Source: Caldilineales bacterium | GTDB lineage: Bacteria > Chloroflexota > Anaerolineae > J102 | Reading direction: 5' to 3' | NCBI GenBank assembly: GCA_013360575.1 | Contig: JABWBG010000008.1 | Coordinates: 1-35,013 of the forward strand | Length of the DNA: 35,013 bases | In this document: one piece after another, positions 1 to 35,013 of the stretch | Numbering within the stretch: position 1 is the first letter of the stretch | Layout: the number at the start of each line of letters is the position of its first letter | Made by a program: the position numbers and the translations under genes | Notes under the pieces: model-generated | Seen by the model: only the letters and a program-made list of their open reading frames with translations | The model's database searches: none | Told to the model about the DNA's origin: nothing

Positions 1-121
1 CTACTGCCGGTTTGACTTGCATGTTGGACTCCTTGTCATGTGGAATTCTACTCTAATTTCCTCCCGCAAGTTGTCTCATCTATTATAGGCACACAGGGTC
101 CACCCGCGCACCCGGCAACGC

Positions 122-502
122 ATGGCAGCGTTGAACGTTCCAACGTTGGAACGTTCGAACGTTCGATCGCTCGAGCCACTTGGTTACCTGGACATGCTGG
201 TGCTGGAGCAGCACGCCCGAATGATACTGACCGACTCCGGCGGGATGCAGAAAGAGGCCTATTTTTTCGGCGTTCCCTGCGTCACGTTACGGCCGGAGAC
301 GGAATGGGAAGAGACCGTGCAGTCGGGGTGGAACGTGCTGGTTGGCGCAGATCCTGAACGAATACGGGAGGCTGTCAAAGCGAGAGCCTGGCCTGGTGGG
401 GATCCTTTGCCCATCTTTGGCGATGGCTCGGCAGCCCAAAGAATTGTCAACCTTCTGTCGGATCAGCCAAAGAGAGCCGATCGGTTGCCGCGGTCGCAGT
501 AA
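122..502 (+). pseudogene. 3' remnant of a non-hydrolysing UDP-GlcNAc 2-epimerase (WecB/WbpI-like)
   Basis: The frame encodes about 105 residues homologous to the C-terminal third of WecB-type epimerases, starting at PLGYLD and including the signature [11 protein letters not shown] and the motif [15 protein letters not shown]. Family members are about 370 residues and start with a GARPN motif; none of that is present, and a TAG stop at 86-88 closes the frame upstream. The first ~17 codons after the ATG lie in a palindromic repeat and have no epimerase similarity, so the ATG is probably not an original start. The TEWxETV motif resembles WbpI-type epimerases more than the intact wecB at 10226, so this is not simply a broken copy of that gene. 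A 5' truncation by recombination at the repeat is inferred. Bases 1-121 hold no gene that I recognise. Confidence 0.8.
133..164. repeat. AACGTT-rich overlapping palindromes
   Basis: Bases 133-156 form a perfect 24-nt palindrome, and 149-164 form a second perfect 16-nt palindrome overlapping it. Both are built from the core GAACGTTC. The repeat lies exactly where the epimerase homology stops. It could be a dispersed intergenic repeat or a protein-binding site; the function is unknown. Confidence 0.75.
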
Positions 503-505
503 GCT

Positions 506-2236
506 ATGGCATCATCAAGTGAACCTATAGCCGCCGTATTGGCCCGAAAGGTAAGCATCCAGGCGGCTACGTTGCAGGCGATCATCCCGCTATTGCTGGC
601 ATTGCTCCTTCTGCTCGCCCTTGTTCTACGCATTTGGGGCATACAATTCGGATTGCCCTACGCGTATCACGTGGACGAAATCACCTATGTCAGCGCAGCG
701 TTGAATCTCGGCGCGGGAGTGATTGGCAAACAACCGAATCCCACTGGCTTCTCCAATATTCTATTTGGTGAATACGCCCTGTTTTTTCTCCTGGGGCGTT
801 TGACCGGCCTCTATTCGTCAACCGCCGATTTCGAGGCTGCCTATCGATCCGATCCAAGTCTGTTTCTGTTGCTTGGCCGGCTCACCAGCGCTTTCCTGGG
901 CACCCTGACCGTGCTGACCGTGTACTGGACGGGAAAGGCGATGCGTGATCGATGGACCGGTTTGATCGGCGCTTTGTTTCTGGCAACAGCATTCTTGCAC
1001 GTTCGCGATTCCCATTACGGCGTCCCAGACATAGCCGCCACCTTTCTATTAAGCTTGACTGTGCTCCTGGGCGTACTCTCGATTCAGCGCTCCAGTTGGC
1101 GTTTCCTTGCTCTGGCAGCGCTAAGTGCCGGGTTGACAATCACCACGAAATGGAGTCTTTGGCTGGTTGTGACGCCTTTTGCGTTAGCGTTTTTCTGGAG
1201 CGTTTTTCACAATGCCGAGGCTTCGCGACCGGCGCTCAAAGTTGGTATCGCCCTGGCAAGCCTGCTGGCTGGTCTGTTGCTGGGTGGCTTCCAACTCTTT
1301 CTGCAACCCTTCACTTATATCGAGTATGCGTTGCGTGAATGGCGATCCGGCGCTGCCGGTGGCTTCGGGATTTGGCAGATTGACACCGTTTCGGGCTGGA
1401 TCTTCTACCTAAAGACATTAGGATACGGATTGGGGGTACTGCTGGCGGGACTCGCTTTCGTCGGCGCAGGACTCCAGATCATCAAAGTACCAAGAGGCTG
1501 GGATCATATCGGCCTATTATTGATCGTTTTTCCTTTGTTCTATTTCCTGGTGATGGGTGCAACCCGCCATTATTTTGCCCGTTACGCCCTACCCTTGATA
1601 CCATTCGCCGCGCTGTTCGCCGCCGAGGCAATCATGGCGCTTGGAGCGTGGCTCAGCGCACGGTCGCCCGGAATGGGCCGAGTGATGGTGGCCGGCTTGG
1701 TGCTCGTGGCCCTTGTCCAGCCATTAGCCGCCAGCATGCGTCACGGCGTGCTGCTGACCCGGACAGACACGCGCACGTTGGCGAAGACCTGGATCGAGCA
1801 GAACATTCCTGAAGGTGCGAAAATCGCTGTGGACTGGCCCACCCACGGCCCACCGCTCTCGACGCCAGATCTCGCAGCCCCGTACTCACAGCGGGTGTAT
1901 GACGTGACCATTGTGGGCGGAACAGGGCTTTCGGATCATCCCCTCGAGTGGTACCGGGAAAACGGCTTCGACTACCTGATCGCCAGCAGCTTCATCTACC
2001 AGATTCCACTGGTACTCATGGAGCAGGATCAGGGACGAGCTGCATTCTATGCATCTCTCGATCATGAGTTAGCCGGTGTCCAAGAATTCCATGCGACGAA
2101 CGACGGCAGCGAACCAGACTTCATCTTTGACGAGATCTATGGACCGGCGATCAGTCTGTGGGAGCGTGAACGGCCGGGACCGACGATCAAGATCTTTCGC
2201 ATCGCCTCACGACAAACATACTCGCCTCTGAAATGA
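506..2236 (+). CDS. GT39/ArnT-like membrane glycosyltransferase
   Basis: The 576-residue protein is a polytopic membrane protein. A first hydrophobic helix (about residues 25-45) is followed by an extracytoplasmic loop with HVDEITY. An acidic pair at this place is the catalytic signature of lipid-phosphosugar-dependent GT-C enzymes such as GT39 and ArnT. About ten more hydrophobic segments follow, and then a soluble C-terminal region of some 160 residues. It probably transfers a sugar from a polyprenyl-phosphate donor on the outer face of the membrane to a glycan or protein; the substrate cannot be read from the sequence. The ATG lies 3 nt after the stop of the epimerase remnant. Its TGA overlaps the next start (ATGA), so the two genes are translationally coupled. 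Confidence 0.85.
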   Translation: MASSSEPIAAVLARKVSIQAATLQAIIPLLLALLLLLALVLRIWGIQFGLPYAYHVDEITYVSAALNLGAGVIGKQPNPTGFSNILFGEYALFFLLGRLTGLYSSTADFEAAYRSDPSLFLLLGRLTSAFLGTLTVLTVYWTGKAMRDRWTGLIGALFLATAFLHVRDSHYGVPDIAATFLLSLTVLLGVLSIQRSSWRFLALAALSAGLTITTKWSLWLVVTPFALAFFWSVFHNAEASRPALKVGIALASLLAGLLLGGFQLFLQPFTYIEYALREWRSGAAGGFGIWQIDTVSGWIFYLKTLGYGLGVLLAGLAFVGAGLQIIKVPRGWDHIGLLLIVFPLFYFLVMGATRHYFARYALPLIPFAALFAAEAIMALGAWLSARSPGMGRVMVAGLVLVALVQPLAASMRHGVLLTRTDTRTLAKTWIEQNIPEGAKIAVDWPTHGPPLSTPDLAAPYSQRVYDVTIVGGTGLSDHPLEWYRENGFDYLIASSFIYQIPLVLMEQDQGRAAFYASLDHELAGVQEFHATNDGSEPDFIFDEIYGPAISLWERERPGPTIKIFRIASRQTYSPLK

Positions 2237-3669
2237 GAAGAATCATTGCAAGGATCACGATAGCTGTAACTTGCCTGTCGATCCTGTTGCCCATTGCATT
2301 GGCGCAGGCAACCCCATCTGCATGGGCGCCCCCACAGCCGATCAACCAAGAGTGCTGCGCGGCATATCCTGTCCCGATCGTCGATCCCTGGGGGCAACTG
2401 CACCTGTTCTGGGCGGATGCGGATGGCTACATCTGGTACGCCAAACGCACGGGCGAGACCTGGTCGCAGCCGCTCGAAGTAATTGCCAATCCCGGCAATA
2501 GCTCTGCTGCCGGGCCCGATGTGGCAGTAGACCAAACTGGCAAATTCCACCTGATCTGGCGCGATGGCGGCGCCGGAGGGGCGCTGTATTATTCCAGCGC
2601 CGATGCACAGCAGGCGGGCAACGCGCGGGCCTGGCGCCCTCCCACAGAATTGGCGCCCCAGGCGTTGGGCGCCGCCATTGCGGTCGGGCCAGAGGGCGTT
2701 GTCGTTGTGGCCTATACGCCTTTCCAGGCAGGCGAAAGTTTTGCGATCATCACCACAGAAGATGGCAATAACTGGTCGGAGCCTGTATTGGCGCTAAGCC
2801 GGCTTTCGGCCGGCTTCACCGGTGGTTCTTACGTGAATCTGGCAATTGATGCGGCCGGCGGCCTGCATGTGGCCTGGAATTCCCAGGTCTATCCTGGCGG
2901 CTATCCGGAACATGCGGTCTTCTATCAGAAGTCCTTGGACGGCGGCCTCACCTGGAGCGACCCCTATGACCCAGATCCGCTGCCGGCTGAAGTGGCAGCA
3001 AATGCCAATAGCAATTTCAAGAACAAGATGCTCAATGTCGCTGTAGGACCTGATGGAGACGTGCACTTGACCTGGCATCAGTACACGGGTTCGCGCTTTC
3101 ACCGCTGGTCGGGTGATGGCGGCGTCACCTGGAGTGAGCAGGAACCGGTGTTTCCCGATATGGGCGCGGCCTACAACGGCGTCGTCGACATGGCCTTCGA
3201 CAGCGGCGGCCGAATGCATGTGGTGGCCTCACGGGGCGCGATCTGGTATCGCACCTGGAGCAGAGAGGGAGGATGGACACCGCCGGAACTGGTGGATGCC
3301 ACATCGGCTGACTGGCATCATCACCGCGTGGCAGTGGTCGGCGGCAATCAGGTCTATCTCTTTTATCCGGATATCAACGAGACCGGTATCCTGTGGTACA
3401 TCCATAAGACCGTGGATGCGCCGCCCACTGTCCCGCTGCCAACGCCCACGCTGGGCGTCATTTCTGCGGCCCCGCCATCTGTTGCCGCGGCGCCCGATCC
3501 TATCCCATCTTCAACACCGACTGTCAATGCCGTGCCTCTGGCCGATGCTGCGCGGCAGGCGCCACCCACTCGTGGCGATCAAGTCGTGTGGATTTGCGCG
3601 GTGGCGCCGGCGCTTCTGTTGGTGGGCGCTGTGGTGGTTGGTCATTTGATGGGCAACACGCGAAGGTAG
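2233..3669 (+). CDS. Secreted, membrane-anchored Asp-box (BNR) beta-propeller protein
   Basis: The 478-residue protein has an N-terminal signal peptide (basic start, hydrophobic core to about residue 24, ALA before the likely cleavage site). A domain of repeated blades follows, with VDPWGQLHLFW-, VDQTGKFHLIW- and VGPDGDVHLTW-like strands and two clear Asp-boxes, SLDGGLTWS and SGDGGVTWS. A Pro/Thr/Ala-rich stalk (about 395-450) leads to one transmembrane helix and a short basic tail (GNTRR), so the propeller is predicted outside the cell. The fold is that of sialidase-like or lectin-like propellers, but catalytic residues cannot be assigned. It lies between a glycosyltransferase and the ABC exporter in one operon, which suggests a role in binding or trimming the exported glycan. 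The start overlaps the previous stop and lies 8 nt before the next gene at its other end. Confidence 0.8.
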   Translation: MRRIIARITIAVTCLSILLPIALAQATPSAWAPPQPINQECCAAYPVPIVDPWGQLHLFWADADGYIWYAKRTGETWSQPLEVIANPGNSSAAGPDVAVDQTGKFHLIWRDGGAGGALYYSSADAQQAGNARAWRPPTELAPQALGAAIAVGPEGVVVVAYTPFQAGESFAIITTEDGNNWSEPVLALSRLSAGFTGGSYVNLAIDAAGGLHVAWNSQVYPGGYPEHAVFYQKSLDGGLTWSDPYDPDPLPAEVAANANSNFKNKMLNVAVGPDGDVHLTWHQYTGSRFHRWSGDGGVTWSEQEPVFPDMGAAYNGVVDMAFDSGGRMHVVASRGAIWYRTWSREGGWTPPELVDATSADWHHHRVAVVGGNQVYLFYPDINETGILWYIHKTVDAPPTVPLPTPTLGVISAAPPSVAAAPDPIPSSTPTVNAVPLADAARQAPPTRGDQVVWICAVAPALLLVGAVVVGHLMGNTRR

Positions 3670-3677
3670 CCCTCATC

Positions 3678-4466
3678 ATGGACGTATTGGCAGACATCAA
3701 GACGCTCTGGCTGCACCGTGAACTGCTGTGGGTTTGGGCTGCCCGCGAAGTGCGCGTGCGTTACAAACAGTCGCTTCTCGGTGCAGGCTGGGCAATCCTG
3801 CAGCCACTGGCGCTCACGCTCATGTTCAGCCTGGTGTTCACGTTGGTCGTCCCCATTCCCACCGCCGATGTGCCGTATCCCATCTTCGCCTATACGGCCT
3901 TGCTGCCGTGGACTTTTCTGGCCAGTTCCATCAGCTTCGGCGTGCCCAGCCTGGTCAACAACATGAACCTGGTGACCAAGATCTACTTTCCTCGTGAGGT
4001 GTTGCCGCTAGCAACGATCGCCGCAGCCGGAGTCGACTTCCTGGTAGGCGGATTGGTGTTGGTTGGTATGATGTTGTGGTATCGCGTCCCTCTCTACCCC
4101 ACCGCGCTGCTGCTGCCCGTACTCCTGCTGATCCAGATGATTTTGACCTTTGGCGTGACCCTGATCGGCGCGACCGCCCTGGTTTTCTACCGCGATGTGC
4201 GCTTTCTGGTGCCGTTGTTCCTGCAACTTTGGCTTTATGCCTCCCCTGTCATTTATCCGGTCAGTCTGATCCCTGCCCAGTGGCGTGGTTTGTACTTCCT
4301 CAACCCCATGGCCGGTCTCTTGGAAGGCTACCGGGCTGTGCTGCTCTACGGCCACTGGCCAGATAGGCAGGCGTTGGCCACAGCGGCGGTCGTCGCGCTG
4401 GCGCTGGCTGTTGTCGGCTACTCCTGGTTCAAGCGGCTTGAACCGCGTTTCGCCGACCTGATCTGA
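3678..4466 (+). CDS. wzm: ABC-2 type polysaccharide export permease (Wzm/KpsM/TagG-like)
   Basis: This is the 262-residue membrane subunit of a polysaccharide ABC exporter. The N-terminal amphipathic part (LWVWAAREVRVRYKQSLLG) is the conserved entry of the ABC-2 permease family and precedes six predicted membrane helices. The motif LLPWTFLASSI, the coupling region with KIYFPREVLPLA, and YASPVIYPVSLIP near the end are all family-typical. I chose the ATG at 3678, 8 nt after the upstream stop, because the frame upstream has no family similarity. The gene ends 1 nt before its ATPase partner at 4468. The pair moves an undecaprenyl-linked glycan across the cytoplasmic membrane. Confidence 0.93.
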   Translation: MDVLADIKTLWLHRELLWVWAAREVRVRYKQSLLGAGWAILQPLALTLMFSLVFTLVVPIPTADVPYPIFAYTALLPWTFLASSISFGVPSLVNNMNLVTKIYFPREVLPLATIAAAGVDFLVGGLVLVGMMLWYRVPLYPTALLLPVLLLIQMILTFGVTLIGATALVFYRDVRFLVPLFLQLWLYASPVIYPVSLIPAQWRGLYFLNPMAGLLEGYRAVLLYGHWPDRQALATAAVVALALAVVGYSWFKRLEPRFADLI

Positions 4467-4467
4467 T

Positions 4468-5712
4468 ATGCTGATGGAACCGGTCATCCATTTCGAGTGT
4501 GTGAGCAAGCGCTATCAGTTGGGGGCAATGCCTTCACTGCGCGAACGATTGGGGACGCTGCCGGAGCGACTCCGCCGGCGCAGTCGCGATGCTGGCGCCG
4601 AGAAGGACGTGCTGTGGGCATTGCGTGAAGTAGATTTGGAAGTCTTCCCCGGCGAAACCCTGGGCATCATCGGCCCCAACGGCGCAGGCAAGACAACCAG
4701 CCTTAAGTTGATTGCCCAGATCACCAAACCTACTGCAGGACGCGTCACCGTGCGCGGCCGGGTTTCCTCGTTGATCGAGCTGGGCGCCGGTTTTCACCCT
4801 GACCTGACGGGGCGCGAGAATGTCTATCTCAACGGCGCCATCCTGGGCCTGCGCCGCCGCGAGTTGGATCGCCTGTTCGACCAGATCGTGGCTTTCGCCG
4901 AATTGGAGCGTTTCATTGATACGCCGGTCAAACGATATTCGTCGGGCATGTATGCCCGGCTGGGCTTCGCCGTCGCCGCCCATGTCAGCCCCGATATCCT
5001 CCTGGTGGATGAGGTCCTCTCCGTGGGCGACGCCGCATTCCAAAAACGGTGCTACGAGAAGGTATGGGAACTGGTCAATCACGAAGGTCGCTCGGTGATC
5101 ATGGTCTCCCACGGCTTCGGCTACATCCGGGCGCTGTGCCGGCGGGTGTTGTGGGTGGCCAATGGCCAGGTGCAAATGGTAGGAACCCCGGACGATGTCA
5201 TCCGTGCTTACGAAAGCAGCGTCTTTAGCAGAGCGACCGGCCTGCCTTTCAACCTGTCGCAAGGGGCCGAGGCGCAAGTGCAAATCGTGGGCGTCACCTT
5301 GCTCGACGCTCAGGGTCAACCTGCCGAGGAGTACGGCCCCCAGGATTCGATCATCGTGCGCATCGCCTATCAACGCAGCCAGGCCGTCACCGGCCTGACC
5401 TTTGCCGTGGGCGTGATGCGCGACGACACGCTCAACTGCTACACCAGCTACGCCGATGAATGCGGTTTTGCGTTGCCGGCAGACGATTTGGGCGGCGTCG
5501 TCGAGGCCCGCTACCACGCGCTGCAGTTGATGCCGGGCGCGTACCAGATGTATGTCACGGCGCTCAGCAGCGACGAGAAGCGCACCGTCTATACCTACCG
5601 CACGGTTGGCTTTCACGTTGCCGCCGAGGCGGGCCTCGACATCCGTCACGGCAGTTTCTACAACCTGCCGGCCTGGCGCTTGGCCGCCATACCCCACCAC
5701 GAGGCCCTCTGA
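4468..5712 (+). CDS. wzt: Polysaccharide ABC exporter ATPase with C-terminal glycan-recognition domain (Wzt-like)
   Basis: The 414-residue protein has an N-terminal ATPase domain. Walker A GPNGAGKT lies at about 69-76, a variant signature YSSGM at 157-161 (typical of Wzt/TagH, replacing LSGGQ), Walker B ILLVDE at 177-182 and the switch histidine in MVSHG at about 215. An additional domain at about 270-414 is mainly beta and has the size and position of the Wzt C-terminal domain, which in O-antigen systems binds the modified non-reducing end of the glycan. That suggests export of a capped chain; methyl- and acyltransferase genes are present in the window. The start is 1 nt after the permease stop, with a second in-frame ATG two codons later. 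The next gene (asnB) starts 1 nt after its stop. Confidence 0.94.
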   Translation: MLMEPVIHFECVSKRYQLGAMPSLRERLGTLPERLRRRSRDAGAEKDVLWALREVDLEVFPGETLGIIGPNGAGKTTSLKLIAQITKPTAGRVTVRGRVSSLIELGAGFHPDLTGRENVYLNGAILGLRRRELDRLFDQIVAFAELERFIDTPVKRYSSGMYARLGFAVAAHVSPDILLVDEVLSVGDAAFQKRCYEKVWELVNHEGRSVIMVSHGFGYIRALCRRVLWVANGQVQMVGTPDDVIRAYESSVFSRATGLPFNLSQGAEAQVQIVGVTLLDAQGQPAEEYGPQDSIIVRIAYQRSQAVTGLTFAVGVMRDDTLNCYTSYADECGFALPADDLGGVVEARYHALQLMPGAYQMYVTALSSDEKRTVYTYRTVGFHVAAEAGLDIRHGSFYNLPAWRLAAIPHHEAL

Positions 5713-5713
5713 G

Positions 5714-7636
5714 ATGTGTGGCATTGCCGGTTTGTGGCAGCTTGACGGCGCAGCGGCCGATTCGACCGTACTGGCGCAGATGACGGCACGACTGGCCCAC
5801 CGCGGCCCGGACGGCCAGGGTCTGCACGTAGACGGCAGCCTGGGGCTGGGCCATCGCCGCCTGGCGATCCTGGATCTCAGCCCGGCCGGGCGCCAACCCA
5901 TGAGCTACGGCGACGGCCGCTACTGGATCACCTATAACGGCGAAGTCTACAACTTCCTGGAACTGCAGCGCGAGTTGGCAGGGCTGGGCCACCGCTTCGG
6001 CAGCCACAGCGACACCGAAGTTATCCTGGCTGCCTACGCCCAATGGGGGCGCGACTGCCTGCTGCGCTTCAACGGCATGTGGGCCTTCGCCATCTGGGAC
6101 GCGCAGGAGAAGAGGCTTTTCCTGGCGCGTGACCGCTTCGGCGTCAAGCCGCTCTTCTACCTGCTGGAGCGAGACCGCTTTGCCTTCGCTTCCGAGTGGA
6201 AGGCGTTCTTGACGTTGCCAGGTTTCGAACGCCGGGTCGACTGGAGCACCTACATCACGGCGTTGCTCGATCCCTACTGCCAGGAGGGCATCCAGGAATG
6301 TCTCCTGCAGGGGGTGCGGCGCCTGTTGCCCGGCCATTGCATGACCGTGACGCCTGGCGACGTCAAGATCTATCGCTGGTGGAACACGCTGGATCACCTG
6401 GTCGAACCGCCCGTTGGTCTGCAAAAGCAGGCCGAGCGTTTCCGGGAGCTGTTCGAGGATGCCTGCCGCCTGCGCATGCGCAGCGACGTGCCCATCGGCA
6501 CCTCGCTCAGCGGCGGACTGGACTCCAGCTCCATCGTCTGCACGCTGGCCGAGATCGGGCGGCAGCCAGGAGGCGCCAGGGAGCGGCTGGCCGCGGACTG
6601 GCAGCGCGCTTTCGTAGTGACTTTTCCTGACACGCCCGTGGACGAGCGAGCCTATGCCGATCTGGTCGTGGGGCAGACCGGCGTCAAGGCCGAGTATGTG
6701 ACCCCTACCGCTCAGGATTTCCTCGAGCATATCGAAGATGTAGTCTACCACCTGGAGGGCCTGGATGCGGGCGTGATGATCCAGCTCTGGGCGCTCTATC
6801 GGGCGCAGCGCCGCGCCGGCGTGGTGGTGACGCTGGATGGCCACGGTGGCGACGAGCTGCTGGGCGGCTATGTCAGCCACGTGCTGCACGCCCTTTACGA
6901 CGCCGGCCGGCTGCGGCGCTGGCCCGGCCGCTACCTGGGTCTGCTGGACACCTATCGGGCCATGTTCCGCGACTCGACCGGCTCCATGCAGCCCGACCGG
7001 CCGCTGGGCCAACTGGTGGCCGAAACCAACGCCTGGGCGGGCATGGCGAACCGGCTCGGGGTGCCGTTCACGCGCCCCGCGCGGCCCGCTGGCGTCGCTT
7101 CTTTCCTGACGCCGGAGGCGCTGGCCCTGGCGCGCACGCCGGAACCGCCTTACATCTGGCCGGGAGACGGGCGCCTGGGCGCGGCGCTCTACCGCGAGTT
7201 TCACCAGACCATGCTGCCCACCATCCTGCGCAACTTCGACCGCATGGCCATGGCCCACGGCGTCGAGGTGCGCATGCCCTTCATGGACTGGCGGCTGGTG
7301 ACCTATGCGTTCTCGCTGCCGCCGGGGAGCAAGATCGGCCAGGGGTACACCAAGCTGGTGCTGCGCCAGGCCATGTGCGGGCTGCTGCCGGAGCCGGTGC
7401 GCACCCGGCGGGACAAGCTAGGGTTCTTGCCACCCCTGGTCCAGTGGTTTCAGAACGATATGAAGAGTTGGCCAGTAACTGCAATTGATGCGGCGAGTCC
7501 GGAGATTTGGGAAAAACAAACCCTGCGAGAGGCACTAAGCCTAGCAGCAAAGCAACAAGGTTGCGGTTGGAACTTCTGGTCTCGACTCTGGCCAGTTCTT
7601 TTCAGCGGTGTTTGGCAGAAGGCGTTTGTGAACTAA
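5714..7636 (+). CDS. asnB: Asparagine synthase-like glutamine amidotransferase, copy 1
   Basis: The 640-residue protein begins MCGIAGLW; the cysteine after Met is the N-terminal nucleophile of class II glutamine amidotransferases. The glutaminase domain (1-~220) contains RGPDG, GHRRLAI and NGEVYN. The synthetase domain has the PP-loop SGGLDSS at about 266-272 and LDGHGGDELLGGY. In polysaccharide clusters such proteins are thought to amidate sugar carboxylates rather than to make asparagine; here that is an inference from context. The ATG 1 nt after wzt is chosen because Cys must follow it. From about 7447 the codons become clearly AT-richer although homology to copy 2 (12509) continues, suggesting a recombination junction in the gene. 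The TAA stop coincides with the IS630 target site. Confidence 0.92.
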   Translation: MCGIAGLWQLDGAAADSTVLAQMTARLAHRGPDGQGLHVDGSLGLGHRRLAILDLSPAGRQPMSYGDGRYWITYNGEVYNFLELQRELAGLGHRFGSHSDTEVILAAYAQWGRDCLLRFNGMWAFAIWDAQEKRLFLARDRFGVKPLFYLLERDRFAFASEWKAFLTLPGFERRVDWSTYITALLDPYCQEGIQECLLQGVRRLLPGHCMTVTPGDVKIYRWWNTLDHLVEPPVGLQKQAERFRELFEDACRLRMRSDVPIGTSLSGGLDSSSIVCTLAEIGRQPGGARERLAADWQRAFVVTFPDTPVDERAYADLVVGQTGVKAEYVTPTAQDFLEHIEDVVYHLEGLDAGVMIQLWALYRAQRRAGVVVTLDGHGGDELLGGYVSHVLHALYDAGRLRRWPGRYLGLLDTYRAMFRDSTGSMQPDRPLGQLVAETNAWAGMANRLGVPFTRPARPAGVASFLTPEALALARTPEPPYIWPGDGRLGAALYREFHQTMLPTILRNFDRMAMAHGVEVRMPFMDWRLVTYAFSLPPGSKIGQGYTKLVLRQAMCGLLPEPVRTRRDKLGFLPPLVQWFQNDMKSWPVTAIDAASPEIWEKQTLREALSLAAKQQGCGWNFWSRLWPVLFSGVWQKAFVN

Positions 7637-7665
7637 AGTGACTTCAGTTTGATACCAATAACTTT
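7636..7665 (+). repeat. Left terminal inverted repeat of the IS630 element
   Basis: This 30-bp end pairs with 8809-8838 at 23 of 30 positions. The outer AAGTGA and the inner GATACCAA are identical in both ends. The transposase stop codon (7644-7646 on the minus strand) lies inside this repeat. Confidence 0.85.
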
Positions 7666-8450
7666 TCGAATTCCGGATCAAGCTCGAATCTGGGCCATAA
7701 CCGAGAGACTATCTCTTCTGGAAAGGCGTTGATGCGGTGGATAAAGGCTTTGCAGGCATCGAAAAGCTGGCGCATGGAGTCGTGACAGAAGTTCTTGGTG
7801 ACCTCTTCCCGCATCCACTTCCAGAGCCCTTCGATGGGATTCAGGTCGGGACTGTAGGCCGGTAGCGGGATCAGCGTAAAGCCGAGTTCTGCGGCGGCAG
7901 CCCGCACGATCCCGGCTCGATGCCAAGGGGCGCCGTCCCAGATGATGACCACCGGAGCGGTCTCGTCTCCCAACCAGGCGGCCAGATGGTGCAAGAACTG
8001 GACCGTGTGCTCCTTGTTGCAACTGCCTTCGTTCCAGATGAAACACTGTCCCTGGGAGAAGTCGTAGGCGCCATACCAGTTGATGCGATCTGCCAGAGGC
8101 GGACAGGCGCTCAGACGCCAAGCCGGCTGGCCCTGGCGTGCCCAAGTGTAGCCCAGGTCCATATCCCGATGCAGGTGAGCCTCATCCACGTAGATTAGCC
8201 GGATGTCCTGGCGACACACCTGGTCAAACAACTCCTGGAATCGTTGCACAAAGGCCGCTCGTTGCTGGGCATTGGCCTTCTTGAGGACCTTCTGGCATTT
8301 CTTCCAACTGAGCTTCTGCTCTTCCAGCACCTTGTGTAAGGTGCTCAGACTGAGGGTACATCCCATGACCGTCTCGAGCCATCGTCGTATCTTCTTCAGC
8401 GTCCAGCCATGGCCAGGCAATCCGTGGTCAATTGGCTCGGTCTCGACCAC
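7644..8450 (-). CDS. IS630 transposase, second frame (DDE catalytic domain)
   Basis: The 268-residue frame holds the DDE catalytic triad in IS630 spacing: YVDEAH (first Asp), VIIWDGAPWH (second Asp) and YSPDLNPIEGLW (Glu). It also has the family marker HGWTLKKI near its start. In-frame codons continue upstream of the nominal ATG to the C6T5 run (8483-8493) and read SAEQAEQIERVVVETEP, which is natural transposase sequence. The real product is therefore probably the orfA-orfB fusion made by a -1 shift, about 365 residues and normal for the family. All key residues are intact, so the element may be active. Confidence 0.9.
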   Translation of the reverse strand: MVETEPIDHGLPGHGWTLKKIRRWLETVMGCTLSLSTLHKVLEEQKLSWKKCQKVLKKANAQQRAAFVQRFQELFDQVCRQDIRLIYVDEAHLHRDMDLGYTWARQGQPAWRLSACPPLADRINWYGAYDFSQGQCFIWNEGSCNKEHTVQFLHHLAAWLGDETAPVVIIWDGAPWHRAGIVRAAAAELGFTLIPLPAYSPDLNPIEGLWKWMREEVTKNFCHDSMRQLFDACKAFIHRINAFPEEIVSRLWPRFELDPEFEKLLVSN

Positions 8451-8740
8451 TACCCTCTCGATCTGCTCGGCTTGCTCTGCCGAAAAAGGGGGGTACGTCC
8501 ACCCGTATGGCGATACATCACCCCTTCAGGCCCAGCCTGATTGTACGCATGTACCCAGTTCAGGACCGTCTCTTTCATGCGTCCGCTTTCCGCCGCCCAC
8601 GGGGTTGAACTGGTCTGTCCACTGGCGATCATGTACAGAGCCAGAAAGCGTTCCCGACTGCGCGCATGGTCAGCTTCCACCGACAGCCGCCGCAGGTCGG
8701 ACAAGGTCTGGCCCCATTTCGTCAAATCCGGTCGTACCAT
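8450..8740 (-). CDS. IS630 transposase, first frame (DNA-binding N-terminal part)
   Basis: The 96-residue first frame contains a helix-turn-helix-like region (about residues 25-70, with ARSRERFLALYMIA and ETVLNWVHAYNQAG) and the linker GPEGVMYRHTGGR seen in IS630 transposases before the catalytic domain. The frame ends shortly after a C6T5 run. The catalytic domain continues in the -1 frame, so this is the orfA product of a frameshifted orfAB pair. Terminated alone, it would be a DNA-binding protein without catalytic residues. Confidence 0.85.
   Translation of the reverse strand: MVRPDLTKWGQTLSDLRRLSVEADHARSRERFLALYMIASGQTSSTPWAAESGRMKETVLNWVHAYNQAGPEGVMYRHTGGRTPLFRQSKPSRSRG
8483..8493 (-). 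other. Candidate -1 ribosomal frameshift run (C6T5)
   Basis: On the minus strand six C are followed by five T, read in frame 0 as ACC CCC CTT TTT CGG. Moving back one base gives CCC CCT TTT TCG and joins the two transposase frames without losing domain continuity. The run is not a perfect X-XXY-YYZ heptamer, so an ordinary indel mutation cannot be excluded. Confidence 0.55.
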
Positions 8741-8808
8741 CGTTCCCTCCTGTATCGAGCTATGACGGGCTTTCCGATGGTTATACCACAGAAGCGTATC
8801 TTTCGACC

Positions 8809-8838
8809 AAAATTCTTGGTATCATTCCGGATTCACTT
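8809..8838 (-). repeat. Right terminal inverted repeat of the IS630 element
   Basis: This is the partner of the left repeat, followed directly by the TA target duplicate at 8839-8840. The transposase promoter and start region lie just inside it (8741-8808). Confidence 0.85.
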
Positions 8839-8882
8839 TAAGACATCGTGTGGGTCAAGATCGAATGCGCGAGATTACATCA

Positions 8883-10229
8883 ATGCACGAATTGGGTAGA
8901 ACTAAACGTCTCTTGATCATTGCTCACCAGTTTCCACCTATTGCCGGTGGCGGTGTTTTTCGACCGTTGAAGTTCGCCCAATATCTTCCGAAATTCGGTT
9001 GGGAGCCGGTGATCTTAACGGTCAAACCCGCGCCGGAAGATACATTGGATACGACACTGCTTACTGAACTTTCGCCCTCTGTAATGGTGCACCGCGTCGA
9101 TTATCTGCATCCCAAGCGAATAGAGCGTCTTGCGCTTAGAATCTGGTTGACCCTCTGGCGGGCTCGACTTCGATTTGTAGCCCGCAAACTAGAGCCGTTC
9201 AAGGTGATGCGCTGGTTGTTGCCAGATGCGTATTTCTCGTGGCTGCTGCCCGGATACCTCGCAGCTCGACGAGTTATCCGTGAACACCAGATAGATGTCG
9301 TAATGACGACAGCACCACCATTCTCATCTCATATGATTGGTCTCGGCCTAAGGAGAACTGTGGGTACACCGTGGATAGCCGATTACCGTGACCCCTGGAG
9401 TCAGAATCCATTTATTAAATTTCCAACCATCGTACACCGAATGTTGGTTCAAAGGTGGGATAAGGCAGTTATGCGCTCGGCCGACATCGTGTTATCCACA
9501 ACCGAGCTAATGACAGCAAATCTGTTGAGGCTCTGCGACGACAGGAATGAAGACAAAGTCCGAACGATCTGGAATGGTTTCGACAGAACCGAGTTTTCTG
9601 CTGAGACAATTCGTGGTTCGCAAGCCGATAGATTTGTCATTTCTCATGTTGGATCCCTATATGAGCTGCGCCGAGCTGACGGTTTTCTAAACGTTGTGCA
9701 GACGTTGGTAGACGCAGGTGAAATTCCAAGCGATAGGCTAAACATTTGCTTTATGGGTAAGGACGGTACAGGAGTGGTGCAACGTTATCCAGATAAGCCT
9801 TGGTTTACCCACTACGATAGCGCTGCACACGGTGAGGCGATTGCTCAAATGAACGCCTCGGACGTACTGTTATTGCTGGTTAATGAGGGGTCTGAAGCTC
9901 AAGTACCTGGCAAGCTATATGAGTACTTAGCTTCTCAGAAGCCTATACTAGCTGTGGCGCCACCCAACTCTGAGGCAGCACGAATCATCCAACAAACAGG
10001 TATGGGTATTGTGGTGTCGCATGAGGAAATCAGCGCCCTGGGTACGGTGTTGGAACAAGGGTATCGCAAGTGGAAAAACGGTGAGCCTCCGTTTTCAATA
10101 AGGCCCAATGCGGAGATTATCAATACTTTCGACAGACGTTCCCAGGCTCAACAGCTGGCCAAATACCTGGATGAACTAAGCCCCCTATATCCGTGTGGCT
10201 CAACCACGAGATTGAGAAACGCTAGATGA
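8883..10229 (+). CDS. GT4-like glycosyltransferase in AT-richer segment
   Basis: This protein of about 448 residues has a GT-B fold. The N-terminal strand LLIIAHQFPPIAGGGVFRP is followed by PWIADYRDPWS, the nucleotide-sugar region with NGFD, and the C-terminal motif VPGKLYEYLASQKPILAV. It is closely similar in design to the gene at 14446, which also follows an asnB. The start is uncertain: ATG at 8883 places the first beta-strand at the usual distance, while ATG 8865 and GTG 8850 are also in frame and none has a strong ribosome binding site. Codon use is clearly AT-richer than in the genes after 11360. Its stop overlaps wecB (ATGA). Before the IS630 insertion it lay immediately after asnB. 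Confidence 0.87.
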   Translation: MHELGRTKRLLIIAHQFPPIAGGGVFRPLKFAQYLPKFGWEPVILTVKPAPEDTLDTTLLTELSPSVMVHRVDYLHPKRIERLALRIWLTLWRARLRFVARKLEPFKVMRWLLPDAYFSWLLPGYLAARRVIREHQIDVVMTTAPPFSSHMIGLGLRRTVGTPWIADYRDPWSQNPFIKFPTIVHRMLVQRWDKAVMRSADIVLSTTELMTANLLRLCDDRNEDKVRTIWNGFDRTEFSAETIRGSQADRFVISHVGSLYELRRADGFLNVVQTLVDAGEIPSDRLNICFMGKDGTGVVQRYPDKPWFTHYDSAAHGEAIAQMNASDVLLLLVNEGSEAQVPGKLYEYLASQKPILAVAPPNSEAARIIQQTGMGIVVSHEEISALGTVLEQGYRKWKNGEPPFSIRPNAEIINTFDRRSQAQQLAKYLDELSPLYPCGSTTRLRNAR

Positions 10230-11341
10230 CCAGCAATCCCCTTGTCCTCCACGTGGTGGGTGCTCGTCCCAACATGATGAAGATCGCTCCAATAATGAAA
10301 GCAATGTCCGAACTCGGTAGATGCTCGCAACTACTTGTGCATACAGGACAGCATTACGATTTTGAGATGTCTGAGGTGTTCATTCAAGACTTGAGAATGC
10401 CCTACCCAGATATCAGGTTGGAAGTAGGATCCGCCAGTCATGCAGTACAGACCGCACAGATCATGATCGCGTTCGAACAGGTATTGATTCATCATCAGCC
10501 AACACTGGTGTGTGTCGTAGGCGATGTCAATTCCACACTCGCATGCACGCTAGTTGCCGCCAAGCTCCATATACCGGTTGCCCATGTTGAGGCAGGATTA
10601 CGAAGTAATAACCGACGAATGCCCGAAGAGATCAACCGAATTGTAACCGATTCGATTAGCGATATTTTGTTCACGACTGAACGTCAAAGTGCCGAAAACC
10701 TGACTCGGGAGGGCATCTCCGTTTCGAAGATACATTTCGTCGGAAATGTCATGGTAGATAGCCTGCTATCGCATCGAGAACTGTCTCGAAAAAGCAAGGT
10801 GCTTGAAAGATTTCGCCTGCGATCTGGCCACTACGGTCTAGTAACATTGCATCGGCCAGATAACGTGGATAATAGGGACCGGTTTATGGATTGGATTAAT
10901 AAACTCGGAAGGTTAAGTTATGATTTGCCGATCTTATTCCCCGTTCATCCACGAACACAAAAGCGCATAGATGAAGGAAATCTCAATACGGTCCTAGCAA
11001 GCTATCCTGGCATCAGCCTTTCCCGACCTTTAGGATACTTGGATTTTCTTCATGCCATGGCTAACGCTCAACTCGTTATGACCGATTCTGGTGGAATTCA
11101 AGAGGAGACGACTGCTCTTGGTATTCCATGCCTAACGTTAAGAGAGGAAACAGAGCGACCAATAACCGTCCTAGAGGGTACAAACGTGGTCATTGGAAAC
11201 GATCCCTCAAGGCTCTTGGCAGAAGCCTACCAGATTCTTTGCGGGAATGGGAAAACTGGGCGCATTCCAGAGTTGTGGGATGGTCACGCAGCGACTCGTA
11301 TCGCCCAGATTTTGGATCGCTTTGTAGGCTCGATTCACTGA
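10226..11341 (+). CDS. wecB: UDP-N-acetylglucosamine 2-epimerase, non-hydrolysing
   Basis: The 371-residue protein is full length for the family and makes UDP-ManNAc from UDP-GlcNAc, a precursor for surface glycans. Seen motifs in order are GARPNMMK, HTGQHYDFEM, GDVNST, HVEAGLRS with MPEEINR, LHRPDNVD, HPRT, TDSGGIQEE and REETERPIT. These cover the catalytic and UDP-binding positions known for WecB. It overlaps the preceding GT4 by 4 nt and shares its AT-rich composition, so the pair likely arrived together. It is the only complete epimerase in the window, since the fragment at 122-502 is broken. Confidence 0.95.
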   Translation: MTSNPLVLHVVGARPNMMKIAPIMKAMSELGRCSQLLVHTGQHYDFEMSEVFIQDLRMPYPDIRLEVGSASHAVQTAQIMIAFEQVLIHHQPTLVCVVGDVNSTLACTLVAAKLHIPVAHVEAGLRSNNRRMPEEINRIVTDSISDILFTTERQSAENLTREGISVSKIHFVGNVMVDSLLSHRELSRKSKVLERFRLRSGHYGLVTLHRPDNVDNRDRFMDWINKLGRLSYDLPILFPVHPRTQKRIDEGNLNTVLASYPGISLSRPLGYLDFLHAMANAQLVMTDSGGIQEETTALGIPCLTLREETERPITVLEGTNVVIGNDPSRLLAEAYQILCGNGKTGRIPELWDGHAATRIAQILDRFVGSIH

Positions 11342-11362
11342 AACGCAGCATCTTGGTTTACC

Positions 11363-12505
11363 ATGCGCGTATGCTACCTCGCCGACCCCACCAGCACCCA
11401 CACCGTCAAGTGGCTGGCCTATTTCGTGCGCTGCGGCCACGAGGTGCACCTGATGGGCTGGAACCCTCCCCGCGACGCGGCGCTGGCGGGCGTCCATTAC
11501 CACCACCTGCCCGACGAGTTGGAGCAGCCCTTTCCTGCCCTGGTGCGCAGCGCCTTGTGGCATCTGCGCCTCTGGCCCATCGTCCACGGCCGCCAGATGG
11601 ACCTCCTTCTGCGCCGCATTCAGCCGGACATCTTCGACATCTTGATGCTCAACGCCGACCAAATCCCAGCCGCGCTGGCCTGGCCCGGCCCCCTGGTCGT
11701 TACGCCCTGGGGCAGCGACCTGCTGGTCTATCCCAAGCACTACCGGCCGCTGACCCGTTTCTTCTTGCGCCGCGCCTTGCGCCGCGCCGACATGGTGCTC
11801 TGCAACTCCGGGCAGTTGGTTCAGGCTGCTCTCCGTCTGGGCGCGCAGCCTGGGCGCATCCGCCGCGTGGGTCAGATCGTGGATCTGGCGCGCTTCTGCC
11901 CCGGACTAGATGGCTCGACCCTGGCGAACCGTCTGGGGCTGACCGGTTGGCCGCTGCTGCTCAGCCCTCGCCAGCTTCAGCCCAACTACCGCATCGAGGT
12001 GCTGATCCGGGCGCTGGCTGAGGTGTTGCCAGTCTTCCCGCAGGCGCAGTTGGTATTGTTGGGCAAGCGCGACCTTGATCCGGCCTACGTAGCCGGCCTG
12101 GACGCACTGATCGGGCGGTTGGGAGTACAGGAGCATGTGAACTTCGCCGGCTGGTTCGACTACCGCGAGATGCCACTCCTTTACGCCCTGGCCGACGTCG
12201 TCCTCTCTGTGCCGGTCTCCGACAGCCGGCCCTCGTCAGTCTTCGAGGCCATGGCCTGCGGCGTCCCGGCGGTGGTCAGCGACCTGGATGCGCTGCGGGA
12301 GGTCGTGCGCGAGGGCGATACCGGCCTGCTGACGCCGGGAGATGACCCGCAGGCCGTGGCTGCGGCCATCCTGCGCCTGCTGGGCGACGACCCGCTGCGC
12401 CAACGCATCGTGGCCCAGGCCCTGGACTTCGTGCGCTGCGAAGGGGATTACGAAACCCAGATGGCGCGGGTGGCCGGCTACTACGACGAGTTGTTGAGGA
12501 ACTGA
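11363..12505 (+). CDS. GT4 family glycosyltransferase
   Basis: This 380-residue GT-B enzyme begins with a Rossmann entry, MRVCYLADPTSTHTVKW, then VVTPWGSDLL. The retaining-GT4 signature is SRPSSVFEAMACGVPAVVSD near residue 290, where the first acidic position of the EX7E motif is replaced (S/R before FE). DTGLLTPGDDP follows. It is GC-rich again, so the AT-richer segment ends between 11341 and 11375. The stop lies 3 nt before the second asnB, indicating one operon. Donor and acceptor sugars are unknown. Confidence 0.9.
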   Translation: MRVCYLADPTSTHTVKWLAYFVRCGHEVHLMGWNPPRDAALAGVHYHHLPDELEQPFPALVRSALWHLRLWPIVHGRQMDLLLRRIQPDIFDILMLNADQIPAALAWPGPLVVTPWGSDLLVYPKHYRPLTRFFLRRALRRADMVLCNSGQLVQAALRLGAQPGRIRRVGQIVDLARFCPGLDGSTLANRLGLTGWPLLLSPRQLQPNYRIEVLIRALAEVLPVFPQAQLVLLGKRDLDPAYVAGLDALIGRLGVQEHVNFAGWFDYREMPLLYALADVVLSVPVSDSRPSSVFEAMACGVPAVVSDLDALREVVREGDTGLLTPGDDPQAVAAAILRLLGDDPLRQRIVAQALDFVRCEGDYETQMARVAGYYDELLRN

Positions 12506-12508
12506 GAC

Positions 12509-14445
<1,937 letters not shown>

Positions 14446-14449
<4 letters not shown>

Positions 14450-15864
14450 CTGCAATCGAAACAAGTGCAACTATGAAACGCGTGCTCTTCATCGCCTACT
14501 ACTTCCCGCCCATTGGCGGCAGCGGCACACAGCGGCCGGCCAAATTCGTCAAGTACCTGCCCCAGTTCGGCTGGCAGCCCTACGTGATCAGCACCGACCG
14601 GCCCTACGGCGACGGCGCAGAAGGCCGCGACGAGACGCTGCTGGCCGACATTCTGGCGGGCGTGCAAGTGTGGCGCGTGCCTACGCCGCAGCCGCAGCCC
14701 GTCTATCGCCTGGCGAGCGGGGTGGGTTGGCGATCGCGGCAGGCCGTAGCTACGATCGGGTCTATTGGCGCGCCCGCAGATAACCTCGGTGCGACCGTCG
14801 CACCATTGTCCCTCGTCACGCGTCTGCGCCGGGCGCTGCTGGCTCCGCTCTACCTGGTGCAGGACCCGCCCGTGGACCCGGCCCTCTACTGGGCGCTGCG
14901 CATCGTCCCCCTGGCGAGAGAGATCATCCGCCGGGAGCAGATCGATGTCGTGCTGACCACCGTGCCGCCCTGGTCGGCGCTGATCGCCGGCGCACTCTTG
15001 CGCCGCCTGACCGGTCGACCATGGGTGGCCGACTTCCGCGATCCCTGGAGCGATAACACCTTCATCTATTTTCCCTCTCCAGTGCGGCGACGCTTCGATC
15101 AGTGGTTGGAGCACTGCCTGCTCGACCGCGCCGACGCCGTGATCTCGGTGACGCTACCCGTCTTGGAGGGGCTGCGCCGCAAGACCCGACGGGCCGACAA
15201 GCCGTTCGTGCTGATCCCAAACGGCTGGGATCGGGACGATTTCCCCGACCTGGCTGCGGTGCGCAACGGGCTGCCGCCGCCGGCATCGGTTGACGACCGC
15301 ATCGTGCTGCTGCACCCTGGCAGCGCCTATCAAGGCGAGCCGCTGCCGCTGCTGGAGGCGCTGGATCGGTTGGCTGCCGAAGGCGTGGCCCTGGACCGGC
15401 TGTGTTTCCACTTCATCGGCTACATGCACCCAGAAGACCGCCAGGCGATCGGCACCTCGCCGCACGCGCGCCTCTTCTGGCTCAACCCGCAACGCGTGCC
15501 CCACGATCAGGCGCTGCGCCTCATGCGGGACGCGCATGTACTACTACTACTACTACTACGTAAGGGCCCCGATGCTTCGTCGGGCAAGATATTCGAATAC
15601 ATGGTGGCGGGCCGGCCGGTACTGGCCAGCGGCGCGCCGGAGGGTGTGGCCGGACAGATGGTGCGCACCTGCGGCATCGGCCGCGTCGTGGCGCCGGAGG
15701 ACGTCGGCGAGATGGCGCGTGTGCTTTGGCAGGTTGTCGAGGACTATCACCGGTTCGTGGAGGAAAGCTATCGGCCGAATTGGTCGGAGATCGAACAATA
15801 CGAGCGTCGCGCGTTGACAGGTAAGCTGGTAGAGACAATAAACGAAGTGCTCGGCCGGTCATGA
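14446..15864 (+). CDS. GT4-like glycosyltransferase with CTA-encoded leucine run
   Basis: This 472-residue GT-B protein has VLFIAYYFPPIGGSGTQRP, PWVADFRDPWSDN, IPNGWDRDD and a C-terminal SSGKIFEYMVAGRPVLASG. It is the partner in design of the gene at 8883. The ATG at 14446 overlaps the asnB stop and gives coupling; an internal ATG at 14473 starts just before the first beta-strand and is the alternative. A run of six leucines in the strand before the sugar-binding motif is encoded by six CTA codons in a row, which is very unlike the CTG-rich surroundings. It overlaps the next gene by 4 nt. Confidence 0.9.
15541..15558 (+). repeat. (CTA)6 trinucleotide tract inside a glycosyltransferase gene
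   Basis: Six perfect CTA units encode LLLLLL inside a conserved hydrophobic beta-strand (AHVLLLLLLRKG). The matching strand in the paralogue at 8883 is DVLLLLV without the repeat DNA. Changes in copy number would keep the frame and alter strand length. Confidence 0.9.
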
Positions 15865-17066
15865 ACCTCGCCATCTACCATAACCTCCCCTCCGGCGGCG
15901 GCAAGCGCGCCTTGTTCGATATGGCGCGGCGGTTGGCCGAACGACACGAGATCGACGTGTACACCCTGTCGACAGCCGAGCACGATTTCTGCGACCTGAG
16001 GCCCTATTGCCGGCAACATGTGGTCTTTCCTTTCCAGCCGCTGCCGCTGGCTCGGCGGCCCTTTGGCCGGCTGAACCAGGGCATCCGCAGCGCGGACTTG
16101 CTCCGACTGGACGCGCTGCAGCGCCGGGTCGCGGCCCGAATTGATGATGGCGGCTACGACGTTGTCTTTGTGCACAATTGCCAGTTTGGTCAGAGCCCGA
16201 GTCTACTCAAATTCCTGCGCACGCCATCGGTCTACTACTGTCAGGAACCGCCTCGTCAGCTCTACGAGCCGCCTCTCGAGCGGCCTTATAATCGCCTTTC
16301 CACGCTTCAGCACCTGGGCAAGCTGGTAGACCCGTTCCCTGGCCTGTACCGGCGGACGTTACGCCGCCTGGATCGCGCCAATACGCTGGCAGCCACGATC
16401 GTGCTGGTCAACTCGCACTATTCGCGCGAGACGGTGTATCGGACCTACGGCATTTTCGCCCACGTCGGTCATCTTGGCGTGGACACTGAGTTGTTCCGTC
16501 CTCTGTCCCTGGACAAGGAGCCGCTCGTCGTCTCCGTCGGCGCGCTGACACCCAACAAAGGCTTCGACCTGGTGATCCGTAGCCTCGCCCAGATCGAAGC
16601 CCCACAACGACCGGGGCTGACCATCATCAGCAACTATGTCGACACGGCGGAACATGGCTACCTCCGCGACCTGGCTGGCGCTTCAGGCGTCGCCGTTGAT
16701 TTCCGCGCCGGCGTCAGCGATGACGCTCTGGTCGAGGCCTACAACCGGGCGCTGTTGACGGTCTATGCGCCGATCATGGAGCCGTTTGGCTTCGTGCCAC
16801 TGGAGTCAATGGCCTGTGGTACGCCCGTAGTTGGCATCAACGAGGCCGGCATGCGGGAGACCATCGTACACAAAGCCACCGGTCTACTGGTGGAACGCGA
16901 TCCTGAGCACCTCGCTACAGCGGTTGCCAGTCTGGCCAGTGATCCCGGCCGGCGAGCAAGCCTGGGGAACCAGGGCCGCGCCTACGTTCAGACCGAGTGG
17001 AGATGGGACCGATCGGTGCAAGACGTGGAAAACCACCTGAGCAGCGCCGCCTACCGCCGACCATGA
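15861..17066 (+). CDS. GT4 family glycosyltransferase
   Basis: The 401-residue protein has a GT4 design: MNLAIYHNLPSGGGKRALFDM at the start (nucleotide-independent Gly-rich loop), VNSHYSRETV, VSVGALTPNKGFD and the EX7E signature in MEPFGFVPLESMACGTPVVG. GLLVERDPEHL and the usual C-terminal helices follow. It is coupled by ATGA overlaps both to the gene before and to the one after. The family uses NDP-sugars with retention of configuration; the substrate is not readable. Confidence 0.92.
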   Translation: MNLAIYHNLPSGGGKRALFDMARRLAERHEIDVYTLSTAEHDFCDLRPYCRQHVVFPFQPLPLARRPFGRLNQGIRSADLLRLDALQRRVAARIDDGGYDVVFVHNCQFGQSPSLLKFLRTPSVYYCQEPPRQLYEPPLERPYNRLSTLQHLGKLVDPFPGLYRRTLRRLDRANTLAATIVLVNSHYSRETVYRTYGIFAHVGHLGVDTELFRPLSLDKEPLVVSVGALTPNKGFDLVIRSLAQIEAPQRPGLTIISNYVDTAEHGYLRDLAGASGVAVDFRAGVSDDALVEAYNRALLTVYAPIMEPFGFVPLESMACGTPVVGINEAGMRETIVHKATGLLVERDPEHLATAVASLASDPGRRASLGNQGRAYVQTEWRWDRSVQDVENHLSSAAYRRP

Positions 17067-18010
17067 ACCCGTCCATTGCCATCGTCGTGCTGAACTGGAA
17101 CAACGCCAGGGATACGATGTCATGTCTCGATTCCTTGGTACAGCTCGACCATCCCGATCCCTGGATCATCGTCGTAGACAACGGCTCCGACGACGACTCT
17201 GCCGATCAGATTCGGGCTGCCTATCCGGGCGTGACGCTGCTCGAGACTGGAGCTAACCTGGGCTATGCCGGCGGAAACAACATTGGCGTCAAACATGCTC
17301 TGGCAACCGGCGCGGATTACGTTTGCATCCTCAATAACGACGTCGTCGTTGAGCCAGGCTTCCTTGCACCGCTGCTGTCTGCGCTGGATGCGGACGATCG
17401 GGCAGGCGTCGCCACCCCGATGATTGTGGAGATGCAGGACGTTCACAAGGTCTGGAGTCTCGGCGCCGCAGTTGACTGGACAGGCGGCTCGGTCCAGCGT
17501 TTGTACACCGGCCAACTGGTGACTGAGCTGGTGCCGCGGGCGCCCTTTGAGGTCAGCATCGCACCTGGATCAGCCATGTTAGTCAAACGCCGTGTCTTTG
17601 AGCAAACAGGGTTGTTGGATGACAAATACTTCCTCTACTTTGAGGAAGCTGATTGGTGTATCGCCGTGCACAAAGCAGGTTTCAGGATCCTTGCCGTGCC
17701 TCAAGCCCGTGTCATGCATCACGTCTCGGCTACCCTGGGCCAAGCCTCGCCCGTGACTGACTACTACATGACGCGCAACCACATTCACTTCATCAAGCGT
17801 CACTGGAGCGGCCTAAGGCGGAGTAGCCTCCTGACAAGGACCTGCCTGAGACAGGTTGCCGCTCTTGCAGCCTTCACGCTGGACACCCACGACGGCCAGA
17901 GACTTCCCCACCGCGCTGCTCGTTTCTACGCGTTGCGCGACGCCCTGTTGGATCGGTGGGGCGAGATGGGTGACGATGTAGCCAAGGTGTGTTATCCTAA
18001 CCGCTTGTGA
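17063..18010 (+). CDS. GT2 family glycosyltransferase (rhamnosyltransferase-like)
   Basis: This 315-residue inverting GT-A enzyme begins IAIVVLNWNNARDT with VVDNGSDDDSA. The metal/nucleotide site is CILNNDVVVEPGF (a DxD variant). The acceptor-site motif FLYFEEADWC is typical of WbbL-like rhamnosyltransferases. The ATG at 17063 is chosen because it overlaps the previous stop and directly precedes the first family strand; codons upstream in the frame match nothing. After its stop there is a 30-nt gap, one of the few in this operon. Confidence 0.92.
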   Translation: MNPSIAIVVLNWNNARDTMSCLDSLVQLDHPDPWIIVVDNGSDDDSADQIRAAYPGVTLLETGANLGYAGGNNIGVKHALATGADYVCILNNDVVVEPGFLAPLLSALDADDRAGVATPMIVEMQDVHKVWSLGAAVDWTGGSVQRLYTGQLVTELVPRAPFEVSIAPGSAMLVKRRVFEQTGLLDDKYFLYFEEADWCIAVHKAGFRILAVPQARVMHHVSATLGQASPVTDYYMTRNHIHFIKRHWSGLRRSSLLTRTCLRQVAALAAFTLDTHDGQRLPHRAARFYALRDALLDRWGEMGDDVAKVCYPNRL

Positions 18011-18040
18011 ACAGAGCAGCGCGTCAGGCAGGAGAACTAC

Positions 18041-18697
18041 GTGTCTACCTCAAAAGGAGTCGATGTGCAAACCGGTGTTGCTCAAGATCACGAGGCTGCT
18101 AAGGGAAGTGTGCCCCGCGTCTTTCGACAGCGCGCTCCGCTGGGTCTCAAGCTCTTTCTTAGCCGTTGGTATTGGCTCTGGATCGATGCCAAGGACTACC
18201 TTATGGAGTGGGTAGGCGCGATTCCATCACACACTCTACGGCTGTTGATCTATCGCCGGATTTTCCATATGGTGATAGGCCAGGCCACCAGCATCCACCG
18301 CCACTGCCGCTTCTACCGTCCAGCCGGCGTGGTCATCGGCGCGCACAGCGTCGTCAACCGCGACGTTCTGCTCGACGGCCGCTTCGGGCTACGCATCGGC
18401 GACAACGTCAGTATTTCGGAGGGATCACTACTCCTGACCCTGGAACACGACCCCAACGACCCTGAGTTCGGTTTGCGCGGCGCGCCGGTGGTGATCGGCG
18501 ACCGCGTCTTTCTGGGCGCTCGCGCCACAGTCTTGCCCGGCGTCACGGTGGGCGAGGGCGCAGTGGTCGCAGCCGGCGCGGTCGTGACCAGGGATGTGGA
18601 GCCGTTTACCATCGTAGGCGGCGTGCCGGCGCGGCCCATCGGCCAGCGGCGCAGCGATCTGAGCTACCAACTGACCTACCGCAAGTTCCTCGGCTGA
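18041..18697 (+). CDS. Left-handed beta-helix acyltransferase (LacA/WcaF-like)
   Basis: This 218-residue protein carries hexapeptide repeats from about residue 95 (VVIGAHSVVNRDVLLDG, LRIGDNVSISEG, VVIGDRVFLGARATVLPG, VTVGEGAVVAAGAVV) and ends VGGVPARPIGQR, the standard end of sugar O-acetyltransferases. The catalytic His is likely in LEHDPNDP. It would acetylate a sugar of the glycan using acetyl-CoA. I use the GTG at 18041 because AGGAG lies 7 nt upstream and no suitable ATG exists nearby. The N-terminal ~60 residues include an aromatic, possibly membrane-associated segment. The next gene starts 2 nt after its stop. Confidence 0.88.
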   Translation: MSTSKGVDVQTGVAQDHEAAKGSVPRVFRQRAPLGLKLFLSRWYWLWIDAKDYLMEWVGAIPSHTLRLLIYRRIFHMVIGQATSIHRHCRFYRPAGVVIGAHSVVNRDVLLDGRFGLRIGDNVSISEGSLLLTLEHDPNDPEFGLRGAPVVIGDRVFLGARATVLPGVTVGEGAVVAAGAVVTRDVEPFTIVGGVPARPIGQRRSDLSYQLTYRKFLG

Positions 18698-18699
18698 CG

Positions 18700-19914
18700 A
18701 TGCGTATCCTCTTCCTCGCCACCTGGTTCCCCTACCCGCCCGACAACGGCTCCAAGCTGCGCGCCTACTACCTGCTGCGCGGCCTGGCGGAGCGCCACCA
18801 GGTGACGCTGCTCTCCTTCGCCTTCGCCACGGCCCGGCCCGACGCGCCGGGCGAGCTGCGCGACTGGTGCCGGGAGATTCAGGTCGCGCCGGTCGATCCT
18901 TTTGCCCTCAACCAGGCCGGCAGCCTGCGCACCTTTCTCTCGCCGCGGCCGGTGGCCTCTCGGCCCGTGCCGGCCATGAGCCAACTGGCCGCCCAGGCGC
19001 TGCGCGGCCAGCCCTACGACGCCGTGATCGCCTCCACCGGCATGATGATCGACTACGCCCTCCAGGCGCCGCCAGGGACGGTCAAGGTGCTGGAGGAGCA
19101 CAACGCCATGACCCGCTGGGCCTGGGAACGCTACCAGGAGGCCGCGGGCGTGGTGGAGCGGGCGCGGCGTTGGCTGAGCTGGCGCAAGGGCCGCCGGTAC
19201 GAGGCCCGTACCTACCCGCGCTTCGACCTCATCACCATGGTCTCCGAGGCTGACCGCCGGGCCGCCGTGGACGCGGCCGGCCGGCGCAGCCCGCGCGTCG
19301 AGGTGGTGCCCAACGGCGTGGACTGCGCCCATAACCGCCCCGGCCTGGCCCCGCCGCAGCCGACCAGCCTGGTCTTCAACGGCAGCCTGACCTACAGCGC
19401 CAACTACGACGCGATGCAGTGGTTCCTGGCCAAAGTCTACCCCAGCATCAAGGCGCAGGCCCCTGACGTCACGCTGGCCATCACCGGTTCGACCAAGGGC
19501 GTAGACCTGGCCGGGCTGGAACTGGACGATAGCGTGCGTCTCCTCGGCTACGTGGACGACGTGCGCATCCCGGTGGCCGGGGCTGCCGTGGCCGTGGCGC
19601 CCATCCGCCAGGGCGGCGGCACCCGCCTCAAGATCCTGGAGGCCATGGCCCTGGGCACGCCGGTGGTGGCCACGTCCAAGGGCGCAGAGGGGCTGGAAGC
19701 GGTGGATGGGCAGCACCTGCTGCTGGCCGATGACCCTCAGCGCTTCGCCGACGCCGTGCTGCGCCTGCTGGCCGACGACGTCCTTGCCGCCCGCCTGCGC
19801 CGCAACGCCCGCCAGTTGGTCGAGGAACGCTATGACTGGGACGCCATCGGCCGGCGCTTCGCGGCGCTGGTGGAACAAACAGTGACACGTAAGAGAGCGA
19901 ACAGCCATGAGTGA
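18700..19914 (+). CDS. GT4 family glycosyltransferase (family whose 3' end is repeated downstream)
   Basis: This 404-residue GT-B protein starts MRILFLATWFPYPPDNGSKL, has LEEHNAMTRWAWERY, VVPNGVD and the C-terminal GGGTRLKILEAMALGTPVV with conserved Lys and Glu. It resembles the incomplete gene at 34084 along its length. Its C-terminus ERYDWDAIGRRFAALVEQ is the sequence that recurs as short remnants at 20968, 21927, 22776 and 23841 in front of TA operons. It overlaps the methyltransferase start by 8 nt. Confidence 0.92.
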   Translation: MRILFLATWFPYPPDNGSKLRAYYLLRGLAERHQVTLLSFAFATARPDAPGELRDWCREIQVAPVDPFALNQAGSLRTFLSPRPVASRPVPAMSQLAAQALRGQPYDAVIASTGMMIDYALQAPPGTVKVLEEHNAMTRWAWERYQEAAGVVERARRWLSWRKGRRYEARTYPRFDLITMVSEADRRAAVDAAGRRSPRVEVVPNGVDCAHNRPGLAPPQPTSLVFNGSLTYSANYDAMQWFLAKVYPSIKAQAPDVTLAITGSTKGVDLAGLELDDSVRLLGYVDDVRIPVAGAAVAVAPIRQGGGTRLKILEAMALGTPVVATSKGAEGLEAVDGQHLLLADDPQRFADAVLRLLADDVLAARLRRNARQLVEERYDWDAIGRRFAALVEQTVTRKRANSHE

Positions 19915-20965
19915 ACCCTCCCAAACTGCGCGCCATTGGGACAGCGACCCCTGGAACACCGCAGACATCCTCTTTTGGACGCAACTGCCAGCCGTCCAGC
20001 GCCGCCAGGCGGTGAAGGAGAGCGGGCGCGTCGACGGCAATTGGGTCACTCATACGCTGCAAACCCACCTGGCCGGACATCTGCCGTTGGGGCGCTGCCT
20101 GAGTCTGGGCTGCGGGCGCGGTCGTGTCGAGCGGCAGTGGGCGGAGCAACAGGCTTTCCTGGCCTGCGACGCCTACGACATCTCGCCGGCGTCCATCGCC
20201 GATGCGGCCCAAGAAGCCAGCAGGGCCGGCTATGATCACATCCATTACGCCGTGGCCGATATCAACCAGATCGACCTGCCCCCGGCCTGGTATGACGCAG
20301 TGTGGGCCGCCGGGGCAGTGCATCACTTCGACCGGCTGGAGCACGTCTTCGCCCAGGTGGCGCAGGCGCTCAAGCCCGGCGGCCTCTTCATCCTCAACGA
20401 ATACGTCGGCCCCAGCCGCTTCCAGTTCCCGCCCGCCCAACGCCAGGCCATCCAGGCCTGCCTCGACCTGCTGCCGCCGGCCTATCGCCAACTCTCAGCA
20501 CAGGTGGCGCAGGCCAGGCTGTCAGGCGGGGGAAAACAACATCTTTTGCCGCCCGGTCTGCATCGACGCCTGCTGGACAAATGGCGCGATGGCGATCTGC
20601 TGGCGGCCGTGGGCCGGCGACTCCGTCTGTTGCGGGCAGCCCGCGCCGGCGTCGCCCTGGAGAAGAGCACGGCCAACCTGCCCACCGCCCGCTCGGTCAT
20701 CGCCGTGGACCCCTCCGAGGCAGTGCGCTCAGCCGAGATCGTGCCGCTGCTTCGGCAGCACTTCGACATCCTGGAATACAAGCCCCTGGGCGGGACCATC
20801 CTGCAGTTCCTGCTGGCCGACATCGCCGGCAACTTCCAGCAGGACGAGACCGGCGCCCGGCTGCTGGAAATGCTCTTCGCCATCGAGGACGCGCTGATCG
20901 ATGCCGGCCATATCGAGAGCGACTTCGCCTACATCGTGGCCGCGCCAAAAGCGTCTGCCGGGTAG
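19907..20965 (+). CDS. Class I SAM-dependent methyltransferase
   Basis: The 352-residue protein has methyltransferase motif I as CLSLGCGRGRVER (about residues 64-76), an acidic residue after the next strand (CDAYDISP), WYDAVWAAGAVHHF as motif IV and ALKPGGLFILNEYVG as the post-motif. It would methylate a small substrate, most likely a sugar of the glycan. With the Wzt C-terminal domain in the same locus it could make a chain-terminating cap, which is an inference. The C-terminal 150 residues are less typical. The stop is followed after 2 nt by the first GT-tail remnant. Confidence 0.88.
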   Translation: MSEPSQTARHWDSDPWNTADILFWTQLPAVQRRQAVKESGRVDGNWVTHTLQTHLAGHLPLGRCLSLGCGRGRVERQWAEQQAFLACDAYDISPASIADAAQEASRAGYDHIHYAVADINQIDLPPAWYDAVWAAGAVHHFDRLEHVFAQVAQALKPGGLFILNEYVGPSRFQFPPAQRQAIQACLDLLPPAYRQLSAQVAQARLSGGGKQHLLPPGLHRRLLDKWRDGDLLAAVGRRLRLLRAARAGVALEKSTANLPTARSVIAVDPSEAVRSAEIVPLLRQHFDILEYKPLGGTILQFLLADIAGNFQQDETGARLLEMLFAIEDALIDAGHIESDFAYIVAAPKASAG

Positions 20966-20967
20966 GC

Positions 20968-21059
20968 TGGGACGCCATCGCCCGGCGCTGCACGGCCCTG
21001 GTGGAGGAGAGGGCCCAGGCGCAACGTGCCTTGTCGCCTGGCGGCATTTGAGGTATACT
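20968..21059 (+). repeat. GT4-tail + promoter unit R1
   Basis: The unit reads WDAIARRCTALVEERAQ in an open frame up to a TGA at 21049, then a promoter. It matches the C-terminus of the GT4 at 18700 (WDAIGRRFAALVEQ). Its central block is shared base for base with R2 and nearly so with R3. No start codon or upstream GT sequence is attached, and it begins 2 nt after the methyltransferase stop. Confidence 0.85.
21031..21059 (+). promoter_or_regulatory. Promoter P1 for the RHH/PIN module
   Basis: TTGTCG, 17 nt, TATACT. The -10 fits sigma-70-type consensus well and the spacing is ideal. It lies 126 nt before the antitoxin start. A palindrome CGATCT-N5-AGATCG at 21071-21087 just downstream could be an operator for autoregulation. 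Confidence 0.65.
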
Positions 21060-21184
21060 TTGAGCGACACCGATCTGAACGAGATCGCTGTTTGAACGGC
21101 GTCTTGGTGAGATATCCACGATTTTGTCAGGAGCCTCCGTGGTTGCCCGATATCCCAGGCTAGCATGACCAGGAGCATTGCACC

Positions 21185-21412
21185 ATGAAGACGATTGTTA
21201 TAGATTTACCCGAGCGTATAACAACAGAGATCGGCGCACTGGTGGACAACGGCTGGTTTGCCAACGAAACCGAGATCATCCAGACAGCGTTGTGGGAATT
21301 CATGCGCCGCAACCGCTTTGCGTTGGCGGAGCAGTTCCAACGGGCCGACATTGCCTGGGCCTTGCAGCAGCATCGCAACCACCGGCAAAGCCAGGAAGCC
21401 AGCGCGCCGTGA
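21185..21412 (+). CDS. Ribbon-helix-helix antitoxin (CopG-like)
   Basis: The 75-residue protein begins KTIVIDLPERITTEIGALVD, a short beta-strand followed by helix, then WFANETEIIQTALWEFM, the second helix pair of a ribbon-helix-helix fold. The polar tail (LQQHRNHRQSQEAS) is likely the disordered toxin-binding part. Its TGA overlaps the start of the PIN gene (TGATG), the usual TA arrangement. It would neutralise the PIN protein and repress P1; this follows from family behaviour, not from a visible residue. Confidence 0.82.
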   Translation: MKTIVIDLPERITTEIGALVDNGWFANETEIIQTALWEFMRRNRFALAEQFQRADIAWALQQHRNHRQSQEASAP

Positions 21413-21903
21413 TGCGTGCTGTAACTGACACAGGGCCGCTCTTGCACCTGACTGAGGCCGCTGCCCTGGAGTTGCTTCGGCTGGTGGGCGATCTGCATGT
21501 GCCGCCTGAGGTGATGGCAGAAATGGCCTATCACCGGATGGATTGGTCGCTGCCTGACTGGATCACGCTCGACATCCTGGCGCCGGCCTTTGCGGCCGAT
21601 GCCGAAGCGTGGCAGCAAGCCGGTCTGCTGGACGCCGGGGAGGCGGAAGCTATCGCGTTGGCGCGTCAGATTGATGCCGAGTGGCTTTTGACCGATGATA
21701 CCGCAGCGCGGCTGTTTGCTCAGGAACTCGGCATCGAAGTGCATGGCTCCCTGGGCGTCGTGCTGTGGGCGGCCGCAGTCGGTCACTTGGAACGCCCAGT
21801 TGCCGAGCACGTCTTGACGCAACTGGCGCCTCCTCTTTGTGGATCTCGCGCCGGGTCCTGGCTGAAGCGCGTGCAGCCTTGGACGAAATCTTCGCTCCCC
21901 TGA
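21412..21903 (+). CDS. PIN-domain toxin-like nuclease (DUF3368)
   Basis: This 163-residue protein starts MRAVTDTGPLLHL with the first metal-binding Asp. The central acidic site LLDAGEAEAIALA and LLTDDTAARLFAQ follow, giving the PIN-fold acidic cluster. The sequence HGSLGVVLWAA is a DUF3368 hallmark. PIN toxins cleave RNA in a metal-dependent manner. The ATG at 21412 overlaps the antitoxin stop and directly precedes the family start. All acidic positions appear intact. The last ~20 residues look atypical. Confidence 0.85.
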   Translation: MRAVTDTGPLLHLTEAAALELLRLVGDLHVPPEVMAEMAYHRMDWSLPDWITLDILAPAFAADAEAWQQAGLLDAGEAEAIALARQIDAEWLLTDDTAARLFAQELGIEVHGSLGVVLWAAAVGHLERPVAEHVLTQLAPPLCGSRAGSWLKRVQPWTKSSLP

Positions 21904-21926
21904 GCTGAGCTGTAACACTTGCCACT

Positions 21927-22040
21927 TGGTCGAGCAGCGCTACGACCGTCACGCCATCGCCCGGCGCTGCACGGCCCTGGTGGAGGAGACAGCGCAAGCG
22001 TGAGGTCCCCTTTGTCGCTTGTTGGCAGTTGAGGTAAAAT
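21927..22040 (+). repeat. GT4-tail + promoter unit R2
   Basis: The open frame LVEQRYDRHAIARRCTALVEE ends in TGA soon after (AQA-stop). It is the longest remnant at its 5' side, matching LVEERYDWDAIGRRFAALVE of the 18700 gene. A promoter and the hicA start follow. In-frame stops upstream (21906) leave no start codon except TTG, so it is not an independent gene. Confidence 0.85.
22012..22040 (+). promoter_or_regulatory. Promoter P2 for hicAB
   Basis: TTGTCG, 17 nt, TAAAAT. The -10 ends 11 nt before the hicA ATG at 22052, leaving a very short leader with GGAG as ribosome binding site. Confidence 0.65.
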
Positions 22041-22051
22041 GGGAGCAACTT

Positions 22052-22306
22052 ATGAATCGCACTCATCGAAGAACGCTGGAAGCGATCTTTTCTACGCCAG
22101 TTCCTGCGAATTTGGAGTGGCGCAAGATCGAGGCGCTGCTGGTTGCGCTGGGTGCAGAGACTGTGTAAGGAGCCGGCTCGCGGGTGGCGTTCGTGCTCAA
22201 CGGCAAGCGGGCTGACTTCCACCGTCCGCATTCGGGCAAGGAAGCTAAACGCTATCAGGTGCGCGCCATGCGTGAATTCCTGGAGATGGCTGGGATCCAA
22301 CCATGA
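22052..22306 (+). pseudogene. hicA: HicA-type toxin inactivated by an in-frame nonsense codon
   Basis: The frame encodes 84 codons of a HicA-family mRNA interferase: MNRTHRRTLEAIFSTPVPAN, then EWRKIEALLVALGAETV, a TAA at 22166-22168, then GAGSRVAFVLNGKRADFHRP and an intact C-terminus ending AGIQP before the true TGA. Relatives carry Glu before GAGS, so one G-to-T change (GAA to TAA) explains the stop. The conserved FHRPH part, including the likely catalytic His, lies after it. The end overlaps hicB (ATGA). Without suppression only 38 residues are made, which should be inactive; the antitoxin gene is preserved. Confidence 0.85.
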
Positions 22307-22662
22307 CAAAACAACTGACTTACAAAGGTTATTCGGCGACGGTTGAGTTTGACTTAGAGGACCGCCTGTTTTTTGGTCGTGTGAACGGCATCAGCGACAT
22401 CGTCACATTTCATGGCGACAGTGCAGATGAGTTGATTCAGGCCTTCGAGCAAGCTGTGGATGGCTATCTGGCTATGTCCGAGCAACTGGGGCGTGCGCCG
22501 CAGTCGCCGCATGTGCGCCGCATTGTCGTGCGGGTACCGCCGGATGTTCACGCACGCGCCGCCGCGTTGGCGCAAATCGAAGGCAAGAGTCTGGACCTCT
22601 GGGCGCAGGAGGTCTTGGTGCAGGCAACCAGCCGTCCTCACCCAATGGTCGCTGCGCCTTGA
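22303..22662 (+). CDS. hicB: HicB-family antitoxin
   Basis: The 119-residue protein has the HicB N-terminal partial RNase H-like fold (TYKGYSATVEFDLEDRLFFG, ISDIVTFHGDSADELIQAF, AVDGYLAMSEQLG) and a C-terminal ribbon-helix-helix region (RIVVRVPPDVHARAAALA). This is the long HicB type that pairs with this HicA type. It is translationally coupled to the hicA remnant. With the toxin broken it may be an orphan regulator or could counter related HicA proteins such as the one at 28578. Confidence 0.88.
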   Translation: MTKQLTYKGYSATVEFDLEDRLFFGRVNGISDIVTFHGDSADELIQAFEQAVDGYLAMSEQLGRAPQSPHVRRIVVRVPPDVHARAAALAQIEGKSLDLWAQEVLVQATSRPHPMVAAP

Positions 22663-22775
22663 AAGCATCTGGCTGCTGCGGCAACGCACCAACCAGCCCT
22701 TCCCACGGGACAGCATCGGCGCCTCCTCAATCCGAAAATCCGTGATATTCGCGGGCAAGCCCCCGACAGGTCAGC

Positions 22776-22873
22776 CCCGACTGGCACGCCATCAGCCGGC
22801 GCTGCACGGCCCTGGTGGAGGAGAGGGCAGCTCATCGCCGGATGTTGGCGGCAGCCCAGGATTGAAGTACAAT
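22776..22873 (+). repeat. GT4-tail + promoter unit R3
   Basis: The open frame PDWHAISRRCTALVEERA continues to a TGA at 22862. The block from GCGCTGCACG to GGTGGAGGAG is identical to that in R1 and R2. A promoter lies across the end of the frame. The 113 nt between hicB and R3 hold nothing I recognise. Confidence 0.83.
22845..22873 (+). promoter_or_regulatory. Promoter P3 for the antitoxin/RelE tandem
   Basis: TTGGCG, 17 nt, TACAAT, 35 nt before the antitoxin start. A good ribosome binding site, GGAGG, lies at 22899-22903. It probably drives all four small genes up to 23777, since no other promoter is visible between them. Confidence 0.6.
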
Positions 22874-22908
22874 AGGCGCAGTGCTTTCAGTATTGATGGA
22901 GGTTCAAA

Positions 22909-23130
22909 ATGCATGTGTTTGATGTGTTGGACAAGACCCAGTTCGTGGTGGATGCCCGCGGTGCCAGGCAAGCCGTGCTGGTTGATTATCGTCTGTGGGA
23001 AGAGCTTCTCGCCCTGCTGGAGGATCGGGAGGATGCTGATGAAATCCGGCGCCTCCGGGAAGCCGGAGAAGAAGCCATCTCCTGGGACCAGGCCAAGGCG
23101 GAGCTGCGCGCTGAGGGGCTAGATGTATAG
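22909..23130 (+). CDS. Phd/YefM-like antitoxin
   Basis: The 73-residue protein runs FDVLDKTQFVVDARGARQAVLVDYRLWEELLALLED, then an acidic helix and ISWDQAKAELRAEGLDV. The tail is typical of antitoxins of RelE-type toxins. GGAGG precedes the ATG by 5 nt. Its TAG overlaps the start of the truncated RelE by 8 nt. It may be an orphan because its partner lacks the catalytic part, or it may bind the full RelE at 23475. Confidence 0.78.
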   Translation: MHVFDVLDKTQFVVDARGARQAVLVDYRLWEELLALLEDREDADEIRRLREAGEEAISWDQAKAELRAEGLDV

Positions 23131-23257
23131 TGTTCGCGTCCTGCGTCAGGCTGTCAAGGATATCGCCAGCTTACCCCGAGAATATGCCAGACTGATCACG
23201 GAGCACATCGACCGGCTCCGGGAAAACCCTCGTCCACCGGCAGAGGTGAATGTATGA
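23123..23257 (+). pseudogene. Truncated RelE/ParE-type toxin
   Basis: Only 44 residues remain: MYSVRVLRQAVKDIASLPRE, a helical middle, and RLRENPRPP. This is the N-terminal half of a RelE-fold toxin, which is normally about 85-100 residues. The RelE beta-sheet with the basic and catalytic residues (compare RLRLDKWRVVYAI in the gene at 23475) is missing. The frame changes after NPRPP into AEVNV-stop, and the TGA overlaps the next antitoxin ATG. The join looks like a deletion or recombination between two TA operons. Confidence 0.82.
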
Positions 23258-23478
23258 TCGCAACAGAAGCCTTACAGACCGTTCAATTTGTGACCGTCAA
23301 GGGGAGACGCTTTGCCGTGCTCGACGCCGAAGACTGGGAAGCGCTCGTCTCGTGGGTAGAGGATCTGGAGGATACCCAGATTGCGCGAACCGCGTTTGCC
23401 GAGTTGAACGCTGCCGGCGGAGATCGCCAGCGGGCCGGCTGGCTGGCGTGGGATGAGGTGGAAAAGGAGTTAGCGTGA
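23254..23478 (+). CDS. Phd/YefM-like antitoxin, second of tandem
   Basis: The 74-residue protein has TVQFVTVKGRRFAVLDAEDWEALVSWVEDLED, aligning with the antitoxin at 22909, and an acidic tail with WLAWDEVEKELA. It has no promoter or good ribosome binding site of its own. Translation appears to depend on coupling to the truncated RelE through the ATGA overlap. Its stop overlaps the GTG of the following toxin. Confidence 0.78.
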   Translation: MIATEALQTVQFVTVKGRRFAVLDAEDWEALVSWVEDLEDTQIARTAFAELNAAGGDRQRAGWLAWDEVEKELA

Positions 23479-23777
23479 CCCCTTACCAGGTCTTCATCAC
23501 GCCGCGTGCCCTGAAGGAGGCGAAAGAGCTGCCGGGCCATATGCGGCAGCGCATCCGGCGGGCAATCCCAGCCTTGGCGGATGATCCTCGCCCTGCTAAC
23601 AGCAAAGAACTGGACGTGCGGGGGCTGGCGCAAGAAGTACGCCGGCTCAGGCTGGACAAGTGGCGGGTGGTCTATGCCATTACCGAAGTGGATAACATCG
23701 TAGATATACTGGCCGTGCGCAAACGCCCACCCTATGACTATGGGGATCTGAACGCGCTGCTCGGCGACCTTTTGTGA
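23475..23777 (+). CDS. RelE-type mRNA interferase toxin
   Basis: This 100-residue protein is full length: YQVFITPRALKEAKELPGHMRQ, DDPRPANSKELDV, then RLRLDKWRVVYAI and DILAVRKRPPYDYGDL. Those strands and basic residues are the conserved RelE core. RelE toxins bind the ribosomal A site and cleave mRNA. The start is GTG at 23475, inside GTGA with the antitoxin stop and preceded by AAAAGGAG. It is the only intact toxin of the tandem. Confidence 0.87.
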   Translation: MTPYQVFITPRALKEAKELPGHMRQRIRRAIPALADDPRPANSKELDVRGLAQEVRRLRLDKWRVVYAITEVDNIVDILAVRKRPPYDYGDLNALLGDLL

Positions 23778-23840
23778 TCTCTAGAGCGCGACAGAGCCTC
23801 TTGGACAGTACAGGTCTGCCCCAGCGTCAGCTCGCCCCCG

Positions 23841-23950
23841 TTTGAGCAGCGCTACGCCTGGCACGCCACCGCCCGGCGCCTCGCGGCCCTGGTGGAGGAG
23901 AGGGTGGCAACGCGCCGTCCCTTGTCACGCAATGGGTCTTGAGGTAGAAT
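23841..23950 (+). repeat. GT4-tail + promoter unit R4
   Basis: The open frame FEQRYAWHATARRLAALVEE runs on to a TGA at 23940. It is the most diverged copy (RLAALVEE rather than RCTALVEE) and closer to ordinary GT4 C-termini than R1-R3. A promoter follows and then the MNT/HEPN operon. Confidence 0.83.
23922..23950 (+). promoter_or_regulatory. Promoter P4 for the MNT/HEPN module
   Basis: TTGTCA, 17 nt, TAGAAT. The -35 is the best match of the four to TTGACA. Transcription would start close to the small frame at 23961. Confidence 0.65.
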
Positions 23951-23960
23951 GACAACTGAG

Positions 23961-24029
23961 ATGAACTGTAACATCGAGTTTTGCGACGACCTATTGTTGT
24001 TGCCTGAGTTTGGTGCGCGCAAGAGGTGA
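23961..24029 (+). CDS. Possible 22-codon leader frame before MNT
   Basis: ATG to TGA encodes MNCNIEFCDDLLLLPEFGARKR, cut here at 22 residues by its stop, 3 nt before the MNT start. It begins 10 nt after the P4 -10 box and has only a weak ribosome binding site. It could be a translated leader or simply leader RNA; no similarity is recognised. Confidence 0.25.
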   Translation: MNCNIEFCDDLLLLPEFGARKR

Positions 24030-24032
24030 CTG

Positions 24033-24374
24033 ATGATGACAAACTATCTTCCAGAGATCGTTGCTCAATTGCGGCCAATCGACCCGGCCAAGATTATCTT
24101 GTTTGGCAGCCAGGCCAGCGGCGCCGCAGACGAGGCTAGCGATTTTGACCTGCTCGTGGTTCTGAGCGACGACCGGTTACCGGCCACGCATCGTGAGAAG
24201 GAGGACGCATATCTCAAGGTTGCTCGCCTGCTCCGCGATATACGCCGCAGGATGCCTGTGGATCTGATCGTCCATACGCAGCCGATGCACCGCAAGTTTA
24301 TCGAAATGAACAGCCTTTTTGCCCGCAAGGTCTTGGAGGAAGGCATTGTGCTCTATGAAGCCGACAACACATGA
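24033..24374 (+). CDS. mntA: Minimal nucleotidyltransferase antitoxin (MntA-like)
   Basis: The 113-residue protein carries the polymerase-beta-type motif GS-X10-DXD exactly (FGSQASGAADEASDFD, about residues 27-42) and a third acidic position in MPVDLIVH. In the HepT-MntA TA family such proteins add AMP to the HEPN toxin and so neutralise it. All catalytic residues are present. Two adjacent ATG codons (24033, 24036) are possible. It overlaps the HEPN gene by 20 nt, which supports a two-gene operon. Confidence 0.88.
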   Translation: MMTNYLPEIVAQLRPIDPAKIILFGSQASGAADEASDFDLLVVLSDDRLPATHREKEDAYLKVARLLRDIRRRMPVDLIVHTQPMHRKFIEMNSLFARKVLEEGIVLYEADNT

Positions 24375-24747
24375 GTGGCTGACGAGGGCAGCAGAAGACT
24401 TGACGGCAGCACAATTGCTTCTTGCGCGGCCAGATCTCACCAATGTGGTTACCTTTCATGCCCAACAAGCAGTGGAGAAGGCGCTGAAAGCGGTGATCGA
24501 AGAGCTGGACCTTGGTTTTGTGAGAACGCATAGCCTGACGCGACTGTACGAACTGGTTCGCCCTCACTATCCGGTCATCGGCGATATGGACACGCTCGAT
24601 CGCCTGGATGCTGTCTATATCGAAGCGCGTTATCCAGGCGACATGGGATTGCTGTCCACTGGCAAGCCGACCTCAGACGAAGCCGCCGACCTGCTTGGCT
24701 TCGCTAACGACGTCTTTCAGCGACTTCATACCGGTCTTCAAGGCTAG
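24355..24747 (+). CDS. HEPN-domain protein, partner of MNT (HepT-like)
   Basis: The 130-residue, mostly helical protein has HEWLTRAAEDLTAAQLLL, TFHAQQAVEKALKAVI, RTHSLTRLYELV and VYIEARYPGD, the conserved blocks of the HEPN family that pairs with MNT proteins. I do not see the classical R-X4-6-H RNase motif, so ribonuclease activity is uncertain; the RTH and ARYP positions are the best-conserved polar sites. The ATG at 24355 is the family start. After its stop, 108 nt of C/A-rich sequence precede the next gene. Confidence 0.82.
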   Translation: MKPTTHEWLTRAAEDLTAAQLLLARPDLTNVVTFHAQQAVEKALKAVIEELDLGFVRTHSLTRLYELVRPHYPVIGDMDTLDRLDAVYIEARYPGDMGLLSTGKPTSDEAADLLGFANDVFQRLHTGLQG

Positions 24748-24855
24748 GGCGGCATGCGTGCGCCCTTGCCAAGGTGAGCGCCGAGGAGATCGAGAACCGA
24801 GGCTGGCCCCGGTGCTGGAAGCATTGACAGGACAACCAACCCACCAACCCACCCC

Positions 24856-26265
24856 ATGCTCACCACCCTCCTGCGTGACCGCTCCCGTCCATCCGAACTG
24901 CTAAGCGCCGCCGTCGTCCTGGCCGTGCTGGCCCTGGCCTTCCTGCTGGGCCAGCGCGCCTCGCCGTTGTGGCTGGGGCTGCTTCTGGCGGCAGTGGGCG
25001 GGCTGCTTTTGCTGGCCCGCCCGGCGTTGGGCCTCTTCGCCCTGGTATTGGCCGCCCTGCTCCTGCCGGTGGAGATCGGCACCGGCACCGAGGTCAGGCT
25101 CAACCCGGTCACCCTGCTGATCCCGGCCGTGGCCGCGCTCTGGCTGCTGGACCAGATGCGCCGCGGCCGCATTCGGGTCGTTGCCTCAGCCGCCAACCGG
25201 CCCCTGCTCCTCTTCCTGGCTGCCGGTCTGCTTTCCTTGCTGGTAGGCCGCGCCACCTGGGACTCCACCGTGCCGGTCAGCAACAGTTTCCTGCTGGTGC
25301 AGTTGGCGCAGTGGGCCATCTTCGCCTTCTCTGCCCTGGCCTTCTGGCTGACGGCCAACCTGATCCCAGACGAGAAGAGCCTCTGGCGGCTGACCGCCCT
25401 CTTCCTGCTGGTGGGGGGCGGGGTGGCCCTGGTGCGCCTGGTTCCCGGCCTGGGGGGATGGGTGGGCCAGTTCACCACCATCGCCTTCGTGCGCGCCTCC
25501 TTCTGGGTGCTGCTGGCCGGGCTGGCTGGCGGGCAACTGCTGTGGAACGACCGTCTCTCCACCGGCTGGCGTCTCTTCCTGGCCGGCGCGCTGCTGGCCA
25601 GCCTGGTCTACGCCTTTGTGCAGCAGCAGGAGGCCGCCTCCAACTGGGTGGGACTGGCCGCGGTGGGGGGGGTGTTGGTCTGGCTGCGCTTCCCCCGCCT
25701 GCGCGGCCCTATCGTGGCCCTGTTCCTGATCCTGGCAGCCATCGGCGTCATCTTCCCCACCGTCTACAATTTCGCCGGCGGCGACGAGGAATGGTTCGAG
25801 AGCGGCGGTTCCCGCCTGGCGCTTATCGGCCGGGTCATCGATGTGACCCTGCGCAATCCGGTCACCGGGCTGGGCCCGGCCGCCTACCGTCCCTATGCCA
25901 ACATGACCCCTCTGGTCTACGAGCATATCTTTTGGGTCGATCCCCGTATCAGCTCGCACAATAACTACGTGGATCTCTTTGCCCATGGCGGCCTTTTGGG
26001 GCTGCTTCTCTTCTTCTGGTTCGCGGCCGAAATCGCCCGGTTGGGCGCGCGGCTGCGCCAACGCTACCCGGCAGGCTTGGCCGCAGCCTATGTCAACGGC
26101 GTGTTGGCCGTGGGCGCCGGCAGCCTGGTGATCATGCTCCTGGCAGATTGGATCCTGCCCTTCGTCTACAACATCGGCTTCCCCGGCTTCCAGGCCAGTG
26201 TGCTGGTCTGGCTGTTCTTGGGAGGTTTTGTATCATTGGAGCGAGTCTTCCATGAAAACGTGTAA
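24856..26265 (+). CDS. O-antigen polymerase/ligase-like membrane protein (Wzy/WaaL family)
   Basis: The 469-residue protein has about ten to twelve predicted membrane helices and a large extracytoplasmic loop at about 300-370. That loop includes VTGLGPAAYRPYAN and SSHNNYVDLFAHGGLLGLL, the Wzy_C/WaaL signature with its conserved His. Such proteins polymerise lipid-linked repeat units or transfer the finished glycan to an acceptor. With an ABC exporter also present, a ligase role is as likely as a polymerase role. The ATG at 24856 follows a run of CCAACC-type repeats. Its last ~15 codons become AT-rich and overlap the next gene by 14 nt. Confidence 0.86.
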   Translation: MLTTLLRDRSRPSELLSAAVVLAVLALAFLLGQRASPLWLGLLLAAVGGLLLLARPALGLFALVLAALLLPVEIGTGTEVRLNPVTLLIPAVAALWLLDQMRRGRIRVVASAANRPLLLFLAAGLLSLLVGRATWDSTVPVSNSFLLVQLAQWAIFAFSALAFWLTANLIPDEKSLWRLTALFLLVGGGVALVRLVPGLGGWVGQFTTIAFVRASFWVLLAGLAGGQLLWNDRLSTGWRLFLAGALLASLVYAFVQQQEAASNWVGLAAVGGVLVWLRFPRLRGPIVALFLILAAIGVIFPTVYNFAGGDEEWFESGGSRLALIGRVIDVTLRNPVTGLGPAAYRPYANMTPLVYEHIFWVDPRISSHNNYVDLFAHGGLLGLLLFFWFAAEIARLGARLRQRYPAGLAAAYVNGVLAVGAGSLVIMLLADWILPFVYNIGFPGFQASVLVWLFLGGFVSLERVFHENV

Positions 26266-27187
26266 AATTTGTCGTTCTGTAGCAGTGAATGTGGTTGCAC
26301 AGCTTCTACCTAAACATGGCGGCCGGTGTGATGCTCTCCAATGTCATCAGTGTGGATTTCTCTGGGCAGATCCTCTCCCTGACTTCACCCCTGAGTTTCT
26401 GAATCAAATCTATGGCGAAGCATATACAGAACAGATTCGTTCCCTGGAGAGTGATTACGAAAGTCGTAGAACACTCTATCAGGCTACGGTGAGCCAATTG
26501 GATCTTCTGGAAAAATATCTTCCCAGTTCTCCGCGCTATCGGAAGGCTTTGAACATAGGCGCGATGACGATATCGAGTAAGGTTCTTCTCGATCAAGGCT
26601 GGGATCTTACAGCCGTGGAGGTTTCAGATTACGCAGCCAGATCTGCTGCAGAAAAATGGGATATGCAGGTTGTGCATGGGAAGATTGAAGATGTCACTCT
26701 TCCAGCAGACGTATTTGATTTGATAAAACTGAGTCACGTCATTGAACATCTGGCAGATCCTCTCGCTGTTTTGCATAAGTTGCATTCTACCATGAAAAGA
26801 GGGGGCATACTTCTGTTGGAAACCGATAATTCGGCAGGCTTGAAGACCTGGCTAGAGGTGTCGGTTCGTCGTCTGTTAGGGGAAGCGCTCGCAACCAGTT
26901 TGGTCTACCGACTTACGCAGAAAAACCTAAAAACTCGCTATGGCCGCCTGATTCCCTACGAGCATGTCTCTCTATTTAATCAGAAAAGCCTGCTTTTGGC
27001 TGTTCAGGATGTTGGATTTGTACCAATACAAATCCTGTGTCCGGCGCAAGGAGACCCTGTCTGGTTTCCTTTTACAAACCAAGCACAGCGTTGGACACCG
27101 CTTGAACGTTTGATGAGCTATGTGGATGCGTTGGGTGCGAAAATTGGGCGCGGCGAAGTGCTAGTCATGTTTGCTCGTAAAGAGTAG
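26252..27187 (+). CDS. Class I SAM methyltransferase with N-terminal Cys cluster
   Basis: The 311-residue protein begins MKTCKICRS and CHQCGFLWADPLPD, a CxxC pair repeated twice that probably binds zinc, as in sugar C-methyltransferase-like proteins. The methyltransferase core has ALNIGAMTISSK in the motif I position (weaker than GxGxG), FDLIKLSHVIEHLADP as motif IV and MKRGGILLLETDN. It is clearly AT-richer than its neighbours (25 of 60 G/C in the line at 26461), suggesting separate acquisition. It probably methylates a glycan sugar. ATG 26252 is chosen because the Cys cluster follows directly. Confidence 0.87.
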   Translation: MKTCKICRSVAVNVVAQLLPKHGGRCDALQCHQCGFLWADPLPDFTPEFLNQIYGEAYTEQIRSLESDYESRRTLYQATVSQLDLLEKYLPSSPRYRKALNIGAMTISSKVLLDQGWDLTAVEVSDYAARSAAEKWDMQVVHGKIEDVTLPADVFDLIKLSHVIEHLADPLAVLHKLHSTMKRGGILLLETDNSAGLKTWLEVSVRRLLGEALATSLVYRLTQKNLKTRYGRLIPYEHVSLFNQKSLLLAVQDVGFVPIQILCPAQGDPVWFPFTNQAQRWTPLERLMSYVDALGAKIGRGEVLVMFARKE

Positions 27188-27208
27188 TAGGGAAATATCA
27201 ACGATAGC

Positions 27209-28219
27209 ATGAGAGGCCATCAGCGCTCTGGTACATCTGAATATTATTCCCAACAGGTTACAACCATTCCCTGTTCCATTATTATCGTTAACTGGAACAC
27301 GCGCGAGCTGCTGGCGGGGTGTTTGCAGTCGGTGACCAGTGACCAGTCAGCAGTCAGCGGTCAACCGCCTGCTCCCCTGCTCCCCTCCTCTCCCCCTCTC
27401 CCCCTCTCCGTCGAGGTCATCGTCATAGACAACGCCTCCTCCGACGGCAGCGCGGCCATGGTGCGGGAGCGCTTTCCCTGGGTGAGGCTGATCGAGAACC
27501 GGGAAAACGTGGGCTTTGCCTGGGCCAACAACCAGGGCATTCAGGCCAGCGCGGGCCAATACGTCCTGCTCCTCAACAGCGACACGGTGGTGCATCCCGC
27601 CGCGCTGGGGACGTTGGTGGCCTTCATGGACGCCCATCCCCAGGCCGGGGCGTGTGGGCCGCGGCTGCTCAACGGCGACGGCTCCTTGCAGCCCTCGGCC
27701 CACCCCATGCTCACCCCCGGCCGCGAGTTCTGGCGGCTGGCCTTTTTGGATGGTCTCTGGCCCCGGGCCGCCTATCGCCAGGAGCGGTGGGACACCGTCA
27801 CGCCCCAACCGGTGGAGGTGCTCAAGGGCGCCTGTCTGCTGCTGCGCCGCGCGGCCCTGGACCAGGTGGGGCTGCTGGACGACCGCTATTTCATGTACAC
27901 CGAGGAGGTGGACCTGTGCTACCGGCTGGCCCAGGCCGGCTGGGGGCTGTGGCTCGTGCCGCAGGCCGTCGTCACCCACTTCGGCGAGGCCAGCAGCAAG
28001 CAGGCGTCCGAAGCCATGTACCTGCAATTGTACCGCTCCAAGGTGCAGTTCTACCGCAAGTTCGGCGGCCGGCCACGTGTGGCGCTCTATAAGGCGTTGG
28101 TCGCCCTGGCTTACCTGCCTCGCCTCGCAGCGGCTGGCGTCGCCAGTCTGGTTCGTCCCGCCTGGCGTCCCCAGGCTCGCCTATTTCGCCGCCTGTTGCT
28201 CGACCTACTACGCATGTGA
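27209..28219 (+). CDS. GT2 family glycosyltransferase with in-frame low-complexity insertion
   Basis: This 336-residue GT-A enzyme has SIIIVNWNTRELLAGCLQSV, VIVIDNASSDGSAAMV, NVGFAWANNQGI, LLLNSDTVVHP (DxD variant) and YFMYTEEVDLCYRL, as in WbbL-like rhamnosyltransferases. Between the first and second strands about 27 Pro/Ser/Leu-rich residues (27331-27411) are encoded by a repeat tract; relatives have only a short loop there. The first ~15 codons are AT-rich like the preceding methyltransferase gene, and the rest is GC-rich. The C-terminal helices (FYRKFGGRPRVALYKALVAL) resemble the remnant at 29628. Confidence 0.9.
   Translation: MRGHQRSGTSEYYSQQVTTIPCSIIIVNWNTRELLAGCLQSVTSDQSAVSGQPPAPLLPSSPPLPLSVEVIVIDNASSDGSAAMVRERFPWVRLIENRENVGFAWANNQGIQASAGQYVLLLNSDTVVHPAALGTLVAFMDAHPQAGACGPRLLNGDGSLQPSAHPMLTPGREFWRLAFLDGLWPRAAYRQERWDTVTPQPVEVLKGACLLLRRAALDQVGLLDDRYFMYTEEVDLCYRLAQAGWGLWLVPQAVVTHFGEASSKQASEAMYLQLYRSKVQFYRKFGGRPRVALYKALVALAYLPRLAAAGVASLVRPAWRPQARLFRRLLLDLLRM
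27331..27411 (+). repeat. Low-complexity tract (CAGTGAC-type and CTCCCC-type) within the GT2 gene
   Basis: The tract is made of GACCAGT/CAGTCAG units followed by CTCCCC units and keeps the frame open. The same kind of unit, in the other orientation, fills the spacer at 31126-31173. It appears to be an intergenic repeat type inside a coding region. Confidence 0.75.
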
Positions 28220-28577
28220 TGAACCATACCTTTGCAGGCGATGAAGCTGGCGACGTTAGCTTTCGTTTTGAGCGAGGCGCCTCTCGCTATTTCGTGGAGT
28301 ATCCGATACAACAAAATCCCCCTGGCTAGCTGCGGACATCTCGTCCGAGCAGGCCGCCACAGTCGGCGGCTCTTCGCCAGGGGTCAAAAGCGGGTTTGCT
28401 TTGTGATTTCAGAAAGAGCATAGCATCGGCGCTCTGATTTGTCAAGCGGCAAAAATACTGACAAACTGGCTGTTTGCCGCACCCGCCGTGGGTCGCTACT
28501 GCTGGGAAACGGTCATCGTCCTGCAGCGCTGAGGCTATGCGGCTTTTCTCCCGTTCCCCGCGCCCTTGTCGTCGTGG
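28220..28577. other. Gene-free stretch between GT2 and hicA
   Basis: No credible gene is seen in these 358 nt. They are moderately AT-richer than the flanks. They contain a three-helix foldable element at 28319-28383 and a simple hairpin GCGGCAAA (28446-28453) / TTTGCCGC (28473-28480) with a 19-nt loop. The stretch lies downstream of both convergent units, GT2 (+) and hicBA (-), so it is where terminators are expected. Confidence 0.6.
28319..28383. ncRNA. Predicted three-way-junction RNA element of unknown family
   Basis: Outer helix CCCCTGGC (28319-28326) pairs perfectly with GCCAGGGG (28376-28383). Inside are CTGC+GGAC (28330-28337) pairing with GTCC+GCAG (28343-28352, GA bulge, loop ATCTC) and GCCGCC (28353-28358) pairing with GGCGGC (28365-28370, loop ACAGTC). 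The fold is nearly self-complementary, so either strand could form it. On the minus strand a GGGGATTTTG follows the outer helix, so it may serve as the terminator of hicBA. No tRNA or known riboswitch is recognised. Confidence 0.4.
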
Positions 28578-28802
28578 TTACAGCAGTTCGGAGAATTCCT
28601 CGACCGTGAGACCCGCGTCTCGGATGATCTTGCGCAACGTACCGCCGGGGATGGTTTTACCCCCATGCACTGAAACGATCGTCCAGCGACCGTCGGGATG
28701 GCGGTAGGTTGCATGGCTGCCAGACTGCCTGATAAGCTGAAAACCAAGCCGTTCCAGCACCTTCATCACCTGGCGGGCCGTCACAACCGGCAGCTTCGCC
28801 AT
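28578..28802 (-). CDS. hicA: HicA mRNA interferase toxin
   Basis: This 74-residue protein has the classical HicA double-stranded RNA-binding-like fold: TARQVMKVLERLGFQLIRQ, SGSHATYRHPDGR with the catalytic His, and VPVH-like VSVHGGKTIPGGTLRKIIRDAGL. It is complete and of standard length. The ATG at 28802 lies 2 nt after the hicB stop. It is of a different HicA type from the broken gene at 22052. HicA degrades mRNA and is held by HicB. Confidence 0.92.
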   Translation of the reverse strand: MAKLPVVTARQVMKVLERLGFQLIRQSGSHATYRHPDGRWTIVSVHGGKTIPGGTLRKIIRDAGLTVEEFSELL

Positions 28803-28804
28803 GA

Positions 28805-29020
28805 TCAAACAGCCACCGTCACGAAGTCCTGTGTTGGCACAGGATCGCCAACAGCCAGCCGCGACTCGATCACCAGTTGTATGGCGTCGCGGATGGCATC
28901 CAGCGCTTCGGCGTAGGTCCGCCCATCGGTGTAGCAGCCTGGCAGCAAAGGACAATCAGCCAGGTAAACACGCTCTCCTGGGTCGTACTCGATCACAACG
29001 GGAAATCTATACTCTCGCAT
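28805..29020 (-). CDS. hicB: HicB antitoxin
   Basis: The 71-residue protein MREYRFPVVIEYDPGERVYLADCPLLPGCYTDGRTYAEALDAI has the typical HicB partial RNase H fold, ending in a short tail (DFVTVAV) without an obvious DNA-binding domain. ATG 29020 is chosen as the family start; an in-frame ATG 30 nt upstream is the alternative. The order hicB-hicA places the antitoxin first, and a promoter lies about 90 nt upstream on the same strand. Confidence 0.9.
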   Translation of the reverse strand: MREYRFPVVIEYDPGERVYLADCPLLPGCYTDGRTYAEALDAIRDAIQLVIESRLAVGDPVPTQDFVTVAV

Positions 29021-29107
29021 TGTCTCGTCCTTGGTGGCTGTGCAAGCCATCTCCTACATAGTCGCAGCCGGAGTGGCGCGATGCCAAAACTGTCAGTGGA
29101 TTGTCTT

Positions 29108-29136
29108 ATTCTAGCCCATGTGGCGCGATTCGGCAA
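29108..29136 (-). promoter_or_regulatory. Promoter of hicBA
   Basis: On the minus strand TTGCCG (29136-29131), 17 nt, TAGAAT (29113-29108). The spacing and the -10 box match the promoters in the 20968-23950 array (TAGAAT is identical to P4), but no GT-tail sequence precedes it. Confidence 0.6.
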
Positions 29137-29203
29137 TCTGTGGCCGGCCTGGCGCAACCGGGCGCTCACCCTTTCGGCGGCTGGCGGCCGCGTTGCCGGG
29201 GAG

Positions 29204-29494
29204 TTAGGCAGGGTTCAGGGGAACGAGGAGACCAGGGGACACTGGGACTTTGAACCCATCGTAAAGCGCCTCTGAGTCGTTAAGGACATCGCCCCCCAAT
29301 GTGACCAGGCCCGTCAGTCGCAAGAGAGTATCTGCGGGCGCCAATCGTAATTCGATGCGGGGGCCTTGCTTCATCTCTGCAGGAAGGTCCTGCTCAGCGA
29401 TTTGCCGCAGGAACCGCGCGAAATTCAGCACTTCGGCCTGGCGGCGTTGCGGCAGCGCCGCAAGTACATGCAGTAGTCCCGGCTGGATCTTCAC
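29204..29494 (-). CDS. Orphan antitoxin-like protein, start region possibly frameshifted
   Basis: The 96-residue frame has GLLHVLAALPQRRQAEVLNFARFLRQ, a helical segment like DUF2281/VapB-type antitoxins, and PADTLLRLTGLVTLGGDVLNDSEALYDG, a tail seen in antitoxins paired with PIN proteins. No toxin is adjacent. The frame can only start at GTG 29494, without a ribosome binding site. A strong AGGAGG and ATG lie upstream at 29532 in another frame, which ends in TGA overlapping this GTG. The last ~14 codons run through a purine-rich low-complexity tract. It could be a gene broken by a frameshift or one coupled to a leader. Confidence 0.5.
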   Translation of the reverse strand: MKIQPGLLHVLAALPQRRQAEVLNFARFLRQIAEQDLPAEMKQGPRIELRLAPADTLLRLTGLVTLGGDVLNDSEALYDGFKVPVSPGLLVPLNPA

Positions 29495-29532
29495 GGCAGC
29501 GCATGGACATCTGGATAAGTTGCGGTTTGCAT
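29491..29532 (-). CDS. 13-codon frame with strong ribosome binding site, overlapping the orphan antitoxin start
   Basis: ATG at 29532 encodes MQTATYPDVHALP and stops at TGA 29493-29491, sharing the bases GTGA with the next frame. AGGAGG (29543-29538) is 5 nt upstream and a TATAAT -10 lies just before it. The good signals suggest this is the true start of the antitoxin gene, separated from the body by a frameshift, or a leader peptide. Confidence 0.4.
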   Translation of the reverse strand: MQTATYPDVHALP

Positions 29533-29550
29533 CTGAACCTCCTGAGCCGG

Positions 29551-29578
29551 ATTATACGCCCTCTGGAGATGCCTGCAA
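29551..29578 (-). promoter_or_regulatory. Promoter of the orphan antitoxin
   Basis: On the minus strand TTGCAG (29578-29573), 16 nt, TATAAT (29556-29551). The -10 is a perfect consensus and lies about 20 nt before the ATG with the strong ribosome binding site at 29532. Confidence 0.65.
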
Positions 29579-29627
29579 TCCAAAAAGACCGATGGGGAGT
29601 AGTCGTTTTACCATCATCCTCCCATTC

Positions 29628-29756
29628 TTCCACAAGTTTGGCGGCCCATTCCGCGGCCGGCTGGCGAAGGCGCTGCTGCCCCTGGCCTACGCGCCCCGCT
29701 GGCTGGCCGCGACCCGGTCTCGCCAACGAGGTGCGTTCCACATCACAGCCCCATGA
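29628..29756 (+). pseudogene. 3' remnant of a GT2 glycosyltransferase gene
   Basis: The open frame FHKFGGPFRGRLAKALLPLA, then YAPRWLAATRS and on to TGA 29754, matches the C-terminus of the intact GT2 at 27209 (FYRKFGGRPRVALYKALVAL, then YLPRLAAAG). No other GT2 domains precede it. Its stop overlaps the ATG of the following GT39-like gene as ATGA, so a full GT2 gene once stood directly upstream of that gene. Confidence 0.78.
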
Positions 29757-31096
29757 TCCCCTCACAAGATCGCCGCATCCTCCTGGCCATCCTCGTCCTC
29801 TCCGTGCTGCTGCGCGTGGGCGTCGCCATCGCCCTCGGCGACAGCATCACCGAGACCCGCGGCGGCACGCACGACCAGATCTCCTACGACGCGCTGGCGC
29901 AGCGGGTGGTGGACGGCCACGGCTTCTCCTTTCCTACCGATTGGTGGCCCGGCGTGGCCGCCAACCAGCCCACCGCCTTCTGGTCTTACCTCTACACCGG
30001 GTTCCTGGCCGCGGTCTATGCCCTGTTCGGCCATCATCCCCTGGCGGCCCGTCTGATCCAGGCCGTGCTGGTGGGCCTGCTCACCCCCTGGCTCACCTAC
30101 CGCATCGGCGCCCGCGTCTTCGGCCCCCGGCCCGCGCTCCTCGCCGCGGCTGCCAGCGCGGTCTATCTCTACTTCATCACCTACGCCGCCTCCCTCATGA
30201 CCGAGGCGCTCTACATCGCCGCCATCCTCTGGACGCTGGACGCGGCCATGCGTCTGGCCGCGGCGTTCGACGGCAGCGCAGAGGCCCATAAGCGGCTGCG
30301 GCTGGGCATCGAACTGGGCCTGGCCATGGGGATCACCCTGCTGCTGCGCCAGGTGATCGGCGTCTTTCTGGCCGTTCTCGCGCTTTGGTTCCTGTGGCTG
30401 ATCTGGCGGCGGGGGGGGATGCGGCAGGCGCTGGCCCCCCTGGCCCTGGCCGCGGGCGTGGCCCTCCTCCTCTGTCTGCCCTTTATCCTGCGCAATTACC
30501 AGGTGTTCGGCGTGCTCAGCCTGCCCAATACCAATGTGGGCATCAACTTCTTCTGGGCCAACCATCCCATCTACGGCACGCGTTTCGAGGCCGTGCTCTC
30601 GCCGGAGCATGGCGTCTCCTATCAGGAATTGATCCCGCCGGAGCTGCGCGGGTTGCCCGACCCCCTGCTCGACCGCGCCCTCCTGGCCCGCGGCCTGCAG
30701 TTCGTCGCCGCGGATCCGGACCGCTACCTGTTGCTTTCTCTCAGCCGCATCCCCATCTACTTCCAGTTCTGGCCCACACCCCATTCCAGCCTGCTCAGCA
30801 ACGCCGCTCGCTTGCTCAGCTTCGGCCTCTTTCTGCCCTTCATGGTCTACGGCCTCATCCTGTCGGCCCGCCACGCTCGCTCGAACCGGTTCGGAGCCTG
30901 GCCCACGGCCCCCTCTGGCCTGCGCCGCCCCTTCCTGGCCCTGCTCTGGCTCTACATGATCTCCTACACCGCCGTACATCTGGCTTCGTGGGCCAATGTT
31001 CGCTACCGCCTGCCCGTCGACGCCATCCTCCTCCCCTTCGCCGGCCTCGCCCTCGCCACCCTCTGGCAACGCCTGGCCCCTACAAAACCAGCCTGA
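29753..31096 (+). CDS. GT39-like membrane glycosyltransferase
   Basis: The 447-residue polytopic protein has a first helix at about residues 9-28 and then an outer loop with GGTHDQISYDALAQRVVDGHGF. The THDQ-SYD arrangement is where GT-C enzymes of the dolichyl/undecaprenyl-phosphate sugar family carry their acidic catalytic residue. About nine further membrane helices and the motif NVRYRLPVDAILLPFAG near the end complete the family profile. It probably adds a sugar from a lipid-phosphate donor outside the membrane. The start overlaps the GT2 remnant. The C-rich codons run into a repeat-filled spacer. Confidence 0.85.
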   Translation: MIPSQDRRILLAILVLSVLLRVGVAIALGDSITETRGGTHDQISYDALAQRVVDGHGFSFPTDWWPGVAANQPTAFWSYLYTGFLAAVYALFGHHPLAARLIQAVLVGLLTPWLTYRIGARVFGPRPALLAAAASAVYLYFITYAASLMTEALYIAAILWTLDAAMRLAAAFDGSAEAHKRLRLGIELGLAMGITLLLRQVIGVFLAVLALWFLWLIWRRGGMRQALAPLALAAGVALLLCLPFILRNYQVFGVLSLPNTNVGINFFWANHPIYGTRFEAVLSPEHGVSYQELIPPELRGLPDPLLDRALLARGLQFVAADPDRYLLLSLSRIPIYFQFWPTPHSSLLSNAARLLSFGLFLPFMVYGLILSARHARSNRFGAWPTAPSGLRRPFLALLWLYMISYTAVHLASWANVRYRLPVDAILLPFAGLALATLWQRLAPTKPA

Positions 31097-31125
31097 TCCG
31101 CATCCCCTCCGCGATCCGCCCCCTG

Positions 31126-31173
31126 CCCCCTGACCACTGACCACTGAATACTGAACACTGAACACTGACCACT
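31126..31173 (+). repeat. CACTGAACACTGA-type spacer repeat
   Basis: The units CTGACCACTGA, ATACTGAACACTGA and ACACTGACCACTG follow each other in the spacer between the GT39-like gene and the TTG-started GT4. They continue to 4 nt before that start, so no ordinary ribosome binding site is visible there. Confidence 0.8.
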
Positions 31174-31176
31174 GCC

Positions 31177-32403
31177 TTGCGCCTCCTCTACCTCTGCCTT
31201 TCCCCCACCTTTGGCATGCACCAATACACCGCGGGCCTGGCCAACCAGATGGTTGCCGCCGGCCACGACGTGCATGTCATCGGCCCGGCTGGCCTCCCCC
31301 GCGACCGCTACCACCCTGCCGTCCACATCCACACCCCCCTGACCAACCGCACCACTGGCTTCTCCCGCGAAGGCCTCGACCTCCCCGCCCTCCGCCGCGT
31401 CCTCGCCTGCCTCCATACCCTCTCCCTCCCCCACCCCCTCCCCCACCCCCCCCCCCACCCACCCAACAAACCAACCAACCAACCACCCACCCACCCACCC
31501 AACCAACCAACAAACAAACCACCCAACCAACAAACCAACAAACCAACAAACCAACAAACCACCCTCCACCTCACCGCCCCCCACCTCTGGAACCCGATTT
31601 TTATCCGGCGCTGTCATAAACGCGGCCTTTCCGCTATACATACAATACACGACCTCGATCCCCATCCCGGCGTTCCCTTTGGCCGGCTCATCCCCCTGTG
31701 GAACCGCCTGATCCTGCGCCAGGCCGATCACATCCTTGTCCATGGCCGCTGCTACCGCCGCCGTCTTGTCGCCCAGGGCCTTTCCCCTCGCCGCGTCACC
31801 GCCCTCCCTCTCCTCCACCTCTGCTTCAGCCACGCCGCCCAGGCCGGGCTTGACTCCCTGCCGCCCCCCTCGCCCGCCGCCCCCCCCTCTCTCCTCTTCT
31901 TCGGTCGCCTGCTGCCCTACAAAGGCATCCCCGACCTGCTACAGGCCTGGCAGCAGGCCGCGCTGGGCAACGCCCGCCTCATCCTGGCCGGCCCTGGCGA
32001 CCTCGCCGCCCTCTGGCCGCATGATCTGCCCCCTGGCGTCGAACTGCGCAACCATCTCATCCCCGACGCCGAGGCCATCGCCCTTTTCCAGACCTGTTCC
32101 CTGCTCGTGTTGCCCTATGTGCAGGCCACCCAATCCGCGCTCATCCCCGCGGCCTACTACTTTGGCAAGCCGGTGCTGGCCGCGGACACCGGCGCCCTGT
32201 CCGAATACATCCTGCCTAACCGCACCGGCTGGCTTTTCCCTCCCGGCGATGTCCCCGCCCTCGCTGCGGCCCTCGCCACCCTCCTGACCGATCCTGCCCT
32301 CCTGCGCGGGATGGGCTTTGCAACCCGCGCCTGGTACGAAGCCCAGGCCGCGCACGAACAAACCGCCCTCCCCGCCCTCTACACCCAGCCCCCCGCCCCC
32401 TAA
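31177..32403 (+). CDS. GT4 glycosyltransferase interrupted in frame by a tetranucleotide repeat tract
   Basis: This 408-residue GT-B protein starts MRLLYLCLSPTFGMHQYTAG at a TTG codon, has HTIHDLDPHPG, LVHGRCYRRRLV, LLFFGRLLPYKGIPDLL and LVLPYVQATQSALIPAAYYF, where the usual EX7E is replaced by a TQSALIPAAYYF-type motif as in some GT4 relatives. At about residues 85-130 the protein is only His/Pro/Asn/Thr/Gln, encoded by CCAA/CCCA/CAAA repeats. These replace the loop before the strand LHLTAPHLWNP. The tract unit is 4 nt, so a unit change would shift the frame. Another CCAACC tract follows the stop. Confidence 0.87.
   Translation: MRLLYLCLSPTFGMHQYTAGLANQMVAAGHDVHVIGPAGLPRDRYHPAVHIHTPLTNRTTGFSREGLDLPALRRVLACLHTLSLPHPLPHPPPHPPNKPTNQPPTHPPNQPTNKPPNQQTNKPTNQQTTLHLTAPHLWNPIFIRRCHKRGLSAIHTIHDLDPHPGVPFGRLIPLWNRLILRQADHILVHGRCYRRRLVAQGLSPRRVTALPLLHLCFSHAAQAGLDSLPPPSPAAPPSLLFFGRLLPYKGIPDLLQAWQQAALGNARLILAGPGDLAALWPHDLPPGVELRNHLIPDAEAIALFQTCSLLVLPYVQATQSALIPAAYYFGKPVLAADTGALSEYILPNRTGWLFPPGDVPALAAALATLLTDPALLRGMGFATRAWYEAQAAHEQTALPALYTQPPAP
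31426..31560 (+). repeat. Intragenic C-run and CCAA/CCCA/CAAA tetranucleotide tract
   Basis: A C-rich part (to about 31465) is followed by CCAA, CACC and CAAA units. It ends with four perfect CCAACAAA octamers at 31527-31558. The complementary strand is made of closely spaced GGG/GGGG runs (from 31430 to 31500) and could form G-quadruplexes. The tract is in the coding sequence of a GT4. Confidence 0.92.
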
Positions 32404-32409
32404 AACCGC

Positions 32410-32482
32410 CCCCGCCCCACCCCCCACCCACCCACCCAACCAACAAACCACCCAACCAACAAACCAACCAACCAACAAACCC
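32410..32482 (+). repeat. CCAACC/CAAACC tract downstream of the GT4 gene
   Basis: This is the same repeat type as at 31426-31560, now between genes. It begins 7 nt after the GT4 stop. The remaining spacer to 32587 contains CACTCGCCTGCA/CACTCACCTGCA near-repeats at about 32505-32528 and no gene. Confidence 0.88.
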
Positions 32483-32587
32483 AATACCGTGTGGCCTTGC
32501 TGGTGCACTCGCCTGCACTCACCTGCATCCGCCAGCAAGCGCCTTCTCGCCCCGGTGTGCTCGGATCTCCTCGATTCAGGTGAAGCC

Positions 32588-34081
<1,494 letters not shown>

Positions 34082-34083
34082 TC

Positions 34084-35013
34084 ATGGCCCGCGTCCTGTT
34101 CCTCACCCATGTGCTGCCCTATCCCCTCGACAGTGGGGCCAGGGTGCGCGCCTACCACATGCTGCGCCGGCTCAGCGACCGCCATCAGGTCACCCTCGTT
34201 TCCTTCGCCCGTCCCGACGACAGCCAGGCCGCGATCGTCCACCTGCGTCAGATCTGCGAGGATGTCGCTGTGGCGCCCATTCCCCGCTCCCTCCGCCAGA
34301 ACCTGGGCGCCATCTTCCGGGGGCTGGCCACCGGCCTGCCCATGGTTATCGCCCGCGACGAAAGCCCGCAGATGGCCGCGCTGCTGCGTCGCCTGACCCG
34401 CCAGCGCCCCTTCGCCGTGGTGCACGCCGACCAGACTGCCATGGCCGGCTACGGCCAGTTGGCCGCGGCGGCCGCGGCCCGGCCCCCGCGCACCCTGCTC
34501 GATCAACACAACGCTGTGCACATTCTGGCCCGGCGCATGGCCCTCAGCGAGCGCCAGCCCCTGCGCCGCTGGATCATGCGTCGCGAGGCCAACGCTTTCC
34601 GCCGCTACGAACGGGATATGTGCAGCGCCTACGACGCCATCCTCACCGTCACCGCCGAGGATCGCGAGCATCTGCTGCGCCTTTTCCCCAGCTTCCAGCA
34701 AGCCAGCCTGGCCGCCAAATTCGTGGTCACGCCCATCTCAGTCGACCCTACGCGCGTGGCGCCGGTGGCCCACACGCCGCCCGACAACGGCCCGTTGATC
34801 CTGCATCTGGGCACCATGTTCTGGCCCCCCAATGTCGAGGGTGTGCTCTGGTTTGCCCGCAGCGTGCTGCCCCTCATCCATCAGGCCCAGCCCACCGCCC
34901 GCTTCGCCATCATCGGCAAGAACCCGCCCCCCGCGGTGCAGGCGCTGGCCGCCGACCCTCGCATCGAGGTCACCGGCTACCTTGCCGATCCTTCGTCCTA
35001 TCTCCGCGCGGCT
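34084..35013 (+). CDS. GT4 glycosyltransferase, incomplete at window end
   Basis: The frame is open for 310 codons to the last base. It begins MARVLFLTHVLPYPLDSGAR with VRAYHMLRRLSDRHQVTLVS, has LDQHNAVHILARRMA and LILHLGTMFWPPNVEGVLWF, then FAIIGKNPPPAV. These match the layout of the GT4 at 18700 (EEHNAMTRW, FNGSLTYSANYDAMQWF), so it is a paralogue. The expected C-terminal GGGxRxKILEA motif lies beyond the window. It is coupled to the initiating transferase, which suggests that it adds an early sugar. Confidence 0.9.
   Translation, partial: MARVLFLTHVLPYPLDSGARVRAYHMLRRLSDRHQVTLVSFARPDDSQAAIVHLRQICEDVAVAPIPRSLRQNLGAIFRGLATGLPMVIARDESPQMAALLRRLTRQRPFAVVHADQTAMAGYGQLAAAAAARPPRTLLDQHNAVHILARRMALSERQPLRRWIMRREANAFRRYERDMCSAYDAILTVTAEDREHLLRLFPSFQQASLAAKFVVTPISVDPTRVAPVAHTPPDNGPLILHLGTMFWPPNVEGVLWFARSVLPLIHQAQPTARFAIIGKNPPPAVQALAADPRIEVTGYLADPSSYLRAA

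Follow-up and report, generated by a model that had tools for sequence, protein, structure and literature searches.

Stacked toxin-antitoxin modules behind repeated copies of a glycosyltransferase gene end in a Caldilineales bacterium

Insertion with long target duplication (ILTD) of restriction-modification (RM) genes was reportedly found in Helicobacter pylori by Nobusato et al. in 2000; such insertions are recognized by comparing a filled with an empty site. Genomic islands and cis-mobilizable elements accrete with preservation of the gene 3' end, and direct repeats stand between the stacked elements. In CDI/Rhs loci, orphan toxin/immunity cassettes occur in which a short stretch of gene-end homology is repeated before variable pairs. 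Long and variable target duplications on the order of 100 bp were described for RM modules (PMC3874152, a review; PMC1643837).

We have analyzed 35,013 nucleotides of a Caldilineales bacterium (contig JABWBG010000008.1; hereafter the window), in which toxin-antitoxin (TA) modules are stacked behind copies of the 3' end of a GT4 glycosyltransferase (GT) gene. ILTD is similar in that small addiction modules lacking a transposase are bracketed by direct repeats resembling a long, variable target duplication, here of 109-148 nt in the array and 49-108 nt at other loci. However, the cargo is not RM genes but type II/VII TA modules and comparable small sets of genes, what is duplicated is for the most part the end of the neighboring gene, several modules are stacked at a single target, and the duplicated target includes a promoter common to unrelated operons. 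With chromosomal integrons the array shares tandem, co-oriented TA cassettes, intervening repeats of about 100 nt and reordering among relatives, but its repeats are gene 3' ends plus promoter and not attC sites, an integrase was not found, and every module comes with a promoter copy of its own. As in accretion, a 3' end is kept and direct repeats separate stacked elements; these elements, however, measure about 1 kb, contain no recombinase, use a different target at each locus and are separated by long, imperfect repeats. A short repeated gene end precedes variable toxin pairs as in orphan CDI/Rhs cassettes, whereas the end found here is not fused to the toxin, has its own stop codon and belongs to an unrelated enzyme.

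Repeat units and their modules

Genomes are designated by their G-numbers within a 396-genome set of the class, G000 being the source genome (3.9 Mb). A preliminary description of the window had reported four units, each a GT tail with a promoter, ahead of four different TA modules. Alignment, repeat search and BLAST confirmed four copies of a GT4 3' end joined to a sigma70-like promoter, all on the forward strand as are the genes described below: U1 (20964-21072; -35 TTGTCG at 21031-21036, -10 TATACT at 21054-21059), U2 (21905-22052; -35 at 22012-22017, -10 at 22035-22040), U3 (22771-22885; -35 at 22845-22850, -10 at 22868-22873) and U4 (23816-23958; -35 at 23922-23927, -10 at 23945-23950). 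The units are 109-148 nt long and show 75-94% pairwise identity over 47-110 nt (self-BLAST E about 1e-9 to 1e-20). The tail of U1 begins directly at the stop codon of a methyltransferase gene and that of U2 2 nt past the stop codon of the PIN gene. Across the 3.9 Mb of the genome, the promoter pattern TTGNCR-N11-TTGARGTANANT matched exactly four times, always in the array and once in each unit, and the reversed pattern, used as a control, had no match; the promoter is therefore part of the repeat, as had been proposed. The unit promoters are presumed to be functional. In U1, U3 and U4 the GT frame, said to be open up to a stop, ends at a common TGA located between the -35 and -10 boxes; a 2-nt insertion in U2 leads to an earlier stop. 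A search of the array for Rfam families returned only a chance lncRNA match, comparison of the unit with PLSDB as a test of plasmid origin gave no meaningful match, and viral contigs gave none.

The live GT4 gene upstream (18700-19914; Pfam Glyco_trans_1_4, E 7.4e-28) lies in a region rich in glycosyltransferase genes and has the type of 3' end that is repeated; its end (19795-19884) is 77-90% identical to the units. The gene, whose product shares 74% of its amino acids with that of the intact GT of G142, no longer has the end with the promoter, and the methyltransferase gene (19907-20965; Pfam Methyltransf_11) overlaps its stop codon. The live gene is therefore not the direct source of the units.

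U1 is followed by genes for an RHH-type antitoxin (21185-21412; Pfam RHH_8, below cut-off), which is 91% identical in amino acids to the product of a G142 gene standing behind a promoterless GT tail, and for a PIN-like toxin (21412-21903; weak DUF3368 match, PADLOC PDC-S70) with relatives of 52-53% identity. The HicAB module assigned to U2 is present, but hicA (22052-22306) carries an in-frame TAA at 22166-22168 where the G142 gene is open; hicB (22303-22662; Pfam HicB, E 2.3e-8) encodes an antitoxin 90% identical in amino acids to its G142 relative. The supposed antitoxin/RelE tandem behind U3 does consist of TA genes, but of four: a Phd/YefM/RelB-like antitoxin (22909-23130; Pfam, below cut-off), a RelE-like gene truncated to 44 aa (23123-23257; read from the sequence), a second antitoxin (23254-23478; 81% amino acid identity to its ortholog in G142, C642) and a ParE/RelE toxin (23475-23777; Pfam ParE_toxin, E 3.4e-9). 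U4 precedes an MNT nucleotidyltransferase, the MntA-like antitoxin (24033-24374; profile match), and a HEPN toxin (24355-24747; Pfam HEPN, E 6.4e-23). The HEPN gene is followed by the remnant of an AbrB-like module (24746-24823; BLAST against G142 82% over 63 nt and 95% over 22 nt), and an O-antigen ligase gene (Wzy_C profile match; 24856-26265) lies 3' of the array. HicB, ParE, NTP_transf_2 (MNT) and HEPN exceeded the Pfam cut-offs; profile matches were weak for RHH, the PIN-like protein and the two YefM-like antitoxins. Hence, the array contains adjacent antitoxin and toxin genes of known type II/VII families. Parts of it are probably dead, since HicA is interrupted and one RelE is truncated. 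In support of the stacking without an integrase that had been suggested, neither a transposase nor an integrase was found among the module genes examined with Pfam, NCBIfam and PADLOC, and the other window genes examined likewise included no integrase.

Related genomes and other loci

Among the 396 class genomes, full-length units were found in G000 and one other MAG, G142. A strict unit pattern had no match in 84,980 GTDB genomes, and a relaxed pattern matched solely G142 (Caldilineales bacterium DTUCFX11). Elsewhere in the class, weak matches to the unit model (E about 1e-3 to 1e-5) are taken to be mostly ordinary glycosyltransferase gene ends. Outside G000, every full-length unit precedes a TA-type or HNH module, the cargo in G142 being TA-type with one HNH module.

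The contigs of G142 are MAG pieces of 3-4 kb, possibly mis-binned, on which an intact GT has the promoter within its final codons and is followed by modules behind GT tails; these tails are 87-95% identical to its own GT. Module order was RHH/PIN, HicAB, ParE in G000 versus ParE, HicAB, RHH in G142, with a single orientation throughout. A mosaic unit connects HicAB of G142 with ParE: the ParE end with the unit aligns with ParE-U4, and the unit with HicAB aligns with U2-HicAB. At sites separating the G142 GT from U2, agreement of this unit with its own GT was 8:0 for the tail and 2:7 for the promoter (Fisher p 0.002). The breakpoints fall inside or beside the unit, which acts as a module boundary as had been predicted. 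Furthermore, a methyltransferase 3' remnant survives ahead of a GT tail in G142, an intact AbrB-like module stands behind a promoter unit, and the longest GT remnant (about 150 nt) lies ahead of BrnT. In G100, which belongs to a different family, the GT end directly abuts or overlaps an O-antigen-ligase-type gene with no array between them, and this adjacency appears to be the empty arrangement.

The same scar was observed elsewhere. A repeat census of a 783-kb sample of the source genome revealed further modules that lie between duplicated copies, 49-102 nt long, of the sequence flanking them. Three copies of an arginase 3' end surround HicAB and DUF2442; MazEF has a 49-nt, HicBA a 78-nt, a DUF3800 gene a 102-nt (99% identity) and a C39-peptidase pair a 99-nt duplication (100% identity). 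The duplicated host sequences are arginase, an SGNH-hydrolase/methyltransferase junction, kbl and an AlbA-like gene. Flanking repeats were also looked for at several other TA loci of this genome, and none were found. In two genomes of another genus (G340 and G378), HicAB follows a dehydrogenase gene, the 3' end of which is duplicated (102-108 nt), and the site is single-copy in four congeners (G352, G132, G396 and G397); at this hotspot, one MNT/HEPN module has no second tail copy. Scar-like repeats also surround non-TA cargo at locus L160. In 400 kb of G029, a rough control, flanking repeats looked like dispersed repeats.

One proposal of the preliminary description had TA operons travel behind a GT 3' end. 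This idea is not supported: the other modules are bracketed by other host sequences, and HicB relatives occur in 44 of the 396 genomes but full-length units in only two. Since those modules lie between copies of their own flanks and the dehydrogenase site is single-copy in four congeners, the GT tail appears to be a duplicated local target rather than a travelling tag.

Origin of the array

We consider it probable, at roughly 60%, that the array arose by repeated insertion with long target duplication at the GT4 3' end, followed by recombination between the units. Target duplication in the window is proposed by analogy with other loci, among which the dehydrogenase site offers filled and empty sites for comparison. 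Small addiction modules would have inserted separately at one target, the GT4 3' end, each duplicating the adjoining 50-150 nt; the upstream gene would retain an intact end and the displaced end would remain as a tail before the older module. After one module had become established behind the GT together with its promoter, later insertions just 3' of that promoter would duplicate tail and promoter jointly, so that unrelated TA operons would come to share both. The unit copies may then have served as homology through which recombination reshuffled modules and homogenized tails. We infer both the order of the insertions and their chemistry: a staggered break may have been filled in, or homology on one side may have been combined with an illegitimate joint on the other. 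The insertions in the window appear to be old, since their tails are only 75-94% alike. This age weighs against the reading, as do the scar-like repeats around non-TA cargo, the TA loci at which no flanking repeats were found, the MNT/HEPN module with a single tail copy and the small, possibly mis-binned contigs of G142.

Insertion of an mRNA-derived copy, reaching from transcription start to stop, was considered and rejected: it had been suggested by the ends of several modules, which lie within 0-5 nt of the repeat, but the youngest insertions have gaps of 41-105 nt.

Alternatively, circular or transformed pieces consisting of GT tail, promoter and TA genes could enter and leave by ordinary RecA recombination at the GT tails, the array behaving like an integron with about 100 bp of homology as its att site. 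Module reordering and the mosaic unit between G000 and G142, the co-orientation of all modules and the likeness of the G142 tails to their own GT agree with such exchange. It would explain neither the origin of the first tail copies nor the different local sequences around other modules, and RecA makes poor use of 50-100 nt of homology that is 80-90% identical; we therefore regard it as unlikely, at about one chance in five.

Site-specific recombination in trans, with the tails as attL/attR-like sites of non-autonomous modules and an integrase encoded elsewhere, as in accretion of cis-mobilizable elements, seems a good deal less probable. Attachment sites classically lie at gene 3' ends, accretion typically yields arrays with direct repeats in between, and tyrosine recombinase matches were obtained in both G000 and G142. 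These matches were under the cut-off, however, and the same profile matched all 14 controls. Furthermore, target, repeat length (49-108 nt) and sequence vary by locus, so that many integrases would be needed; no common core was seen, the modules comprise just 0.5-1 kb, and no recombinase was present among the module genes examined.

Decay to 3' ends of a former tandem GT array invaded by TA modules is highly improbable: the region is indeed rich in glycosyltransferases, but four independent decays, already doubted in the preliminary description, would have to halt at about one place, the identical scar type occurs at other genes, G100 has one GT and then the ligase gene, and intermediates with GT remnants longer than the 150 nt or so seen in G142 were not found between modules. 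Least credible of all is a true integron array with diverged attC sites: the layout is cassette-like with TA cargo, one orientation and repeats of about 100 nt, and other class genomes have HicAB arrays with attC-like repeats (L077, L049), but the unit is a coding gene end, the RYYYAAC...GTTRRRY pair is absent from all units (the L077 repeats fail this strict test too), folding is no better than in shuffled sequences (z -1.0 to +1.9, except -2.6 for one strand of U3), and the integron integrase profile TIGR02249 had no match over its curated cut-off in G000 or G142, both fragmented assemblies.

Implications

Insertion with long target duplication at the GT4 gene end would account for the common promoter of unrelated TA operons through stacking. 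Filled and empty sites within one genus make the mechanism testable, and any set of genomes can be screened for the scar, a module between two copies of a gene end. The C39-peptidase pair and the DUF3800 gene are examples of the uncharacterized module types to which flanking duplications may also provide a route. Tentatively, and at somewhat worse than even odds, TA modules as a class may be passengers sufficient to themselves, needing no transposase to enter a genome through long target duplication at the end of a gene; such ends would become stacking hotspots, and the modules would take over the duplicated promoter and later be shuffled between the duplicates. How chromosomal TA modules move without a mobile element is a long-standing question, and, if true, this would be a general answer to their spread where no such element is visible.

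The units in front of the TA modules

The preliminary description had placed four repeated units, each a GT4 glycosyltransferase (GT) 3' end followed by a promoter, in front of four different TA modules, and the units were indeed present at these positions. Best limits were 20964-21072 for U1 (before RHH/PIN), 21905-22052 for U2 (HicAB), 22771-22885 for U3 (antitoxin, truncated RelE, antitoxin 2, ParE), and 23816-23958 for U4 (MNT/HEPN). All four match the 3' end (19795-19884) of the live GT gene (18700-19914, plus strand), and within every unit lies a sigma70-like promoter whose spacer is 17 nt long. A scan of the 3.9-Mb genome with the pattern TTGNCR-N11-TTGARGTANANT revealed exactly four matches, all within U1-U4, and the reversed-pattern control gave 0 matches; hence, the promoter belongs to the repeat and is not a general promoter of the organism. 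The GT frame stops at the same TGA in U1, U3, and U4, within the spacer just 5' of the -10 box; in U2, with its 2-nt insertion, the stop comes earlier. The tail is located 5' of the promoter and is therefore absent from the TA transcript. The likeness of the tails has to come from descent or recombination rather than from function. Some of the array is apparently dead: hicA contains an in-frame TAA and one RelE gene is truncated.

Additionally, a second HicA/HicB pair without flanking repeats (28578-29050, minus strand) was observed in the same polysaccharide cluster. Two long CCAACCAACAAAC-type simple-repeat stretches are located on one strand at 31388-31587 and 32357-32508; GTTGGTTGG runs are present in another contig, too (L145).

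A second array and its breakpoints

A sequence model of the unit was applied to 396 class genomes. Outside the window genome, full-length units were found only in G142, a member of a different GTDB family; scanning 84,980 species by pattern again returned this genome, Caldilineales bacterium DTUCFX11. Its data are short MAG contigs for which mis-binning is possible, and its HNH, HigBA, BrnTA, and AbrB names were assigned by reading sequences. Contig C490 (L029) carries an intact GT with 74% amino acid identity to the window GT and a promoter within the last GT codons, followed by an HNH-endonuclease module, a methyltransferase 3' remnant, a promoterless GT tail, HigBA, a GT tail with promoter, and BrnTA. 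On contig C642 (L030), a partial unit and antitoxin 2 with a ParE remnant are followed by a full unit and HicAB. A promoter copy then precedes an AbrB-like gene; more TA-like genes come next, and then the RHH gene, behind a promoterless GT tail. Modules common to both genomes differ in order and keep a single orientation throughout.

On alignment, the breakpoints between both arrays are in or beside the unit. The ParE end-unit of G142 aligns with window ParE-U4, and its unit-HicAB with U2-HicAB. At sites separating the G142 GT from U2, the G142 HicAB unit sides with that GT in its tail (8:0) and with U2 in its promoter (7:2; Fisher p 0.002 for this contrast). Upstream of the RHH gene stands a unit with promoter in the window, and in G142 a GT tail lacking one; similarity picks up again at about 21136. 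Identity at four-fold sites was 68% for GT and 86% for RHH (28 sites only), which is compatible with separate histories of these genes.

The claim of a module boundary at the unit is supported, but not an integron-like mechanism: U1-U4 contain no RYYYAAC...GTTRRRY pair, single-strand folding was no better than for shuffled sequence (one strand of U3 excepted), and no match to an integron integrase exceeded the curated cut-off in the window genome or G142, both fragmented assemblies. HicAB arrays with attC-like repeats appear to be present in other genomes of the class at L077 (G377:C127), L049 (G007:C27), and L064, and served as rough contrast only; the L077 and L049 arrays suggest chromosomal integrons in this class. 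The L077 repeats likewise fail the strict attC consensus.

Proposed stacked insertion with long target duplication

We favor, at a probability of roughly 0.6, stacked insertions with long target duplication (ILTD) at the GT 3' end, followed by recombination between units. ILTD would turn the local gene end into the repeated piece and leave the upstream gene whole. A first module with its promoter would have entered behind GT; later insertions just 3' of the promoter would have copied tail and promoter together, so that unrelated operons share a promoter. Recombination among unit copies would then shuffle modules and homogenize tails. Duplication at the four window insertions is proposed by analogy with other loci. 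In G100, an O-antigen-ligase-type gene resembling the gene after the window array directly overlaps the GT homologue, with no methyltransferase or TA genes between them, an empty form of the arrangement.

The duplicated-flank scar is general, extending beyond this array. At another TA locus of the window genome, L075 (G000:C211, 3550-5142), an arginase-like 3' end occurs three times, with HicAB and a DUF2442 gene between copies, both oriented opposite to the arginase gene. Flanking repeats other than paralogous domains were counted in one 783-kb sample of this genome, with a rough control. MazEF (L085) and HicBA (L097) are bracketed by repeats of 49 and 78 nt, respectively. A lone DUF3800 gene (L090, G000:C9, 15884-16888) lies between repeats of a kbl-like gene start (102 nt at 99%); this locus adjoins a threonine-dehydrogenase-like gene. 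At L142 (G000:C320, 11386-12488), downstream of an ileS-like gene, 99-nt direct repeats at 100%, holding a promoter-like TTGCCA-N18-TATGAT, enclose genes for a 135-aa protein without family and a 156-aa Peptidase_C39-like protein, a candidate uncharacterised TA-like pair and a very recent insertion. At L160 (G000:C226, 400-1442), a repeated DinB-like gene 3' end brackets a gene encoding a 171-aa membrane protein; hence, the scar is not confined to TA cargo. TA loci without flanking repeats also exist in this genome. The L131 pair was set aside as a dispersed repeat.

HicAB is also flanked by 51-nt repeats at 94% in G123 (L057). HicAB sits behind a dehydrogenase-subunit gene in genus g92; the 3' end of this gene is duplicated (102-108 nt) in G340 and G378 and single-copy in G352, G132, G396, and G397. 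In G397 (L191, C81, 1808-2463), a MNT/HEPN-like pair, assigned by reading the translation, directly follows the dehydrogenase gene without a second tail. One gene end has been hit by different modules, HicAB in two congeners and MNT/HEPN in G397.

ILTD is known from H. pylori, where it was described for restriction-modification genes; papers citing it report long, variable duplications on the order of 100 bp (PMC3874152, PMC1643837, PMC3031569). No description of ILTD for TA modules, or of stacking, was found in the literature searched, most subscription papers and the original ILTD articles lying outside the search.

Follow-up and report, generated by a model that had tools for sequence, protein, structure and literature searches.

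The window, by which we mean the whole 35,013-nt stretch of DNA that was analysed, carries on its forward strand a gene for a 408-residue glycosyltransferase of the GT4 family (31177–32403, TTG start). The start at 31177 is aligned with the starts of the orthologues. An earlier note on this DNA had assigned the gene to GT4, and Pfam bears this out (PF13579, PF13692 and PF00534, with Glyco_trans_4_4 and Glycos_transf_1 above their cut-offs). Further, the AlphaFold2 model of the enzyme (mean pLDDT 90.5) has a confident GT-B fold and matches GT4 structures at E 7e-17. The best structural matches, and thus the nearest solved structures, are MshA/BshA-type GT4 enzymes (PDB 3c4q and 3mbo), which have the fold and the GT4 domains in common with this protein. 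Their identity to it is about 16–19%, and for this reason its substrate was not deduced from theirs. In this comparison, the repeat linker described below has been described only for the present enzyme.

According to Pfam, the products of neighbouring genes include an O-antigen-ligase-like protein, a methyltransferase, a GT2 enzyme, a PMT_2 protein and a PF02397 sugar transferase. Given neighbours of these types, it is plausible that the glycosyltransferase belongs to a surface polysaccharide cluster. The PF02397 protein, a polyprenyl-phosphate sugar transferase that also has a CoA_binding_3 domain, is encoded downstream on the same strand (32588–34081); its ATG near 32588 is the inferred start within a full ORF of 32318–34081. 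Repeats flank the glycosyltransferase gene on both sides. Upstream, a forward-strand heptamer array with the units CTGACCA, CTGAACA and CTGAATA (31130–31174, Tandem Repeats Finder) stops 2 bases short of the TTG start; the CTGACCA-type family has 504 related matches in this genome. A Shine-Dalgarno sequence is not obvious at this array. Directly 3′ of the gene, Tandem Repeats Finder detects an intergenic tract of CCAA/CCCA/CAAA units (32415–32484, forward strand), which the earlier note did not list and which is laid out like the tract within the gene: a C-run, then CCCA, then CCAA/CAAA.

The C/A tract and its predicted place in the enzyme

Within the gene, positions 31440–31564 of the forward strand consist solely of A and C. 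This run of 125 nt, a length that may be inexact given a fragmented assembly of 403 contigs, is the longest of its kind in the window; 200 shuffles under a dinucleotide model yielded a maximum of 21 nt, and the tract is thus far from chance. Tandem Repeats Finder reports arrays at 31430–31509 (period 4) and 31455–31561 (periods 4 and 16). The tract begins C-rich with an uninterrupted C11 (31446–31456), continues with CCCA and then CCAA/CAAA units, and closes with CCAACAAA octamers on the forward strand (approximately 31525–31561), which are perfect across 37 nt, or 4.6 copies. Taken as a whole the tract is degenerate, since no pure 4-nt run in it is longer than 19 nt. C11, which the earlier note did not mention, is the window’s longest homopolymer. 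By classical criteria it is the most slippage-prone element of the tract, and slippage there is no less likely than in the octamers.

The tract is in frame in ORF 31177–32403 and encodes a linker of Pro, Asn, Thr and Gln. In these respects the earlier note was right: it had described CCAA/CCCA/CAAA units ending in perfect octamers, a coding-frame location with just such a linker, and an opposite strand able to form G-quadruplexes. A motif search located G-quadruplex motifs on that strand, the first reported at 31486–31500; the same pattern has nine motifs in the whole window. We also considered growth of the tract in 12-nt, in-frame steps and discarded it, as there was no signature of it: identity at lags of 12, 24 and 48 was not above that of the spacer tracts.

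In the AlphaFold2 model, residues 84–127 are a low-confidence coil (linker blocks with pLDDT 53–76) between helix 69–83 and strand 128–132 of the N-terminal Rossmann domain. The tract would thus form the core of a disordered linker in place of a 12-residue loop, and the simplest reading of the model is that this site is an insertion-tolerant surface loop.

Spacer repeats of the host genome

The tract belongs to a dispersed family of spacer repeats, its unit being present in many spacers of the host genome and absent from nearly all other genomes searched. A 28-mer from the tract has 72 matches in this genome (up to 2 mismatches) and none in 60 relatives. A second 28-mer has 359 matches here and none in 397 of 399 other Chloroflexota; the remaining two have 9 and 1. 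In the stretches fetched from this genome, C/A arrays sit intergenically, often 0–50 bp short of a start codon. Among 142 array rows with a period of 4 or 7 in these stretches (overlapping loci and both periods counted; genes called with an ad hoc codon model in place of a standard gene caller), clear coding on both sides was found only for the glycosyltransferase tract, with one other, weak case. A literature search turned up nothing specific on repeats or phase variation in Anaerolineae.

TAACTGA-type heptamers are spacer repeats of Beggiatoaceae, Cyanobacteria and Bacteroidetes, the coding copies of which are in frame, in the stop-free orientation and mostly at protein edges (MacGregor 2015, PMC4679880). 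Our repeats resemble them in forming short spacer arrays throughout the genome that often end just before a start codon and are occasionally in frame in genes. They differ in their principal unit, a C/A repeat of 4/8 nt that is specific to a single genome, and in that copies within genes recur, with different units, at one orthologous loop. Nor is the tract itself made of TAACTGA units, since it consists of CCAA, CAAA and CCCA; the neighbouring heptamers are of the similar but distinct CTGACCA type.

The spacer arrays also have a polarity. In 95 spacers of this genome, C/A-type motif copies number 604 on the plus strand of the right half and 595 on the minus strand of the left half, against 169 and 129 in the opposite arrangements; the right third is richer in A+C than the left in 74 of the 95 (p 4e-8), a bias present in every gene-orientation class. 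These figures describe stretches that were selected for repeats, with genes taken from a simple codon model. Smaller samples from other genomes gave no polarity that was significant on its own. As a side observation, the C/A-rich strand of both CCAA and CTGACCA arrays faces the flanking gene on either side (L057–L092, L111–L130). We prefer this outward rule to a pure 5′-UTR leader role for the arrays, which was dropped because tracts also follow stop codons in antisense. Some spacer centres between inverted CCAA arrays (L066, L068, L074, L080, L089) share TACCAATTTACCAATCT-like octamers, and the centres of L066, L068, L074 and L089 contain a AGATCGCCAAAAAACACGAAAAC-like motif. It is conceivable, though we give the idea little credence, that an active process, specific to each genome, deposits short repeats of fixed polarity in the spacers of these Anaerolineae and sometimes in permissive protein loops like that of the glycosyltransferase. 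The 3′ direction of the G-rich strand would point inward from either flank, as though 3′ ends had been exposed, extended with G-rich repeat and then joined.

The same loop in orthologous enzymes

Orthologues at E<=1e-70 are present in 38 of 396 Anaerolineae genomes, and 42 distinct ones, collected from two genome sets, were compared. The loop in question precedes a strand that ends in H(F/L)TGPHLWN. It is exactly 12 residues long in 32 of the 42, 14 in one, and 16–89 in the other nine. Four of these nine longer loops contain clear tandem arrays, and their units differ: CCAA in the window’s glycosyltransferase, CCGACCT and CTTCGACAAGCTCAGG in L014, GGCAGAG in L030/L011, and TTGTCAG/CTGACAA with GGCAGGG in L029. 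In the loops of 16 and 17 residues, and in portions of some others, repeats are not obvious. When the loop was excluded from tree building, the state of the insert required about 6 changes on the tree, and at least 5 of them are forced by well supported branches.

For L014 and L029, the units are likewise scattered through the genome that carries them. That of L014 matches its own genome 44 times, G007 3 times and three other genomes not at all; the L029 heptamers have 29 matches in theirs. The L030 insert is weakly represented in its own genome, G038, with 6 matches, 3 of them within the gene itself; G005 has 9. In the L029 insert, TTGTCAG lies to the left and CTGACAA to the right, which is the polarity layout of the spacers.

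Several side observations concern repeats in coding sequence. An interspersed element, CCCTTCGACAAGCTCAGGACG, has 8 copies in G005, two of them in the glycosyltransferase loop (L014 1501–2778). Five other arrays in G005 lie in apparent coding frames; several of them, in-frame heptamer arrays in other genes (L136, L141, L144, L146), encode 7-residue repeats of the RRSEVGG type. The N-domain of the glycosyltransferase has a further loop with insertions, located before strand 2 (HEVHLVTT), in L040, L041 and L051; the insertion in L051 is repeat-like.

All insert-bearing orthologues that we found are in frame, and no internal stops were found in the orthologues. The L029 heptamers CTGACAA, CTGAAAA and CTACTCA recur in that order with a 21-nt period. 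In the phase that would give an in-frame TGA, five of five heptamers read TAC, and the remaining eleven read CTGA; of 131 heptamers counted outside this gene, about 1 reads ACTAC. This pattern is stop avoidance. It would also be explained if one change had occurred and the 21-mer had then been amplified, in which case the open unit must still be the one that spread.

A tolerated linker or a switch

An important question is whether the tract is a simple-sequence contingency locus, in which slippage in the octamers, the tetramers or C11 would switch the glycosyltransferase on and off and vary the surface polysaccharide. The earlier note had proposed such a phase-variable switch, and its premise stands: units of 4 or 8 nt are not multiples of three, the tract is in frame, and gain or loss of a unit would truncate the protein, the net +1 frame reaching a stop 19 codons past the tract and the net +2 frame after 50. 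Because a 4- or 8-nt change would end the protein so soon, switching is mechanically possible. C11, the 4.6 pure octamers and the polysaccharide-type neighbours (O-antigen ligase, GT2, PMT_2, PF02397) also give the locus the look of a contingency gene, and they count against our own reading of it as an intruded repeat. The dispersal of the repeat elsewhere, too, may be compatible with co-option of the copy in the glycosyltransferase. Haemophilus influenzae has CCAA contingency loci in hgp genes and in a putative glycosyltransferase, with uniform tracts of 7–16 units at the latter and up to 39 in hgp, and with demonstrated length variation among strains (PMC2651432). The likeness to our case lies in the association of CCAA units with a glycosyltransferase gene. 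The present tract, in contrast, is degenerate and is one of hundreds of copies that are mostly in non-coding spacers; moreover, it lies in a mid-gene loop, not near the start codon. With unrelated repeats in the orthologous loops and every insert found in frame, the proposed switch is not supported, and we consider it unlikely.

Another possibility is that the linker has a function of its own, as a disordered Pro/Asn/Thr/Gln tether. It would alter how partners bind, how substrate gains access or how fast translation proceeds (through polyproline pausing), and it would have been selected, with differing sequences, in several lineages. Independent and recurrent growth of the loop at one site, with the frame maintained, would fit this notion. 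The amino-acid tandem repeats of Borgs, which are extrachromosomal elements of archaea, offer a parallel: their perfect nucleotide units lie in spacers and genes, and the coding ones are disordered regions under frame selection that have been argued to be adaptive (PMC9879509). The units here are degenerate and reside in a bacterial genome. Further, the inserts vary widely in sequence and charge among lineages, and 32 of 42 orthologues do without one, so that selection for a tether seems rather improbable to us. Still less credible is an assembly artefact, in which a spacer repeat from elsewhere was misjoined into the gene or the tract was given a wrong length. The assembly is fragmented (403 contigs), and in G143 and G124, members of one genus, contigs end exactly at the loop, as fits repeats that break assemblies there; the N-terminal halves of these two orthologues were searched for and not found. 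Nonetheless, the frame is kept through the tract, both halves of the protein match one orthologue family, and independent in-frame arrays occupy the same place in L014, L029 and L030, which makes an artefact highly improbable.

We favour, with a probability of roughly three in four, the view that spacer repeats specific to each lineage have repeatedly intruded into a loop that tolerates insertion, with selection keeping the frame open. What speaks for it is the genome-wide dispersal of the repeat, its in-frame state, its location at a loop in the predicted model, the recurrence of inserts with different repeats in orthologues, and stop avoidance in one of these. The genome’s own C/A-rich spacer repeat would have arisen or expanded within a single GT4 loop; we infer the route by which it arrived. 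The enzyme would then carry a disordered linker, about 43 residues longer than the usual one, in which Pro, Asn, Thr and Gln are abundant, and its function is probably normal. Slippage or recombination could change the length of the tract, while selection keeps the frame open and presumably purges most out-of-frame lengths.

An on/off switch is thus less likely than a tolerated linker, because the tract is a copy of a spacer family and because the loop in relatives holds repeats of its own that differ from it. This tempers what would be a tempting call of phase variation. The locus amounts to a natural experiment: one loop, 12 residues long in most lineages, has been filled independently by different spacer repeats with the frame kept. 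It can therefore be used to ask how non-coding repeats turn into protein and how bacterial spacer repeats spread.
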